64,000 bases of DNA from Halalkalibacter oceani (lineage in GTDB: Bacteria; Bacillota; Bacilli; Bacillales; Bacillaceae_D), in contig NZ_JAMBOL010000002.1 of assembly GCF_023715605.1 (NCBI RefSeq), positions 62,001 through 126,000 of the forward strand. The letters are read 5' to 3'. Position 1 is the stretch's first letter. Each line of letters begins with the position of its first letter. Position numbers and translations under genes: made by a program. The notes under the pieces are model-generated. The model was not told where the DNA came from, did not search any database, and was given only the letters and a program-made list of their open reading frames with translations. Below are positions 1-64,000 of the stretch, in pieces.

Positions 1-34
1 GAGATTGTTTTAATTGTTGAGGAGGAATAAAACG

Positions 35-751
35 ATGAAGATGATGGATGCAAATGAGATTATTAAATTTATTTCAGAAAGCGAAAAGAAAACCCCGGTA
101 AAAGTACATATTAAAGGCGATGTAGCCGGCATTGATTTCGGTGCGAATACAAAAACGTTTATTACAGGGAATGTCGGTGTTCTCTTTGGCGAATGGAGCG
201 ATATTGAGCCGGCATTGAAGGCGAACGAGTCGCGGATTGAAGATGTAGTCGTGGAAAACGACCGCCGCAACTCCGCGATTCCATTGCTTGATATGAAAAA
301 CATTCAAGCGCGTATCGAGCCGGGCGCGATCATCCGTGATCAAGTGGAAATCGGAAATAATGCCGTTATTATGATGGGGGCAAGCATTAATATTGGCGCG
401 GTTATCGGCGAAGGTACGATGATCGATATGAACGTAGTCCTCGGCGGACGAGCTACAGTCGGAAAGAACTGTCATATTGGAGCAGGTTCCGTGCTGGCCG
501 GCGTCATTGAGCCGCCTTCTGCGCAGCCGGTTATTGTTGAGGATGATGTCGTCATTGGCGCGAACTGTGTCGTGCTTGAAGGTGTGACTGTCGGAAAGGG
601 CGCCGTTGTCGCAGCTGGAGCTGTTGTGATTGAAGACGTGCCGCCAAACACGGTTGTCGCTGGTACACCTGCCCGTGTCATTAAAGAAATAGATGAAAAG
701 ACGAAAGGGAAGACCGAAATCAGACAAGAGCTTCGTCGTTTAAATGACTAA
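35..751 (+). CDS. dapH: tetrahydrodipicolinate N-acetyltransferase DapH
   Basis: Acetylates tetrahydrodipicolinate with acetyl-CoA, the first step of the acetylated diaminopimelate branch that feeds lysine and peptidoglycan synthesis; cytoplasmic. The 238-residue protein has a short alpha/beta N-terminal domain containing [10 protein letters not shown], then a left-handed beta-helix of hexapeptide repeats from about residue 90 to 205 ([14 protein letters not shown], ending [14 protein letters not shown]). It is nearly collinear with B. subtilis YkuQ. The ATG at 35 is chosen because GAGGAGG lies about 8 bases before it; an upstream in-frame start at 14 would place that site inside the gene. 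It is followed by two strong hairpins and then an aminotransferase and dapL, so the three probably serve one pathway. Call is near certain. Confidence 0.96.
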
Positions 752-775
752 AGAAAAATAGCATCTCATAAATAC

Positions 776-818
776 GGGGCTGTGTTAAAAGGGAAATCCT
801 CTCTTTTGACACGGCCCC
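776..818 (+). terminator. hairpin after dapH (relative of the repeat family)
   Basis: A 16-base arm starting GGGGCTGTG at 776 pairs with the arm ending CACGGCCCC at 818 through two wobble pairs. There is no U-tail, so it may be a partial terminator or processing site rather than a full stop. The left arm resembles the hairpins of the dispersed 3' element family described elsewhere in this window. Confidence 0.6.
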
Positions 819-880
819 GAAGCAACAAGTGGAGCCTGTGCAACGGTTGACCTGCGTGCTGCGGCTTCAGCTTTTCTTAA

Positions 881-916
881 AGGGTTGACCAAAAGCCGGG
901 CTTTTCGGACAACCCT
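881..916 (+). other. long hairpin in the leader of the dap aminotransferase
   Basis: AGGGTTGACC pairs with GGACAACCCT (one mismatch) and the inner AAAAGC pairs with GCTTTT around a CGG loop. It ends 34 bases before the GTG start of the next gene, so with the hairpin at 776-818 it separates dapH from the aminotransferase and could tune read-through. I see no lysine-riboswitch core. Confidence 0.55.
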
Positions 917-950
917 ATTTCCTTACAGAGCGTGAAAGGGGAAAACGACC

Positions 951-2159
951 GTGTCAAATTGGATTGAACGTGACAAGCAGGCTGTAATGTCGACATATGG
1001 CCGGCTGCCTATTGTGATAGCAAAAGGCGAGGGGAATTATTTAATCGATGAAGATGGAAAAAAATATTTGGATCTTTTCACCGGGTTGGCGGTAAACATT
1101 CTCGGACATTCTCATCCTGCGGTACTGAAGGCGTTACATGAACAGGGAGATCAATTTCTTCATATTTCAAATGTGTTCTACAATAAGCCGGCGATAACGC
1201 TTGCCGAAAAGCTGACAAAGCTCTCGATCGCCGGAAAGGTCTTCTTTACGAACTCTGGAGCCGAGTCTACCGAAGCGGCGGTTAAGCTGATTCATAAATG
1301 GACGAAGCGGCAGGGCGAGGAACGCCGGGGGATCGTCGTCATGAAGAAAAGCTTTCATGGCCGGACGCTCGGGGCGCTGAAGCTAACGAGACAGCCCGGT
1401 GTTTATCAGGACTTTCCGGTGACGGATGTCCCTGTTTATGAAGTTGAGCCAGGAGATTCAGCAGCGCTCGAAACGATTTTCCAGCAGCATCAGCCAGCGG
1501 CCATCATTGCCGAACCCTTGCTTGGTTCCGGGGGGATTGTGCCGCTAAGCAGCTCCTATTTACAAGCAATGGAAGCACTTTGTAGGCAATACGGGGTCCT
1601 TTTATGCATGGATGAAATCCAGACAGGCGTAGGCCGGACCGGCACTTTTTTTGCTTATCAGGATGCTGGAATTGAGCCGGATGTGATTTTGTTTGCAAAA
1701 GGGATTGGCGGCGGTCTGCCGCTTGGCGGAATTATTGCCGCCGAAAAGCTCGCTGATTTATTTCAGCCTGGCGATCATGGGACAACATTTGCACCATCGC
1801 CATTAAGCGCGGCTTTAGGCAATGCCGTGATAGATGTGCTGATCGGGCAGCAGCAGCTGGAGCGGGGCAAAGAGGCGGCGGACCTATTGCTGACGAGCAT
1901 TTACGAGCTGCAAAAGCGCTACCCTCATTTTATCAATGAGGTAAGAGGAAAAGGGATGATGCTCGGAATTGTGCTGGATCTGGAACCGGCACACGTAAAG
2001 GCGATTCAACGAGGATTGCTTGAGCAAGGTGTGATGGTCGATGTGACGCAGCAAACGATTATCCGCCTTTTGCCGCCGCTCACCTTGTCGGAAGAAGACA
2101 TCGAAGTCTTTATCACGAAGCTGGAGCAACAGCTGGCTGATGTTGGAGGCCGGTCATGA
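951..2159 (+). CDS. class-III (ArgD-like) aminotransferase, probable N-acetyl-LL-diaminopimelate aminotransferase
   Basis: PLP-dependent fold-type I aminotransferase of the acetylornithine/ornithine subgroup, 402 residues. Visible are the N-terminal [18 protein letters not shown], the phosphate-binding [11 protein letters not shown] (100-110), the cofactor-ring aspartate in [12 protein letters not shown] (D221) and the Schiff-base lysine in [13 protein letters not shown] (K250). It starts at a GTG preceded by AAAGGGG and its stop overlaps the dapL start by 4 bases (ATGA), so the two are translationally coupled. Sitting between dapH and dapL, it most likely makes N-acetyl-LL-diaminopimelate from glutamate. 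B. subtilis uses an unrelated class-I enzyme (PatA) for that step, while E. coli ArgD is known to have succinyl-DAP aminotransferase activity. A purely arginine-biosynthetic role is less likely because no arg genes are nearby. Confidence 0.8.
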
Positions 2160-3310
2160 TTGCCGCAAACGAATTAGTGAAAATTCGCCGCGAGCTTCAT
2201 CAAATTCCGGAGCTCGGGTATCAGGAAATCAAGACACAGCGCTATTTGCTTGAGCGAATCAAGGACATGCGCCAGGATTTTTTGACGGTGGAAACATGGA
2301 GAACAGGAATTTTCGTCCATGTCAAAGGATCTGTTGGGACAAAAACAGTCGCATACCGGGCTGACATTGACGGATTGCCAATAGAAGAGCAGACAGGCTA
2401 TGCTGATTTTCGTTCGCGGCATGAAGGGGCGATGCACGCCTGCGGTCATGATTTCCATATGACGATTGCACTTGGCGTATTAAGCCATTTCGCCGAGCAG
2501 CAGCCCCGTGAAAATATGCTCTTTCTGTTTCAGCCGGCTGAGGAAGGACCTGGAGGCGCGCTGCCAATGCTGGAATCCGGGACGTTCAAAAAATGGTGGC
2601 CTGATGAAATGCTGGCGCTGCATATTGCGCCGGAGTACCCGGTTGGAACCGTTGCGACAAAGCCCGGTCTGCTTTTTGCCAATACGTCGGAGCTGTTCAT
2701 TACGTTGAAGGGAAAGGGAGGACACGCCGCTTATCCGCATACGGCAAATGATATGGTTGTCGCGGCCAGTCAGCTTGTAACCCAGCTTCAGACGATTGTC
2801 GCCCGCAATGTGAATCCGCTCGACGCCGGAGTCATTACGATTGGCGTGATTAAAGGCGGAACAAAGCAAAATATTATCGCGGAAACAGCGACGATTGAAG
2901 GCACTATTCGCACACGTTCAATTGACACGATGAAGCAGATTAAAGCGCGAATTGAAGCGCTGGTCGCTGGAATTGAAGTTGGTTTTGCTTGTAAGGCTTC
3001 CATTGATTATGGCGCCAACTACTGCCAGGTGTATAATGACGAAGCAAGCACCGCTGCTTTTATTGACTTCGCTAAGCGCTACGAGGCTGTTACCTTCGTC
3101 CGTGCTCCAGAAGCGATGACGGGGGAAGACTTCGGTTATTTTCTTGAGAAAATTCCGGGAATGATGTTTTGGCTCGGAGTTGAGAGTGAACATGGACTTC
3201 ATGATGCGCGGCTTGAGCCGAAAGAAGAGGCGATCAACGTAGCGGTCGACCTGCTTATCCGTTATTTGAAGGAAAGAGATCAAAACGGTTATAGAGGAGA
3301 GCATGAATAA
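2156..3310 (+). CDS. dapL: N-acetyldiaminopimelate deacetylase
   Basis: M20-family metallopeptidase of 384 residues (B. subtilis YkuR type) that removes acetate from N-acetyl-LL-diaminopimelate. Metal-binding signatures are [13 protein letters not shown] (about 66-78), HACGHDFHM (94-102), the catalytic AEEGPGG (about 128-134) and a C-terminal [11 protein letters not shown] region; the middle [12 protein letters not shown] belongs to the lid/dimerisation domain. The ATG overlaps the stop of the aminotransferase, so it is the distal gene of a dapH-aminotransferase-dapL set. Call is firm from motifs and context; the general family also contains hippurate hydrolase-like amidohydrolases, which is the only realistic alternative. 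Confidence 0.94.
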
Positions 3311-3372
3311 TTTTCGCTGAACGGGAAACCGTAAGGAGTGCTACTACACTACTTACGGAGGTGCAATATAAC

Positions 3373-3630
3373 ATGGCGAAGAAAATTGGGGTAGAACAGT
3401 CATTAACAGCGGTGCAGCAGGAGCTGGAGCAAATGGGGTATGAGGTTGTGCCATTACAGCAGGAAACAGACGCCAATGGCTGCGACTGCTGCGTCATCAC
3501 TGGTGGCGACCAGAATGTGATGGGCGTTCAAGATGCCGCTATTCAAGGCTCTGTCATTAATGCCCACGGGATGAGTGCGCAGGAAGTTTGCCAGATGGTT
3601 GAGCAGAAGGTCAACCAACAACAAGCTTAA
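3373..3630 (+). CDS. ykuS: UPF0180 family protein YkuS
   Basis: Small cytoplasmic protein of 85 residues beginning [12 protein letters not shown], with a conserved [16 protein letters not shown] segment and a C-terminal [10 protein letters not shown]. This is the UPF0180/YkuS family, widespread in Bacillus and of unknown function; the paired cysteines in CDCC suggest metal binding or redox chemistry but nothing more can be said. The ATG at 3373 is preferred to a GTG at 3361 because GGAGGTG overlaps the latter and lies 9 bases before the former. Its place directly after dapL matches the B. subtilis order. Confidence 0.9.
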
Positions 3631-3726
3631 TCGGGAGAAGGCTAAGCCGAAACGTTGCGGTCAGCAAGCGGATCGGCGGTTTCCAGAGGGCGTCGGTTCT
3701 GCATAAAAACCGGCTTTGGCATGTGA

Positions 3727-3765
3727 GGGTGGGGTAAAAGGGGAAAACAACCATTTATCCCACCC
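3727..3765. terminator. terminator between ykuS and ykuT
   Basis: GGGTGGGGTAAA pairs with TTTATCCCACCC in the gap between the convergent genes ykuS and ykuT. A U-rich stretch follows on the plus strand, so it most likely ends ykuS transcription. Confidence 0.6.
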
Positions 3766-3793
3766 TTCTTTCATTTGTCGGTAGATCCTCTTT

Positions 3794-4624
3794 CTATTTT
3801 TCGATATACACTTGATGTGGAAAAGGGATTTCAATATTATTGGCATCTAACGCTTCTTTCAACTCTTTCCGCAGCTTGCGCTCGACCGCCCATTGCGCCA
3901 TATTTTCTGTTTTGGCGATAATCCGCAAAACGACATCTGAATCTCCGAGACCTTGAACGCCGATCACGTTCGGGCCTTCCTTGATTGTCGGGTCCTCGGC
4001 GGCAATCCGGTCGCATGCCTGCTGCAAAACAGCAATCGCATGATCGATGTTATCATCATAGGATATACTAATATCGACCAGAGCGCGCATATTGCCGCGT
4101 GAATGATTGCTGACGCTGCTAATATCACGATTAGGAATAAAATGCAATGTGCCGTCAAATCCTCTTATTTGCGTCGTGCGTAAACCGACTTCTTCAACGA
4201 CGCCGTCCACACCGCCTGCTGTCACATAGTCGTCAACATCGATTTGTTTTTCAAGTAAGAGAAAAAAGCCAGTTACGACATCGCTGACGAGACCTTGAGC
4301 ACCGAAGCCGATCGCCAGACCGATGACGCCGGCACCGGCAATCAATCCAGTTGGATTTAAGCCAAAGATGCTGATGACGATCGTGATAAATACAAAGATA
4401 AGAACGTAGGAGAACGCATTTACCGAGAGCTTCTGTAATGTTTGCACCCGTCCTGCCGACATATTTTTCTGTCTTTCCATTTTTGAGAATGTGCCGCGAA
4501 TCAGTCTTGTTCCGATCGAGCGGGCAATAAAAAAGGCAATAATCGCCAGAATAACCTGGCCAATGATCATCGCGATCCCGAGCAGAAAAGCCCCTTCCGT
4601 CCAATTGTTCAGCCATTGTGACAT
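3794..4624 (-). CDS. ykuT: MscS-family mechanosensitive channel YkuT
   Basis: Inner-membrane small-conductance mechanosensitive channel of 276 residues. Three hydrophobic segments occupy about residues 15-38, 65-87 and 92-115; the third is the pore helix with the Gly/Ala pattern [23 protein letters not shown] typical of MscS TM3 (quoted here as two parts: [16 protein letters not shown] and AQGLVSD). The soluble beta domain follows ([35 protein letters not shown]). ATG is preceded by GGAGTGG. It is convergent with ykuS and divergent from ykuU, as in B. subtilis. It should release solutes during hypo-osmotic shock. Confidence 0.92.
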
Positions 4625-4878
4625 CTAACCACTCCTTATGTAAAATATAACCGATCTGTCTATCTTTAAACTTTACACCGCACAATCCTAGCATAAAAAA
4701 AGTGTTCACTCAACCGTAACAAAGTTGCAAATGAGAATCATCGAGCATATGCTTCGCTTTTTAAGGAAATCATTGCTATAATAATTGATGGAATCGCCGT
4801 TTAAATAAAGGAAGAACGGGTATAATACAATTGCTGCATTTCTTTGAAGCAGTAGTTTATATTGATTATTAGTTAATA

Positions 4879-4907
4879 TTGACTAGTAAGTAATCTTCTT
4901 TTATAAT
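4879..4907 (+). promoter_or_regulatory. sigma-A promoter of ykuU
   Basis: TTGACT (4879-4884), a 17-base spacer and a consensus TATAAT (4902-4907), 46 bases before the ykuU start. The rest of the 328-base gap 4625-4952 is AT-rich; it contains no convincing gene, only a loose TGAGAATCAT Fur-like half match near 4734 that I do not trust. Confidence 0.85.
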
Positions 4908-4952
4908 GACGGCGAAGGGAAAAAATAATTTTATTTTGGGAGGTTTTTACAT

Positions 4953-5504
4953 ATGACAGATAAGCGAATGGTAGCTAAGCAAGCACCAAGATTTGAAATG
5001 GATGCTGTAATGCCGAATAAAGAGTTCGGTAAGGTAAGCCTTGAAGAAAACATGAAAAATGACAAGTGGACTGTCCTCTTCTTCTATCCAATGGACTTCA
5101 CTTTCGTTTGTCCGACAGAAATTACGTCGCTAAGCGACCGTTTTGATGAGTTCGAGGATCTTGATGCGGAAGTAATCGGCGTATCAACAGATACGATTCA
5201 CACTCACAAAGCATGGATCAACACATCTCGTGATGATAACGGACTTGGTGATTTGAAATATCCGCTTGCTGCTGATACAAACCACACTGTAGCACGCGAC
5301 TATGGCGTATTGATTGAAGAAGAAGGGGTTGCTCTTCGTGGCCTGTTCATTATCAGCCCTGAAGGCGAGTTAATGTACTCTGTTGTAAACCATAACAACA
5401 TCGGCCGTGATGTGGATGAAACACTCCGCGTTCTTCAAGCATTACAAACTGGTGGACTATGCCCGGCCAACTGGAAGCCAGGTCAAGCAACGCTTAACGT
5501 GTAA
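4953..5504 (+). CDS. ykuU: typical 2-Cys peroxiredoxin YkuU
   Basis: AhpC/Prx1-type peroxiredoxin, 183 residues, which reduces peroxides in the cytoplasm. The peroxidatic cysteine is C53 in FTFVCPTEI and the resolving cysteine C170 in GGLCPANW near the C-terminus, giving the VCP...CPA signature of typical 2-Cys enzymes. The ATG has GGGAGG 9 bases upstream and a strong sigma-A promoter sits in the gap. Directly downstream, after a hairpin, is the thiol-disulfide protein ykuV, a plausible electron donor or partner. Order matches B. subtilis ykuU-ykuV. Confidence 0.94.
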   Translation: MTDKRMVAKQAPRFEMDAVMPNKEFGKVSLEENMKNDKWTVLFFYPMDFTFVCPTEITSLSDRFDEFEDLDAEVIGVSTDTIHTHKAWINTSRDDNGLGDLKYPLAADTNHTVARDYGVLIEEEGVALRGLFIISPEGELMYSVVNHNNIGRDVDETLRVLQALQTGGLCPANWKPGQATLNV

Positions 5505-5519
5505 AGATGGGTGAAAGAA

Positions 5520-5561
5520 GGGGGTGTCTCATCAAGGCTTTCATGCCTGTGGGACACCCCC
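5520..5561 (+). terminator. hairpin between ykuU and ykuV
   Basis: GGGGGTGTC (5520-5528) pairs perfectly with GACACCCCC (5553-5561); no U-tail follows, so it may attenuate rather than stop transcription into ykuV. Confidence 0.55.
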
Positions 5562-5612
5562 GCTCCCTTCCGGCTACAATAAATGAACATACAGGAATAG
5601 GAGGCTTTTTCG

Positions 5613-6065
5613 ATGGCGCTTAAATTACGCTCACAAATGCCTGAACTTGATGGCGCAACAACCTGGTTAAATGGTGAATATACAAAGAGTGATCTAATTG
5701 GAAACAAACCGACATTGATTCATTTTTGGTCAATTAGCTGCGGCTTATGTAAGGAAGCAATGCCAAATGTGAATGAATTTCGTGATCAATACGAAGACAA
5801 GTTAAATGTGGTCGCTGTTCATATGCCTCGATCTGAAAAGGATTTAGACCTTGATGAAATTAAAAAGGTCGCCGAGGAGCATAATATTTCTCAGCCGATT
5901 TTCGTTGATAGTGAACATAAGCTGACAGACGCGTTTGAAAATGAATACGTTCCAGCTTACTATGTATTTGACGAAGAAGGTCAGCTTCGCCACTTTCAAG
6001 CGGGCGGCGGCGGCATGAAAATGCTGACAAAGCGTGTGAACCGCGTGTTAGGTATTAAAGAATAA
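5613..6065 (+). CDS. ykuV: thiol-disulfide oxidoreductase YkuV
   Basis: Thioredoxin-fold protein of 150 residues with the redox motif CGLC at C43-C46 in FWSISCGLCKEAMP and the cis-proline segment NEYVPAYYVFDEEG. It has no signal peptide, so it works in the cytoplasm, unlike the membrane-anchored ResA group. It is the partner gene of ykuU and probably shuttles electrons to or from it. ATG has AGGAGG 8 bases upstream. It is followed by a short copy of the dispersed 3' element. Confidence 0.92.
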   Translation: MALKLRSQMPELDGATTWLNGEYTKSDLIGNKPTLIHFWSISCGLCKEAMPNVNEFRDQYEDKLNVVAVHMPRSEKDLDLDEIKKVAEEHNISQPIFVDSEHKLTDAFENEYVPAYYVFDEEGQLRHFQAGGGGMKMLTKRVNRVLGIKE

Positions 6066-6085
6066 GCGAATAATGCATCGGCTTT

Positions 6086-6175
6086 GAGGGGGCTGGGATA
6101 AAAGGTTGTTTTTTACCTTTTCCCAGCCCCTTAAGCATTGCCACTAGGTCCAAAGCTAATTTTATCTCTAAGGTT
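6086..6175 (+). repeat. dispersed 3' element, copy D (internally deleted)
   Basis: Hairpin GGGGCTGGG...CCCAGCCCC (6088-6130) followed by TTAAGCATTGCC, AGGTCCAAAGCTA and a degenerate tail. Compared with the full element it lacks everything from AATGAGCGG to the base before CATTGCC, that is, the two inner helices. It lies sense to ykuV, 20 bases after its stop. Confidence 0.8.
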
Positions 6176-6238
6176 CTCCCCTTTTTTTTCTTTCCTTTTT
6201 CTATTTATAGATAACTGAAAAAGGAAGGGGAGTGGGGA

Positions 6239-6922
6239 ATGAAAATTGTTGATAAACGTCATTCACTTACCGTACATGGCGCTCGATATTATAAAAGGCG
6301 GACGCGCCGCGACATTCAATTTATTGCGATTCATCATAGTGCGACTGTAAGCGGCAGTGCAGAAGCTTTCGCTGCTTACCACGTTACTCAGCTCGGCTGG
6401 CCGGGGATTGGCTATCATTATGTGGTGGACAAGAAAGGGGTAATCAGCTGGTGTCATTCGGTCGAGACGGTCAGCTATCATGTTGGCAACAGCAACGCGG
6501 GGGCGATCGGGATTTGCCTCGTCGGTGACTTTCGTCAAGAACGGCTACAGCCGGTTCAGCGGGCTGCTGCTGTTGCATTAACAAAAAGCTTGATGCAGGA
6601 GCTGGGTATCCCGAAAGAGCGCGTGCTGGGTCATCAGGAGTTTCCTGGCTATCAATGGAAAGCTTGTCCTGCTTTTTCGATGAGTGAATTTCGCCGTGAA
6701 CTAACGAAGGGTGGAACGAAAGCACTTTTTTCAAAAGGAGATAAAGGGCCGGAGGTGAAAGCGATACAGCAGAGGCTAAAAGAGCTTGGATTTTCACCGG
6801 GTCCGATCGACGGAATGTACGGACCGCAAACCGCTGCCGCTGTTATCCGCTTCCAACAGCAGGCGGGAATTGCCGTCGATGGAATTACCGGTCCGGAAAC
6901 ATGGGGCCGGTTATTTGGATAA
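6239..6922 (+). CDS. N-acetylmuramoyl-L-alanine amidase with peptidoglycan-binding domain
   Basis: Two-domain lytic enzyme of 227 residues. Residues about 25-150 are an Amidase_2 (zinc amidase) domain: IAIHHSAT supplies the first zinc histidines, GYHYVVDKKG follows, and LGHQEFPGYQWKACP carries the distal histidine, lysine and cysteine. Residues about 163-225 are one PG_binding_1 repeat (SKGDKGPEVKAIQQRLKE, DGMYGPQTAAAVIRFQQ). There is no signal peptide, as in phage-type endolysins and in mother-cell lysis enzymes such as CwlC, so release may depend on holin-like export or cell lysis. AAGGAAGGGG precedes the ATG. No phage genes surround it. It sits where B. subtilis has rok. Confidence 0.88.
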   Translation: MKIVDKRHSLTVHGARYYKRRTRRDIQFIAIHHSATVSGSAEAFAAYHVTQLGWPGIGYHYVVDKKGVISWCHSVETVSYHVGNSNAGAIGICLVGDFRQERLQPVQRAAAVALTKSLMQELGIPKERVLGHQEFPGYQWKACPAFSMSEFRRELTKGGTKALFSKGDKGPEVKAIQQRLKELGFSPGPIDGMYGPQTAAAVIRFQQQAGIAVDGITGPETWGRLFG

Positions 6923-6930
6923 AGAGAGAA

Positions 6931-7040
6931 AAGAGCTTGAGACAAAACTAGCTTTGGACTTTAAAAGATCGTGGCGGTTCCGCTCATTGCTTAGAGAGGC
7001 TGGGAAAAAGGTCAAAAAACAACCTATTGTCCCAGCCTCC
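6931..7040 (-). repeat. dispersed 3' element, copy E (inner helix deleted)
   Basis: Minus-strand copy, downstream of and sense to rnjA, in the convergent gap with the amidase. Read on the minus strand: hairpin GGCTGGGAC.../...CCCAGCCTCT, AAGCAATGAGCGGAACC, GCCACGATCTTTTAAAG, then directly GTCCAAAGCTAG and CTCAAGCTCTT. The inner hairpin and GTGGC...GCCATTGCC arm of the full element are missing as one block. Confidence 0.85.
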
Positions 7041-7062
7041 TTTGGCGTGAAGCTATGCTGCT

Positions 7063-8730
7063 TCACACTTCCATGATAATCGGAAGGATCATCGGTCTGC
7101 GCTTTGTCCGTTCGTATAAAAACGGACTTAGTAAATCGGTAATTTCATTTTTAATTTCAGACCATTGCGTCGTCTTTCTTTCCATAACACTGTCCAAATG
7201 AGCAGATAACAGCTTCTGCGCTTCATTAATTAAGTCGCTCGACTCTCTCATGTAGACAAACCCGCGGGAGATTAAATCAGGACCGGCTGTTACTTTGAAT
7301 TCCTTCATGTTCAAGCTGACGACGACGACGACCAGCCCTTCCTCTGAAAGAATGCGGCGGTCACGTAAAACGATATTTCCGATATCGCCAATTCCATTTC
7401 CGTCGACGTAGACAGAACCGGATGGAATCTTTCCGACAACTCCGGCTTCATCAGGGTGAAGGGCGAGGACATCGCCATTTTCCATAATAAAGCTGTTCTT
7501 TTCGTCAACTCCACAATCCTTGGCTAATCTAATATGCATTTTAAGCATCCGGTATTCACCGTGGATCGGCATAAAGTATTGCGGCTTCATTAAACGAAGC
7601 ATCAGCTTTTGCTCTTCCTGGCCGCCGTGTCCGGATGTGTGAATGTCATTGAGTGGTCCGCTAATAACGTCAGCCCCGGCACGGTAAAGCTGGTTGATCG
7701 TCTTGCTGACGCTTAGTGTGTTCCCCGGAATCGGAGAAGACGAAAAGACGACGGTGTCGCCGGGAATGATCTGAATTTGGCGATGCGTCCCATTTGCAAT
7801 TCGGGAAAGCGCCGCCATCGGTTCTCCCTGACTTCCCGTACATAAAATCGTGACTTGATTATCAGGAAGCTTGTTCAATTGGGACGTTTCGATAAACGTG
7901 TTCTTCGGCGCGTGAATATAGCCCAGCTCCTGTCCGATTGTTAACGCTGATTCCATACTTCTGCCAAACACCGCTATTTTTCGTCCGTGATGGACGGCTG
8001 CTTCGACGACCTGCTGCAGGCGGTGAATGTTTGAGGCAAATGTCGCAAAAATAATCCGGCCATCGACCTTGCGGAAAATCGAGTCAATGCTTTCGCCGAC
8101 TTTTCGCTCCGACATCGTGAAATCAGGGATTTCACTGTTCGTACTATCTGAAAGCAAGCAGAGCACGCCTTCTTCACCGATCTTTGCCATTTTCGTCAAG
8201 TTGGCAGGCTCTCCGACCGGAGTGAAGTCGAATTTGAAATCCCCGGTATGGACGACGTTGCCGGGAGGCGTCTTGACGACGATTCCATAAGAATCAGGGA
8301 TGCTGTGAGTCGTCCGGAAGAACGTCACTGATGTTTTCGCGAACTTGACGATCTGATCTTCATGAATTTCATGAAACTTTGCTTTACGCAACAGTCCATG
8401 TTCCTCCAGCTTGCCTTTTAATAAGCCTAACGCCAGCTTGCCGCCGTAAATGGGCACATTTATTTCCCGCAGAAGATAGGGAATGCCACCGATATGGTCT
8501 TCATGTCCGTGCGTGATAAAAAGACCTTTGATTTTATCCTCGTTCTTCACTAAATACGTGTAGTCGGGAATGACATAATCGATTCCGAGAAGCTCGTCCT
8601 CTGGAAACTTAATTCCGGCATCGATTAAAATGATTTCATCCTGAAATTGGACCGCGTACGTGTTCTTGCCAATTTCGCCTAAACCGCCAAGTGCAAAGAC
8701 GGCTGTCTGATTGTTTTTAACTTGCTTCAT
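7063..8730 (-). CDS. rnjA: ribonuclease J1
   Basis: Essential 5'-3' exo- and endoribonuclease of the metallo-beta-lactamase/beta-CASP family, 555 residues, central to mRNA decay and rRNA maturation. The metal-binding motif HGHEDHIGG is at 74-82, with [15 protein letters not shown] before it; DSTNSE and the beta-CASP region (about 210-370, [26 protein letters not shown]) follow, then the C-terminal dimerisation domain. It starts 3 bases after rpoY, so the two form one operon as in B. subtilis ykzG-ykqC. It is convergent with the amidase gene, with an element copy between them. Confidence 0.97.
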
Positions 8731-8733
8731 ATA

Positions 8734-8943
8734 TTATAACGACTCCACTTTGAAATCTTCTTTGTTTTCTTCATACTCCAAAAACGCACCAGAGATTGGC
8801 GTTATAAATTCGATGTTGTATTTACGCGGGGCAAGCTTTCTACGCACGTCAGCTTCCGATTCCGCCTCCACATAAATTGCTTCTGTGTATTCCCGTACAG
8901 GCACTTCTTTAAAATTCTCTTGAAAAAACACTTTATAAATCAT
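8734..8943 (-). CDS. rpoY: RNA polymerase epsilon subunit (RpoY, YkzG)
   Basis: Small acidic RNA polymerase-associated subunit of 69 residues found in Firmicutes (DUF1447). The sequence runs [20 protein letters not shown] to [20 protein letters not shown], matching the B. subtilis protein in length and in the EFITP-GAFLEYE block. AGGAGAGG precedes the ATG. It is the first gene of the rpoY-rnjA operon and its start faces ykrA. The gap 8944-9310 between the divergent genes (367 bases) is AT-rich, has possible TATAAT-like elements on both strands, and shows no further gene. Confidence 0.95.
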
Positions 8944-9310
8944 AGTTCTACCTCTCCTTACCGTTGGTTATATTTTCATTATAAAGCAAATATAGCACTA
9001 TTTCATGTTTTTCTTTTGACGCCTTGGAAGAACGGCTGCTTCAACCGCCATTTTTCACATAACCAACGTACATTATACTTCAATAAGTCTATTTTTTGGT
9101 AAAAGCTGCCGACAGCCTTTTATAATTTTTTTGCGAAGTTTTTTTAACATGATTCCATTCCTCCTTAACAAAGATTTTAAGTTCCAAACGTGTCCAACCA
9201 GAGAGGTTTTTGTTATGCTTAGTATGTGTGAACCGATTATAATCTGTTCAAGGAAATGGCTGGAAGTTTCTTTGAAGAGTGAACGAGAGATAGAAAGTGG
9301 GGAGAAAAAA

Positions 9311-10090
9311 ATGAAAAAGAATAAACCGATTGTCTTCTTCGATATTGATGGGACGCTTTTGAATGAAGAGAAGGAGTTGCCGCAATCAACGAAGGAAGCT
9401 ATTTTTTCCTTGCAGGAAAAAGGCGTTTATGTCGCGATTGCAACAGGCCGGGCTCCGTTTATGTTCAAGGAGCTGCGGGAAGAGCTTGGAATCGAGTCGT
9501 ATGTCAGCTTTAATGGCTCTTATGTTGTTGTGGAAGGGAAGGTCATTCATGACGTACCGCTGACGACGAACGAGTTAATCCGGCTGGAGAAGGCTGCCGA
9601 GCAGGCAAATCATTCAATGGTCTTTCTTGACCATAACGGTGCGGTCGCCAATCGCGCCGACGATCATTATATAGCAGAAAGTCTCGGAGGGCTTAAGCTC
9701 CCGTATCCGCCTGTGAAAAAAGGCGAATATCATCAGCGCAAAATTTATCAGGCCCTTCTGTTCTGTCAGGAAGAAGAGGAAGAGATCTATGTTCAGGGGC
9801 ATAATCATTTTGATTACATTCGTTGGCATCCTTATTCCGTCGATATTCTTCCGGGAGGCGGCTCGAAAGCGAGAGGAATCAAGCAGGTTCTCGATTATTT
9901 ATTTATTCCGCAGGAGCAGTCGTATGCTTTTGGCGATGCGTTAAATGACCTGGAAATGCTTCAGTTCGTTGGAACCGGCGTGGCGATGGGAGATGGGAGA
10001 GAAGAAGCGAAGGCTGTCGCCAATTATGTCACAAAACCAGTGAACGAAGATGGCATCCTGCATGGACTGCGCTATACTGGACTGCTGTAA
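9311..10090 (+). CDS. ykrA: Cof-type HAD phosphatase YkrA
   Basis: Haloacid dehalogenase-superfamily hydrolase of 259 residues, Cof/IIB subfamily, likely a sugar-phosphate or nucleotide phosphatase. The nucleophile motif is FFDIDGTLL near residue 10, motif II is AIATGRAP, and motif IV is FGDALNDLEML close to the C-terminus; a cap domain lies between. The ATG at 9311 follows GGGGAGA; longer in-frame readings from 9131 begin in the AT-rich promoter region and lack a ribosome site. Substrate cannot be told from sequence. Its 3' end carries copy A of the dispersed element. Confidence 0.92.
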   Translation: MKKNKPIVFFDIDGTLLNEEKELPQSTKEAIFSLQEKGVYVAIATGRAPFMFKELREELGIESYVSFNGSYVVVEGKVIHDVPLTTNELIRLEKAAEQANHSMVFLDHNGAVANRADDHYIAESLGGLKLPYPPVKKGEYHQRKIYQALLFCQEEEEEIYVQGHNHFDYIRWHPYSVDILPGGGSKARGIKQVLDYLFIPQEQSYAFGDALNDLEMLQFVGTGVAMGDGREEAKAVANYVTKPVNEDGILHGLRYTGLL

Positions 10091-10178
10091 AAACGAGGCG
10101 GTCTTTAAGAGTTGAATGGTAAAAGGCAAAATGCAGCGGCTTCATTCGTAAAGCCCGTAACGGGGAAATGCTCGGTAT

Positions 10179-10351
10179 AAAGAGACTGGGACAATAAGGT
10201 TGTTTTTGACCTTTTTCCCAGCCTCTCTAAGCAATGAGCGGAACCGCCCCGATCTTTTAAAGCCCGTTGTGAGTGGGTTTCTCACAACGGCCTTGTGGCG
10301 TGTGAAGCCATTGCCAGTAGGTCCAAAGCTAGTTTTGTCTCAAGCTCTTTT
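10179..10351 (+). repeat. dispersed 3' element, copy A (full length, slightly decayed)
   Basis: About 170 nt, sense to ykrA and in the convergent gap with def. Order: hairpin 10181-10228, GCAATGAGCGG, the 13-base inner stem CCCGTTGTGAG/CTCACAACGG with one mismatch, GTGGCG, GCCATTGCC, AGGTCCAAAGCTAG, CTCAAGCTCTTT. The GCCAC helix has changed to GCCCC, so two helices each carry one mismatch. Ends AAAGAG and CTCTTT are short inverted repeats. Confidence 0.9.
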
Positions 10352-10365
10352 TAATACGAGGTTCT

Positions 10366-10917
10366 TTACCGTAAATGGCTTGGGACGCTTTTTTTCAGCT
10401 TGTCTTCAAAGTCTTCGATACGGTCGTAGAACATGATTCCGTTCAGGTGATCCAGTTCATGCTGAAAGACAATCGCTACCATGCCGCGCAGACGCAACGT
10501 CACTTCTTCTTCCTCGAGCGTAGTCGCCTTTACCGTAATCCGCGCATACCGCGGAACAATTCCAGGAATATCACGATCAACCGATAAGCAGCCTTCCCCA
10601 TTCTCCAAATGAGTTTCTTCGACGGAATGGCTGATTATTTTCGGATTAATAATCCCCATGCTATACAGCTGATCCTGCTCGTCTGTCACATGGACGGCAA
10701 ACATTCTTTTCGAGATGCCGATTTGCGGAGCCGCCAATCCAACCCCGGGTCTGAGCGCATATTTTTCAGCGATCTCGGGATCCTGACTGTTTATAACGAA
10801 CTCAAGCATCTTTTGTAAAGTCGCTTTGTCATCTTCACTTAGTGGGAGGGACACTTCTTCGGCAACCTGCCGTAAGACGGGATCACCTTCACGTACAATA
10901 TCTTTCATCGTTAACAT
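10366..10917 (-). CDS. def: peptide deformylase (type 2, YkrB)
   Basis: Removes the formyl group from nascent protein N-termini; 183 residues, the longer Gram-positive type 2 form. Motif 1 is GVGLAAPQIG (58-67), motif 2 EGCLSV with the metal-binding cysteine, motif 3 HELDHLNG with the two metal histidines and catalytic glutamate. Matches B. subtilis YkrB (DefB) in both sequence type and position between ykrA and ykyA. Start chosen at the first ATG after GGAGTG; an ATG three codons later is possible. Confidence 0.95.
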   Translation of the reverse strand: MLTMKDIVREGDPVLRQVAEEVSLPLSEDDKATLQKMLEFVINSQDPEIAEKYALRPGVGLAAPQIGISKRMFAVHVTDEQDQLYSMGIINPKIISHSVEETHLENGEGCLSVDRDIPGIVPRYARITVKATTLEEEEVTLRLRGMVAIVFQHELDHLNGIMFYDRIEDFEDKLKKSVPSHLR

Positions 10918-11063
10918 CTTTCATTCATCACTCCTTTACCCTTACCACATACTTTATGTACATTTTCAAGAAAGATCAAGACTTTTGCGATCAAATTAAA
11001 AAGCAAGATCGGTTGGCCGAGTACCCCCTGCAAAAGGGCTGTCCATAAATGAAACAAAGAAGG

Positions 11064-11133
11064 GCAACGGTTCATACTGCGCGCAGCCAGGAGGAAAGAA
11101 CATCCTTTCCCACTGGCTCTCTGAAACCGTTGC
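11064..11133 (-). terminator. terminator of the YjcZ-like gene
   Basis: Nested hairpin: outer GCAACGGTT/AACCGTTGC and inner AGCCAG/CTGGCT. On the minus strand it is followed by a T-rich run, so it ends the small gene at 11166-11354. Confidence 0.65.
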
Positions 11134-11165
11134 GCAGCCTTCTCACGCTGCTTTGAAGCGGTTGT

Positions 11166-11354
11166 TTAGCATGGGCCGAAACGAGAAGCTCCTACAATGA
11201 TAAGCAGGATGAAAAGCACGACGATTAAAGCAAAGCCTCTTCCGTATCCGCAACCGCCGCCGCCAAAACCAGGGCCATAGCCTGCGCCTGCTACTGGAGC
11301 GCCATATCCATATCCACAAGGATCATAACAACAGTTTCCACCGTATCCGTACAT
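11166..11354 (-). CDS. YjcZ-family sporulation peptide
   Basis: A 62-residue Gly/Tyr/Cys-rich peptide ending in a single membrane segment. The N-terminal part is [18 protein letters not shown] and further GYG repeats; the C-terminal [18 protein letters not shown] is the hallmark of the YjcZ/SscA family of spore-coat-associated peptides in Bacillus. The start has AAGGAGG 9 bases upstream. A strong sigma-K promoter match lies 50 bases upstream, which agrees with mother-cell expression late in sporulation. Function in the coat is inferred from family only. Confidence 0.87.
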
Positions 11355-11404
11355 TCTACATTCCTCCTTTTTGATAACACCGCATTAGCCTGCGATTCAC
11401 TAAC

Positions 11405-11433
11405 TACAATATGCATTTTCACTAAGGACGGTT
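11405..11433 (-). promoter_or_regulatory. sigma-K promoter of the YjcZ-like gene
   Basis: On the minus strand, AACC (11430-11433), exactly 16 bases, then CATATTGTA (11405-11413). This fits the consensus mACm-N16-CATAnnnTA at every specified base. Confidence 0.7.
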
Positions 11434-11634
11434 GGATGAATGCCTATTTTTCCTAAAAACAATCGGACTTTCTCATTTTATTTTGTGGACAAGCACATAT
11501 TGAAAAAAAGGCGATCATATACTAGCAATAATTAGAACTGGAAATCTGGAAAAGGTATTGTCAATTTCTGCTGATTGATTTAGTGTAGTGGGGTGGGAAA
11601 CTGGGTATAGAGAAAGAAGATAGGGGGAAGAAGG

Positions 11635-12285
11635 GTGAAGCATCGAAAATGGATCGTACTGGTCGTCATGGCTGCTGCGCTGCTTAGCGGCTGTGGAGAA
11701 GAACCGGCTGAGACTGTTTACCAGCACTTGGAAGCAGCTGTCGAGCTCGAGCAACCTTTTGAAGAGCAGCAGGAGCCGCTTCAGGCAGCAGAACTGAAGG
11801 AAAATGAATTGTTTGAACAAATTATCGCCCTTGGTGTCAATGATATGGAGGAAATTAGCGAATTGGCAGATGAGGCGCTGGCTTCAATTGCTTCCCGGCT
11901 CGCTATGATAGAAACGGAAAAAGAAAGCATTGAACGCAGCTATGCCGAATTTGAGTTAATCAAGCCGGCCGAAGACGAGGTGGAAGACGAACAGCTCCGC
12001 AGCCTCCTGGCCGAATTAATCGCGGCGATGGACAAACGTTATGAGCATTATCAAAAGCTTTATGAAGCCTATGTTACAGCGGCGAAAGAAGATGAAGCGC
12101 TTTTTACGATGTTGAAGCAGGAAGAGCTTACGATGGAAGAACTTCAAGCTCAAATCGATACCGTGAATGCGTCATATGAAGTCGTTTCAAAGGAAAAAGA
12201 GCAGTTTAATCAATATACGGATGAATATAATGAAAAGAAAAGGCTTTTTTATGAGACAGCTGAACTCGAGGTGCAGTTTGAATAA
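11635..12285 (+). CDS. ykyA: YkyA-family cell-wall binding lipoprotein
   Basis: Exported lipoprotein of 216 residues. A signal sequence of basic residues and a hydrophobic stretch ends in the lipobox LLSGC, so the mature protein is anchored on the outer face of the membrane through the cysteine at about residue 20. The rest is rich in Glu/Gln/Leu and predicted to be almost entirely coiled coil (EEPAETVYQHLEAAVELE, EELQAQIDTV). It starts with GTG behind AGGGGG. Position between def and pdhA matches B. subtilis ykyA. Biochemical role unknown. Confidence 0.9.
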   Translation: MKHRKWIVLVVMAAALLSGCGEEPAETVYQHLEAAVELEQPFEEQQEPLQAAELKENELFEQIIALGVNDMEEISELADEALASIASRLAMIETEKESIERSYAEFELIKPAEDEVEDEQLRSLLAELIAAMDKRYEHYQKLYEAYVTAAKEDEALFTMLKQEELTMEELQAQIDTVNASYEVVSKEKEQFNQYTDEYNEKKRLFYETAELEVQFE

Positions 12286-13905
<1,620 letters not shown>

Positions 13906-13908
13906 CCA

Positions 13909-14886
13909 ATGGCGCAAATGACGATGATTCAAGCCATTACAGATGCAATGCGTAATGAGCTGAAGAATAATGAAGATGTACTCGTATTTGGAGAAGATGT
14001 TGGGAAAAACGGTGGTGTATTCCGGGCAACGGAGGGGCTGCAAAAAGAATTCGGTGAAGATCGTGTTTTTGATACACCGCTTGCTGAATCAGGGATTGGC
14101 GGTCTGGCGATCGGACTCGGCTTAACAGGCTTCCGTCCGGTCATGGAAATCCAGTTTTTCGGCTTCGTTTTCGAAGTGTTCGATTCCGTTGCCGGCCAGA
14201 TGAACCGTCTTCGTTACCGTACCGGCGGAAAACAATATGCGCCGATTACGGTCCGCTCTCCTTTTGGCGGCGGGGTAAAAACACCTGAAATGCACGCTGA
14301 CAGCTTAGAAGGGCTAATGGCACAGACACCTGGTTTAAAGGTGGTCATCCCTTCGACTCCATATGATGCAAAAGGGCTTCTCATTTCAGCGATCCGTGAT
14401 AATGATCCGGTCGTCTACCTTGAGCATATGAAGCTGTATCGTTCTTTCCGCGGCGAAGTGCCTGAGGAAGAATATACAATCCCGCTTGGAAAAGCAGATG
14501 TGAAAAGAGAAGGAAAAGATTTAACTATTGTTACATACGGGGCAATGGTTCACGCTTCTCTGAAAGCAGCGGAAGAGCTTGAAAAGGAAAACATTGACGT
14601 TGAAGTGATCGACCTTCGGACAATTAGTCCGCTCGACATTGATACGATTATTGAATCAGTCAACAAGACAAACCGGGCGATTGTCGTCCAGGAGGCGCAG
14701 AAGCAGGCTGGAATCGCGGCAAATGTTGTTGCCGAGATTACAGAACGGGCGATTTTGAGCCTGGAAGCACCTGTGCTTCGCGTGGCGGCGCCTGATACGA
14801 TCTATCCTTTTGCTGCTGCGGAGGATGACTGGATTCCTGATTATAACGGAATTATTGAAACAGCAAAAAAAGTAATTGAATTTTAA
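13909..14886 (+). CDS. pdhB: pyruvate dehydrogenase E1 component, beta subunit
   Basis: E1 beta subunit, 325 residues, forming the alpha2beta2 E1 heterotetramer with PdhA. Typical transketolase-type pyrimidine-binding and C-terminal domains: [18 protein letters not shown] near the start, [30 protein letters not shown] and the C-terminal [16 protein letters not shown]. It starts 3 bases after pdhA and is separated from pdhC by a 281-base structured gap, unusual inside this operon. Confidence 0.97.
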
Positions 14887-14937
14887 ACAATAGATAAGCC
14901 TATACAAGAAGGTCTTACAGGTGAAAAAAGAAGAGAG

Positions 14938-14972
14938 GCCTCATCAAATGGACATGTCCACGTTGATGGGGC
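14938..14972 (+). other. hairpin in the pdhB-pdhC gap
   Basis: GCCTCATCAA pairs with TTGATGGGGC (one wobble), and its loop contains the self-complementary GGACATGTCC. The gap 14887-15167 otherwise shows no gene and no clear promoter; a role in differential expression or mRNA processing between the E1 and E2/E3 halves is possible. Confidence 0.5.
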
Positions 14973-15167
14973 GATGAAGCAGCGTGCAGAACGAGCCGCT
15001 GTCTTTCATTTAAGGAAGGGAAAGAAGTGATTTTGGAAAATCGCTCGCGGATGCGGCAGACCGGTTCGTTACCTGTCGTCTTTTTAGAAAGCGTGCGGCG
15101 GCTTTTCTTAATGAACCTGTGAAGGGTTTTGGTTTTAGAAATTAGGCAGAAAAAGGAGGCACCTCTA

Positions 15168-16466
15168 GTGGCGTATGAATTTAAGTTACCGGATATCGGA
15201 GAAGGTATTCACGAAGGTGAAATTGTAAAATGGTTCATTAAAGCAGGGGACGAAGTAAAGGAAGATGATATTCTTCTTGAGGTTCAAAACGATAAAGCGG
15301 TGGTAGAAATCCCATCTCCTGTTGACGGGAAAATTTTAGACGTTAAAGTAGAAGAGGGAACAGTTTGTGTTGTTGGCGATGTGCTCGTGACAATCGATAC
15401 TGGGGAAGAAAGCCCTGCTGAAGAAGAAAGCGCTCCGGCTGATGACAAAGCAGAAACGAAAGCAGAAGCACCAGCGGAAAAGAAGGAAGCAGAAGCAGCA
15501 AGCTCAAAAGAACCAGCTGAAGATGCAGATGATGATGAGACGCGTGTCATTGCCATGCCATCTGTTCGCAAGTACGCTCGCGAAAAAGGTGTGAACATCA
15601 AGAAGGTAAACGGCACAGGAAAGAATAATCGGGTATTAAAAGAAGATATTGATTCTTTCTTAGAAGGTGGATCAAGCCAAGGAGAAGCAGAAGCACCGAC
15701 GACAACGGATGAGGCGGCAGCCGCTGCTCCTAAGAAAGCAGAGCCGCAAGCGATTCCTGCCGGTGAGCTTGAAGAGCGCGTACCGCTAAAAGGAATCCGC
15801 AAAGCGATTGCCAAAGCAATGGTGAACTCGAAGCAGACGGCTCCACATGTGACTCATATGGATGAAGTCGACGTCACCGCTTTAGTTGCCCATCGTAAGG
15901 AGTATAAGCAAATTGCCGCGGATCAGGGCACGAAGCTGACATACCTCCCTTATGTTGTTAAAGCGTTAACGTCCGCTCTGCGCAAATATCCAACGTTAAA
16001 TGCCTCAATTGATGATGCGAATGAAGAAATCGTCTACAAGAAGTATTTCAATATTGGAATTGCCGCAGATACAGACCAAGGTCTTGTTGTTCCTGTCATT
16101 AAAGATGCTGACCGTAAGTCAATTTTTGCTTTGGCAGATGAAATCAATGAATTGGCAGTCAAGGCACGTGATGGCAAGTTAAGCAGCAATGATATGAAGG
16201 GCGGCTCTTGCACGATTTCCAATCTTGGTTCGGCGCGTGGTCAATGGTTTACGCCAATCATTAACCACCCTGAAGTAGCGATTCTTGGCATTGGACGTAT
16301 CGAAGAAAAGCCGGTCGTGAAAAACGGGGAAATTGTTGCTGCGCCGGTATTGGCTCTATCAATTAGCTATGATCACCGTCTGATTGATGGCGTTACAGCT
16401 CAGAATGCACTTAACCACGTGAAGCGTCTATTAAATGATCCACAATTACTATTAATGGAGGGGTAA
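15168..16466 (+). CDS. pdhC: dihydrolipoamide acetyltransferase E2
   Basis: Core of the pyruvate dehydrogenase complex, 432 residues. One lipoyl domain spans residues 1-80 with the lipoylated lysine K43 in [10 protein letters not shown]; an Ala/Glu-rich flexible linker follows; the E1/E3-binding domain is about 130-168 ([15 protein letters not shown]); a second linker leads to the catalytic acetyltransferase domain ending with the active-site histidine in [10 protein letters not shown]. The start is a GTG with AAGGAGG 8 bases before it and the family N-terminus [13 protein letters not shown]; an upstream in-frame start adds residues not found in the family. Confidence 0.97.
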
Positions 16467-16468
16467 AC

Positions 16469-17878
16469 ATGGTTGTTGGAGATTTCGCAAATGAAGTAGA
16501 CACACTTGTCATCGGTTCAGGTCCCGGGGGATATGTTGCTGCGATCCGCGCGGCACAGCTCGGGCAAAAAGTAACGATTGTTGAAAAAGGAGAAATGGGT
16601 GGCGTCTGCTTAAACGTTGGTTGTATTCCTTCAAAAGCACTCATCACAGCTGGACACCGTTACCATCAAGCGAAGCATTCTGATGATATGGGGATCGTTG
16701 CTGAAAACGTAGCGCTCAATTTTGAAAAGGTTCAGGAATGGAAAGGGTCTGTCGTAAAGAAATTAACAGGCGGAGTTGAAGGACTTCTTAAAGGAAATAA
16801 AGTCGAGATTGTTCGCGGCGAAGCTTATTTTGCTTCTGCAAACTCTGTTCGTGTAATGGATGAGAAAAGTGCGCAAACATACAATTTCAAAAATTGTATT
16901 ATCGCGACTGGTTCCCGTCCGATTGAGATTCCTGGGTTTAAATATTCTGAGCGTGTTATTAACTCAACTGGTGCGTTGGCGCTGAAAGAAGTACCAAAGA
17001 AATTGGTCGTCATCGGCGGCGGATACATTGGTATTGAGCTTACAGGCGCTTACTCCAACATGGGGACGGAAGTCGTCGTGCTTGAAGGAACAAAGCAAAT
17101 TCTTGGCGGCTTCGAAAAGCAGATGGCGAAGCTTGTTGAGCGCCGCTTGAAGAAAAACGGCGTTGACTTCAAGATGGAAGCGCTGGCCAAAAGTGTGGAA
17201 GAAACGGAAAACGGCGTAAAGGTTACGGCCGAAGTAAAAGGAACGGAAGAAGTATTTGAAGCGGACTATGTCCTTGTAACAGTTGGCCGTAAGCCGAACA
17301 CGGACGAAATCGGCCTTGAGCAGATCGGTGTTGAGCTTGACGAGCGTGGCATCATCAAGGTTGATAAGCAATGTCGCACAAGCGTCAGCAACATTTATGC
17401 GATTGGCGATATCGTTCCAGGACCTCCGTTGGCCCATAAAGCTTCCTACGAAGGAAAAGTGGCGGCTGAAGCGATCGCTGGGGAAAAAGCAGAAGTGGAT
17501 TATCTTGCGATTCCTGCTGTTGTCTTCTCGGAGCCTGAATTGGCGACAGTCGGCTACAACGAAAAAGAAGCGAAGGATGCCGGTTATGATGTCGTTGCAG
17601 CGAAATTCCCATTTGCCGCAAACGGACGTGCTCTATCCTTAAATGATGCAGACGGCTTTATGAAGCTCATTACACGTAAAGATGATGGTTTGGTCATTGG
17701 CGCGCAAATCGCCGGTCCAAATGCATCTGATATGATCGCGGAGCTTGGTCTTGCAATTGAAACAGGCATGACTGCTGAAGATATTGCGCTTACGATCCAT
17801 GCGCATCCAACATTAGGAGAAATCACAATGGAAGCGGCTGAAGTAGCACTTGGCACGCCGATTCATATTGTGAAGTAA
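16469..17878 (+). CDS. pdhD: dihydrolipoamide dehydrogenase E3
   Basis: FAD flavoprotein of 469 residues that reoxidises dihydrolipoamide with NAD. FAD-binding [17 protein letters not shown] is near the N-terminus, the redox disulfide is C47/C52 in [13 protein letters not shown], the NAD-binding site is [19 protein letters not shown], and the C-terminal HAHPTLGE carries the catalytic His-Glu pair. It begins 2 bases after pdhC and is the last gene of the operon before an intrinsic terminator. Confidence 0.97.
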
Positions 17879-17888
17879 GATCATTTTC

Positions 17889-17930
17889 AACTGTCTGACA
17901 GGGGTTCCTGTCAGGCAGTTTTTATTTTTT
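17889..17930 (+). terminator. terminator of the pdh operon
   Basis: AACTGTCTGACAGG pairs with CCTGTCAGGCAGTT around a short loop and is followed by a T-rich run. It lies 10 bases after pdhD. Confidence 0.85.
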
Positions 17931-17942
17931 TATAAAACACAG

Positions 17943-17971
17943 TTGACAACTAGGAATAATATGAATAAGAT
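17943..17971 (+). promoter_or_regulatory. sigma-A promoter between pdhD and the 18069 gene
   Basis: Consensus TTGACA (17943-17948), 17 bases, TAAGAT (17966-17971). Transcription would begin near 17978, about 90 bases before the next start codon. Confidence 0.65.
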
Positions 17972-18006
17972 AAAGAAAAGAAATGGTAGCTGATCAGATA
18001 ACTGAA

Positions 18007-18047
18007 GGCTGCAGTCCGGAAGAAGATTCGGGCTGCAGCCTTTTTGC
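18007..18047 (+). terminator. leader terminator or small-RNA terminator
   Basis: GGCTGCAG pairs with CTGCAGCC and is followed by TTTTT, a textbook intrinsic terminator. It lies between the promoter at 17943-17971 and the gene at 18069, so it would end a transcript of about 70 nt unless an alternative fold opens it. Confidence 0.7.
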
Positions 18048-18068
18048 AGGAAACGGGGAGGGAGTAAG

Positions 18069-18365
18069 ATGGTTGATTCGATAAAACAGCTGCTTGCACA
18101 TGCCGCAAAACCGACAGGTGAACCGCCGATAACCTTGTTGTTATCGAACCGTTTTATGAAGTTGTATACCGGTTATTCTTCCTGGCAGGAGCTTTCCCGG
18201 GACCTTGGGGTCAACACGATTTGCGAAGACGAGCTGGAAAAGGCGATTGCTGCTCACAACCATTTGCACAGTAAAATTGGCTTTACGAATTGGACTGAGA
18301 TGAAATGTAAAGCTGTAGACTGCTATTATGAGGAAAGGCCATTTGGCATTGTTCCCCATTTTTAG
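18069..18365 (+). CDS. uncharacterised 98-residue protein
   Basis: I do not recognise this family. The protein is soluble, without signal or membrane segments, and has two tryptophans (SSWQEL, FTNWTEM) and two C-terminal cysteines in MKCKAVDCYYEERP. A good ribosome site (GGGGAGGGAG) precedes the ATG. It stands alone after the pdh operon, behind a promoter and an intrinsic terminator, which suggests regulated expression. It ends in a convergent gap that contains element copy L. Codon use looks like its neighbours. Confidence 0.7.
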   Translation: MVDSIKQLLAHAAKPTGEPPITLLLSNRFMKLYTGYSSWQELSRDLGVNTICEDELEKAIAAHNHLHSKIGFTNWTEMKCKAVDCYYEERPFGIVPHF

Positions 18366-18429
18366 CTTGAGACTAAACAGGTTAAGGGCTGGGCAAAAGG
18401 GTGAAAAACAACCTTTTGCCCAGCCCCTT
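18364..18429 (-). repeat. dispersed 3' element, copy L (hairpin plus tail)
   Basis: Minus-strand copy downstream of and sense to the lipoprotein at 18442. Read on the minus strand: hairpin GGGGCTGGGCAAAAGG...CCCAGCCC, then directly the terminal module GTCTCAAGCT. The central helices are absent. Confidence 0.75.
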
Positions 18430-18441
18430 GCAGGTAAGACT

Positions 18442-18867
18442 TTAAGAAAACGAGGAATGAAAGCTGTAGCTGACATCGCCCTGAAGTTGATAAATTTGAA
18501 TCAAATGTGCTAAAATTTCGTCTTTTGAGAAGGTGCCTTCCATTCGTAAATTTTCTGTATCGCCCGTTAAGACAAGCATTGTCGGAAATTGTTCAATGTT
18601 AAAATAACGAATAAGATCACGCTCTGAGGCGTCGACGATCATAAAGAAGGGGGTATCAGCGGAATCAGATGAATAGATTCGCTGAACTTCAAGCAAAGCA
18701 TCATAATAACTGCTTTCATTTTGCAGCGTCGATGAGTCAGAAAAAAGCACTGTTACTGTCTCATCAGGTGGCTGCTGCAAGGGGTTTTCAGAGCTTGAAG
18801 CCGATGATACACAAGCGTTTAAAAACAAGCAAGAGCCTACAATCATCATTCCAACGTACTTGTTCAT
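18442..18867 (-). CDS. thioredoxin-fold-like lipoprotein (positional Slp counterpart)
   Basis: Exported lipoprotein of 141 residues with signal peptide and lipobox LNAC, then Ser-rich spacer. The middle resembles a thioredoxin fold: VTVLFSDSSTL, FFMIVDASERDLIRYFNIEQFPTMLVL with the cis-proline EQFPT. The redox CxxC motif is missing, so it probably binds rather than reduces. B. subtilis has a small lipoprotein gene, slp, at this place after pdhD; equivalence is positional only. The ATG at 18867 follows AAGGAAGTG. Confidence 0.75.
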   Translation of the reverse strand: MNKYVGMMIVGSCLFLNACVSSASSSENPLQQPPDETVTVLFSDSSTLQNESSYYDALLEVQRIYSSDSADTPFFMIVDASERDLIRYFNIEQFPTMLVLTGDTENLRMEGTFSKDEILAHLIQIYQLQGDVSYSFHSSFS

Positions 18868-18976
18868 CGATACCACTTCCTTAATAAAAGTCCATCTAGC
18901 TTATGGAACTTTATTTTAGCACGCATTAAATACAAATGGACGGGCGGTAACAGAAATGTAATCAAATAGAAATAAA

Positions 18977-19015
18977 GGGTGTGTCAAAAGGCTTGGTTTT
19001 CCTTGTGACACACCC
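18977..19015 (-). terminator. terminator of the BCCT transporter gene
   Basis: GGGTGTGTCA (18977-18986) pairs with TGACACACCC (19006-19015); on the minus strand a T-rich run follows. Confidence 0.8.
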
Positions 19016-19019
19016 TGCT

Positions 19020-20633
19020 TTATTTTCTTTTTTCATCGGCTTTGAGCTTCTTGAAGGCAAGCTTTTCTTCTTTTAATTTCTCCCGTTCCTGTTTCAGCTC
19101 CAATCTTTCCTGCCGAATCCGTTCTTTTTCAGTTGCTAGTGTCGGCTTTTCGGACCGCAGAGCTTTCATCAGGGAGATTACCATTAGGATCATAATGATC
19201 GTAAACGGCAGAGCGGCAATAATCGCCGCTGTTTGCAATGCTTCAAGTCCTTGCTCCGATGACAGCAGGACGGCGGCAGTGGCAGAGATGATCAGCCCCC
19301 AAATAAATTTGACCGAGTTTGGCGGGTTTAAACTCCCATTCGTCGTTTGCATCCCTAAAACGACGGTAGCCGAATCGGCTGATGTGACAAAAAAGGAAGC
19401 AATTAAAAAGACAGCAATGATGGACAGGAAGAAGCCGAGCGGAAATTGCTCCAATACGGCGAATAGCGCCACTTCCATACCGAAATTATTCATGGAAGAC
19501 ATAATATCTGCTGTTCCCTCGCGTTGAAGGTAAATGCCTGTTCCCCCGAAAACACTGAACCAAAAGGCGCCAAACAGCGCCGGTACACCGAGCACGCCAA
19601 GGACAAATTCACGGATCGTCCGCCCCTTGGACACGCGGGCAATAAAGGTACCGACAAAAGGAGCCCAAGAAATCCACCAGGCCCAGTAGAAGATCGTCCA
19701 ACCTTCCACCCATGTTGTTTCCGGATTATAAATATCGAGGCGAAAGCTCATCCCGATCAGGTTTTGAATATAGCTGCCGACCCCTTGAGTAAAGACGCCC
19801 ATAATATAACTTGTCGGACCGAAAAAAAGCACGAACAAGAGCAGCAATATCGCAAGGTACACATTTGTTTTACTGAGAATGCGAATCCCTCGGTTCAATC
19901 CTGTCTGCGCGGAAATCATAAACAGAACGGTAACGACGCCGATGACGATCAGCTGCAGCAAAGTGCCGTTTATCGTTCCGAGCCCCGGTGCTAAATAAGA
20001 CAGGCCGGCAGAAATTTGGGCCGCCCCAAAGCCGAGCGAGGTTGCGACGCCGAAAATAGTGGCAAAGACGACAAGGACATTGATCGCGATGCCAAGTGTG
20101 CCCTTTGTCCGTTCGCCAAGTAATGGCTCAAGTACACTGCTCATCAGCCCGGATGACTCTTTGCGGAATTTAAAATAGGCAAGCGCCAACGCCACGACGG
20201 AATAAATCGCCCATGGGTGAAGACCCCAATGAAAAATGGAATAGCGCATCGCTTCTCCGGCAGCAAGATTGGATTCCGGTGCGGCGGATGGCGGTTCAAA
20301 AAAATGATACAACGGTTCGGCGACTCCCCAAAACACCAGTCCGATCCCCATCCCTGCCGTGAAAAGGAAAGCAAACCAGGTGGGGAAGGAATAATCAGGT
20401 TTATCGTCCGGCTTACCAAGCTTTATTTTTCCATAAGGGCTGAAAATAAGATAAACCGAAAAAATAAGAAAGCTCGTCGCGGCAAGCAAATAAAACCAGC
20501 CGAGCTCATTTGTAATAAATCCTTGAATTGACGTCGTAATCGCATCGAGATTGGCCGGGGCCAGTACACCCCAACTAATAAACGCCACAGCGATTAGAAC
20601 GGAGATGATAAACACAGAGGTCATTTTTCTCAC
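19020..20633 (-). CDS. BCCT-family glycine betaine/choline-type transporter
   Basis: Sodium-coupled osmolyte transporter of 537 residues with about 12 membrane helices. Family signatures are FTAGMGIGLVFWGVAEPLYHF (read here in two parts, FTAGMGIGLVFWGV and AEPLYHF) and the aromatic substrate segment FYWAWWISWAPFVGTFIAR, followed by SKGRTIREF. The long charged C-terminal tail of Lys/Glu (about the last 45 residues) resembles osmosensing tails of BetP/OpuD-type proteins. The start is taken at a GTG 8 bases after AAGGTGG; the ATG at 20645 touches that site. Imports betaine or a similar solute in osmotic stress; exact substrate open. Confidence 0.92.
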   Translation of the reverse strand: MRKMTSVFIISVLIAVAFISWGVLAPANLDAITTSIQGFITNELGWFYLLAATSFLIFSVYLIFSPYGKIKLGKPDDKPDYSFPTWFAFLFTAGMGIGLVFWGVAEPLYHFFEPPSAAPESNLAAGEAMRYSIFHWGLHPWAIYSVVALALAYFKFRKESSGLMSSVLEPLLGERTKGTLGIAINVLVVFATIFGVATSLGFGAAQISAGLSYLAPGLGTINGTLLQLIVIGVVTVLFMISAQTGLNRGIRILSKTNVYLAILLLLFVLFFGPTSYIMGVFTQGVGSYIQNLIGMSFRLDIYNPETTWVEGWTIFYWAWWISWAPFVGTFIARVSKGRTIREFVLGVLGVPALFGAFWFSVFGGTGIYLQREGTADIMSSMNNFGMEVALFAVLEQFPLGFFLSIIAVFLIASFFVTSADSATVVLGMQTTNGSLNPPNSVKFIWGLIISATAAVLLSSEQGLEALQTAAIIAALPFTIIMILMVISLMKALRSEKPTLATEKERIRQERLELKQEREKLKEEKLAFKKLKADEKRK

Positions 20634-20707
20634 TAGACATTCCACCTTTACTTTTTTTGCACAAATTTAAACATATCATAATTAAACCAAGGAAAACAAT
20701 TGATCTG

Positions 20708-21763
20708 CTAAAACAGGGAATTAGCCTTGGTAAAGATATAGGAGGGATACCTAGTTTCCTGCAGCGAAAAGCGATGCTCATCTGTCGTGATCAGGGACAG
20801 CTCCTGAAGCACCGTATTAACGGAAAGCAGCTCGTGACAAAGCTGGGAAACGAAGCAGTTTTGCCGGGCCTGTTTTTCGCTTAGCTGCTTGATCACGTTG
20901 TTCGTGCTAAGGTGGGCGGTTGTCAGCTGATGATAATGATCGTGCATGACCTCGCGAACCGATGAAACAGAGCGTTGAATCTTTTCTTTTTCCTCCCGGG
21001 AAATTGGCCGGTTAACGCGTAAATGATACATTTTGCCAAAATGAATTAACAGCAGCTGCAAGTAGTCGAGTTTTTTTTGCAAATAATCAAATGAGCGTCG
21101 CTCAAATGCTGTTGAGCGGCGGTATTGCCATTCATCATGTTGAAAGCGGGCGAGTTGATAAGCTTTCGTTAATTCTTCATGCAAAGAATGATAAGCGGAA
21201 AAGCGCTGATTCAAGTCGCTGTTTTCCGGTTTTTCTTCGAGATGGCCATCGACCATTTCGGCAAAATGGTCCGCTGCTTCTTTAAAGAGCTGCTCGACTT
21301 TTTGCACGAGCAGAGGGCCGAATTTCGGCGGCAGAATAAAAAAATTAACGAAGCTCGACACGAGTATGCCAATCGACGTTGTGGAAATCCGCGTCAGGAA
21401 ATCAATGATTAAATGCTCAGAGGCATCTGGCAGCATCGCAACAGCGGTCAACGTAGCGACAAGCGTTCCTGTATCTAATTTCAGCTTTGAGCAAGCGATG
21501 ATCGTAAACATGGCGACAAGGGCATAGGAAAGCGCGCTTTGACCGAAAAAGAAAAAAGTACCGACGGCGAAACTCGCTCCCATTGCCGCCGCGGGTAAAC
21601 GAATTAAGCCTTTTTTTAACGAGTCGGCGGCAGTTGGTTCTGTCGTCACAATGGCGGTAATCACCGCAAAGGTAGGGGGGAGGTGGAGAAGATGGCAGAT
21701 GAGCGCCGTGCAAAAAACGGATACGCCGGTTTTCAAAATTCTTCTTCCAATAAAGGCTTTCAT
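20708..21763 (-). CDS. FUSC/aromatic acid exporter-like membrane protein (DUF939)
   Basis: 351 residues. The N-terminal 150 residues form about four to five membrane helices (FCTALICHLLHLPPTFAVI, IRLPAAAMGASFAVGTFFFF, ALVAMFTIIACSKLKL, IGILVSSFVNFFILP) in the pattern of the aromatic acid exporter/FUSC family; the rest is a long cytosolic helical domain. AAGGGGGG precedes the ATG at 21763, and a more upstream start is unsupported. It lies in the same direction as the BCCT gene, 74 bases before it. Substrate unknown. Confidence 0.82.
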   Translation of the reverse strand: MKAFIGRRILKTGVSVFCTALICHLLHLPPTFAVITAIVTTEPTAADSLKKGLIRLPAAAMGASFAVGTFFFFGQSALSYALVAMFTIIACSKLKLDTGTLVATLTAVAMLPDASEHLIIDFLTRISTTSIGILVSSFVNFFILPPKFGPLLVQKVEQLFKEAADHFAEMVDGHLEEKPENSDLNQRFSAYHSLHEELTKAYQLARFQHDEWQYRRSTAFERRSFDYLQKKLDYLQLLLIHFGKMYHLRVNRPISREEKEKIQRSVSSVREVMHDHYHQLTTAHLSTNNVIKQLSEKQARQNCFVSQLCHELLSVNTVLQELSLITTDEHRFSLQETRYPSYIFTKANSLF

Positions 21764-21884
21764 CGAAGTGCCCCCCTTTTTCATCTTTCTTTCTTTAGTA
21801 TGGAATAAAGATGAATCCGGTATACGAGCATCTACCATCAAAGGAAGATGTTTGCTATCATGAGGTTGGAAAGGGTGTGTAAGG

Positions 21885-22697
21885 ATGAAAAGGCTAATAC
21901 AAGTGCTGATGATCGCTGCCGTGTTAACGGGATGTCAACAGCCGGTAGAAGAAGACCCGGTTACAGATCCGCCGGAGGAAGCGCGGGAGGACAATTCTGA
22001 GCCTGAACAGGAGCATCCTGAGCTTGAAGGAGAGCAGGAGACCAGGGAGGTGGAAGAAAGCGATATGCCGGAGGTCAGCTATCAAATAAATCAGGCGAAC
22101 TGGACGGTGGAACCGGTCACTGATGAAGAAGAACAAGTTGTGCTGCTGACGATTGATGACGCGCCTGACAAGCATAGCGTCGCGATGGCGGAAACATTAA
22201 AGAAGCTTGATAAGCAGGCTATTTTTTTTATAAATGGTCATTTTCTTGCTGATGAGGGCGGGAAAGAAAAGCTGAAATCTATTTATGAAATGGGGTTTGA
22301 AATCGGGAATCATACGATGAACCATGCGAACCTAAGTGACCTTTCAGCTGACGAACAGCGCCAGGAAATCGTCGCGTTAAATGATCTGATTGAAGAGGTG
22401 ACGGGGGAGAGGCCGCGTTTCTTTCGACCGCCATTTGGAGTGAACACAGAGACATCAGCGGCGGTCGTCGAGGAGGAAGAAATGATCGCGATGAATTGGA
22501 CCTACGGGTATGATTGGGAGGCTGATTATCAGGAAGCCGAGGCGCTGGCTGAGATTATGGTTCAGACGCCTTATTTAACGAATGGAGCGAACTTGCTCAT
22601 GCATGATCGACAGTGGACGCTTGAAGCCCTTCCGTCGATTATAAACGGACTGGAGGAGGATGGATACGGATTTGTTGACCCGGCTGCGATCGAGTAG
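21885..22697 (+). CDS. polysaccharide deacetylase (NodB) lipoprotein
   Basis: Lipoprotein of 270 residues: signal peptide with lipobox LTGC, an acidic linker (about residues 22-60), then a carbohydrate esterase 4 NodB domain. Motif 1 is TIDDAPDK, with an alanine where family members often have glycine, motif 2 GNHTMNH with the metal histidines, motif 3 RPRFFRPPFG, and a late LLMHD. It probably N-deacetylates peptidoglycan or another cell-surface glycan outside the cell. The ATG lies on the opposite strand from the FUSC-like gene and shares its divergent gap. Confidence 0.9.
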   Translation: MKRLIQVLMIAAVLTGCQQPVEEDPVTDPPEEAREDNSEPEQEHPELEGEQETREVEESDMPEVSYQINQANWTVEPVTDEEEQVVLLTIDDAPDKHSVAMAETLKKLDKQAIFFINGHFLADEGGKEKLKSIYEMGFEIGNHTMNHANLSDLSADEQRQEIVALNDLIEEVTGERPRFFRPPFGVNTETSAAVVEEEEMIAMNWTYGYDWEADYQEAEALAEIMVQTPYLTNGANLLMHDRQWTLEALPSIINGLEEDGYGFVDPAAIE

Positions 22698-22856
22698 ACT
22701 ACTGTCCAGAATAAAGCAAAATCGACAATAGTAGTCGTAACGCTACAACCTTTTACAGGCGCTTTTATGATAAGCTATCAGCATAAGGAGGCTGCTCATA
22801 AGTCCATCTTGTAAGCAGGCGACTTATTAAAAGCTTGCTCGTATGGAGGGGAATCC

Positions 22857-23306
22857 ATGAAAAAGAAATCTCAACTTTTGGATGAATTGCGTCTTGAAGT
22901 CGGGAGTGTGAGAGAAAAGGTGCAGACACTGGCCAGCTTTTATATTGAAATTACACGCAAGCTGGCAAGGCGAATGTCGAAGCGGTGGTCGGTCAGTATT
23001 TATGAAGCAACGGCCGAATCGTTTAAAATGCGGGTGTGCGCAGGGACGAGTTACTTGAATTGCGTGATCCCATTTGGGGATAACATACTGAGCACGGTGG
23101 CGATCAGAGGGCGACTCGTCTTTCAAATGGAAGGTCAGCTGCAAAAAGTCTTTCTTCCATTTTACCGGAGCCACCATCTGCTCGGGATTTTAATCTTTTT
23201 TGTGCCGCAGGATACATATGAAATAACGGATGATGATTTAGCCTTTATTCGTGAAATTGGCCGCTTTATCGAGGTTCAGCATGCTACATTTGATGCCCCT
23301 GCTTAA
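22857..23306 (+). CDS. GAF-like domain protein
   Basis: Soluble protein of 149 residues. A short N-terminal helix (about 1-35) is followed by a fold with alternating strands like a GAF sensor domain: WSVSIYEATAESFKMRVCAG, VIPFGDNILSTVAIRGRLV, HLLGILIFFVP and the C-terminal helix DDDLAFIREIGRFIE. No output domain is attached, so it may act with a partner protein. GGAGGGG precedes the ATG. The preceding gap 22698-22856 shows no other gene. Family assignment is from pattern only. Confidence 0.6.
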   Translation: MKKKSQLLDELRLEVGSVREKVQTLASFYIEITRKLARRMSKRWSVSIYEATAESFKMRVCAGTSYLNCVIPFGDNILSTVAIRGRLVFQMEGQLQKVFLPFYRSHHLLGILIFFVPQDTYEITDDDLAFIREIGRFIEVQHATFDAPA

Positions 23307-23349
23307 CATTCATTACACTTATTTTTAATTATGTTATACTAATTAACCG

Positions 23350-23378
23350 TTGACAGGTGAATTAGTGTGTACTATTAT
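23350..23378 (+). promoter_or_regulatory. sigma-A promoter of SR1
   Basis: TTGACA (23350-23355), 17 bases, TATTAT (23373-23378), a near-consensus promoter; start near 23385. Confidence 0.85.
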
Positions 23379-23385
23379 AAATGTA

Positions 23386-23399
23386 ATGAAACGCTTTCA
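23386..23399 (+). promoter_or_regulatory. cre site (CcpA operator) at the SR1 start
   Basis: ATGAAACGCTTTCA matches the catabolite-responsive element consensus at all fixed positions and covers the predicted transcription start, where CcpA binding would repress initiation. In B. subtilis SR1 is repressed under glycolytic conditions by CcpN and also by CcpA. Confidence 0.75.
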
Positions 23400-23425
23400 A
23401 AAAAAGCATAAAGGGGATGCCGATA

Positions 23426-23554
23426 ATGGGTACAATTATTTGCCAATCTTGCAACAAGACGATCGACGTATTTGAAGGTGAAAAAGTGATGACACTTTAT
23501 GCAAAAGGGAACGGATGCGTACACTGTAAGACAGCTGATAAGAAGAATAAATAA
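23426..23554 (+). CDS. GapA-binding peptide SR1P
   Basis: A 42-residue peptide starting MGTIICQSCNKTIDVFEGEK and ending CVHCKTADKKNK. The opening MGTI-CQ-C, the VFEGEKVMTLY block and the closing CxxC match the SR1P family, which in B. subtilis binds GapA and stimulates RNase J1. The two CxxC pairs could bind zinc. It is too short for routine ORF calling. AAAGGGGATG precedes the ATG. It lies next to speA as in B. subtilis, and its own promoter and cre site imply that it is switched off by good carbon sources. Confidence 0.88.
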   Translation: MGTIICQSCNKTIDVFEGEKVMTLYAKGNGCVHCKTADKKNK

Positions 23555-23557
23555 AAA

Positions 23558-23665
23558 AAGGGGCTGGGCAAAAGGTTGTTTTTCTACCTTTTCCCAGCCC
23601 CTTAAGCAATGTATCGAATTGCCACGGAGTGAAAGCTAGTTTTGTCTCAAGCTTTTTATGCGGTG
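23558..23665 (+). repeat. dispersed 3' element, copy F (SR1 terminator plus shortened element)
   Basis: Hairpin GGGGCTGGGCAAAAGG...CCTTTTCCCAGCCCC, then AAGCAATG, ATTGCCACGG, AAAGCTAGTTTTGTCTC and AAGCTTTTT. The inner helices are replaced by a short divergent piece. It is sense to SR1P, immediately after its stop, and probably ends that RNA. Confidence 0.8.
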
Positions 23666-23726
23666 CGGAGCGACTGCCTTGTCAGTTGTATCAAAAAAAG
23701 GCGAAACGCGTCCCGGAAGTGCCTCC

Positions 23727-25202
23727 TTATTGAATCGCGTGATGTTCTTTAATGACCCGCAACGTTTGGAATGTTTCATCTTCCGGACCTTGGACGGGCA
23801 AGCCCGCTTTGATGTTTTTTTCAATATACACGAGATTCTCTTCCGTAATGATTTCACCTGGAATAAAAATCGGGATCCCAGGAGGATAAACCATAATAAA
23901 TTCAGCAATGATCCGACCGGCTGAATGGTGAAACGGAATGATCTCTGTTTCCGCATAGAAGGCATCGCGCGGTGAAAGCGCCAATGTAGGAATATCCGGA
24001 ACCACAACTTGATTATGGCGCTGCTCCAGCCGCACCTTCGGCATCGAAGCAAGCGTTGATAAAGCCTCGACGAGACTATCCATTTTCTCCTCCGTATCGC
24101 CGATTGTCACAAGGCAGAGGATATTATATAAATCGGAAAGCTCCACTTCAATTTGATAATGCTCCCGCAGCCACGTTTCCACCTCATAGCCGCTCATCCC
24201 TAGCTCTTTAACAGAAATAATCAATTTAGTCGGATCGAGATCATAGGTCGCTTTCGTTCCGAGAATGTCACGGCCGACGCAGGATAACAGCTCGATTTCG
24301 TTAATGCGCGCTCTCGTTGCTTCCGCCAGCGTAATCACTTCCGTCAACAGCTCGCGTCCTTCGGTTGCCAGTCGTTTTCTGGCTGTGTCGAGAGAGGACA
24401 AAAGCAAATACGAGGTTGACGTTGTCGTCAGCATGCTAATAATCGACTGTACACGCTTTGCAGAGACGAGACCTTCCTTCACGTTTAAAACAGAGCTTTG
24501 CGTCATCGAGCCGCCAAGCTTATGGACGCTCGTGGCAGCCATGTCTGCACCTGCCTGCATCGCCGACATAGGGAGCTGGTCGTGAAAGTGAATATGAACG
24601 CCGTGAGCCTCATCAACTAAGACAGGGATGCTGTAAGAATGAGCGATCGTAACGATTTCTTTCAAATTGCCGGCAATCCCGAAATACGTAGGATTGATGA
24701 CAAGCAGTCCTTTCGCCTCGGGATGAGCTTTAAGAGCCTTCTCGACCGCCTCTGTCGTGATCCCGTGAGAAATGCCGAGCTCTGGGTCGATTTCCGGATG
24801 AATGAAAATCGGCGTGGCTCCTGAGAAGATAATGGCCGACATAATTGATTTATGGACATTGCGCGGGACGATGATTTTATCCCCCGGCCCACAGACGGCC
24901 ATAATCATTGTCATAATCGCGCCACTCGTTCCCTGGACCGAGAAAAAAGTATGGTCTGCGCCAAATGCTTCGGCGGCAAGGTCCTGAGCCTCTTTAATAA
25001 TGCCGTGAGGATGATGTAAGTCATCTAACGGCTGAATATTTATCAGATCAATGGAAAGGGCGTTGTCGCCGATGAAATGTCGGAACTCGGGATCCATCCC
25101 CTTTCCTTGTTTGTGACCGGGAATATGAAATTGGATTGGTTGTTTTTCGGCATGCTTGCGAACACCAGTGAACAACGGAGTCAGATGTTGTCGTTGCAAC
25201 AT
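23727..25202 (-). CDS. speA: arginine decarboxylase (Orn/Lys/Arg decarboxylase family)
   Basis: PLP enzyme of the Orn/Lys/Arg decarboxylase class-I family, 491 residues, most likely SpeA converting arginine to agmatine for polyamines. Seen: QFHIPGHKQGKG at the N-terminus, VQGTSGAIMTMIMAVCGPGD, the PLP aspartate in VLVDEAHGVHIHF, the Schiff-base lysine in ATSVHKLGGSMTQ, and C-terminal VYPPGIPIFIPGE. It lies beside SR1 as in B. subtilis. The family also includes lysine decarboxylases and the YaaO group, so substrate is by synteny. ATG at 25202 is close to AGAGGTG; a GTG two codons upstream overlaps it. Confidence 0.88.
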   Translation of the reverse strand: MLQRQHLTPLFTGVRKHAEKQPIQFHIPGHKQGKGMDPEFRHFIGDNALSIDLINIQPLDDLHHPHGIIKEAQDLAAEAFGADHTFFSVQGTSGAIMTMIMAVCGPGDKIIVPRNVHKSIMSAIIFSGATPIFIHPEIDPELGISHGITTEAVEKALKAHPEAKGLLVINPTYFGIAGNLKEIVTIAHSYSIPVLVDEAHGVHIHFHDQLPMSAMQAGADMAATSVHKLGGSMTQSSVLNVKEGLVSAKRVQSIISMLTTTSTSYLLLSSLDTARKRLATEGRELLTEVITLAEATRARINEIELLSCVGRDILGTKATYDLDPTKLIISVKELGMSGYEVETWLREHYQIEVELSDLYNILCLVTIGDTEEKMDSLVEALSTLASMPKVRLEQRHNQVVVPDIPTLALSPRDAFYAETEIIPFHHSAGRIIAEFIMVYPPGIPIFIPGEIITEENLVYIEKNIKAGLPVQGPEDETFQTLRVIKEHHAIQ

Positions 25203-25364
25203 GTTCACCTCTTATCATGGACTTGTTTTATCAAAACAAAATTGAGTATATCAAAAATGTCGGTTGCTGCATAGCGGGAACAATAGCCTGGCAAGTAGAA
25301 AGAATAGGAAGATCAAAAAAGGAATGGTACGATGAGGGGAGAAATAGAGAGTAGGGAGGTAGAG

Positions 25365-26333
25365 ATGATGTGGAAAACGAGAGTAACGGATTTATTGGGC
25401 ATTCCTTATCCCATAATTCAAGGCGGACTTGCGTATTTAGCGTATTCGAATTTAGCTGCGGCTGTGTCGCAGGCAGGAGGACTCGGCCAAATTACGGCGA
25501 TGTCCCTCTCATCACCTGAGGCGCTGCGTGAGGAAATAAAAAGCGTACGGGCGAAGACTGACAAACCATTTGGCGTCAACTTCTCAATTGGGCAGCGGCG
25601 CCGTCCTTATGAAGAGATGCTTGAAGTGGCGATTGAAGAGGAGGTTCCGGTTATTTCGATGACCGGCGGCAATCCGGCGCCGATTTTGGAGCGGTTGGCA
25701 AGCACAAATTGCAAGAAACTCGTGCTTGTGGCAGCGAGAAGACAGGCGGTCAAGGCCGAGGAGCTTGGTGCCGATGCCGTGATGGTTGTCGGGCAGGAAG
25801 GAGGCGGCCATCTCGGCCGCTCTGATGCAGGGACAATCGTGCTTACGCCGCAGGTTGTCGACGCTGTTTCGATCCCGGTCATCGCCTCCGGCGGAATTGG
25901 CGATGGCAGAGGTTTGATGGCAGCGATGGCTTTAGGCGCTGAAGGGGTGGAAATGGGAACGCGTTTTATCGCGACAACTGAATGCGTTCACGCTCATCAG
26001 GTGTATAAGCAGAATATTTTAGCGGCGACGGAGGATGATACGGTCGTCATCAAACGTTCTTTGGGCGCTCCGGCACGCGCCCTTCGCAATACATGGACGG
26101 AGCGGATTTTGAAGCTTGAAGCAGATGAACCCGGTTATGATGTGTTAAAGCCGTATATTAGCGGGGAAGCAAACCGAACCTATATTTATGAGGGGAAAGA
26201 GGAGGAAGGCTTTGCCTGGGCCGGTCAGATCGCCGGTCGCATTCACAATATTGTACCAGCAGCTGAGTTGATCGCCGGAATGATGAAAGAAGCAGAAGCG
26301 ATTCGCCGGCGATGGTCATTACCTGAGAAGTGA
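25365..26333 (+). CDS. nitronate monooxygenase / FabK-like flavoprotein
   Basis: FMN-dependent TIM-barrel protein of 322 residues related to 2-nitropropane dioxygenase and enoyl-ACP reductase II. N-terminal LLGIPYPIIQGGLAYLAYSNLA, AVSQAGGLGQITAMSL, the flavin-phosphate segments VGQEGGGHLGRSD and PVIASGGIGDGRGLMAAMALGA, and GTRFIATTEC are characteristic. It either oxidises nitronates or reduces enoyl-ACP; the two are hard to separate by eye. No fatty-acid genes are near, which slightly favours nitronate oxidation. Adjacent ATGs at 25365 and 25368 both follow GGAGGT. Confidence 0.82.
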   Translation: MMWKTRVTDLLGIPYPIIQGGLAYLAYSNLAAAVSQAGGLGQITAMSLSSPEALREEIKSVRAKTDKPFGVNFSIGQRRRPYEEMLEVAIEEEVPVISMTGGNPAPILERLASTNCKKLVLVAARRQAVKAEELGADAVMVVGQEGGGHLGRSDAGTIVLTPQVVDAVSIPVIASGGIGDGRGLMAAMALGAEGVEMGTRFIATTECVHAHQVYKQNILAATEDDTVVIKRSLGAPARALRNTWTERILKLEADEPGYDVLKPYISGEANRTYIYEGKEEEGFAWAGQIAGRIHNIVPAAELIAGMMKEAEAIRRRWSLPEK

Positions 26334-26354
26334 AAAGAAAGAGGAGTGGTGAGA

Positions 26355-26603
26355 ATGGAGACGAAATTACCGATTTCACTTGATTGGTCCACCGAAGAGG
26401 TGGTTGATGTCATTCAATTTTTTGAAATGCTTGAGAAAGCGAGCAAGCAAAAGGTAGCACCGGAGCAGGTGCTCGACAAATACCGCCGCTTCAAGGAGAT
26501 TGTCCCGAGTAAAAGTGAAGAAAAGCAATTGTTTAAAGCCTATGACGAGGAATTGGGTATTTCCTGCTTTCACACGCTGAAGAAAATCAGGGAGCAAGGA
26601 TAA
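26355..26603 (+). CDS. yktA: UPF0223 family protein YktA
   Basis: Soluble 82-residue helical protein of family UPF0223: [20 protein letters not shown] at the N-terminus, [24 protein letters not shown] in the middle and [12 protein letters not shown] at the end. Function unknown. The ATG at 26355 is preferred over a GTG three codons earlier because GAGGAGTGG lies before it. It precedes yktB in convergent orientation, the same order as in B. subtilis. Confidence 0.9.
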
Positions 26604-26712
26604 AAAGAGGAGCTTCGGACCTATTGGCAAGGGATTCACAACGAGGCCTTCAGCAGCTTCCTCATTGCTTAAAGGCTGGGCAGAAGGTAAAAACCTTAGA
26701 CCCAGCCTTCTC
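26604..26712 (-). repeat. dispersed 3' element, copy J (diverged, minus strand)
   Basis: Minus-strand copy, sense to yktB. It reads hairpin GGCTGGGTC...CCCAGCC, TTAAGCAATGAGG, then diverged sequence and a recognisable TTGCCAATAGGTCC, GAAGCTCCTCTTTT end. Only some 60-70 percent of the central part matches by eye. Confidence 0.65.
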
Positions 26713-26716
26713 TCCG

Positions 26717-27340
26717 TTACTGCATCGCCAGCCGGTAAAACGGCAGAAGATGCTCGTATGTCTCTTTCGCATAAGCGGTGAGAGCTTGTCCGTTGGCAAG
26801 AAGCGGATCATCGCGCTTAATATGACGTCCGAGAAGAAGCTCGGCTTTTTTCACATCGCGAAAGCGGGTGAGATAGTCGGTAAGCTCTGGCTCCGATAAA
26901 TCCGAGATGAAATAAGCATCCTTTTTCATATGATCCGGAGAAAGAACGAAATCATCAGGAAGGTCCGAGAGCTGGTCTTTATGGTCAAGAAAACGATTGG
27001 CAATCGGCGCTTTATTCGGCAGTTCATAAATCAGCGCCAGCCATAAAAACAAATGGTCGTCAAATAATCCGAGCTGGAAATGCGGGTGTTTTTTATACCC
27101 TCTTTTATTTTCGGCCACCGCGAGCCATGTATCATTAGGCGGGTTAACTTTGCGGCGGGCATGTCTGGCAATATGCAAGTGCATTTCATTTCCGACGAGC
27201 ATCGACAGCTCACTCGCCAGCGCCTGACCAATTTCCTCAAACTTCGGCTGAATGTTTGTTTGAATCGCAGTCATTCGCTCTTCAAGTCCCTCAATTCGAA
27301 AAACATCAAAATCACGAGTCGTAAAACCAGGTAATGTCAT
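26717..27340 (-). CDS. yktB: UPF0637 (DUF1054) protein YktB
   Basis: Soluble protein of 207 residues beginning MTLPGFTTRDFDVFRIEGLE, of the UPF0637/DUF1054 family found across Bacillus. The LHIARHARRKVNPPNDTWLAV segment (given here as LHIARHARRKVNPP and NDTWLAV) and HFQLGLFDDHLFLWLALIYE are conserved landmarks. Function not established. The ATG is selected because GAGGGA precedes it; eight upstream codons have no ribosome site. Convergent with yktA, divergent from the next small gene. Confidence 0.88.
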   Translation of the reverse strand: MTLPGFTTRDFDVFRIEGLEERMTAIQTNIQPKFEEIGQALASELSMLVGNEMHLHIARHARRKVNPPNDTWLAVAENKRGYKKHPHFQLGLFDDHLFLWLALIYELPNKAPIANRFLDHKDQLSDLPDDFVLSPDHMKKDAYFISDLSEPELTDYLTRFRDVKKAELLLGRHIKRDDPLLANGQALTAYAKETYEHLLPFYRLAMQ

Positions 27341-27462
27341 GTTATGTCCCTCACTTTTTTTCATGCTTCTTTTATCCTATCATACCCTAAAAAATTACTC
27401 TAAATAAATGCACCAGCGAACATGTGGAGAAATGGCAATTCCTGCTTTCCGGTGTTTTTTGA

Positions 27463-27491
27463 TTGCATTTTTTTCTGATATAACATATGCT
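27463..27491 (+). promoter_or_regulatory. sigma-A promoter of the 27569 gene
   Basis: TTGCAT (27463-27468), 17 bases, TATGCT (27486-27491), 78 bases before the start. Confidence 0.65.
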
Positions 27492-27568
27492 ATATTAAAT
27501 AACTGAAAATTTCGTTTATTGACGCATGAAAAAAGAGGAGTCAGATTACTGTAAGGGAGTGTAGCGAT

Positions 27569-27760
27569 ATGGAACAAGTAGTGCAAACTTTTAGACGTAA
27601 AGACGGCGAAAAGAGAGTTTCTGTATTACGGCTTGAAATTGATTATGAGCTGACAACCCTACATGATGCTATACTTGCAGAAGACCTTGATGTAATCAAT
27701 CAGACGAAACGACGGCTGGAGCAATTGCGGCGTGAACTTCTTCAATTAGAAGTGTATTGA
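27569..27760 (+). CDS. small helical protein (YkzI position)
   Basis: A 63-residue charged protein, MEQVVQTFRRKDGEKRVSVL through LKRRLEQLRRELLQLEVY-like C-terminal heptads (actual TKRRLEQLRRELLQLEVY), predicted as a helical hairpin or short coiled coil. It occupies the place of ykzI between yktB and yktC in B. subtilis; identity is positional. GTAAGGGAG lies before the ATG and a sigma-A promoter is upstream. Copy B of the dispersed element begins 3 bases after its stop. Confidence 0.75.
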   Translation: MEQVVQTFRRKDGEKRVSVLRLEIDYELTTLHDAILAEDLDVINQTKRRLEQLRRELLQLEVY

Positions 27761-27763
27761 GAA

Positions 27764-27935
27764 AGAGAGGCTGGGACAAAGGTTGTTTTTTACCTTTGTC
27801 CCAGCCTCTCTAAGCAATGAGCGGAACCGCCACGATCTTTTAAAGCCCGTTGTGAGTGGGTTTCTCACAACGGGCTTGTGGCGTGTGAAGCCATTGCCAG
27901 TAGGTCCAAAGCTAGTTTTGTCACAAGCTCTTTGC
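27764..27935 (+). repeat. dispersed 3' element, copy B (best-preserved full copy)
   Basis: The reference copy, 172 nt, sense to the small gene before it. Helices: GGCTGGGACAAAGG/CCTTTGTCCCAGCC (27769-27806 region); GCAATG with CATTGC; GCCAC with GTGGC; and the perfect 13-base AGCCCGTTGTGAG/CTCACAACGGGCT with loop TGGGTTT; then AGGTCCAAAGCTAG and CACAAGCTCTTT. The ends AAAGAG and CTCTTT are complementary, so the whole element can close into a multibranched fold. No U-tail follows the first hairpin. Confidence 0.92.
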
Positions 27936-28078
27936 GCATAACGGAGCCACTCCTGTGTTGTTTACCTTAAGCTTGGCCTCTTTGATGGGACAAAACAAGG
28001 TTAGATTTTCCTTCTATCCTAATCTGTGTCATAATAAAAGGGAAGGGAAGCGTCATTCATGTTGAGGGGGTCACGGAT

Positions 28079-28879
28079 ATGACTATGAACTGGATAGAGC
28101 TTGAGAAGATCGCACAGGAATGGACGTATGAAGCCGCGAATATAATAAAGGATTCTTTGGCGAAGCCGATCCATATCGAAGCGAAATCAAACCCGAACGA
28201 TCTTGTAACGGAAGTGGATCGGGCGATTGAATCTTATTTTTTTGATAAAATTTCAAAGACCTACCCGGATCATCATTTTCTTGGTGAAGAAGGGGTCGCA
28301 GAGGAGCTGGAGTCCCTTGAGGGCACAGTTTGGATTATCGATCCGATTGACGGGACGATGAACTTTGTTCATCAAAAATATAATTTTGCGATTTCAGTAG
28401 CGATTTACCATGAAGGTGTCGGCATGGTGGGAATTGTTTATGACGTGATGAGCGATGAGTTATTTCATGCCGTAAAAGGACACGGCGCTTATATAAATGG
28501 AAAAGAGCTTGTGCCGGTGAAGGAACGTCCGCTTCACGAGTCCGTTATCGGCTTGAACGCCCGCTGGATCGTCGATGGCAAGCATTCCTACCGAAATCCG
28601 CTTCTCGCTTTAATCCGCGATGTGCGCAGCGTCCGTTCCTATGGCTCGGCTGCGATCGAGATTGCGTATGTGGCCGCCGACCGACTTGACGGTTATCTTA
28701 GTGTCAATCTGTCGCCATGGGATTATGCCGCGGCCGTTATCCTGCTTGAGGAAGTAGGCTGTCAGGCATCAACCTTCCAGGGCGAACCGTTGATGCTGCT
28801 CACTCCAAGCACTGTCATTGTTGGAAAACCGCATTTACATAAGGAAATGATCTCCGCCTATTTAGGAGAGGAACAGTAA
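28079..28879 (+). CDS. yktC: inositol monophosphatase-family phosphatase YktC
   Basis: Mg-dependent phosphatase of 266 residues (IMPase/SuhB family). Metal-binding motifs: GEEGV (first acidic residue), WIIDPIDGTMNFVH (the DPIDGT signature) and SPWDYAAAVILLEEVG at the C-terminus. In B. subtilis YktC is reported as an inositol-1-phosphatase; related enzymes also act on fructose-1,6-bisphosphate, so the substrate is not fixed. GAGGGGG lies 8 bases before the ATG. A strong bidirectional hairpin terminator follows at once. Confidence 0.9.
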   Translation: MTMNWIELEKIAQEWTYEAANIIKDSLAKPIHIEAKSNPNDLVTEVDRAIESYFFDKISKTYPDHHFLGEEGVAEELESLEGTVWIIDPIDGTMNFVHQKYNFAISVAIYHEGVGMVGIVYDVMSDELFHAVKGHGAYINGKELVPVKERPLHESVIGLNARWIVDGKHSYRNPLLALIRDVRSVRSYGSAAIEIAYVAADRLDGYLSVNLSPWDYAAAVILLEEVGCQASTFQGEPLMLLTPSTVIVGKPHLHKEMISAYLGEEQ

Positions 28880-28909
28880 AAAGGGTGTCCCGACCGGGAC
28901 ACCCTTTTT
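28878..28909 (+). terminator. terminator of yktC
   Basis: AAAAAGGGTGTCCC pairs perfectly with GGGACACCCTTTTT around GACC. Confidence 0.9.
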
Positions 28910-29034
28910 ACTGCGTGGAAGGCGAAACGCTGAAATTACTCTGTGTTTACGGTAGAGAAGGAATCCCCGGCGGGGAGCAGTGTTCCATCCTGTTTGCTTT
29001 TTAACCCATTGTGCAGGCTCCACTCACTGCTTCA

Positions 29035-29057
29035 AAGCTGTCGTTGTACGACAGCTT
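29035..29057 (-). terminator. hairpin after ylaF
   Basis: AAGCTGTCGT and ACGACAGCTT form a perfect 10-base stem with a TGT loop, touching the ylaF stop codon on the minus strand. Confidence 0.6.
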
Positions 29058-29243
29058 TTACATATCACTCGACTCTCTTAATTTTTTACGCAGATTAAAG
29101 CCAAGCCCCATGGCGATGAGGATGCCGATGAAGGCTAAAATGCCAATAAGAGTACTTCTTTCAGCTATAGCAACTCCGATACTCATGATACAAAGGACAG
29201 TAATAACAGCGAGAAGCAGGAATAGCATATTTTCTTTTTTCAT
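29058..29243 (-). CDS. ylaF: DUF5325 membrane protein YlaF
   Basis: Small membrane protein of 61 residues with two hydrophobic helices (MLFLLLAVITVLCIMSIGVA and LIGILAFIGILIAMGLGF) and a basic C-terminus LRKKLRESSDM. It fits the DUF5325 family (YlaF) and the B. subtilis position before typA. AAGGGGG precedes the ATG. Function unknown. The 225-base gap to typA has a small ATTCGAC/GTCGAAT hairpin (29381-29402) and a TATACT-like promoter element near 29433. Confidence 0.85.
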   Translation of the reverse strand: MKKENMLFLLLAVITVLCIMSIGVAIAERSTLIGILAFIGILIAMGLGFNLRKKLRESSDM

Positions 29244-29468
29244 TTGTTTTCCCCCTTAGAAAAACAATCCCTTCTTTACAGTTTACCGTGAATTGTGCGG
29301 AAGGAAAAGCCTCCATTGTGACAAATACGTTAAACCTCATGCTTGTAGTGGAATGGAAAAAAAGGGCGGCGTGTGCTAAGATTCGACTTTTTCCTGTCGA
29401 ATAAGGTTTCAATAAATTTAATTTGTGATATACTTGTACAGTTAATGAACGAATAAGGAGCGAAAAAA

Positions 29469-31307
29469 ATGAAAACTCGTAATGATATACGCAATATTGC
29501 CATCATTGCCCACGTCGATCACGGAAAAACGACGCTTGTTGACCAGCTTTTAAAGCAGTCTGGTACATTCCGTGAAAATGAACAGGTCGATGAGCGGGCG
29601 ATGGATTCAAACGATCTGGAAAAAGAGCGCGGAATTACGATTCTTGCTAAAAATACAGCGATTCACTATGGTGATACACGAATTAATATTATGGATACCC
29701 CGGGACATGCCGATTTTGGCGGTGAAGTGGAACGGATCATGAAAATGGTTGATGGTGTGCTGCTTGTCGTCGATGCGTACGAAGGCTGTATGCCGCAAAC
29801 GCGCTTTGTGTTGAAAAAAGCGCTTGAACAAAAGCTGACTCCAATTGTGGTCGTTAACAAAATCGACCGTGACTTCGCCCGCCCTACTGAAGTGGTTGAC
29901 GAGGTAATCGATTTATTTATCGACCTCGGCGCTGAGGAAGATCAATTGGATTTCCCTGTTGTCTATGCCTCGGCGATTAACGGTACGGCAAGTAAAAATC
30001 CTGAAAAGCAGGATGAAGATATGTCGTCACTGTTTGAGATGATTATTGATGCGATTCCGGCTCCTGTTGATAACAGTGATGAGCCGCTGCAGTTTCAGGT
30101 CACGATGCTTGATTATAATGATTATGTCGGCCGGATTGGGATTGGCCGCGTCTTTCGTGGAACGATCAAGGTCGGCCAGCAAGTGGCTTTAATGAAGCTC
30201 GACGGATCCGTCAAGCAGTATCGCGTGACGAAAATCTTCGGCTTCCTTGGTTTAAAGCGGATTGAAATCGAAGAGGCGAAGGCCGGCGATTTGATTGCTG
30301 TTTCCGGGATGGAAGAAATCAACGTTGGGGAAACGGTTTGTCCGGTTGACCAGCAGGAAGCACTGCCGATTTTGCGGATTGACGAACCGACATTGCAAAT
30401 GACGTTTCTCGTTAACAACAGTCCTTTTGCTGGACGTGAAGGAAAGTTTGTCACGAGCAGAAAGCTTGAGGAACGGTTGAAATCAGAGCTGGAAACTGAT
30501 GTCAGTTTACGTGTTGAAAATACAGATTCTCCGGATGTGTGGATTGTCTCCGGCCGTGGAGAGCTGCATTTGTCGATCCTAATTGAAAATATGCGCCGCC
30601 AAGGCTATGAGCTGCAGGTTTCCAAGCCTGAGGTCATTATCCGTGAAATTGACGGCGTAAAGTCAGAGCCGATGGAACGGGTTCAAATTGATGTGCCTGA
30701 AGAATATACCGGTTCGGTGATGGAGTCGCTTGGAGAGCGTAAAGGTGAAATGCTCAATATGACGAACAACGGCGGCGGCCAGGTTCGCCTGGAATTTCTT
30801 GTGCCGGCGCGCGGGCTGATTGGTTATACGACAGAGTTCCTTTCGCAGACAAGAGGGTACGGGATCATTAACCATTCTTTTGACAGCTATGCACCTATAA
30901 CACCGGGCCAGGTCGGCGGACGACGCCAGGGTGTGCTTGTCTCGATGGAAACCGGAAAGGCTACTCAATACGGGATTATGCAGGTTGAAGATCGCGGAAC
31001 GATTTTTGTTGAGCCGGGAACGGAAATTTACGAAGGACAGATTGTCGGTGAACATACGCGTGATAATGATCTGTCTGTCAATATAACGAAAATGAAGCAG
31101 CAGACGAATGTTCGTTCCGCGACGAAGGAAAACACGGTCACGATGAAAAAGCCGCGGATCATGACGCTTGAAGAAGCGCTTGAGTATTTGAACGAAGATG
31201 AATTTTGTGAGCTGACGCCACAGTCGATTCGTCTGCGGAAGAAAATTCTTAATAAATCTGAACGGGAACGTGAAGAAAAGCGGAGAAAGCTCGCCATGAA
31301 GTCATAA
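29469..31307 (+). CDS. typA: ribosome-associated GTPase TypA/BipA
   Basis: Translational GTPase of 612 residues involved in ribosome assembly and stress or cold adaptation. G1 [10 protein letters not shown]2 region [11 protein letters not shown]3 [12 protein letters not shown] and G4 [10 protein letters not shown] are all intact; EF-G-like domains II, III and V and the BipA-specific C-terminal domain (ending [20 protein letters not shown]) follow. AAGGAGCG lies before the ATG. Next gene is ylaH, 31 bases on, as in B. subtilis ylaGH. Confidence 0.97.
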
Positions 31308-31338
31308 TGCTTTGCGTTAGAAAGGTGAGGTGCTGAGG

Positions 31339-31668
31339 ATGGGAGAGCAACAGTTAACCGAACAAGAGCTGGAAAATTTAACGTGGCTGATGAGAGCAAC
31401 GGCGGAAAATCCATGGAACGGGTTTTGGGCTTATGTAGCGATCGTCGCCCTTGGGATTATCGTTTTTAACTTGGGATTTGCCCGGGAGCTGCCGATTTTA
31501 AAGAAAGTTGTTGTGTATGTGATGCTGGTGATTGGCTGCTTCGTCCTGTGGATTCTCGAATTTGCTTTCGGGGCACCGATTATCGTCGTCTTGATCATAT
31601 CGGCTTTATTTCTCGGGGCGTACCGTTTCCGCTTGCATCTTCATCGAAAACAGAACGGCCAGGCATAG
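31339..31668 (+). CDS. ylaH: YlaH-like membrane protein
   Basis: Membrane protein of 109 residues, hydrophilic N-terminus MGEQQLTEQELENLTWLMRA then three hydrophobic segments (WAYVAIVALGIIVFNLGF, VVVYVMLVIGCFVLWILEF, PIIVVLIISALFLGAY) and a basic tail. Matches the YlaH-like family and location after typA. The ATG at 31339 has AAGGTGAGG 8 bases upstream. Function unknown; co-transcription with typA is likely because the gap is only 31 bases. Confidence 0.87.
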   Translation: MGEQQLTEQELENLTWLMRATAENPWNGFWAYVAIVALGIIVFNLGFARELPILKKVVVYVMLVIGCFVLWILEFAFGAPIIVVLIISALFLGAYRFRLHLHRKQNGQA

Positions 31669-31670
31669 CA

Positions 31671-31713
31671 AGAAGGGTGTCGCCAGAAGCGTTAGCTTTT
31701 GCGGCACCCTTCT
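31671..31713 (+). terminator. terminator of typA-ylaH
   Basis: AGAAGGGTGTCGC pairs with GCGGCACCCTTCT (one wobble) and TTTTTG follows. Confidence 0.85.
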
Positions 31714-31754
31714 TTTTGTTTGAGAGGATTCACAGCTATGAAGGAGTGATAGAG

Positions 31755-31892
31755 ATGAACACCTTGAAGACTCGCCCAATAATTGTTCTAGCGCTAGCAA
31801 TCGTCATTGCGATCCTATTTGCTGGCGGGACAAGCCTATCAAGGAGTATCATTCGACATGCTGAAAGCAATGAAAACTCAAAAGGTCCATAA
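31755..31892 (+). CDS. novel 45-residue membrane peptide
   Basis: Short gene with a near-ideal ribosome site (AAGGAGTGAT, 5 bases before ATG). The peptide is MNTLKTRPIIVLALAIVIAI followed by LFAGGTSLSRSIIRHAE and SNENSKGP: a basic N-terminus, one membrane helix (about 9-24) and a polar tail, so it is probably an inner-membrane peptide or an unprocessed signal-like protein. I do not recognise the family. It lies between ylaH and the convergent ylaI, where B. subtilis has no gene that I recall. Confidence 0.55.
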   Translation: MNTLKTRPIIVLALAIVIAILFAGGTSLSRSIIRHAESNENSKGP

Positions 31893-31994
31893 AGAACGAT
31901 AGAAGGGGTCCATCATGAACCTATTTGGTACTTTATTGATGGTTTTCCGGTTTCAATCCAAACGATCTCCTCCTCTATCCATGTTAGATAAAAA

Positions 31995-32037
31995 AGCCTG
32001 TCGACCGTCTCGTTTTCAGAGACTTTGTCGACAGGCT
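31995..32037 (-). terminator. terminator of ylaI
   Basis: AGCCTGTCGAC/GTCGACAGGCT with an inner GTCTC/GAGAC stem, and a T-run on the minus strand. Confidence 0.85.
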
Positions 32038-32052
32038 GACTACATTGGGCTG

Positions 32053-32223
32053 CTAACCAATATGGCGCTTCGCGTTTTTCTTTTCTTCTGTTTTTCGGGT
32101 GATTCGTTCATGGCATTCTTCACACATATAGGTATGAATCGGGCGATTACGCAACCGCTTGGCGAGCGGAAGGTGATCGTCAAGCGTATCAATTTTATCA
32201 CATAACACACATTTGACTCTCAT
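32053..32223 (-). CDS. ylaI: DUF2197-type zinc-ribbon protein YlaI
   Basis: A 56-residue protein, MRVKCVLCDKIDTLDDHLPL with a first CxxC, HTYMCEECHERITRKTEEKK with a second CxxC, ending AKRHIG. The four cysteines suggest a zinc ribbon. Length, cysteine spacing and place match YlaI (DUF2197). GGAGTG lies 6 bases before the ATG on the minus strand and a strong terminator follows the stop. Function unknown. Confidence 0.85.
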   Translation of the reverse strand: MRVKCVLCDKIDTLDDHLPLAKRLRNRPIHTYMCEECHERITRKTEEKKNAKRHIG

Positions 32224-32408
32224 GCTTTTCACTCCATTCTCTCTCTATTGTATGAAAAACGGCCAAAAAAGTCTATCTTTGACGGGGCTTCTTTACCGGA
32301 GAAGGCGAAGGTTTTTTCCGGCGGCAACAGAAATCAGTTTGCTTTGACGATAAAAATCGGTATAGTAGAAGGTGAGAGTGGGAAATGAATGAAATGGGAG
32401 GAATGTAC

Positions 32409-32864
32409 ATGGCTAATCGAGTAGAGCAGACGTTAACCGAGGAGTTGTTTCCCCTTCTGCAAAAGGAAAGATATGTCACGATTGCGACAACAGATCACGA
32501 AACAAATGGTCCGAACGTGACAGCTATTTCATGGATTTTCGCACCAACTATGGAGACGATCCGTTTTGCGATCGATAATCGTTCGCGCATGCTTGCCAAC
32601 ATGAAAGCGGAAAGCCGTATTGTCATTTCATTAATCGCCAACGGTTCCACCTATTCAATTTCTGGCTCAGCGACGATTGTCACTGAGAAAATAGAAGCTG
32701 TGCCTTTAAAGCTGGCACTCGTCGAAGTTCAAATAGAAGAAGTACGCGACGTGATGTTTTACGGAGCGAAAATGGTAACTGAACCTCAATATGACAAAAC
32801 ATATGATGCAGAGGCGGCAGCGAAATTAGACCGTCAAGTTATGGACGCACTCAAAAAAGCTTAG
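32409..32864 (+). CDS. ylaL: pyridoxamine 5'-phosphate oxidase-fold protein YlaL
   Basis: FMN-binding split-barrel protein of 151 residues. MANRVEQTLTEELFPLLQKE leads into strands RYVTIATTDHETNGPNVTAISW, IRFAIDNRSRMLANMKAES and the rest of the barrel. The family contains flavin-binding or general stress proteins; whether this one binds FMN is inferred from fold. The ATG at 32409 has GGGAGGA 6 bases upstream; earlier in-frame ATGs lack a site. It lies before the PhoH-like gene as ylaL is adjacent to ylaK in B. subtilis. Confidence 0.85.
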   Translation: MANRVEQTLTEELFPLLQKERYVTIATTDHETNGPNVTAISWIFAPTMETIRFAIDNRSRMLANMKAESRIVISLIANGSTYSISGSATIVTEKIEAVPLKLALVEVQIEEVRDVMFYGAKMVTEPQYDKTYDAEAAAKLDRQVMDALKKA

Positions 32865-32888
32865 TCAGTGGACGACTGGGCTTTTTTT
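32858..32888 (+). terminator. terminator of ylaL
   Basis: AGCTTAGTC pairs with GACTGGGCT through two wobble pairs and overlaps the ylaL stop; TTTTTTT follows. Confidence 0.8.
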
Positions 32889-33033
32889 GTCTGAAGAGGA
32901 CGATTTCCTTCGTCTAACTTATCAGGCTTGCACATACATTCAAAATAGATAGGGATTGATGTACTAAGTGATCTCTGCTGCATATCTTACTAATAAGCAG
33001 TCGATAATGATTCTTTAGTCAGGAGGCAAAATA

Positions 33034-34362
33034 TTGAAGAAAATTTACGTTTTGGACACGAACGTACTTTTACAGGACCCGTACTCCATCTTTTCATTTC
33101 AGGATAACGAAGTGGTCATCCCGGCGATTGTACTCGAAGAGGTTGATTCAAAAAAACGTTATATGGATGAAATTGGGCGAAATGCACGTCAATTTTCTAA
33201 GCTGATAGATAATTTACGAGGGAAAGGAAAATTGCATGAAGGTGTCCACATTGAGCCTGGGGGAAAAGTAAGAGTTGAATTAAATCACAAGTCGTTTCAG
33301 CGGCTGAAAGATTGGTTTGCCGATATGACAAATGATAATCGAATTATAGCAGTTGCCTTAAACCTCATGTTAGAGGAGCAGGAAAAAAATGAAGGCAGAA
33401 AAGTGATTCTTGTTAGTAAGGACGCGCTCGTTCGGGTAAAGGCGGATGCGCTCGGTTTGACTGCCGAGGATTATCTCAGTGATCGCGTCGTCGAGCTTGA
33501 TCATGTGTATCCGGGCTATGTCGAGGTCTATGTCGAGGCTGAAGTGATGCAGTCATTTTATGCGAATGGCGGGCTGGCGATTTCCGAATTGACGAAGCAT
33601 CCTTTTTATCCTCATCAATTTATTATTATGAAGGACGCCCTCGGCAGCTCAAGCTCGGCGCTTGGGAAAGTCGAGCCGGATGGAAAGATGGTAAAGCCAT
33701 TTGTCTGTGACATCGATCAAGTATGGGGGATCAGGTCGCGAAATGTTCAGCAGCGGATGGCGCTTGAATTGCTGTTGCGCGACGATATTCATCTCGTCAC
33801 GATGATCGGCAAGGCGGGAACGGGCAAAACCTTGCTTTCGCTGGCAGCCGGGTTGATGCAGACCGAGGATATGGGCAAGTATAAGAAGCTCGTCGTCGCA
33901 AGGCCGGTTGTGCCGCTCGGCAAAGATATCGGCTATCTGCCCGGCGAAAAGGATGAAAAGCTCCGTCCGTGGATGCAGCCGATATACGACAATCTGGAAT
34001 ATCTTTTTAATACGAAAAAGCCAGGCGAGCTTGATCATATTTTAGCGGGGATGGGTTCGATTCAAGTAGAAGCACTTACCTATATTCGCGGTAGAAGTAT
34101 TCCGGATCAATTTATTATCATTGATGAAGCGCAAAACCTGACAAAGCATGAAGTGAAGACGATTTTGACGCGTGTCGGGGAGCGGAGCAAGATCGTGCTG
34201 ATGGGTGATCCGCAGCAAATTGATCATCCTTATCTTGATGAATACAACAACGGGCTAACCTATGTCGTTGAAAAGTTTAAGGATCAGACGGCGAGCGGAC
34301 ATGTGAAACTGGTGAAAGGGGAACGCTCGGGACTGGCGCAGCTTGCTGCCGATTTACTATAG
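33034..34362 (+). CDS. ylaK: PIN-PhoH family ATPase YlaK
   Basis: 442-residue fusion of an N-terminal PIN ribonuclease domain and a C-terminal PhoH ATPase. The PIN domain (1-150) shows YVLDTNVLLQDP, VIPAIVLEEVDSKK and NDNRIIAVALNL, the conserved acidic residues of the nuclease site. The PhoH part has Walker A MIGKAGTGKTLLSLAA, VARPVVPLGKDIGYLPG and Walker B QFIIIDEAQNLT. Such PhoH2-like proteins act on RNA. The start is a TTG 7 bases after AGGAGG, an unusual but well supported choice. Confidence 0.93.
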   Translation: MKKIYVLDTNVLLQDPYSIFSFQDNEVVIPAIVLEEVDSKKRYMDEIGRNARQFSKLIDNLRGKGKLHEGVHIEPGGKVRVELNHKSFQRLKDWFADMTNDNRIIAVALNLMLEEQEKNEGRKVILVSKDALVRVKADALGLTAEDYLSDRVVELDHVYPGYVEVYVEAEVMQSFYANGGLAISELTKHPFYPHQFIIMKDALGSSSSALGKVEPDGKMVKPFVCDIDQVWGIRSRNVQQRMALELLLRDDIHLVTMIGKAGTGKTLLSLAAGLMQTEDMGKYKKLVVARPVVPLGKDIGYLPGEKDEKLRPWMQPIYDNLEYLFNTKKPGELDHILAGMGSIQVEALTYIRGRSIPDQFIIIDEAQNLTKHEVKTILTRVGERSKIVLMGDPQQIDHPYLDEYNNGLTYVVEKFKDQTASGHVKLVKGERSGLAQLAADLL

Positions 34363-34368
34363 GGGAGG

Positions 34369-34409
34369 GGGTTGTCTAAAATGCTTCCTATTACCTTTTT
34401 AGACAACCC
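34369..34409 (+). terminator. terminator of ylaK
   Basis: GGGTTGTCTAAAA pairs perfectly with TTTTAGACAACCC; no U-tail. Confidence 0.6.
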
Positions 34410-34474
34410 TGAAGCCACTGCGGTTTTTTAGCTCAATGACAGTAACAAGGGGCTACCTTTCAAGCTACCCGGAA

Positions 34475-34990
34475 CTATTCTTTTAACAAGGTAAAACGTG
34501 AAATAAACTTGATCGGGTTTTTCCTGTTCGAGCCGTCACCAAAATAAAGGTGAATAGGGCCGTCTTCCCGTAAAGGCTGGCCTTTATCGGCGAAGCCGGC
34601 GACTGCTGCCAGTGCCTGCTCATAGGTGATTCGCTCTGTCGTCCCGTCCTGTTTATGAATATCGACATGAGTGGTGTCGGCATGCGGTTCGGCGTTTGCC
34701 AGAAATGGCTTAAGCGGCATGCCAAACGATCCTTCAGCCAGTTTCTTTTTGTCAATCGTAATTCGGTTTTGATTGGAGTTTGGATTGGGCGGCTCAGAGC
34801 CTTCTGTAATTTCTTTGTCCCATTGGGCGGAAATCGCCTTTTTGTAGGCCGTTTCCTCGTCCTCTTTCGTTGCCAGTTCATCAAAATATGTATGGAGATC
34901 GATTTTCCGTTCATCAAAAATCCAAACGGATGGGTCAATCGTTAACGGATGATCAACGTTTCCGTCAATAAAAAAAACAAATTCATTCAT
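34475..34990 (-). CDS. conserved protein of unknown function, 171 residues
   Basis: I do not recognise a characterised family. The soluble, acidic protein begins MNEFVFFIDGNVDHPLTIDP, contains SVWIFDERKIDLHTYF, a Lys-rich middle with PPNPNSNQNRITIDKKK, and ends in a strand-rich part (TERITYEQALAAVAGF, GPIHLYFGDGSNRKNP). No signal peptide or membrane helix. AGGAGGA precedes the ATG. It lies opposite to and convergent with ylaK and divergent from glsA. Confidence 0.75.
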   Translation of the reverse strand: MNEFVFFIDGNVDHPLTIDPSVWIFDERKIDLHTYFDELATKEDEETAYKKAISAQWDKEITEGSEPPNPNSNQNRITIDKKKLAEGSFGMPLKPFLANAEPHADTTHVDIHKQDGTTERITYEQALAAVAGFADKGQPLREDGPIHLYFGDGSNRKNPIKFISRFTLLKE

Positions 34991-35100
34991 GGATGTTCCT
35001 CCTAAACTTGCGGATTCATTTCCTAAGTATAAAGGGTTACAAGCTTTTTGTCACTTTTGGGAAAGCTATTGGGACAGTTCATGAATGGAGGAGAGCAACG

Positions 35101-36048
35101 ATGTCAGAGGATCAGCAGCTGCTTTGCAAATATGAAGAGGATCTGAGAAAAATGGTGAGTGAGACAAAGGAATTGACGAAATTCGGACAAGTCGCTGACT
35201 ATATTCCGGCGCTTGCCGAAGCAGACCCCGATGATGTGGCGGTCGCGATTTACGACGGGAGAAATACATGTTTCAGCGAAGGCAATGATGAGCAATTATT
35301 TACACTGCAAAGCATTTCAAAAGTGCTGACGCTTGCCCTGGCTTTAATCGATCATGGCGAAGAAACAGTTTTCGCTAAAGTCGGGATGGAGCCGACGGGG
35401 GATCCGTTTAATTCGATTTCAAAGCTGGAAACACAGGTTCCATCAAAGCCGCTCAATCCAATGATCAACGCAGGCGCTTTAGCGGTCACCGCCTTGATCA
35501 AAGGAGGGTCGGTTGATGAAAAGCTGACGAGGATTCTCGAGTTTGTCAGACTTCTTTCTGGAAACAGCGCCCTTACATACAATGACAAAGTCGCCCGGTC
35601 TGAGTGGGAATCAGCTGACTTGAACCGTTCATTGGCTTATTTTTTACGGCAGCACGGTATTATTGAAGGGGATGTCGAGAAGCTGCTTGAATTGTACACG
35701 AAGCAGTGTGCGATCGAGGTCACGTGCCGGGATTTGGCGAAAATTGGCTATTCGCTCGCTTATGACGGGATTCATCCTGATACAAAAGAGCCGATTATGG
35801 AAAGGGATATCGCCAGACTTGTTAAGACATTTATGGTAACTTGCGGTATGTACAACGCCTCAGGCGAATTTGCGATTAGGGTTGGAATCCCGGCGAAAAG
35901 CGGTGTCTCTGGCGGAATCATCGGCGCCGTTCCGTACCGGCTTGGAATCGGGATCTACAGCCCGTCTCTTGATGACAAAGGGAACAGTTTAGTCGGGATG
36001 AAACTGCTTGAGAAGCTGTCCAAGAAATATCAGCTCAGTATTTTTTAA
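35101..36048 (+). CDS. glsA: glutaminase
   Basis: Glutaminase A of the serine-dependent beta-lactamase-like family (B. subtilis YlaM/GlsA2 type), 315 residues, converting glutamine to glutamate and ammonia. The catalytic Ser-Lys motif is FTLQSISKVLTLALAL, followed by NPMINAGALAV, GNSALTYNDKVARSEW and the C-terminal KSGVSGGIIGAVP. The ATG at 35101 follows GGAGGAG; an earlier in-frame start begins in the divergent gap and has no family counterpart. Position before ylaN agrees with B. subtilis. Confidence 0.94.
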   Translation: MSEDQQLLCKYEEDLRKMVSETKELTKFGQVADYIPALAEADPDDVAVAIYDGRNTCFSEGNDEQLFTLQSISKVLTLALALIDHGEETVFAKVGMEPTGDPFNSISKLETQVPSKPLNPMINAGALAVTALIKGGSVDEKLTRILEFVRLLSGNSALTYNDKVARSEWESADLNRSLAYFLRQHGIIEGDVEKLLELYTKQCAIEVTCRDLAKIGYSLAYDGIHPDTKEPIMERDIARLVKTFMVTCGMYNASGEFAIRVGIPAKSGVSGGIIGAVPYRLGIGIYSPSLDDKGNSLVGMKLLEKLSKKYQLSIF

Positions 36049-36072
36049 GAAAAGCCGCTGTGCGGTTTTCTT
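36047..36072 (+). terminator. terminator of glsA
   Basis: AAGAAAAGCCGC pairs with GCGGTTTTCTT with one bulged base, overlapping the stop codon. Confidence 0.7.
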
Positions 36073-36186
36073 ATGAACAGGCCTGATTGGGGAAAAGACA
36101 ACCTTTACAGTGAAAATCATTGCAATTTTGTAGGGAAAAAGATACTATTAAAGACAAGGATATTTTCAGATGAAGGAGGGGTCAAG

Positions 36187-36468
36187 ATGTCAGCAGAAAT
36201 GGTGACTGGACAAAATGAAAAAGCATTCGCCCTTCTGAAAGCAGATGCGGAAAAGATTCGGCAGTTAATTGAAGTCCAATTGGAGAATTTAACCATGCCT
36301 CAATGTCCTCTTTATGAAGAGGTGCTTGATACACAGATGTTCGGTTTGTCCCGGGAAATTGATTTCGCCACTCGTCTAGGTCTTATTGATCCAGAGGCAG
36401 GAAAGCAAATTCTTGGAGAGCTTGAGCGAAAGCTGGCGGACTTGCACGAAGCATCCATGCGTAGATAG
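36187..36468 (+). CDS. ylaN: UPF0358 protein YlaN
   Basis: Helical 93-residue cytoplasmic protein of family UPF0358. Core features are [40 protein letters not shown] with an invariant cysteine, [14 protein letters not shown] and a C-terminal helix. In B. subtilis and S. aureus YlaN is linked to iron homeostasis and reported to interact with Fur. GAAGGAGGGG lies before the ATG at 36187. In B. subtilis the next gene is ftsW; here pycA follows directly after a terminator. Confidence 0.93.
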
Positions 36469-36502
36469 AACTAAGCTATTTCACTAGCTTGGTTCTTTTT
36501 TT
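36469..36502 (+). terminator. terminator of ylaN
   Basis: AACTAAGCTA pairs with TAGCTTGGTT (one wobble), then TTCTTTTTTT. Confidence 0.85.
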
Positions 36503-36511
36503 GTCGGAGAA

Positions 36512-36526
36512 TAGAAAGCGATTACA
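36512..36526 (+). promoter_or_regulatory. cre-like site upstream of pycA
   Basis: TAGAAAGCGATTACA differs from the cre consensus at one fixed position. It lies 24 bases upstream of the putative pycA -35 element. Activation or repression by CcpA is an inference. Confidence 0.4.
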
Positions 36527-36549
36527 ATTCAGAAAAATAAAAAAATAGA

Positions 36550-36579
36550 TTGCAATTCTTCCCGCTGCCTACTTATACT
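36550..36579 (+). promoter_or_regulatory. sigma-A promoter of pycA
   Basis: TTGCAA (36550-36555), 18 bases, TATACT (36574-36579), about 113 bases before the chosen start. Confidence 0.55.
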
Positions 36580-36692
36580 AAGAAGAAGCTCGAAGTACAG
36601 ACATACCATAGGAAAGAGTGCTGTTACTTGAGTTATTGAGAAAACAATTGTACAATCAGAGTAGACAAAAGAGAGTAGAAGAGGAGGCCTTT

Positions 36693-39600
36693 ATGGAGGG
36701 TTTAACGACGATTAAGAAAGTGCTCGTAGCAAACCGGGGAGAAATTGCGATTCGGATTTTCCGCGCGTGTACGGAATTACATATTCGTACGGTGGCGATT
36801 TACTCTAAAGAGGATACAGGAGCTTTTCACCGTTATAAGGCAGATGAAGCTTATTTGGTCGGTGAAGGCAAAAAGCCGATCGACGCCTATCTCGATATTG
36901 AGGGAATCATTGAAATTGCCAAGCTGCAGGAAGTGGATGCGATTCATCCAGGCTATGGTTTTTTATCTGAAAATATTGAATTTGCAAAACGCTGCGAAGA
37001 AGAAGGGATTATTTTCATTGGGCCGGAATTAGAGCATCTCGTGATGTTTGGCGATAAGGTTCAAGCGCGTCAGCAGGCGATCAAGGCTGAGCTGCCCGTC
37101 ATCCCGGGAAGTGACGGACCGGTAAACAGCATCGCCGATGTTCAGGCATTCGCCGATCAATATGGCTATCCTTTTATTATTAAAGCCTCGCTTGGCGGGG
37201 GCGGCAGAGGAATGAGAATCGTCAAGTCGGCTGCTGATTTGCAGGAATCGTACGAACGGGCCAAGTCCGAAGCGAAATCCGCTTTCGGCAATGACGAAGT
37301 GTATGTCGAGAAGTTCATCGAAAATCCAAAGCATATTGAAGTGCAGATTCTCGCCGATAAGCATGGCGAAATCGTTCATTTATATGAGCGAGATTGCTCG
37401 GTGCAGCGCCGCCATCAAAAAGTAGTAGAAGTAGCGCCAAGTGTCTCGCTGTCTGACGAGGTGCGGGAAAATATTTGCGAAGCCGCTGTAAAATTAATGA
37501 AAAACGTCCAATATGTGAATGCCGGAACGGTTGAGTTTCTCGTGACCGACAGCGGAGAGTTTTATTTTATTGAAGTCAATCCGCGCGTTCAGGTGGAACA
37601 TACGATCACTGAAATGATCACGGGCATCGATATCGTTCAGTCGCAGCTTTTTATCGCTGACGGCGAGCCTCTCCATGGCTCGCGCCTCGGCATTCCGCAG
37701 CAAAATGACATCATCTGCCACGGCTACGCGATCCAATCAAGGGTGACGACGGAGGATCCGGCCAACGGCTTCCTCCCGGATACAGGGCGGATTAATGCGT
37801 ACCGCTCCGGCGGCGGGTTTGGCGTGCGTCTTGATGCCGGCAACGGCTTTCAGGGAGCTGTGATTACGCCTTATTATGATTCACTGCTCGTTAAAGTTTC
37901 GACGTGGGCGCTGACCTTTGAAAGCGCCGCGGCGAAAATGGTGAGAAATCTGAAGGAATTTAGAATCCGCGGCATTAAAACGAATATTGCCTTTTTGGAA
38001 AATGTCGTCACACACCGCAATTTTCTCTCGGGTGAATACAACACATCCTTTATTGATACGACGCCTGAGCTGTTTGTTTTTCCGAAGCGGAAAGACCGCG
38101 GGACGAAGATGCTGTCCTTTATCGGCGAGACGATCGTCAATGGCTACCCGGGTCTCGAAAAAGTGAAAAAGCCTGTGCTGACAAAGGCAGTAGTGCCAAA
38201 GCTCAAATATACGGAACCGATTCCGGCCGGGACAAAGCAGCTGCTTGATGAGCGCGGCGCCGAAGGACTGGCGAAATGGGTCAAGGAGCAAAGCAATGTC
38301 CTGCTGACGGATACGACGTTCCGCGACGCTCATCAATCCCTGCTTGCGACGAGAATCAGGACCCATGATTTAAAACAAATCGCTGAGCCGACAGCGCGGA
38401 TGCTGCCGAATCTGTTTTCGCTGGAAATGTGGGGCGGGGCGACGTTCGATGTGACGATGAGATTCCTTCATGAAGATCCGTGGGAGCGGCTGCTGACGCT
38501 GCGAAAGCAGGTTCCGAACTTATTGTTCCAAATGCTGCTGCGCGCTTCAAACGCGGTCGGTTACACGAATTATCCTGACAATGTCATCGAAGAGTTTGTC
38601 GAGAAGTCAGCCGCGGCGGGCATTGATGTGTTCCGCATTTTCGACAGCTTAAACTGGGTCGAAGGGATGAGGCTGGCAATTGATTCCGTCGGGAACAGTG
38701 GGAAGCTGGCGGAGGCCGCGATCTGCTATACGGGAGATATTCTCGATTCGGCCCGGCCGAAATACGATTTGGCATACTACCGGAACTTGGCGAAGGAATT
38801 GGAGCAGGCCGGGGCTCATATTCTCGGGATCAAGGATATGGCCGGGTTGTTAAAGCCGGAAGCCGCCTATCAGCTCATTACGGAGCTGAAATCGGCGGTG
38901 GATATTCCGGTTCATCTGCATACTCATGATACGAGCGGAAATGGCGTGTACATGTATGCGAAAGCGATCGAAGCCGGGGTGGACATCGTTGATGTGGCGG
39001 TCAGCTCGATGGCCGGCCTAACGTCGCAGCCGAGCGCGAACAGTTTGTATTATGCGCTCAGCGGGACGAAGCGCCAGCCTGATGTCAATATTGACGCGCT
39101 CGAGCAGCTTGCTGAATTTTGGGAAGGAACGCGCTCCTTTTATGCCGGCTTTGAAAGCGGAATGAATGCGCCGCATACGGAGGTGTACGAGCATGAAATG
39201 CCGGGCGGGCAATACAGCAACCTCCAGCAGCAGGCGAAAGCGGTCGGTCTCGGTTCGCGCTGGAATGAAGTAAAGAAAATGTACCGCACGGTTAATGACA
39301 TGTTCGGTGATATCGTTAAAGTTACACCGTCGTCGAAAGTGGTCGGCGATATGGCGTTGTACATGGTGCAAAATGAGTTGACGGAGCAGGATGTGTATGA
39401 AAAAGGAGAGAAGCTCGACTTTCCGGATTCCGTCGTCGAACTGTTTCAGGGCCAGCTCGGCAAGCCATATCAAGGCTTTCCGAAAAAGCTTCAGGACATT
39501 ATCTTAAAAGGACGCAAACAACTTGAAGGCCGGCCAGGGGAATCAATGCCGCCAGTTGATTTTGAACAGATCCAGAAAGAGCTGTTTGAGAAGCTCGGCC

Positions 39601-40148
39601 GTCAGGTGACAAGCCATGATCTGCTGTCTTATGCGCTGTATCCTAAAGTATTTCTCGACTTTGAACAGTTCCGTCAGCAGTTTGGCGATGTTTCTGTTTT
39701 GGATACACCGACTTTCTTTTACGGACTGCGATTAGGGGAAGAAATTGAAGTGGAAATTGAACAAGGGAAAACGCTAATTGTGAAGCTCGTTTCGATTTCT
39801 AAGCCGAAGGATGATGGCACGCGGATTGTCTACTTTGAGCTGAACGGTCAGCCGCGGGAAGTGGTGATCAAGGATCTCAATGTTGAAACAAAAACAATTG
39901 CCCGTCCGAAAGTCGACCAGAGCAATCCAAATCAAATCGGCGCTTCGATGCCGGGAACGGTTGTGAAAACGCTCGTTGAAAAAGGAGACAAGGTTAAAAA
40001 AGGCGATCACCTGATGATCACCGAAGCGATGAAGATGGAAACGACCGTTCAGGCCCAGTTTGATGGGGTCGTCGAAAATGTTTATGTGGAAAGCGGGGAA
40101 CCGATTTTAACAGGAGATTTGCTGATTGAAGTCACTCCTGTCCAATAA
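36693..40148 (+). CDS. pycA: pyruvate carboxylase
   Basis: Biotin enzyme of 1151 residues that makes oxaloacetate from pyruvate and bicarbonate, the anaplerotic step. In order: biotin carboxylase domain (about 1-450, KVLVANRGEIAIRIFRAC, KASLGGGGRGMR, EVNPRVQVEHT), carboxyltransferase domain (about 535-800, TTFRDAHQSLLATR, HLHTHDTSGN), the PYC tetramerisation region and a biotinyl carrier domain with the biotinylated lysine near K1114 in EAMKMETTV. The ATG at 36693 lies 5 bases after GGAGG. Together with PDH it commits pyruvate to the citric acid cycle. Confidence 0.97.
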   Translation: MEGLTTIKKVLVANRGEIAIRIFRACTELHIRTVAIYSKEDTGAFHRYKADEAYLVGEGKKPIDAYLDIEGIIEIAKLQEVDAIHPGYGFLSENIEFAKRCEEEGIIFIGPELEHLVMFGDKVQARQQAIKAELPVIPGSDGPVNSIADVQAFADQYGYPFIIKASLGGGGRGMRIVKSAADLQESYERAKSEAKSAFGNDEVYVEKFIENPKHIEVQILADKHGEIVHLYERDCSVQRRHQKVVEVAPSVSLSDEVRENICEAAVKLMKNVQYVNAGTVEFLVTDSGEFYFIEVNPRVQVEHTITEMITGIDIVQSQLFIADGEPLHGSRLGIPQQNDIICHGYAIQSRVTTEDPANGFLPDTGRINAYRSGGGFGVRLDAGNGFQGAVITPYYDSLLVKVSTWALTFESAAAKMVRNLKEFRIRGIKTNIAFLENVVTHRNFLSGEYNTSFIDTTPELFVFPKRKDRGTKMLSFIGETIVNGYPGLEKVKKPVLTKAVVPKLKYTEPIPAGTKQLLDERGAEGLAKWVKEQSNVLLTDTTFRDAHQSLLATRIRTHDLKQIAEPTARMLPNLFSLEMWGGATFDVTMRFLHEDPWERLLTLRKQVPNLLFQMLLRASNAVGYTNYPDNVIEEFVEKSAAAGIDVFRIFDSLNWVEGMRLAIDSVGNSGKLAEAAICYTGDILDSARPKYDLAYYRNLAKELEQAGAHILGIKDMAGLLKPEAAYQLITELKSAVDIPVHLHTHDTSGNGVYMYAKAIEAGVDIVDVAVSSMAGLTSQPSANSLYYALSGTKRQPDVNIDALEQLAEFWEGTRSFYAGFESGMNAPHTEVYEHEMPGGQYSNLQQQAKAVGLGSRWNEVKKMYRTVNDMFGDIVKVTPSSKVVGDMALYMVQNELTEQDVYEKGEKLDFPDSVVELFQGQLGKPYQGFPKKLQDIILKGRKQLEGRPGESMPPVDFEQIQKELFEKLGRQVTSHDLLSYALYPKVFLDFEQFRQQFGDVSVLDTPTFFYGLRLGEEIEVEIEQGKTLIVKLVSISKPKDDGTRIVYFELNGQPREVVIKDLNVETKTIARPKVDQSNPNQIGASMPGTVVKTLVEKGDKVKKGDHLMITEAMKMETTVQAQFDGVVENVYVESGEPILTGDLLIEVTPVQ

Positions 40149-40181
40149 GAGGAGAGCGGGGCAGGCTCCGCGCTTTGCTTC

Positions 40182-40229
40182 AAGCCGGAGGCAAAAGGTT
40201 GTTTTTTACCTTTTGTCTCTGGCTTTTTT
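40182..40229 (+). terminator. terminator of pycA (hairpin relative of the repeat family)
   Basis: AAGCCGGAGGCAAAAGGT pairs with ACCTTTTGTCTCTGGCTT through two wobble pairs, with a GTTTTTT-containing loop like the repeat hairpins, and a T-run follows. The rest of the 311-base gap to ctaA has no gene. Confidence 0.85.
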
Positions 40230-40413
40230 ACTGGATTCATCCGTTATGTTTCCATGAAGGAACCGGCAACAAAGGCGCCGCAGCGTTTTTGAAAAGATAA
40301 CAAAGGATAAAATTTTCGGGTTGATTCGAAAAAAGGACGCTATGCGTTTTTCTTATGCTCAGGCGATTTTCGCAGCTGTATAAGAATAAACAATAATGGG
40401 TATGAATGACAAA

Positions 40414-40448
40414 AGGATATCCTCGGCTTTCAGGCCGGCGGATATCCT
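40414..40448 (-). terminator. terminator of ctaA
   Basis: AGGATATCC pairs with GGATATCCT, with inner CGGC/GCCG; a T-rich run follows on the minus strand. Confidence 0.7.
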
Positions 40449-40459
40449 CATGGAACTGG

Positions 40460-41359
40460 TCAATACGCCCGCTTGCGAAGTAAAATCATTGCAAGGTAGC
40501 AAAGGGCGGAAAATAATGTTGAGATAATAAGAGCGTGCATCAAGCCGATTGTCAAAATCTGATTTTGTGTAAAGACGACGGATACTCCGCTAATGAGCTG
40601 CGCTGTAACAAGCAGGAAGCAGATCACACTGATCCAGACAAGCAGCCGCTGCGTTTTGTAATGACGCAGCACCCAGACCATCATCACGAATAAAAGGATT
40701 AAAAGAAGAATACCCGCAATACGGTGGATGAAATGAGCGCCGACAGGACCGGTTAATCCCGGGAACAGCTGTCCGTTACAAAGGGGAAAGCCGGCACAGG
40801 ATAGGGTAGCTTCGGTATGCTTTACATACGCTCCTGTATAAATAACAGCATAGCAGTATGTAATGACAATAAAGAAAAAGGCTTTAAATCGTTTAGTTAC
40901 GTGCACGGTCACTGGCCGATCCTTTCCATCTTCAAAGGAAAGAATGGTTAAAAGCACAACGGATGCGAGTGACATCGCTGAGATACCGAAATGAAGGGCG
41001 AGAATCGTGTTGGATTGACCGAATACGACCGCGCCGGCTCCGAGCAAACCTTGGAAAATAATTAAGATGACGGATAGAATGGCCATCAGCCGCGCTTCCT
41101 TGACATGCTTCAGCTGCTTCCACGACCAGATGGCAAGGACGATAATCATCGCGCCAACCAGGCCGGAAACGATCCGATGACTGTATTCGATAATCGTTTC
41201 GATTGCCGGACTTGTCGGGATCACTTCGCCGAAGCAGAGCGGCCAGGTTGCTCCACATCCTTCACCGGATCCCGTTTTTGTAACAAGCGCTCCCTGAAGG
41301 AGGACGATAAGAATACCAATTGAGGTCAGAATGCCATAAATCTTTAATTTTCTATGCAT
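40460..41359 (-). CDS. ctaA: haem A synthase
   Basis: Integral membrane protein of 299 residues with eight predicted helices that oxidises haem O to haem A for cytochrome aa3/caa3 oxidases. Visible are LVTKTGSGEGCGATWPLCFG with the paired cysteines, IIEYSHRIVSG and FIHRIAGILLLI with haem-ligand histidines, ALHFGISAMS, and the second cysteine pair in TLSCAGFPLCNG. It is divergent from ctaB across a 352-base regulatory gap, the arrangement of B. subtilis. Confidence 0.96.
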   Translation of the reverse strand: MHRKLKIYGILTSIGILIVLLQGALVTKTGSGEGCGATWPLCFGEVIPTSPAIETIIEYSHRIVSGLVGAMIIVLAIWSWKQLKHVKEARLMAILSVILIIFQGLLGAGAVVFGQSNTILALHFGISAMSLASVVLLTILSFEDGKDRPVTVHVTKRFKAFFFIVITYCYAVIYTGAYVKHTEATLSCAGFPLCNGQLFPGLTGPVGAHFIHRIAGILLLILLFVMMVWVLRHYKTQRLLVWISVICFLLVTAQLISGVSVVFTQNQILTIGLMHALIISTLFSALCYLAMILLRKRAY

Positions 41360-41553
41360 TCACTCCACCTTTCTTTCTATTTCGAAATGTAAGCCTAAAA
41401 AGGAAAATAAACCTTTTTGAATACCCTCTATAAAATTGGTGAAAATTATGCTAGAGTAGGCAAGGGCATTAGATCGCTCAAATTGATCTTATAGAATATC
41501 GGACATAAAAGTCAATTTAGCCTGAGTGAAATTTTTATGGCGTTTACAGCAAA

Positions 41554-41570
41554 TGTGAAGATAATGTGAA
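41554..41570. promoter_or_regulatory. tandem TGTGAA repeats between ctaA and ctaB (ResD-like)
   Basis: AATGTGAAG and AATGTGAAA occur 11 bases apart (TGTGAA at 41554-41559 and 41565-41570). They resemble the TTTGTGAAT sites bound by ResD, which activates both ctaA and ctaB in B. subtilis. The gap 41360-41711 also has a TATAAT element near 41609 and no gene. Confidence 0.4.
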
Positions 41571-41711
41571 ACTCAGGATTTTAATGAAACGGAGTAGAAT
41601 TTGATATATAATGTGATTGTGACAGATATTAGGGGAGCTAACATTCGCCTAATTTATTTTTTGTAGAAGAGTATTAAAGAAGGTTAATTCTACAAAGGGG
41701 GTGAAGATTTG

Positions 41712-42644
41712 ATGAATAAGACCAATACTGCTTTTGAAGCAACGGACGTGATGTCAGAGTCAACGGTTGCCACTACGCAGCAAAGGTCGTGGAAAGATTA
41801 TTTAGTACTTGCCAAGCAAGGAATCGTAACTTCCAACTTACTTACGACATTTGCCGGTATTTATTTAGCAGCTGTGTATACAAGCAGTGGAATCGGAGCA
41901 CATTTGGATGCCATGGTTTTTGGTTTGTTAGGTGCAGCGCTTGTAATGGCAGGAGGCTGTACATTAAATAACTATATTGATCGTGATATTGACCATATTA
42001 TGGAACGAACGAAAGAACGTCCGACAGTAACTGGACGGTTTTCAGCCAATCATGTTTTAATGGTTGGGTTATTGCAGGCGGCTCTTGGGCTTGTTTTCCT
42101 TGCTTTGACGACACCGACTGCTGCTGTCATTGGTCTGATCGGGCTTTTTATTTACGTCGTTTTATATACGATGTGGACAAAGCGCACGACAACCCTTAAT
42201 ACTATTGTAGGTAGTTTCTCAGGTGCTGTTCCGCCACTTATTGGCTGGGCGGCGATCGATGGAAGCCTTCATTCTTATGCATGGCTGTTATTTTTTATTA
42301 TGTTTTTCTGGCAGCCGCCGCATTTTCTCGCACTGGCAATGAAGCGCGTCGAAGAGTACCGGGCTGCCGGAATTCCGATGCTTCCAGTTGTTGCCGGGTT
42401 TGCGATGACAAAGCGTCAAATAGTTGTCTATGTAGCGGCATTGCTGCCTGTCTCTCTTATGCTCTATCCTTTTGGCACTGTTTACACAATCGTGGCTGCG
42501 GTGCTTGGGCTTGGCTGGTTAGTTCTTGGAATTGCCGGCTTTAAGATGAAGGATGATATAAAATGGGCCAGACTGATGTTTGTCTACTCATTAAACTATT
42601 TAACGATTCTATTTGTTCTCATGGTCATTGTTCACCTTTTTTAA
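41712..42644 (+). CDS. ctaB: protohaem IX farnesyltransferase (haem O synthase)
   Basis: UbiA-family prenyltransferase of 310 residues and about nine membrane helices, which attaches farnesyl to haem b. The Asp-rich substrate motif is [19 protein letters not shown], followed by GRFSANHV; the second conserved loop is [17 protein letters not shown]. Start at ATG 41712; the preceding TTG is in frame but less likely. AAAGGGGG lies upstream. First gene of ctaBCDEF. Confidence 0.96.
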
Positions 42645-42719
42645 GTGAGGGAACGATGATTATAGATATAACTATTTGTAGTGATGAGCTACGTTATGAA
42701 AGTGAGGTTGGATTGTCAG

Positions 42720-43757
42720 ATGAAACTAAGGAAAACCGTATGGCGTTTTCTACCTCTCTCATTGTTAGTCTTTTTGCTAACTGGCTGTCTGGGAGAAACA
42801 AACTTAACTGCCCTCGATCCAAAGGGGCCGCAGTCACAATGGATTTTTGACAAAATGCTTTTATCTTTGTATGTTATGGCATTTGTCTCAATTGTCGTAT
42901 TTGCAATCTTTTTCATTATCCTTGCAAAGTATCGTCGTAAACCTGGTGACGATGAGCTTCCTAAACAAGTACACGGGAATACGGCACTTGAAATCACATG
43001 GACAGTTATTCCGATTATCTTGTTAATCATTCTTGCTGTTCCAACAATTACGGGAACGTTTATGATGGCAGATGACGAACCGGATCCTGAAGTAGGGGAG
43101 AATACTGTCGAAATTAAAGTAACAGGTCACCAATTCTGGTGGCAGTTTGATTATGAGGATGAAGGATTTACTGCTGGTCAGGAAGTGTACATACCTGTCG
43201 GTGAGAAGGTGCTATTTGAATTGCATGCACAAGATGTGATGCACTCCTTCTGGGTTCCGGCATTAGGTGGTAAGGTTGATACGATTCCTGGTATTACGAA
43301 TCATCTATGGTTAGAAGCGGATGAGCCAGGCACTTATAAAGGGAAGTGTGCCGAGCTTTGTGGTCCTGCTCATGCCTTGATGGACTTCAAAGTCATCGCC
43401 CTTGAGCGCCCTGAGTATGATCAATGGGTTGCAAACATGCAGGCTGAAGTTGAAGAGCCGACGGATGCCCTTGCTCAGCAAGGTCGCGAGCTTTTCGGCG
43501 CTGACGGCTTAGGCTGTATTGGCTGTCACGCTGTTGGCGGAACAGGTACTGCTGCTGGTCCGGCTTTGACAAACTTTGGTGATCGTGAAGTTATTGCGGG
43601 TTATCTTGAAAATGATGATGAGCATCTTGCTGCGTGGATTCGTGATCCGGCGTCATTGAAGCAAGGTAATAACATGCCTTCTTTCCCGCAAATTAGTGAC
43701 GAAGAAATGGAAGCACTTATTGCTTACCTTCGTTCGCTATCTGTGAATGAACAATAA
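42720..43757 (+). CDS. ctaC: cytochrome caa3 oxidase subunit II
   Basis: Lipoprotein-type subunit II of 345 residues. A signal peptide ends in lipobox LTGC, two membrane helices follow (about 45-65 and 90-110), then the periplasm-side cupredoxin domain with the CuA ligands HSFWVPALGGKVD and CAELCGPAHALM, and a C-terminal cytochrome c domain with CIGCH and a distal NMPSFP methionine. The fused haem c domain defines caa3-type oxidases. ATG at 42720 gives the usual signal peptide; its ribosome site is weak. Confidence 0.95.
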   Translation: MKLRKTVWRFLPLSLLVFLLTGCLGETNLTALDPKGPQSQWIFDKMLLSLYVMAFVSIVVFAIFFIILAKYRRKPGDDELPKQVHGNTALEITWTVIPIILLIILAVPTITGTFMMADDEPDPEVGENTVEIKVTGHQFWWQFDYEDEGFTAGQEVYIPVGEKVLFELHAQDVMHSFWVPALGGKVDTIPGITNHLWLEADEPGTYKGKCAELCGPAHALMDFKVIALERPEYDQWVANMQAEVEEPTDALAQQGRELFGADGLGCIGCHAVGGTGTAAGPALTNFGDREVIAGYLENDDEHLAAWIRDPASLKQGNNMPSFPQISDEEMEALIAYLRSLSVNEQ

Positions 43758-43788
43758 AGACAAATCGATAAAAGAGGAGGTTAACCCT

Positions 43789-45660
43789 TTGGCTACACAT
43801 AAACAGGAAAAAAGCGTCGTCTGGGATTGGTTAACAACGGTTGACCATAAAAAACTCGGTATAATGTACTTGATCGCCGGGGCGCTTTTCTTTGTTAAAG
43901 CTGGTGTAATGGCGCTTTTTATGCGGATCCAGCTCATGTATCCTCAAATGGATTTCTTAAGTGGGCAAACATTTAATGAATTCATTACGATGCATGGTAC
44001 GATCATGCTCTTTTTAGCGGCTACACCTTTGTTATTCGGGTTTATGAACTTTGTGATTCCCCTCCAAATCGGAGCGCGGGATGTGGCGTTTCCATTTGTA
44101 AACGCCCTTGGCTTCTGGATTTTCATGGCCGGTGGACTTTTGCTTAGCACAAGCTGGTTCTTTGGCGGCGGTCCGGATGCTGGTTGGACAGCGTATGTTC
44201 CGTTATCAAGCCGTGATTATGCCGGGCTTGGACTGGATTTTTACGTGCTCGGTCTTCAAGTAGCGGGTATTGGTACGCTTGTATCAGCGATTAACTTTCT
44301 AGTAACGATTGTGAACATGCGGGCTCCTGGTATGACAATGATGCGTTTACCATTGTTTGTCTGGACATCGTTTGTTACATCAACATTGATTTTATTTGCT
44401 TTCACACCACTTGCTGCTGGTCTTGCTCTTCTTATGCTTGACCGTCTCTTTGATGGGCAGTTCTTCATACCGAGCATGGGTGGTAACGCTGTAATCTGGC
44501 AGCATATTTTCTGGATTTTTGGTCACCCTGAGGTATATATTCTTGTATTGCCGGCCTTCGGTATTATTTCAGAAGTTATTCCGGCCTTCTCAAGAAAGCG
44601 TTTGTTCGGTTATACAGCTATGGTATTTGCGACAATGATCATCGCCTTCCTAGGCTTCATGGTTTGGGCTCACCACATGTTTACAGTGGGTATGGGACCT
44701 GTTGCAAACTCCATTTTTGCGGTGGCGACGATGACAATCGCCGTTCCGACCGGTATTAAGATCTTTAACTGGCTTTTCACGATGTGGGGCGGGAAGATTA
44801 CATTTAATACAGCGATGCTGTTTGCTTCTTCTTTCGTACCGACATTCGTACTTGGTGGGGTAACAGGGGTTATGCTTGCGATGGCGCCGGTCGACTACCT
44901 GTATCATGACACATACTTTGTTGTTGCCCACTTCCACTACATTATCGTTGGTGGTATCGTTCTTTCCTTATTTGCCGGATTATTTTACTGGTATCCGAAA
45001 ATGTTCGGTCATAAGTTGAACGAAACGCTTGGTAAGCTGTTTTTCTGGATTTTCTATATTGGCTTCCATTTAACATTCTTTATCCAGCATTTGCTAGGAC
45101 TAATGGGTATGCCGCGTCGTGTATACACGTATCTTGGCGACCAAGGGCTTGATGCTTTTAACTTTATCAGTACGATCGGGACATTCTTCATGTCAACAGC
45201 GGTCATTATCCTGGTAATTAACATCATTTACTCTGCGTACAAAGGAGAGCGCGTCACAGTTGCTGACCCTTGGGATGCTCGTACGCTTGAATGGTCAATT
45301 CCAACTCCGGTACCTGAGTATAACTTTGCACAAACTCCACAGATTCGTTCTTTGGATCCACTTTTCTACGAAAAGGTGCATGGTGACGGGACAATGAAGC
45401 CGGCTGAACCGCTTGGTGAGATTCATATGCCGAACGGCTCGATTTTACCGTTAATTATGGCAGTTGGTCTTTACTTTGCTGGTTTTGGCTTTATCATGCT
45501 AAACATGGAAAATCCGCTTATTAGTCCTTGGATTGTAGCGGTTGGCGGTTTGGCGATTACATTCGGTTGTATGTTTATTCGTTCAGTCAAAGAAGACCAC
45601 GGCTATCATATTCCTGTGGAAACGATTAAAGCTGATTTGCAGTCGAAAGGAGGGAACTAA
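43789..45660 (+). CDS. ctaD: cytochrome caa3 oxidase subunit I
   Basis: Haem-copper oxidase subunit I, 623 residues, with the haem a/a3 and CuB site. VWDWLTTVDHKKLGIMYL opens the protein; HPEVYILVLPAFGIISE carries the CuB histidine cross-linked to tyrosine, WAHHMFTVG the HH pair, and HDTYFVVAHFHYIIVGG the haem ligands. The start is a TTG 8 bases after GAGGAGG, giving a length within one residue of the B. subtilis protein; an upstream ATG at 43747 would overlap ctaC. Confidence 0.95.
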   Translation: MATHKQEKSVVWDWLTTVDHKKLGIMYLIAGALFFVKAGVMALFMRIQLMYPQMDFLSGQTFNEFITMHGTIMLFLAATPLLFGFMNFVIPLQIGARDVAFPFVNALGFWIFMAGGLLLSTSWFFGGGPDAGWTAYVPLSSRDYAGLGLDFYVLGLQVAGIGTLVSAINFLVTIVNMRAPGMTMMRLPLFVWTSFVTSTLILFAFTPLAAGLALLMLDRLFDGQFFIPSMGGNAVIWQHIFWIFGHPEVYILVLPAFGIISEVIPAFSRKRLFGYTAMVFATMIIAFLGFMVWAHHMFTVGMGPVANSIFAVATMTIAVPTGIKIFNWLFTMWGGKITFNTAMLFASSFVPTFVLGGVTGVMLAMAPVDYLYHDTYFVVAHFHYIIVGGIVLSLFAGLFYWYPKMFGHKLNETLGKLFFWIFYIGFHLTFFIQHLLGLMGMPRRVYTYLGDQGLDAFNFISTIGTFFMSTAVIILVINIIYSAYKGERVTVADPWDARTLEWSIPTPVPEYNFAQTPQIRSLDPLFYEKVHGDGTMKPAEPLGEIHMPNGSILPLIMAVGLYFAGFGFIMLNMENPLISPWIVAVGGLAITFGCMFIRSVKEDHGYHIPVETIKADLQSKGGN

Positions 45661-45663
45661 GAA

Positions 45664-46281
45664 ATGGCGGGTGCAGTTGACACTTCAAAAGGGCTTCCTT
45701 CGCATCCTGAGAGAGCGACATTGGAAGGGAAAAACAAGTTTCTCGGTTTCTGGTTCTTCCTTGGTGGTGAAACAATTCTGTTTGCAACGTTCTTTGGAAC
45801 GTACTTAGGGCTAAGAAATGGGATTGCTGATGGTCCATCTTCTCAGGAGATGTTCCAGCTCCCATTAGTCTTTATTATGACAATGCTTCTTTTAACAAGT
45901 AGTTTGACGAGTGTGCTGGCAATGTTTGCCATGAAGAAAAACAAATTCGGCACTTTCAAAATCTGGATGTGGATTACAGTCCTTCTGGGACTTGGCTTCC
46001 TAGGATTCGAAATTTTTGAGTTCTATGAGTATGTCCATCATGGATTCGGTTATACAACAAGTGCGTTTTCTTCATCGTTTTTCACATTGGTTGGTCTGCA
46101 TGGAGCTCACGTAACCTTTGGATTGTTCTGGATTATGACGCTTCTCATTCGCTATAATAAGAGCGGAATTACGTTAACAAATGCTCCTAAATTTTATGTT
46201 GCCTCGTTATATTGGCACTTTATCGACGTAGTGTGGGTATTCATCTTCACTGTCGTTTATCTTATGGGAGTAGGAGGTTGA
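45664..46281 (+). CDS. ctaE: cytochrome caa3 oxidase subunit III
   Basis: Subunit III of the caa3 oxidase, 205 residues, five membrane helices (from FLGFWFFLGGETILFATFFG, given as GFWFFLGGETILFATFF, to WHFIDVVWVFIFTVVYL). HGAHVTFGLFWI and the WHFIDVVW motif are diagnostic. It starts 3 bases after ctaD with AAGGAGG before the ATG and ends 4 bases before ctaF. Confidence 0.95.
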   Translation: MAGAVDTSKGLPSHPERATLEGKNKFLGFWFFLGGETILFATFFGTYLGLRNGIADGPSSQEMFQLPLVFIMTMLLLTSSLTSVLAMFAMKKNKFGTFKIWMWITVLLGLGFLGFEIFEFYEYVHHGFGYTTSAFSSSFFTLVGLHGAHVTFGLFWIMTLLIRYNKSGITLTNAPKFYVASLYWHFIDVVWVFIFTVVYLMGVGG

Positions 46282-46285
46282 TCGT

Positions 46286-46630
46286 ATGGCAGATAACTTA
46301 AGTCAACCATTTGAGAAAAGTGCAATGACAGAAGAAGAAAAGCGTAAAACGAACAAAGAGATTCGTCGGCAAATTATTGTGTTTGCGTTAATGATCTTTT
46401 TGACGATTATTGCTTTTTTAGCGGTGAGTGCTGATATTATTCCAAGAACATTTGCCGTGCCGTTCATCTTGATTTTAGCTGTAATCCAGCTTGCGCTTCA
46501 GTTGCTGTTCTTCATGCATCTGAAAGATAAGGATCACGGTTGGGCGACAGCATTTATGGTATCTGGAATCTTTGTTACGATGCCGACAATTGCTGCGCTA
46601 ATGTTACTTCTTGGTGTTGTGAAATATTAA
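46286..46630 (+). CDS. ctaF: cytochrome caa3 oxidase subunit IV
   Basis: Small subunit IV, 114 residues, three membrane helices (IIVFALMIFLTIIAFLAV, FAVPFILILAVIQLALQLLFF, ATAFMVSGIFVTMPTIAAL) with the conserved FFMHLKDKDHGW loop. It overlaps no neighbour but follows ctaE by 4 bases, with GTAGGAGGTTG before the ATG. Last oxidase subunit of the operon, followed by a terminator. Confidence 0.93.
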   Translation: MADNLSQPFEKSAMTEEEKRKTNKEIRRQIIVFALMIFLTIIAFLAVSADIIPRTFAVPFILILAVIQLALQLLFFMHLKDKDHGWATAFMVSGIFVTMPTIAALMLLLGVVKY

Positions 46631-46639
46631 GCTGATTTT

Positions 46640-46678
46640 AGAGGGCATCCGAAAGCGAACGCTTTGAGGATGCCCTCT
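46640..46678 (+). terminator. terminator of the cta operon
   Basis: AGAGGGCATCC pairs with GGATGCCCTCT, with inner GAAAGC/GCTTT; T-rich sequence follows weakly. Confidence 0.75.
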
Positions 46679-46767
46679 GTCATGTTCATAAGATTGTAAA
46701 TGCTTTAATTTTAGCAATGGCTGCCGGTCATGTATAATAGGAAAGAAAGAGAAAAGGAGTGATTCAT

Positions 46768-47316
46768 ATGAAGGAAACGGCAATCGACCGTCCCCATAAA
46801 AAACGCAATTATAAACCGGCTATTATTATTATTACCATTCTTGTGAACGGATTGGTCGTTATTCTGTCCGGACTGCCTGGATACGAAAATTTCACTGCAT
46901 TCGATGTCACGATTTTGCCGATGATGAATGCGATCTTTAACAGCTTTACTTTCTTATTTTTAGTAGCGGCTCTTGCAGCGATTTTAAAAAGAAATGTCAC
47001 CGTCCACCGGCGCTTTATTTATGCCGCTTTTGTTACGACGACATTGTTTCTCGTTACGTATGTAACGTATCATTTCCTCTCGCCTTCCACTCCATATGGA
47101 GGGACAGGCTTCATGGCGGGGCTGTATTACTTTATTTTGATTACCCATATCGTCCTTGCTGCCGTTATTGTACCGCTTGCTTTAACAGCGGTCGCCAGGG
47201 CATGGAATCTGGAAAATGAACGCCACCGCAAAATCGCGCGCTGGACGATGCCGATTTGGCTCTATGTCAGCCTGACAGGAGTTGTCGTCTACTTGATGAT
47301 CTCCCCGTATTATTGA
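46768..47316 (+). CDS. DUF420 membrane protein (CtaM/YozB type), cytochrome oxidase assembly
   Basis: Membrane protein of 182 residues with five hydrophobic segments and conserved histidines (FHLSP-like YHFLSPSTPYGG, LYYFILITHIVLAAVIVPL, HRKIARWTMPIWLYVSLTG). It belongs to DUF420, whose S. aureus member CtaM is needed for active haem A-copper oxidase; B. subtilis YozB is also in this family. It takes the place of ctaG, which follows ctaF in B. subtilis. The ATG at 46768 follows AAAGGAGTG. An independent transcript is likely because a terminator separates it from ctaF. Confidence 0.83.
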   Translation: MKETAIDRPHKKRNYKPAIIIITILVNGLVVILSGLPGYENFTAFDVTILPMMNAIFNSFTFLFLVAALAAILKRNVTVHRRFIYAAFVTTTLFLVTYVTYHFLSPSTPYGGTGFMAGLYYFILITHIVLAAVIVPLALTAVARAWNLENERHRKIARWTMPIWLYVSLTGVVVYLMISPYY

Positions 47317-47366
47317 GCTTGAGATTGATAGTTAAAGGGGAGCTTTTTCCCTTTTTGTCTCAAGCT
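47316..47366 (+). terminator. terminator after the DUF420 gene
   Basis: AGCTTGAGA pairs with TCTCAAGCT, with inner AAAGGGG/CCCTTT. The arms equal the GAGACAAG-type terminal module of the dispersed elements read on both strands. Confidence 0.65.
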
Positions 47367-47419
47367 TCAAAGCAGTGCATCACCCATTGGAGGTAGCTGA
47401 GTTCGGTGTAAATGAAAGA

Positions 47420-47457
47420 GGCTGGGCAAAAAGGTTGTTTTTTCCTTTTGCCCAGCC
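47420..47457 (+). repeat. hairpin-only relative of the dispersed element, copy I
   Basis: GGCTGGGCAAAAAGG pairs with CCTTTTGCCCAGCC; the loop carries GGTTGTTTTTT. It lies in the convergent gap between the DUF420 gene and the AI-2E-like gene and could stop both. Confidence 0.8.
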
Positions 47458-47462
47458 CTTTC

Positions 47463-48521
47463 TTATACTTTAAAGTTCATTTTGATAATCCCGGCTTCTT
47501 TCGCAGATGTAAAGGCAATCACAATCAGTGGGCCGATGATAAAGCCCATGACCCCGAACAGCATCAGACCGAGGTACATCGCAATTAAGGTTGCCAGCGG
47601 GGAAAGGCCAATCTGCTGACCCATTACTTTTGGTTCTACTGTCCGCCGGATGATAAGCAGGATCGCGGCAAGAATGAGCAATTGTGTACCGATCGCGATA
47701 TTGCCAGCCACTAATTGAAAAATGGCCCATGGGGCTAAGATGACAATGGAACCGATGAGCGGGATGAAATCAACAATCCAAATGATGAACGCCATCAATA
47801 GCGCAACTTCGGGTGCAATGAGCAAAAGACCGAGCAGCGATACGATAAAGATAATAATACTGACAAGGAACTGTGCTTTTATGAAGCCCCATACGACATA
47901 ACGTAGACGGGAGGTCATAAAATTGACCTTCTCTTTCGTTTTGTCGGAAAGGTAAGCAAACAGTTTTACTTTTAAGCTTGGCAGCTCGAGCATAAACAGA
48001 AACAAGGCGATTAAATAAACAAGGAACGTAACAAGATATCCCGGAATGCTGGAAATGACCGAAGCGATATCATTGATTAAATTACGGTCACTGATCGTCG
48101 CCCGCATTTCATTTAATGCTCTCGTAACCTGAATATTAATTTCCTGAACGATTTCAGGAGGTAAGTTTTCGTATTCGTTTTCTAAATTGCGTTGCATGTT
48201 TAGCCAGGCGCGATTTAGATCATTAATATATTGCGGCAGGTTTTCAACAATGGCGGTGCCTTGCGTCACAACCTGCGTCGTTAAGTAGTAGCCTGATAAT
48301 CCGATAAAACAAACAAACAGGGTGAAGATAATCATTACGGCTATATTCCGTTTCAATTTAGCCCGCTTTTGCAGCATATAAACTGCAGGTGACAAAATCA
48401 GAGCGGTCACAAAGGCTGTAATCAGCGGTAGAGAGACTGGTAAAATAAAGTAGGCTAATACAACTAAGATGATGATTGTAAGCAATATTAGAAATGTTCG
48501 TTTTGTCAGTAGTGCTGCCAA
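47463..48521 (-). CDS. AI-2E transporter-family membrane protein
   Basis: Permease-like membrane protein of 352 residues of the AI-2E/PerM family (YtvI-like). About seven to eight hydrophobic segments: three near the N-terminus, then an extracytoplasmic stretch (NDLNRAWLNMQRNLENEYEN) and four or more near the end, with LMAFIIWIVDFIPLIGSIV and GFIIGPLIVIAFTSA. Substrates of this family vary (AI-2, ions, or unknown). The start is taken as TTG 7 bases after GAGAGGAG; longer forms lack a site. It is not part of the B. subtilis cta-ylb junction. Confidence 0.85.
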   Translation of the reverse strand: MAALLTKRTFLILLTIIILVVLAYFILPVSLPLITAFVTALILSPAVYMLQKRAKLKRNIAVMIIFTLFVCFIGLSGYYLTTQVVTQGTAIVENLPQYINDLNRAWLNMQRNLENEYENLPPEIVQEINIQVTRALNEMRATISDRNLINDIASVISSIPGYLVTFLVYLIALFLFMLELPSLKVKLFAYLSDKTKEKVNFMTSRLRYVVWGFIKAQFLVSIIIFIVSLLGLLLIAPEVALLMAFIIWIVDFIPLIGSIVILAPWAIFQLVAGNIAIGTQLLILAAILLIIRRTVEPKVMGQQIGLSPLATLIAMYLGLMLFGVMGFIIGPLIVIAFTSAKEAGIIKMNFKV

Positions 48522-48715
48522 TTTGGGACTCCTCTCATACACAATACAAGCTATCTTTATTATAGTATGAAGCAGAAACATTTAACAGTGACAACCGTTT
48601 TAAATTTTTACCGTGTTCACATTACTTTCTTCACTCCGGCGGACCAAAGCTCGGGATGTATGCTATAATCAGCAAGACTGAAGAATCAGAGATAAACAAA
48701 ACAAGGGGTTTTATC

Positions 48716-49171
48716 GTGAAAAAGTTCATTGTACTGTCGCTTTTTATGTTCCTATCCATTATATGCACGGCCTGTTTTTCCACCGAGCCGGAGCAATTGA
48801 TTGAAGCGGATGACGAGCTGACCGCAGAGGTGGCGGCTTTTGCCGAAGCATATAAGAAATCTATGGTAGATGCTGTAAATACAGGTGACTTCAATCAGAT
48901 GGAGCCATTCTTAATTACGAATAACAGCTATTACCATTCGCTGCGCCGCTATGTTGAAGAACTGCATAGTGAACAGGTTACAAAAACGTTAGAAAACTTC
49001 CGTATTGATAAAGTGTATGTCGATGAAATTGACGAAATTCATGCTGATGTTTATGAAAAAGTCATCATACACCGGACTGAAGACGAAACGATTGAGAGAA
49101 ACGTCCGGTACGAGATGGTTCGCGGTGGGGATGATGGCCTGCGCATTGTCACGATCAGGGAAAGACGGTAA
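48716..49171 (+). CDS. putative lipoprotein, TcaA/YvbJ C-terminal-like domain
   Basis: Exported protein of 151 residues. The N-terminus KKFIVLSLFMFLSIICTAC is a lipoprotein signal peptide (lipobox-like CTAC), followed by an acidic segment and an NTF2-like part: YKKSMVDAVNTGDFNQMEPF, NNSYYHSLRRYVEELHSE and the strand pair VYVDEIDEIHADVYEKV. The arrangement resembles the C-terminal domain of TcaA/YvbJ proteins; this is by eye. The start is a GTG 7 bases after AAGGGG. It lies opposite to the YugN-like gene. Confidence 0.7.
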   Translation: MKKFIVLSLFMFLSIICTACFSTEPEQLIEADDELTAEVAAFAEAYKKSMVDAVNTGDFNQMEPFLITNNSYYHSLRRYVEELHSEQVTKTLENFRIDKVYVDEIDEIHADVYEKVIIHRTEDETIERNVRYEMVRGGDDGLRIVTIRERR

Positions 49172-49191
49172 GCTTTTCCCGCGTCCTGTTT

Positions 49192-49228
49192 AAAAAGGCT
49201 GACCCATGATTCGCGGGACAGCCTTTTT
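49192..49228. terminator. bidirectional terminator
   Basis: AAAAAGGCTG pairs with CAGCCTTTTT between the convergent genes ending at 49171 and 49230. Confidence 0.85.
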
Positions 49229-49229
49229 C

Positions 49230-49586
49230 TTATTTCTCGTTTTCTTCAAGCATTTTCTTTAACAGCTCAAGCTTCTTGTTGCATTTGTCAATAATTGGAT
49301 GAGGGAAGGTTTCTCCTTCATATTCCACACCATGTGGATAATAGTGTTTGCCAAGAATAGGTGTCATCAGCTTGATAATCGTATCATCGTGCGGAATATC
49401 ACCTTTAATGGCATATGCCGGCAAACGCAAGTAATAGATGTCATCCTGATTTACAATTTTGTAATCAAACATGACACGCTCATAATCCCACTGTCCTGCG
49501 TGCACAAGACCGATTGATTCTGCAGCGTGGCGGACAGTTTCAAATTTAAATTCTTTATCTGCAAGTCCTATATGCTCGAATTTCAC
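49230..49586 (-). CDS. YugN-like family protein
   Basis: Soluble protein of 118 residues beginning [20 protein letters not shown], with [17 protein letters not shown] and [18 protein letters not shown], features of the YugN-like family found in Bacillus; role unknown. The ribosome site before the ATG is GGAGGCG. It is convergent with the preceding lipoprotein. The 282-base gap to the next gene contains only AT-rich promoter-like sequence. Confidence 0.8.
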
Positions 49587-49868
49587 TACGAATACGCCTC
49601 CAATTCATTATATGTACTCTACTTATGATAGTATGAAAAAGCTTCGGTTGCAACGTTTGAATGGTGAATGTTTTATGGAGATTGAAATGTGGAAGAAAAG
49701 GGTAGAGCATTCGGGTGAGAATCGGTCTTCACGAAGCGGTTGACGGGTGATTCGACACCGTCATCGTGAGAAAGACAGAAGGTTACATTGTTAGTGAAAG
49801 GAGTCAGGTAAAAGACTTCGAAATAGATAAGAGGTAGAAGTAGCCGCAGCAAAAAGGAGAGGGTTGAT

Positions 49869-50942
49869 TTGAAAAAGGGTTTTGTTATTGGAATCGGCAT
49901 CTGTTTATTTGTTTTTCTGATCGCTTTTGAGACGATGTTTGCACAGCAAATCAAGGAATGGTTTAGCTCTTCTTCAAGGGTGACAGAGGTTGTTGAGGAG
50001 CCTGAAGAGCAAACTGGAGATAGAGAAGAGCTTTTAGCAGCAGAGGAAAATCACAGCCCGAGCATAGATGCGATTGGCCTGATCGGAATGCGGGAGGAGG
50101 AAGTAAGACAGCAGTATGGTGAGCCCGCGCGAATAGATCCTTCCGCCTATGGTTATGATTGGTGGATTTATCCTTTATCCGAGTTGTCCTACATGCAGGT
50201 TGGGATTGACGATGCGCAAGTAGTGACGGCCTTTATTGCTGGTGATCTTCTGGGGGATTTAGGCTTTCTCGACAGGGGGGAGTCGTACGCTGAAATAAAC
50301 GAAAGTCTCTCGTTTGCTAAAGAAGTCGATGTGAACTGGAGCTTTCGTTTTCAGCTGTCGGACGAAGATTTGCAGATGCGTCCGCTCATTCAACTGGAAG
50401 ATCAATGGCTTCAGCTTTATTTTGATACATTTACCGGAGAGCTATCAAGTGTCCGGCTCCTGACGGAAGAAGTTCTGCTTTTGCAGCGCCCTTATTCGGT
50501 TACCTATCGTGGAGATTTACCTGACGCTCCTGAGCTGACGGCCCAACAATGGGCGGAGATTGAAGAAGGCGAGGCGAGACAAATTTTTGATCTGACAAAC
50601 TTGATCCGGCACCAGCACGGGCTCGCTCCAGTGGAATGGGATGCCGAGGTGGCGAACGTCGCTTATTTGCACAGCAAGGATATGAATCAGGGAAATTACT
50701 TTTCCCATACATCTCCCACTTACGGCGAGCTAGGCGACCGTTTCGAAAATGGAGGGATTCCCTTTAGAGCGGTTGGAGAGAATATAGCAGCGAAGTATGT
50801 AGACGGAATAGCCGCCGTCGAAGGCTGGCTGAACAGCGAAGGACACCGGGCGACACTGCTCCACGAAGAATTCACCCACCTCGGCGTCGGCGTCTATCAG
50901 GATTACTACACCCAAAACTTCATGACCCCGTTTGAATTATAA
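49869..50942 (+). CDS. ylbC: CAP/SCP-domain secreted protein YlbC
   Basis: 357 residues. An uncleaved signal or anchor (FVIGIGICLFVFLIAFETMF) and an acidic spacer are followed by a CAP-associated N-terminal domain (about 65-210, IGLIGMREEEVRQQYGEP, ISPL-like WWIYPLSELSYMQVGID) and a C-terminal CAP domain with HQHGLAPVEWDAEVANVA, HSKDMNQGNYFSHTSP and VEGWLNSEGHRATLL. CAP proteins act outside the cell. The start is TTG, 6 bases after AAAGGAGAGG. Matches B. subtilis YlbC; ylbA and ylbB are absent here. Confidence 0.88.
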   Translation: MKKGFVIGIGICLFVFLIAFETMFAQQIKEWFSSSSRVTEVVEEPEEQTGDREELLAAEENHSPSIDAIGLIGMREEEVRQQYGEPARIDPSAYGYDWWIYPLSELSYMQVGIDDAQVVTAFIAGDLLGDLGFLDRGESYAEINESLSFAKEVDVNWSFRFQLSDEDLQMRPLIQLEDQWLQLYFDTFTGELSSVRLLTEEVLLLQRPYSVTYRGDLPDAPELTAQQWAEIEEGEARQIFDLTNLIRHQHGLAPVEWDAEVANVAYLHSKDMNQGNYFSHTSPTYGELGDRFENGGIPFRAVGENIAAKYVDGIAAVEGWLNSEGHRATLLHEEFTHLGVGVYQDYYTQNFMTPFEL

Positions 50943-51018
50943 GAGGCTGTGACAAAAGGTTGTTTTTTGACCTTTTTCCCAGCCTCTCTAAGCAATGAGC
51001 GAAGCCATTGCCGTGGGC
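50941..51018 (+). repeat. dispersed 3' element, copy G (inner helices deleted)
   Basis: Sense to ylbC, starting on its stop codon. Hairpin GAGGCTGTGAC...CCCAGCCTC, then TAAGCAATGAGCG joined directly to AAGCCATTGCC, then a truncated end. The deletion removes the GCCAC/GTGGC helix and the inner 13-base hairpin as one unit while keeping GCAATG/CATTGC. Confidence 0.82.
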
Positions 51019-51092
51019 CAGGACGCTTTTTTCTGAACTGCCTTTTTCATCTTCCCGCGTGCGAAAAAAATTTAAAAAATGGGCGAACCAAG

Positions 51093-51121
51093 GACTAGGC
51101 TCATTTGTAAGCTATAGTATG
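51093..51121 (+). promoter_or_regulatory. sigma-K-like promoter of ylbD
   Basis: GACT (51093-51096), exactly 16 bases, TATAGTATG (51113-51121). It fits mACm-N16-CATAnnnTA except for T instead of C and G instead of A at the ends of the -10 element. Confidence 0.4.
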
Positions 51122-51144
51122 ACAGGAAAAAGAAGGTGAATTTA

Positions 51145-51567
51145 ATGGAGAAAAATCAGGAATTACACCCTTCTGTTCAGCAATTTAAAGAGTTTATGAA
51201 ACAGCATCCGGCGTTAATCGCTGAAGTGAAAGCCAACCGCCGTTCGCTTCAAACAATTTATGAAGAATGGTCCATATTGGGACCGGAGCATGAGCAATGG
51301 CAAACCTATCGTTCAGTGAAAGCCGAGGCCGCACAGGAACCGGTTGAAGAGGAAACGGCCTCGAATTCCAATTCAACGGCTTCTGATACGCTTGGTCAAG
51401 TGATGGGACTGATTCGGCGGATGAACGTCCAGGACTTGCAAAATCATTTAGCTCAGTTCAGCTCGGTGCTGGCAAATGTCCAAAACGTCATTCAGACGTT
51501 CCAGCGTCCATCGAATCAGCCTTCCCAGAAACCGCAGGATCATCCATTTTCATTTCGCCGGGATTAA
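51145..51567 (+). CDS. ylbD: putative spore coat protein YlbD
   Basis: Helical protein of 140 residues, MEKNQELHPSVQQFKEFMKQ to an Asn/Gln/Pro-rich tail ending HPFSFRRD, matching the YlbD-like putative coat family. No signal peptide. The ATG at 51145 follows AGAAGGTG, and a sigma-K-like sequence lies upstream, in keeping with late mother-cell expression. ylbE begins 16 bases after it, so the two are probably cotranscribed as in B. subtilis. Confidence 0.85.
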   Translation: MEKNQELHPSVQQFKEFMKQHPALIAEVKANRRSLQTIYEEWSILGPEHEQWQTYRSVKAEAAQEPVEEETASNSNSTASDTLGQVMGLIRRMNVQDLQNHLAQFSSVLANVQNVIQTFQRPSNQPSQKPQDHPFSFRRD

Positions 51568-51583
51568 GAAGGAGGGGAAGTAA

Positions 51584-51844
51584 GTGAGACGCGATGTGCT
51601 GCAAGTGCTGCAAGCTTCGCCTGAACTGCGACAATATGTCAGACAGCACCCGGTCTGGTATCGTCGCCTGGCCAGAGATCCGGGGCAATTGCAGGCAATG
51701 GAGAAGGAAGCGAATTATTTTTACGGTCGGACATTGCCGCAACGGGTGGAGAAAATGCAAAATCAGCTTGGATTGGCGATGATGATGATTGAGATGCTAA
51801 GAATGGGGCAGGCAACGGTGGCGCAAGCTCAGGGCGGCCAGTAA
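51584..51844 (+). CDS. ylbE: YlbE-like protein
   Basis: Helical 86-residue protein of the YlbE-like family: MRRDVLQVLQASPELRQYVR, HPVWYRRLARDPGQLQAMEKEANYF in the middle (given here in two parts, HPVWYRRLARDPG and QLQAMEKEANYF), and a Met/Gln-rich end. Starts with GTG, 6 bases after AAGGAGGGG. Function unknown, perhaps spore-related because of its pairing with ylbD. Confidence 0.87.
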   Translation: MRRDVLQVLQASPELRQYVRQHPVWYRRLARDPGQLQAMEKEANYFYGRTLPQRVEKMQNQLGLAMMMIEMLRMGQATVAQAQGGQ

Positions 51845-51902
51845 AATCAACGAATAGTCAGCTTGCGGGAGGAGACCCTACAAATAGGAAGGAGTGGTCT
51901 TC

Positions 51903-52328
51903 ATGAAGCAGGCATGGCTAACGTTCTTACTTTTCATCTCACTATGTGCGGGCACTCCCGATGCTGAAGCGGCCGATGAGACCGTTCATTCATCTTCGGT
52001 TCGTGTCACTCCCTTGCAAAATATTGAAGTGATCGAAATTAAATCAGAGCAGGAGCTCGTTGTAACTCATAAGGTGAAAGATGGAAGGATCTATGTCGAA
52101 TGCTTTCTCAATGATTTTGTGCTTTCAGAGGAAAAGGCTGGATCTTTGCACGAGCAAGGTGAAGGCCATCTGCGCTTATATGTCGATGATGAGCATGTTG
52201 CGACCTTGTTCGAAGCGGCATTTATTATTGAAGGATTGGCACCGGGAGAGCATACCATTACAGTTTCGGCTGTGAAAAATGATCGCTCTCCATACGGATT
52301 TGATTCAACCTTTTCCGTTACTGTTTAA
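51903..52328 (+). CDS. secreted protein of unknown function
   Basis: Protein of 141 residues with a clear signal peptide (MKQAWLTFLLFISLCAGTPD, likely cut after AEA) and a mature all-beta domain (VRVTPLQNIEVIEIKSEQEL, HLRLYVDDEHVATL, GLAPGEHTITVSAVKNDRSP) that looks like a small immunoglobulin-like or adhesin-type sandwich. I do not recognise the family. AAGGAGTGG lies 5 bases before the ATG. Its 3' end overlaps the convergent ATP-grasp gene by 11 bases. Absent from this place in B. subtilis. Confidence 0.7.
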   Translation: MKQAWLTFLLFISLCAGTPDAEAADETVHSSSVRVTPLQNIEVIEIKSEQELVVTHKVKDGRIYVECFLNDFVLSEEKAGSLHEQGEGHLRLYVDDEHVATLFEAAFIIEGLAPGEHTITVSAVKNDRSPYGFDSTFSVTV

Positions 52329-53088
52329 CTAGCCCGGTAATATATTTGTAAATATGCTGTTCGACAGAGACACCGAGCTGCTGAAAGCCCTGGTTGCCAA
52401 AAAGCGTGTTGAATTCCAAAAAATAAAATTTGCCTCCGGCAGAAACAAGGTCAAAGCCGGCATGATTGATGCCAAGCTGTCTGGCTGTCTGCTGGACAAG
52501 CGTTACCGCATCCTCCGGTATGTCCTCAAACGAAATACGAGCGCCCTGGGCGACGTTATTGCGGAACGAATTGCGCTCATTAATCCGCCAATAGGAGGCA
52601 ATCACCTCATCACCGACAACGCAAATCCGCAAATCACGGTCAATCGGTAAATATTCCTGTACATAGAAGTAAGGGTTGTTTTCGGCATATTGATAAAACT
52701 GCTGATGATCCTCGATTAAAAAAACGCCTCTGCCCATTGAATTGCGAATTTCTTTGGCGACAAAAGGAAAGGGAAATTCAGCGAAAACGCGATTAATATT
52801 GTCGTCGTTTCGGCCAAGGATAACCGTCTTCGGTACATGCTCGGGGCATACGCTCCAAAGCGCGCGAGTTACTTCGATTTTATTGAAGCCAAGCTGAATC
52901 GACTGAATGCTTGGAAAAATAGTTTTTTTCATCCCGTAAACAAGAGCATTAACCTGCCAGTTTTCAGGGAAAAGGCAAATGTCAGCTTCCGCAATTTTGC
53001 CACGTTCCTCAAACATATGCTCAGGCTTGACATAATTAATGCCCGGAATGCCGATTGTACGAAACGGATTAAAGGTAACAATCTTCAA
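52318..53088 (-). CDS. RimK-like ATP-grasp protein
   Basis: ATP-dependent carboxylate-amine/thiol ligase fold, 256 residues. N-terminal MKIVTFNPFRTIGIPGINYV, then ATP-grasp motifs FVAKEIRNSMGRGVFLIED (nucleotide lysine and glycine-rich loop), FYVQEYLPIDRDLRICVVGD, and the metal-binding FDLVSAGGKFYFLEFNTLFG. Such enzymes add amino acids to proteins, peptides or cofactors; the substrate is unknown. The start is a TTG 8 bases after AGAAGGGG. It separates ylbE from ylbF, an insertion relative to B. subtilis. Confidence 0.83.
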   Translation of the reverse strand: MKIVTFNPFRTIGIPGINYVKPEHMFEERGKIAEADICLFPENWQVNALVYGMKKTIFPSIQSIQLGFNKIEVTRALWSVCPEHVPKTVILGRNDDNINRVFAEFPFPFVAKEIRNSMGRGVFLIEDHQQFYQYAENNPYFYVQEYLPIDRDLRICVVGDEVIASYWRINERNSFRNNVAQGARISFEDIPEDAVTLVQQTARQLGINHAGFDLVSAGGKFYFLEFNTLFGNQGFQQLGVSVEQHIYKYITGLVKQ

Positions 53089-53267
53089 TGTGTACGCCCC
53101 TTCTTCTCTCATTTTTACATAAGTCGAATGAATTATAGTCATAGAATGCCGGATTGTCAATGCTTTGGGAAGGGGCTTGAATGGGAAAGGAATCATTCGG
53201 GATGCCCGGTTGAATCGTTCGTATTTTTTACAAGACGTGGTATAATGCATGGGAGGAGGTGTGGTGA

Positions 53268-53711
53268 ATGCTTGTAACCATGTCGACATTGGAATTAATG
53301 GAAGAAACGGACGCGTTAAGTCAAGCGATTCTCTTGTCAGAGCCGTTTTCTGAGTATAAACGTGCGAAAAATGAATTGCAAGAAGATAAAGAAGCGCAGG
53401 AGTGCATTCGGCGGTTTAATGCTGTCAAGGAGCAGTACGAGGATGTGCAGCGCTTCGGGAAGTACCATCCTGACTATAAGCGGATTTCCACGGAGATTCG
53501 CGAACGGAAGCGTGAGATGGACGTCATGCCAACCGTAGTCGCCTTTAAAAAGGCGGAGCGTGAGCTGGAGTCGCTGTTGAATGAGGTCAGTGAGATCATA
53601 GCCCGCGCGGTGTCGCCGACGATAAAAGTACCAACAGGAAATCCTTTCTTCGATTCGATGTCCTGCAGCGGCGGCTGCGGTTCCGGCGGCAGCTGCAGCT
53701 GTGGCGGATAA
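53268..53711 (+). CDS. ylbF: YlbF, regulator of the RNase Y complex
   Basis: YlbF/YmcA family protein of 147 residues. Helical domain (MEETDALSQAILLSEPFSEY, EAQECIRRFNAVKEQYEDV, KAERELESLLNEVSEIIARA) and a Cys-rich tail MSCSGGCGSGGSCSCGG. In B. subtilis YlbF, YmcA and YaaT form a complex with iron-sulphur clusters that modulates RNase Y, competence, biofilm and sporulation; the four tail cysteines fit a cluster role. GGAGGAGGTG lies before the ATG and TATAAT at 53241-53246 may be part of its promoter. Confidence 0.93.
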   Translation: MLVTMSTLELMEETDALSQAILLSEPFSEYKRAKNELQEDKEAQECIRRFNAVKEQYEDVQRFGKYHPDYKRISTEIRERKREMDVMPTVVAFKKAERELESLLNEVSEIIARAVSPTIKVPTGNPFFDSMSCSGGCGSGGSCSCGG

Positions 53712-53790
53712 GAAAGCCGACAAAAAGAAGATTGAAGAGCAGAAACGGTCCATGTTACAGTAGAAAGAGATGAATAAAAGGAGATAAATT

Positions 53791-54069
53791 ATGCTAAGTT
53801 CAAAGCGCCAGGGGATTGCCGTATGGCTGACTTCTCTTAAATTTGCCAGACAATTACGCCGGTTTGGACATGTTCACTATGTCTCAAAAAAAATGAAGTA
53901 TGTCGTCTTTTATTGTGATCAGGAAAAAGTGGAAGACACGATCAAGAAGCTCGAGTCCTTTCATTTTGTCCGGGAAGTAAAGCCGTCAATGCGACCGTTT
54001 ATTGCGACGGAGTTTCAAAATGCGAAGCCTGACAGAGCAAAGGAATATGATTATAAAATGGGGATTTAA
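53791..54069 (+). CDS. ylbG: UPF0298 protein YlbG
   Basis: Soluble 92-residue protein, MLSSKRQGIAVWLTSLKFAR, HVHYVSKKMKYVVFYCDQEK and FVREVKPSMRPFIATEF, the UPF0298 (YlbG) family. Unknown function. AAAGGAG lies before the ATG. It follows ylbF by 79 bases and ends just before a terminator, as in B. subtilis. Confidence 0.92.
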   Translation: MLSSKRQGIAVWLTSLKFARQLRRFGHVHYVSKKMKYVVFYCDQEKVEDTIKKLESFHFVREVKPSMRPFIATEFQNAKPDRAKEYDYKMGI

Positions 54070-54105
54070 GAGTGTCCAAGCTTTACGGGCACTCCTCTTT
54101 TTTGC
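54070..54105 (+). terminator. terminator of ylbG
   Basis: GAGTGTCC pairs with GGGCACTC, then TCCTCTTTTTT. Confidence 0.75.
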
Positions 54106-54401
54106 ATTTTTCGTATGGATTTCCGGAAATGGCCGTGTCGCCAGTTTTCTCAGGTTCATGCCAGCAAAGACAAGCATTGCAGCGTGCCCCCCATCCCAGT
54201 AGCGAACCCTGGTTACTAACAAAAAGGCCAAGAGGAGAGGTTGGATGAAATAAACAGCTTTCCGCGGAGAGTGAGGGCTATGCTCTCATGTAGTGGAAAT
54301 ACTTTTGTCTCCCGAAAATCAACCGTTGCCTAAACGGCAGGAAAATCGAAGAAATGTATGAAAACCCGCTCAATCCCTTCGCTAAGCATAGGAGAAGCGA
54401 G

Positions 54402-54430
54402 TTGTATATTTCGCAAAACGAAATATACAA
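54402..54430 (+). promoter_or_regulatory. perfect palindrome upstream of the MFS gene (operator or attenuator)
   Basis: TTGTATATTTCG and CGAAATATACAA are perfect inverted repeats of 12 bases separated by CAAAA, ending 22 bases before the MFS start codon. The rest of the 383-base gap 54070-54452 has a minor CCGTTGCC hairpin and no gene. The symmetry and position suit a repressor site of a TetR/PadR-like regulator, or a leader hairpin. Confidence 0.6.
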
Positions 54431-54452
54431 TAGAAATAAGGAAGTGATTCGA

Positions 54453-55682
54453 ATGAGCGGGTGGAAGCGAAATTTATATATTTTAATGATCTGTCAATTT
54501 CTTGTGATGAGTGCCATGACGATGATTATGCCTTTTCTTCCTCTCTATTTGCAGGAGCTCGGGGTAAATGACCCCGCGGCTGTTGGCTTGTGGGCCGGTG
54601 TGATCTTCGGCGCAAACTTCTTGACGGCATTTTTATTTTCCCCGTTCTGGGGACGCTTAGCTGATCGATACGGGCGGAAAATGATGATTTTACGTTCCGG
54701 CTTCGGCATGGCGCTGATTGTCAGCTTAACAGGCTTTGCAACGGGGCCGGTGTCTCTCCTTTTTCTGCGCCTTGCAAACGGGGTGATTGCCGGGTTTATC
54801 CCGGCTTCAATCGGCCTTGTTGCGACAAATACGCCGAAGGAGAAGGCGGGGCACGCGCTCGGACTTCTGCAGGCAGGAACGGTCGCCGGGGCGATATGCG
54901 GTCCGTTGATTGGCGGCGTCCTAGCACAGGCTTTCGGTTTCCGGATGATTTTCTTTGTAACAGGAACAGGGCTGCTTGTGGCAACGCTTGTCGTGTTTTT
55001 TTTCGTTCGGGAATCCTTTACACCGGCAGAGGTCACTGAAAAGACAAATACATGGCAGGAATGGAAGCAGATTACCGGACATCGGCCTGTCCTTGCGATC
55101 TATTTCGTCATCTTTTTCATTCAGCTGGCGATTATGGGTGTCAATCCACTGCTTTCGATTTTTGTGGAAGAGCTGACCTCTCCGGAGCAGGCCGCCTTAT
55201 TTGCCGGTCTCGCTGTTTCTGTGCTTGGCTTTGGCAATATGCTCGGATCGTCACAGCTTGGCAAGCTCGGGGATAAGGTTGGGGCGCATCATGTCCTGAT
55301 TTATGCTCTGCTTGGGGCAGCCTGCTTTTCGATTCCACTGGCTTTTGTGACAGAGGTTTGGCAATTGATCTGTTTGCGCTTTTTTATCGGGCTTTGTCTC
55401 GGAGGACTTTTGCCTTGCGCCAATACGTTGATCCGGCTTCACGCGCCGGGCGGAATGGAGAGCCGGACATACGGCTTTTCCAACAGTGCGATGTATTTAG
55501 GAAATATGCTTGGTCCGGTACTTGGCGGCTCGGTTGTCGCCACGGCGGGAGTGCGCGGTCTGTTTCTCATTTCGGCATTGCTGCTGCTCGGCAATGTGCT
55601 GCTCGTCAAAAAGAAAGTGATTCCACCTGCCAGCCGGCGTTTTCGTGCGGAACAACAACGAAATCAAAAAGCGTTGTCATAA
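54453..55682 (+). CDS. MFS multidrug efflux transporter
   Basis: Drug:H+ antiporter-type major facilitator of 409 residues with 12 helices. FLPLYLQELGVNDPAAVGLW begins the first half; GRLADRYGRKMMILRSGFG is the DHA motif A; GLLQAGTVAGAICGPLIGG is motif C of the antiporter group; GSSQLGKLGDKVGAHHVLI is the second-half motif. It probably exports a drug or toxic metabolite. The ATG at 54453 follows AAGGAAGTG. A perfect 12-base inverted repeat upstream suggests its own regulator, which is not encoded next to it. Inserted between ylbG and the ylbH region. Confidence 0.9.
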   Translation: MSGWKRNLYILMICQFLVMSAMTMIMPFLPLYLQELGVNDPAAVGLWAGVIFGANFLTAFLFSPFWGRLADRYGRKMMILRSGFGMALIVSLTGFATGPVSLLFLRLANGVIAGFIPASIGLVATNTPKEKAGHALGLLQAGTVAGAICGPLIGGVLAQAFGFRMIFFVTGTGLLVATLVVFFFVRESFTPAEVTEKTNTWQEWKQITGHRPVLAIYFVIFFIQLAIMGVNPLLSIFVEELTSPEQAALFAGLAVSVLGFGNMLGSSQLGKLGDKVGAHHVLIYALLGAACFSIPLAFVTEVWQLICLRFFIGLCLGGLLPCANTLIRLHAPGGMESRTYGFSNSAMYLGNMLGPVLGGSVVATAGVRGLFLISALLLLGNVLLVKKKVIPPASRRFRAEQQRNQKALS

Positions 55683-55686
55683 AGAA

Positions 55687-55852
55687 AGGAGGCTGTGCCA
55701 AAAGGTTGGTTTTACCTTTTGGCACAGCCTCTAAGCAATGAGCGGAACCGCCACGATTTGTTAAAGCCCGTTGTGAGTGGGTTTCTCACAACGGGCTTGT
55801 GGCGTGTGGAGCCATTGCCAGTAGGTCCAAAGCTAGTTTTGGACCAAGACCT
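55687..55852 (+). repeat. dispersed 3' element, copy C (full length)
   Basis: Sense to the MFS gene, in the convergent gap. First hairpin GGCTGTGCCAAAAGG/CCTTTTGGCACAGCC (55690-55731 region), with two changed pairs relative to copy B, both compensated. GCCAC/GTGGC and the inner 13-base hairpin are intact, and AGGTCC pairs with a changed GGACC downstream, which copy B cannot do. Confidence 0.92.
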
Positions 55853-55892
55853 TGTTTTTATAGTAGGAAAGCAAAGACTCTTTGTTTTTTGG

Positions 55893-56282
55893 CTATTGGA
55901 GGGGCGGGATAAAACGGTTGAGGCGAAGAACGCCGATCACATATTGAAAATAAAGCTCAAGCTCGTTAAAGTCCGCGGAAGGTTTAACTTCAAGCCGGTG
56001 AATCGGGGCGTCAAGTTCATGGGAAAGCTGCTCGAACAGCTGATAGCGCTCTGTTTCTTTTTCTTCCGGTGGGTAAACGCCTTCCAGTGAAAGGTAGAGC
56101 GGCATCAGCTTACCTGGTTCGGCAGGCTGCAAAATAACGACCAGCGAAGACTTTTTCTGCCCGGAAATGACCGTATCGAGCTGAACGAGCCGCAGAAGCC
56201 GGCGCTGGTTTGTACGGGCGATTTCAAACAGCTCATATAAATCGGTATAGCCTTCCCCTAATAAAATAAAGCGTTGAATCAT
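55893..56282 (-). CDS. conserved Bacillaceae protein of unknown function
   Basis: Soluble protein of 129 residues, MIQRFILLGEGYTDLYELFE, IARTNQRRLLRLVQLD, FEQLSHELDAPIHRLEV and ELELYFQYVIGVLRLNRFIPP. I have seen similar proteins in Bacillus genomes but know of no established function. It lies between ylbG and rsmD on the opposite strand. The start follows a weak AAGTAGG site. Its upstream region carries two tandem hairpins, one followed by a T-run on its strand. Confidence 0.75.
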   Translation of the reverse strand: MIQRFILLGEGYTDLYELFEIARTNQRRLLRLVQLDTVISGQKKSSLVVILQPAEPGKLMPLYLSLEGVYPPEEKETERYQLFEQLSHELDAPIHRLEVKPSADFNELELYFQYVIGVLRLNRFIPPLQ

Positions 56283-56354
56283 TGTTATGCCTACTTTCCA
56301 TTTAGATTCTAGCTGAAAATGTAGCAGACTTTGGCGGTTTTGTCGAGAAAAAAA

Positions 56355-56412
56355 CCTCACAAGGATGTCCTTGTGAGGTGCCTATATGCATATATTCATA
56401 TGCTTGTAGGCT
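56355..56412 (-). ncRNA. two tandem hairpins with terminator, leader or small-RNA candidate
   Basis: On the minus strand: GCCTA.../...TAGGC with GCATAT/ATATGC inside, then the 11-base perfect hairpin CCTCACAAGGA/TCCTTGTGAGG, then seven U residues (56348-56354). It lies 66 bases upstream of the minus-strand gene at 56282, so it could be an attenuator or the end of a small RNA. The rest of the 343-base gap has no gene. Confidence 0.5.
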
Positions 56413-56625
56413 ATGGGAGAGGAGAAACCGGAGGAAGAACTTATGGGGAAACGTAAGCCTTCTCCGCGGTTGTCGTAACACTAACAAGAGTGCTACTACT
56501 GTCAGTATGGACGAATTCGGCTTGCTTCATACATAAAAATCAAATGAGAAACAGAAGAGGATAATGACTCTTTTTTATGGTAGGATGAAAGAGGTAATTT
56601 CGGAGAAGAAGCAGGTGAAGATGGT

Positions 56626-57679
<1,054 letters not shown>

Positions 57680-57696
57680 ACAAAAACTGTGGCTTC

Positions 57697-57768
57697 GAGA
57701 GGCTGGGTCAAAAGGTTGTTTTTTTACCTTTTGCCCAGCCTTGCTAGTTTTGTCTCAAGCTTTTCTCT
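57697..57768 (+). repeat. dispersed 3' element, copy H (hairpin plus tail)
   Basis: Sense to coaD, in the convergent gap with ylbJ. GAGAGGCTGGGTCAAAAGG... and CCTTTTGCCCAGCC, then directly TTGCTAGTTTTGTCTCAAGC. The central helices are absent. It begins 18 bases after the coaD stop. Confidence 0.8.
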
Positions 57769-58992
57769 TTATTCGCTCTTCAATGTCCGCGACGCCGTCA
57801 ACAAAATGAAAATGACAAGCATCAAAAGGGTAAAGACGGAGCCATATTGACTGAACGGCTGCCATATCGTTTGAATCCACTGTCCGGACGGAGCGTCGAG
57901 AAAGACGGGAAGGCTTGGGCGAAAGTCGGAGCCTGCTTGCTGATTTACGTAAAGCGGCTTCCACAGGAGAAAGACGAGAACCGCTGCGAAAAAGCCGTGA
58001 AAGATGCGGGCGATAAAAAACGGTTTAAAGCGAATGTCAGTTTCCGCTAAAATGCTGGCGACCTGAGCCTGGATCGAAAATCCGCTGAAAGCGAGAAAGA
58101 AGCTCGTGACGATGATTTGCTGCAGCAGCTCGGTATTGGTCACTTGACTGACCATCTGCGCCCCTAATGTAATTTCAAACAAGCCGGAAATGAGCGGAAT
58201 GCTTAAATCGTTTGGTAAATGAAAAAAAGCGAGTATAATAGAACAAAATGAAGCTAATACGGCCTGAATTCCGACCAGGCTCAAGATTTTGTTCAATACG
58301 GAAAACAAAATAATAAATCCGCCGATCATTAAGAGCGTCCGCACTGAAGAATGAACAGCATCGCCAAGCAGCTTGCCGATTGGCCGGCCGTCGCGGATCC
58401 GTTCTTCATGCATCAGCTTTAGCGCATGCGACAGGCCGCGGAAGGGAGGGCGCTCGACGGAATGCTTGGCCTCTTCATCGCGGCCGTGGAACCGCATTAA
58501 CAGTCCGACGCAAATGTTGCCGATGTAATGCGCGAGGGCAAGGACAATGCCTAACGAGGCGTTGTGAAAAAAGCCGACCGCGATCGCGCCGAAAATAAAT
58601 AATGGATTGGATGAGTTTGTGAAGCAGACGAGCCGCTCGGCTTCAATTTTTGTCACTTTTTTTTCCTGGCGCAGGCGGGCCGTAATTTTGGCTCCGGCCG
58701 GGTTTCCTGAAGCAAGTCCCATGGCCCAGACGAATCCACCGACGCCGGGAACCCGGAAAAAAGGCCGCATCAACGGTTCAAGCAAGGTCCCGATAAAGGT
58801 AACGACGCCAAAGCCGATTAACAGTTCAGAAACGATAAAAAAGGGCAGCAAAGAGGGAAAAACGACATCCCACCACATCTCCATACCACGAATCGAAGCA
58901 TCGAGCGATTCCTTTGGATAGAGCATTAACGAAGCTGCTAATATCATGCTTACCATGGCAAGCAAAAAGGTTTTGGTGATGGATAAGGACAT
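57769..58992 (-). CDS. ylbJ: sporulation integral membrane protein YlbJ
   Basis: Nucleoside-transporter-gate-like membrane protein of 407 residues with about eight helices. MWWDVVFPSLLPFFIVSELL, GLASGNPAGAKITARLRQ, TNSSNPLFIFGAIAVGFFHN and FFLAFSGFSIQAQVASILAE are characteristic of YlbJ, a sigma-E-dependent gene needed for heat-resistant spores in B. subtilis. AAGGAGG lies 10 bases before the ATG. Divergent from ylbK, convergent with coaD. Confidence 0.93.
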   Translation of the reverse strand: MSLSITKTFLLAMVSMILAASLMLYPKESLDASIRGMEMWWDVVFPSLLPFFIVSELLIGFGVVTFIGTLLEPLMRPFFRVPGVGGFVWAMGLASGNPAGAKITARLRQEKKVTKIEAERLVCFTNSSNPLFIFGAIAVGFFHNASLGIVLALAHYIGNICVGLLMRFHGRDEEAKHSVERPPFRGLSHALKLMHEERIRDGRPIGKLLGDAVHSSVRTLLMIGGFIILFSVLNKILSLVGIQAVLASFCSIILAFFHLPNDLSIPLISGLFEITLGAQMVSQVTNTELLQQIIVTSFFLAFSGFSIQAQVASILAETDIRFKPFFIARIFHGFFAAVLVFLLWKPLYVNQQAGSDFRPSLPVFLDAPSGQWIQTIWQPFSQYGSVFTLLMLVIFILLTASRTLKSE

Positions 58993-59135
58993 CAATATAT
59001 GGCCTCCTTCATTAACATAAGCATACGTGAGACATGAATTTTAGAAACATGTCCGTTCATTTAACTATACGTATACAAGCCCGTAATAGACCATATCATT
59101 GAAAATAAGTTCTGAATGAAAGTGGAGAGATGGCG

Positions 59136-59930
59136 GTGAAACAAATGCGTCCTAAAATCGGTCTCGCTTTAGGGTCTGGCGGAGCGCGCGGCTATGCTCA
59201 TATCGGTGTGCTGAAGGCGTTGCAAAGTGAAAATATCCCGATTGACATGATAGCCGGAAGCAGCATGGGTGCGCTGGTCGGCAGCTTGTACGGCGCGGGC
59301 CAATCGGTTGCTCATTTGGAAAGGTTCGCGACTTTATTTCGACGGAAATACTACCTTGATTTAACCGTGCCAAAGCTTGGTTTCGTCATGGGGGTAAAGG
59401 TGAAAGAGCTGATCAGGCTGCTGGCCAAACATAAACATGTCGAGGAGCTTGACCCGCCTGTGGCGATTGTCGCCACAGATATTAAAAAAGGCGAGCGTGT
59501 CGTCATCCGCTCAGGGGATGTCGCCGCGGCGGTGAGAGCGAGCATTGCCATTCCGGGAATTTTCGTTCCGGAAGAATGGAATGGACGAATGCTTGTCGAT
59601 GGCGGCGTGATAGACCGCGTTCCGGTTTCGGTTGTAAAAGAAATGGGAGCAGACATTACGATCGCCGTTGATGTATCTTATTTCCGCACGGAGCCGGAGC
59701 TCGGGACGATCTATGATGTGATCATGCAGAGCATGGATATTATGGCGCGTGAAATGATCCGTTCCCAGGAGATGAACAGCTCAGTAATGATCAGGCCGAT
59801 CATCAAGCATTCAAGCTCGCTTGATTTTTCCGGCGTTGAACAGCTGATAGCCTGTGGAGAAGCCGCAACAAAAGAAAAAATGGCTGCAATCAAACAATGT
59901 ATTCGCGAGTGGGAGGAAAGACATCAATGA
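59136..59930 (+). CDS. ylbK: patatin-like phospholipase YlbK
   Basis: Serine hydrolase of the RssA/patatin family, 264 residues. The oxyanion segment GLALGSGGARGYAHIGVL opens the domain, the nucleophile elbow is AGSSMGALVGSLYG and the catalytic aspartate is in VDGGVIDRVPVSVV. It probably hydrolyses phospholipid acyl esters in the cytoplasm or at the membrane. GTG at 59136 has GGAGA 7 bases before it; ATG at 59130 has none. The gene overlaps ylbL by 4 bases (ATGA). Confidence 0.9.
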   Translation: MKQMRPKIGLALGSGGARGYAHIGVLKALQSENIPIDMIAGSSMGALVGSLYGAGQSVAHLERFATLFRRKYYLDLTVPKLGFVMGVKVKELIRLLAKHKHVEELDPPVAIVATDIKKGERVVIRSGDVAAAVRASIAIPGIFVPEEWNGRMLVDGGVIDRVPVSVVKEMGADITIAVDVSYFRTEPELGTIYDVIMQSMDIMAREMIRSQEMNSSVMIRPIIKHSSSLDFSGVEQLIACGEAATKEKMAAIKQCIREWEERHQ

Positions 59931-60970
59931 CACAAACGAAACCGTTACTTAAGAAAAGATGGATTTTTTTATTGGCTGCTTTGCTTTTTATCCATTTCTT
60001 TCAGCTTCCGTATTATTATTCGCAGCCCGGCGGAGCACTGGCCCTCGATCAGGTGATCGAAGTGGAAGATGGCTTTCGCGAGGACGGCTCGTTTATGCTG
60101 ACAACCGTGCAAATGGGAAAAGCCAATTTATTATTTTATGTCTGGGCCCATTTCAGTCCTTACCGGATGCTGTATCCGGAAGAGCAGCTGCGCTTTGAAG
60201 GAGAAACGGATGAAGAGTATGAGCATCGGCAATTAATGGCGATGACGAACTCGCAGGAAACAGCGAAAATCGTCGCCTATGAGCATGCCGGTAAAGAAAT
60301 TGAGTATGTACATAAAGGGGTTCTTGTCACAACGTTAATCGAAGGAATGCCGGCAGACGGCGTCCTCCAGCGAGGCGATCATATTGTGGAAGTCGACGGG
60401 ACGCCGGTGCAAACTGCGGAGCAGCTAATTGAACTGCTCAATGGTAAAACAGCCGAGGATCAAGTCCGGCTGTCTGTTACCCGCAATGGACGCGTTGAGC
60501 AGGTTGAGCTCGGCTTTGCTCCATTTCCCGAGGAATTCGGACTGACGGATGAACGGGTCGGAATTGGCATTTCCGAACCCGTAACTGATCGCGAGCTGAC
60601 ATTTACGCCGGATGTTCAGATTGATACAAGTCAAATTGGCGGCCCTTCGGCCGGGCTGATGTTCTCGCTTGAGATTTATAATCAGCTGCATGAAGAAGAT
60701 TTAACAAAAGGCTATGCGATTGCCGGAACAGGGACGATCAATGAAGAGGGTCAGGTCGGCCGGATTGGCGGCGCTGCTCAAAAGGTCGTGGCAGCGGATA
60801 AGGAAGGGGCGGAGTACTTTCTCGCCCCTAATGAAAACGGCGCTCCCGACTCCAATTACGAGGAGGCATTGGCGGCCGCTGCCGATATCGGCAGCGAGAT
60901 GGAGATTATTCCAATTGATACGTTCAATGAAGCACTGTCCTTTTTGGAAAGTTTGCCGGCGCGCTCCTAA
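59927..60970 (+). CDS. ylbL: PDZ-Lon protease YlbL (SepM type)
   Basis: 347 residues. A single membrane helix (WIFLLAALLFIHFFQL), an N-terminal extracellular region with QPGGALALDQVI, a PDZ domain about 120-205 (GVLVTTLIEGMPADGVLQRG) and a C-terminal Lon-type proteolytic domain with catalytic serine in IGGPSAGLMFS and lysine in GGAAQKVVAAD. S. mutans SepM of this group processes a competence peptide; B. subtilis YlbL is linked to turnover of cell-division inhibitor. Overlaps ylbK by 4 bases and is 4 bases from the convergent ylbM stop. Confidence 0.93.
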   Translation: MTQTKPLLKKRWIFLLAALLFIHFFQLPYYYSQPGGALALDQVIEVEDGFREDGSFMLTTVQMGKANLLFYVWAHFSPYRMLYPEEQLRFEGETDEEYEHRQLMAMTNSQETAKIVAYEHAGKEIEYVHKGVLVTTLIEGMPADGVLQRGDHIVEVDGTPVQTAEQLIELLNGKTAEDQVRLSVTRNGRVEQVELGFAPFPEEFGLTDERVGIGISEPVTDRELTFTPDVQIDTSQIGGPSAGLMFSLEIYNQLHEEDLTKGYAIAGTGTINEEGQVGRIGGAAQKVVAADKEGAEYFLAPNENGAPDSNYEEALAAAADIGSEMEIIPIDTFNEALSFLESLPARS

Positions 60971-62187
60971 TGTGGACGCACCGGTGAGCGTTTGAACTCC
61001 TGCTGAATCTGTTCGGCTTTGAGCCGATTCGGCAGGGCGGATAAATAAATCGCGGTGGCACGCTCCTCAAGCTTAGCGATGATCGCTTCTCCTTTTGGAA
61101 AGCGGGTGACGAGCGGGAGCTGCCGCTGTTTTTTTGTATCGTTTAAATAGCGCTGGCCGGCAGCTGTCATTCCGAGCAAACGAATATACGGAAGCGGTGT
61201 GGCCAGTCCCGCTTTCATTTCCTCCTTCGTCGTATTGGTTAGCAGGTGGGTTGCCAGCCGTTGCAGGCGGGTCCATGTGTAGCGTTTTGTTTTCATTTTC
61301 GTCATCCAGTCCTCAAAGGAAACAGCTGTCATCATCATTTCCTTTACCCGGTATTCCAGTCCTTCTTCGCATTCATAACAGGCGCGCAGGCTCTCAAGCG
61401 GGCTCGCCATCACTTTATAATGAAGGAGCGGGAAATAATGCTCCCATGTATGTAAAAGCGTATACGTTTGTTGATAGTTAATCAGCAGCCGGAAAGTCGC
61501 TTCAGGCATCACATGCTTTGTTTGTGACAGGCCACTTTCCTTATCCTTACGCAATGCCTGACGAATGCTTGTTGCGCTTGCAATCGCAGTTTGCGGCAAT
61601 GTTTGCTCATGGTAATGAGCCTGCTGCCGCGGTGTCGTCGAGGCTTGAATCGAATAATTCCCTTCCCGAATCGCCTTCACATAATGATAGCCTAAAATAT
61701 TGTTCGGCTCCTGCAGGCTGAGGGTATCCGGATCAAGCTGTAATTGCGTAAAGGCTTCGGCTGTCGCGCGCGGGTAGCTTACGCCCTCTTTCATCCTGTC
61801 TTTTACAAGCCGGTTAAATGCCTCTTCGTGCTGCTCCATCGTCTCCACCAGTGAAGTAAACCGTTCGATCTCCCCGGCCTCGCTGCCGAAGTTGAGGAAA
61901 TCGACGCCCATTTCTGCGAGGATGGTTACCGCTCCTTTGGCAAATAATTCGGCTTTTTGGGTAGAGTAAAGATACGGCAGTTCGACGACAAGATCAACAC
62001 CATTAGCCAGTGCCATTTCCGTTCTATGCCATTTGGAACATAGCGCGGGTTCGCCTCTCTGCAAAAAAGAGCCGCTCATCACAGCGATGACAAGGTCAGC
62101 CCCCGTCTGCTTTTTGGCTTCTGTCACATGGTAGAGATGGCCATTATGGAAAGGATTATATTCGACGACGATGCCAACTGCTTTCAT
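60967..62187 (-). CDS. tmcAL: tRNA(Met) cytidine acetate ligase (YlbM)
   Basis: Enzyme of 406 residues that activates acetate with ATP and makes N4-acetylcytidine at the wobble position of elongator tRNA-Met. The nucleotidyltransferase-like motif is VVEYNPFHNGHLYHV, with VIAVMSGSFLQRGEP and LVVELPYLYSTQKAELF after it, and a helical C-terminal part. It is convergent with ylbL with overlapping stop codons (4 bases) and divergent from ylbN, as in B. subtilis. Confidence 0.93.
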   Translation of the reverse strand: MKAVGIVVEYNPFHNGHLYHVTEAKKQTGADLVIAVMSGSFLQRGEPALCSKWHRTEMALANGVDLVVELPYLYSTQKAELFAKGAVTILAEMGVDFLNFGSEAGEIERFTSLVETMEQHEEAFNRLVKDRMKEGVSYPRATAEAFTQLQLDPDTLSLQEPNNILGYHYVKAIREGNYSIQASTTPRQQAHYHEQTLPQTAIASATSIRQALRKDKESGLSQTKHVMPEATFRLLINYQQTYTLLHTWEHYFPLLHYKVMASPLESLRACYECEEGLEYRVKEMMMTAVSFEDWMTKMKTKRYTWTRLQRLATHLLTNTTKEEMKAGLATPLPYIRLLGMTAAGQRYLNDTKKQRQLPLVTRFPKGEAIIAKLEERATAIYLSALPNRLKAEQIQQEFKRSPVRPH

Positions 62188-62321
62188 TCCAACACTTCCT
62201 TTCAGGATCGCTCTTTTTGCTATTCTTTACACACATAGGAGGACGTGCTACAATAAACCTCATGCTCCAAAGAGGATAAATGCTATGTTTATTATAGACA
62301 AACCGCTGTAAAGAAAAAAGG

Positions 62322-62350
62322 TTGACAAAAAAAAGGCGGAGAGCTATACT
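62322..62350 (+). promoter_or_regulatory. sigma-A promoter of ylbN-rpmF
   Basis: Consensus TTGACA (62322-62327), 17 bases, TATACT (62345-62350). It is the strongest promoter in this end of the window and lies 29 bases before ylbN. Confidence 0.85.
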
Positions 62351-62379
62351 TAATTTTGTTGTCTTAGAGGTGATTGATC

Positions 62380-62895
62380 ATGAAATGGTCTCTTCAGCAG
62401 CTTCAGGCTGCTAAGCATAAGCCATTTACATTTGAGGAAACCGTTGATCTGACGAGCTTAAAAGAACAAAATGCGGAAATTCGCGCCGTCTCTCCAATCG
62501 TCGTTCGTGGGGAAGTAACATTCTCCCGTTCACTTTGGACTTTTGAGCTTGATCTATCAGGTGAATTAATTTTGCCTTGCGCAAGGACATTAGCAGATGT
62601 CCATTTTCCGATTGACCTGCATGTTACCGAGCGTTTTCATCCATCGGCTGATGAGTGGATCGCCGATGAAGAGGACGATGACATTCATCCGATTGAAGGA
62701 GAATCGATCGATCTGCTTCCTTATGTCAAGGAGCGGATTTTGCTTGAAATCCCGATTCAGGTATATGCGGATGATGAAGCGCAGCGTCAAGCCCCTCCGT
62801 CCGGGACAGATTGGGAGCTTGTCACGGAAGAACAGCAGAAAAACCGGATTGATCCGCGGCTTGCTGATTTAGCGAAGTTTTTTGATAAGGAATAG
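62380..62895 (+). CDS. ylbN: YceD-family protein YlbN
   Basis: Soluble acidic protein of 171 residues of the YceD (DUF177) family. The core is SPIVVRGEVTFSRSLWTFEL, LDLSGELILPCARTLADVHF and VTERFHPSADEWIADEEDDD, with C-terminal DPRLADLAKFFDKE. Homologues in other bacteria are linked to 23S rRNA maturation and the gene is always coupled to rpmF. The ATG at 62380 follows AGAGGTGAT. Confidence 0.92.
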   Translation: MKWSLQQLQAAKHKPFTFEETVDLTSLKEQNAEIRAVSPIVVRGEVTFSRSLWTFELDLSGELILPCARTLADVHFPIDLHVTERFHPSADEWIADEEDDDIHPIEGESIDLLPYVKERILLEIPIQVYADDEAQRQAPPSGTDWELVTEEQQKNRIDPRLADLAKFFDKE

Positions 62896-62989
62896 GAAAA
62901 TCGAAGCACCGGCATTGCTCGGCCTTCATTTCATAAAGCCAGTCATATGCTGGTATTGAAGAATTGAATTTTGTAAGGAGGTGGGAATG

Positions 62990-63163
62990 ATGGCAGTACC
63001 TTTTAGAAGAACGTCTAAAACTCGTAAGAATAAGCGTCGTACTCACTATAAGTTAGCAGTACCTGGCATGACTAAGTGTCCTGAGTGTGGAGAGTTGAAG
63101 CTTGCGCACCGTGTTTGTAAAGAGTGTGGCTCTTACAAAGGCCAGGAAGTTATTAGCAAATAA
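62990..63163 (+). CDS. rpmF: ribosomal protein bL32
   Basis: Large-subunit protein of 57 residues, [20 protein letters not shown] with a zinc-ribbon [20 protein letters not shown] (four cysteines in CxxC pairs), so it is the zinc-binding form. AAGGAGGTGGG lies before the tandem ATGs; the second gives the family start. It is the distal gene of ylbN-rpmF and is followed by an extremely strong terminator. Confidence 0.97.
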
Positions 63164-63181
63164 TGGATCATTGATTCAATT

Positions 63182-63232
63182 AAAGAGGGTATCCAAAAGG
63201 TTGAGCGCAACCTTTTGGATACCCTCTTTTTG
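63182..63232 (+). terminator. terminator of ylbN-rpmF
   Basis: Perfect 22-base stem: AAAGAGGGTATCCAAAAGG at 63182 pairs with CCTTTTGGATACCCTCTTT ending at 63229, loop AGCG, then TTTTT. Its inner half matches the AAAAGGTTG half of the dispersed hairpins. The gap 63233-63451 shows only a CATACAGT sigma-E-like -10 at 63410-63417 without a convincing -35. Confidence 0.95.
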
Positions 63233-63451
63233 TATGCCGGGAAACCTCCTCTTTCTCAGAAGTGAATACATTATCAGCAATTGGTCATAATTCTAATAGA
63301 ATGGCATATTTTTCTGTTGAAAGAACAGAAAGGATATTATTTTTCGGCTTGATTGGAGAAATGCCTCTGGCGTTTTTCTTAATTGTACGTCTTTCTACTC
63401 TAGTAGATGCATACAGTATAAGCAACGAAACTTTAGGGAGGGGCTAATTCT

Positions 63452-64000
63452 ATGACCACAATCCGACAAGATGCATGGACTGCAGATGAAGATTTAATTT
63501 TGGCAGAAGTTGTTCTCAGACATATCAGGGAAGGGAGCACCCAGCTTGCCGCTTTTGAGGAAATTGCCGAGCGGCTCTCAAGGACAAGTGCGGCTTGCGG
63601 CTTCCGTTGGAACTCAACCATTCGTAAAAAATATGAATCAGCCATTGCGCTCGCTAAAAAGCAGCGCTCGAAAAATAAAAAAGGAAAAGCGGTGCAGGAG
63701 AGCAAGTGGCAGGAGGAAACGAGTGAGGAGCTGACCGCTCAGGAAAGCCCGGTTGAACAAGTCGAGCAGAAGCCTGAGCAGGAAACCGAGCCAGCCAGCG
63801 CAAAAGCCGAGCCGGTGACGCTTACGATGGAGCAGGTTATAGACTTTTTACATGAGTACCATAAAAATCAGCAGCAGGCCGTTGCAAAAGATGTAGAAAG
63901 CTTGAAACAGGAAAATGAAGCGCTGAAGCAGGAGCTTGAAAAAGTAAAAGAGGATAAGCGAATCATGGCCGAGGATTACCGCGCGTTATTGTCGATTATG
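63452..64000 (+). CDS. ylbO: RsfA-family transcription factor YlbO (cut by window end)
   Basis: 183 codons are inside the window, open to its end. [20 protein letters not shown] is a Myb/SANT-like DNA-binding start, continued by [17 protein letters not shown]; then a Lys-rich and Glu-rich linker and a heptad coiled coil ([20 protein letters not shown]). RsfA-like regulators act in prespore or mother-cell gene control; B. subtilis YlbO is in this group and in this position after rpmF. AGGGAGGGG lies 8 bases before the ATG. The 3' end is not visible. Confidence 0.9.

Follow-up and report, generated by a model that had tools for sequence, protein, structure and literature searches.

According to the consulted parts of two reports, the staphylococcal elements IS1272 and TnSha1 target terminator hairpins, insert in both orientations, and remove the hairpin wholly or partly without generating a target duplication (PMC4923244, PMC5678879). 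Models of stem-loop insertion, as given in the consulted parts of the second report, include other outcomes, such as duplication of the loop (PMC5678879). Structured repeats that resemble the element described here have also been reported in bacilli. The repeat bcr1 of the Bacillus cereus group is like it in length (approximately 150-170 nt), in its tens of copies and in being structured (PMC6542083, PMC2267715), but it is reportedly confined to that group and tied to a TTTAT motif (PMC6542083). Bhal-1 of B. halodurans (74 nt, 36 copies) is likewise a structured repeat of an alkaliphilic bacillus (PMC2267715). Both repeats were compared by description only, as given in parts of these sources. 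In the open-access PMC literature, surveyed by titles and the beginnings of abstracts, we found no description of the present element or of an IS1182 MITE.

The window, by which we mean the whole stretch of 64,000 nucleotides of Halalkalibacter oceani DNA that was analyzed, had been the subject of a preliminary description that reported a dispersed, modular structured element of approximately 170 nt at positions 27764-27935. This element is real, as the repeat search and the fold both show (copy B, Table 1). Copy B has the length of the 172-nt element and is composed of a left hairpin of approximately 48 nt, a core of 86 nt and a right end of approximately 38 nt, and the helices previously attributed to it, namely the first hairpin, GCAATG/CATTGC, GCCAC/GTGGC and the 13-bp inner hairpin, are all found in the RNA fold. 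The ten copies listed with it are indeed related and modular, but they are unequal: A, B and C are complete, and the others are truncated or reduced to a lone hairpin. In the repeat search of the window, A, B and C form one 172-nt family (identity to A: B, 92%; C, 77%), and shorter repeat families cover most of the remaining copies. In copies D, E, F, G and J, the middle is partly or mostly missing, and in the window the covariance model of the core has no match beyond A, B, C and a stub at G. An SR1 sRNA match (Rfam RF02376, 58 bits; window 23376-23603) extends into copy F, and the 3′ hairpin of this match is the left-end hairpin of the element both in this genome (G000) and in the sister species G007.

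Table 1. Copies and parts of the element in the window (positions are counted from the first letter of the window).
Feature	Position	Strand	Evidence
Copy B, complete element (left-end hairpin, core and right end)	27762..27935	+	Repeat search, fold, another hairpin at the orthologous G007 site
Copy B, left-end hairpin; 5′ arm is the left terminal inverted repeat GAGGCTGGGACAAA	27764..27811	+	
Copy B, structured core: P1 GCAATG/CATTGC, internal loop, P3 GCCAC/GTGGC, P4 inner hairpin, loop TGGGTTT	27812..27897	+	Covariance model (98.9 bits), covariation
Copy B, spacer and right terminal inverted repeat AAAGCTAGTTTTGTCACAAGCTCTTT	27898..27935	+	25/28 identical to the L048 right end
Copy A, complete, within the 3′ arm of a native terminator; core 10229-10314	10178..10353	+	
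Copy C, complete; core 55733-55818	55685..55857	+	
Copy G, truncated: left hairpin, core start, CATTGC	50939..51011	+	
Copy E, internal deletion: right end 6929-6959, left hairpin, first part of core	6929..7043	-	
Copy D, left hairpin fused to core end and right end	6086..6171	+	
Copy F, left hairpin, reduced middle and right end, located where the SR1 sRNA gene ends (3′); found in G007 as well	23556..23659	+	
Copy J, left hairpin, core start, core end with spacer; most of core missing	26611..26711	-	
Copy L, lone left-end-type hairpin	18382..18430	-	
Copy H, left hairpin fused directly to right end	57697..57773	+	
Lone left-end-type hairpin, absent from the earlier list	47414..47461	+	
Lone hairpin with inner AAAAGGTTGTTTTTTACCTTTT in common and a different outer stem, absent from the earlier list	40183..40224	+	Repeat search

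The ends of the element are imperfect terminal inverted repeats, AAAGAGGCTGGGACAAAAGG and AAAGAGCTTGAGACAAAACTAGC, and the complementary AAAGAG/CTCTTT forms their outermost part. To judge from sequence similarity, the element has the type of ends found in IS1272-like insertion sequences of the IS1182 family. An intact IS1182-family transposase of 530 aa (416 bits to NF033551; cut-off 270) occurs in another genome of the genus, G003, and the element that carries it (L048, 115-1938) ends in GGGGCTGGGACAAAACC and GAGGCTGGGACAAAACTAGC; its right end is identical to the right end of our element at 25 of 28 nt. Relatives of this transposase were found in 2647 plasmid records at 1e-5, and 18 of 20 among the plasmid matches listed are annotated as IS1182 family. 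It is 52-53% identical over the full length to Staphylococcus plasmid transposases among the matches listed (52% for those of S. haemolyticus and S. epidermidis, which we take to be IS1272 itself). The five plasmid insertion sequence loci that were compared have ends of the same kind. Three carry GAG(G/A)CTGGGACAAAA-like ends with nearly the same letters, a Terribacillus locus has the end GAGAGCGGGACAAAA, and an S. equorum locus has the ends AAAGAGCTTGGGACATAA and AAAGAGTCTGAGACATAA. The earlier view of a dispersed element spread by duplication or slow transposition is supported as to dispersal and transposition.

The 172-nt element contains no transposase gene. Our search for a live IS1182 helper in G000 returned decayed pieces only (best 35 bits), and profile searches of the same genome with PF13751 and PF01609 yielded one decayed IS1182-like piece, plus other transposases. 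Because a MITE can outlive its helper, a live helper in the same genome is not strictly required. The core does not belong to the IS1182 copies examined, as it has two matches within 36 IS1182 transposase loci, both at loci with decayed transposase pieces. By eye, similar transposase debris adjoins copies L016 and L026, and a further repeat family with GACTCCTGCGGGA lies beside IS1182 relics, next to the second element type described below (L032, L055, L062, L063 and L074).

Our test for target duplication drew on 121 core instances, of which 37 have GGCCACTGAAAAAG-type ends and 35 are of the GGCTGGGACAAAA type found in the window; 49 of neither type were left out. None of the 35 window-type copies, which come from G000 and G007, is flanked by a target duplication of 6 bp or more (null 0.5%). 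An exact direct repeat of at least 6 nt is present at the ends in 25 of the 37 GGCCACTGAAAAAG-type instances, compared with 0.8% for mismatched flank pairs, and 20 of these 25 repeats are 8 or 9 nt in length. The core is common to elements with different ends and different insertion signatures. The loop-duplication outcome of the stem-loop models might suit the GGCCACTGAAAAAG-type elements. The window-type copies have an A-rich left flank (2.8 of 5) and a T-rich right flank (3.7 of 5, with at least three T in the first four positions in 28 of 35), as would be expected of leftover terminator tracts. Because some insertion sequence ends begin with AAAGAG or AAAAGAG, the ends may account for part of these A- and T-tracts.

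A second core subfamily was observed in G000, with a GTAATG/CATTAC outer stem and AAGCTGCTGAAAAAG ends (e.g., G000:C47:388606-388694 and 416917-417005). In three of the 20 regions compared (L303, L308 and L316, all G000), a window-type copy has an element of this subfamily inserted in its inner hairpin, each time at the same position and with the duplication GTTGTGAG (one mismatch in L303). The position of these insertions suggests that the second subfamily also targets hairpins.

The comparison with the sister species G007 covered 1.99 Mb, in which both flanks were present for nine of the 30 best G000 copies but not for the other 21; copy C provided a tenth site, and all sites were read by eye from pairwise alignments. 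At five of the ten comparable sites (B, A, C, L024 and L025), G007 has another hairpin in place of the element. The copy B site is the clearest, with a GC-rich hairpin of different outer sequence and a CCCGGGGC outer stem between the same flanks. At the L024 site, an A-tract and a T-tract flank an unrelated hairpin in G007, and the element's own right terminal repeat is truncated there. At the copy A site, G007 has a native terminator, the 5′ arm of which survives in G000 beside the element; at the copy C site, it has another hairpin and unrelated extra sequence; and at the L025 site, it has a left-end-type hairpin. The inner part of the G007 hairpin at B and L025 is related to the left hairpin of the element, and loss of the rest of the element in G007 is an alternative that retains some probability for these two sites.

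The remaining sites are of several kinds. At L020, the element lies in opposite orientations in the two species, with no bare hairpin. No replacement was seen at four of the ten sites (L002, L029, L016 and L022): L002 holds the same copy in both species, identical over 241 nt; G007 has a shorter relative of the element at L029; and L016 and L022 gave no readable comparison. In the reverse comparison, six of 53 G007 hits have a counterpart on the G000 contig, and two of these are full copies. One (C58:64826) faces an oppositely oriented partial copy in G000, and the other (C58:226242) faces a G000 stretch without the element.

Placement was assessed with our own simple codon-usage ORF caller across the whole 464.6-kb contig C47, with hits at E<1e-5. 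The 27 clusters on the contig lie in 14 convergent and 12 tandem gaps, with none in a divergent gap and one inside an ORF, whereas the background gaps of at least 60 nt number 35 convergent, 157 tandem and 43 divergent. The excess of convergent sites has a binomial p of 4e-6, and the shortage of divergent ones has a p of 0.005. Genome-wide, 13 of the 30 best copies are in convergent gaps (p 1e-4), 14 in tandem gaps, two in divergent gaps (p 0.08) and one inside a gene, so copies are rarely intragenic in either set (1/27 and 1/30). In tandem gaps, the sense orientation is more common than the antisense orientation among the 30 best copies (11 vs. 3, p 0.06) and on the contig (8 vs. 4, p 0.39); this bias is mild and not significant, and the orientation is not strict. 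The preliminary description had placed all ten of its copies 3′ of a gene in the sense direction. Our gap classes agree with those given for nine of the ten, with copy L below the E<1e-5 limit, and the convergent excess stands, but the two divergent copies and the intragenic one among the 30 best show that "always" at gene 3′ ends is too strong.

We consider the element to be, very probably, a non-autonomous MITE of an IS1272-like member of the IS1182 family that replaces terminator hairpins. Three observations lead to this reading: the ends match those of intact IS1182 elements, typed copies lack a target duplication, and the sister species has hairpins in place of the element at five of ten comparable sites. 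A transposase of the IS1182 family, supplied in trans, would recognize the ends of the element, the ends would be joined at the foot of the hairpin (cruciform) of a transcription terminator, and the old terminator hairpin would be lost on insertion. The long hairpin with which the element itself starts may keep the gene end closed, so that insertions would be nearly harmless, and near-harmlessness would in turn explain both the copy number and the 3′-end placement. The choice of terminator hairpins as targets explains the placement at gene 3′ ends without any RNA function. The earlier attribution of this placement to a function as 3′-UTR RNA is not supported, given the IS1272/IS1182-type ends, the lack of target duplication and the hairpins at five of ten sister sites.

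MITEs are short, carry no gene, have the terminal inverted repeats of a known transposase family and occur in dozens of copies. The present element shares these traits, since it is short and geneless, has terminal inverted repeats of an insertion sequence type, and exists in dozens of copies. Unlike MITEs in general, it produces no target duplication (window type), replaces hairpins, and has a core that is kept across genera and end types. As far as the consulted parts of the reports extend, it resembles IS1272 and TnSha1 in the kind of terminal repeat, the terminator-hairpin target, the hairpin deletion, the lack of duplication and the use of both orientations, but those elements measure 1945 bp and 3022 bp, whereas the element here measures 172 nt, has no gene and contains a conserved folded core (PMC4923244, PMC5678879). 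It represents a natural, high-copy record of stem-loop-replacing transposition, a process otherwise documented, within the parts of the literature consulted, for the staphylococcal IS1272 and TnSha1. It suggests that a mobile element causes turnover of host-gene terminators, even of the one belonging to a regulatory RNA (SR1). Furthermore, repeats at gene 3′ ends are explained without invoking an RNA function, and a covarying core is exposed whose role as RNA or DNA is directly testable.

The fold of copy B as RNA has a minimum free energy of -92.4 kcal/mol (z -10.7), and none of 200 shuffled sequences was as stable. In the RNAalifold consensus, the outer stem is longer, with GC/GC and RC/GY pairs flanking a GGA/GNA internal loop, beside which an A-U/G-C exchange is found in 14 sequences. 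Across 40 non-redundant sequences, 89.7% of the core cells are paired, compared with 80.9% in shuffles (0 of 500 as high) and 45% at most in slid controls, and 99 core cells are changed on both sides, compared with 32. A covariation test had been proposed in the preliminary description, and we applied a phylogeny-aware one of our own, R-scape-like, with a substitution-replacing null and 60 null alignments, in which the E-values are rough: three of 3570 column pairs reach E≤0.05, and all three are among the 27 structure pairs. The top five of the 3570 pairs all lie within the core structure, and the remaining 24 of the 27 structure pairs are above E 0.05. Changes on both sides were found in 26 of the 27 pairs, P1 included, among 116 model hits in an alignment fitted to the structure; because parts of P1 are fixed by the pattern scan, this stem is held invariant in alignments A1 and A2. 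The alignment of the inner hairpin is poor, with 79% of its cells paired. The conserved unpaired positions of the core are TTTTAA, TGGGTTT and GGA/GNA. The left hairpin is also kept by compensation, given that 35 of 40 left segments are below -15 kcal/mol despite widely differing outer stems.

The covariation supports the core fold as truly structured. A K-turn reading of the core stem was dropped on inspection by eye. The view that no named RNA family has this architecture agrees with the Rfam 15 scan of the window, which at the gathering score gave no match to the element except the SR1 overlap with copy F; for the copy B region at E≤1, it gave only hits below gathering, mostly microRNA hairpins. 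Elsewhere in the window, a ylbH leader RNA was matched at 56346-56469 (RF00516, 91 bits). The 86-nt core, which is without an Rfam match, covaries and occurs in many copies per genome, is the new part of this element.

Compensatory changes have preserved the core in several genera, and it is found together with two or more kinds of ends. In our view, its most likely role would be to aid the spread or the tolerance of the element, either as folded DNA or as RNA at the ends of transcripts. The structured-RNA idea survives only for the core, the conservation of which, in several families and with different sets of ends, calls for a function. If the element were a 3′-UTR RNA family, the core would be a functional RNA at transcript ends, acting in stability, termination or regulation, and mobility would only spread it. 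Such a role is in keeping with the covarying helices, the conservation of the unpaired TTTTAA, TGGGTTT and GGA/GNA, the retention of the core while the mobile ends change, its usual position directly 3′ of a hairpin (the 35 of 40 left segments below -15 kcal/mol) and the mild sense bias of 11 to 3. However, target choice already accounts for the placement, antisense copies occur, Rfam has no matching family, and an element needing a DNA cruciform would also yield covarying stems; we regard this explanation as unlikely. We are similarly doubtful of a wider proposal, in which the core would be an independent structured module rather than a by-product of the transposon, would have captured, or been captured by, several IS1182-type end sets of differing insertion chemistry (hairpin replacement or 8-9-bp duplication) with variable terminator hairpins, and would be maintained across five families for work at host transcript 3′ ends or as folded DNA guiding insertion.

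The left hairpin raises questions of its own. It might be a mobile terminator that ends transcription and has been adopted by host genes, and its length and stability, its position between convergent genes, and the case of copy F, which provides the 3′ hairpin of the SR1 match in two species, make this a possibility to be taken seriously, if not one that we favor; no T-run follows the hairpin of copy B, and a terminator scan based on a simple consensus was empty there, which weighs little against this reading. The outer stems of the lone and truncated hairpins vary widely yet stay complementary, as might be the case if these hairpins were independent, convergent terminators and only the full copies were mobile. 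We consider this quite improbable, given that the inner AAAAGGTTGTTTTTTACCTTTT is common to the hairpins and that D, F and H also carry the right end. Finally, the size and copy number of the element are near those given for bcr1 in the consulted parts of its descriptions (PMC6542083, PMC2267715), which brings to mind a bcr1-like or REP-like repeat moved by site-specific recombination or a Y1 transposase. The terminal inverted repeats of the IS1182 kind, the hairpins found in place of the element and its occurrence outside the B. cereus group render such a mode of mobility extremely improbable.

The element is abundant in its own genome (G000, 4.47 Mb), with at least 40 separate copies, at least 33 of which cover 150 or more of the 172 nt. 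These are lower bounds, because the search with copy B scored 40 of 263 candidates and returned 45 matches, five of them secondary within other copies. The right-end motif has 91 matches in G000 at no more than three mismatches, compared with three for the reversed pattern. A covariance-model search, likewise proposed earlier, found the core at least 141 times in G000 at E≤1e-3 (150 of 1731 candidates scored) and in at least 12 of 150 sampled genomes of the order, its own included. The latter genomes belong to seven of 83 genera and to five families, and this count is also a lower bound, with 30 candidates scored per genome under stricter filters. The matches listed by a pattern scan for the core include Halalkalibacter, Evansella, Salipaludibacillus, Alkalihalobacillus deserti, Bacillus suaedae, B. 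solitudinis and a Bacillus MAG. No DNA relatives of copy B were found in the plasmid and phage collections at 1e-5.

Several unusual arrangements were encountered among these copies. Core units form tandem arrays, repeating every 115-150 nt or so, at L307 (G000:C36:219100-219900), L249 (G007), L149, L194, L208 and L209 and in G012, and the G007 array resembles that of L307. Three of the 40 scored copies (L025, L030 and G000:C28:106977-107011) have the inner hairpin in inverted orientation with respect to their other parts, an arrangement that strand switching at a cruciform could produce. The core at G000:C47:436695-436779 immediately follows a perfect hairpin of native appearance; it has no typed ends and occupies the same place in G000 and G007, which indicates that the core can sit without recognizable mobile ends. 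At L002 and L031, two species with 86-91% identity in the stretch compared share one copy and its flanks without any difference over 241 nt.
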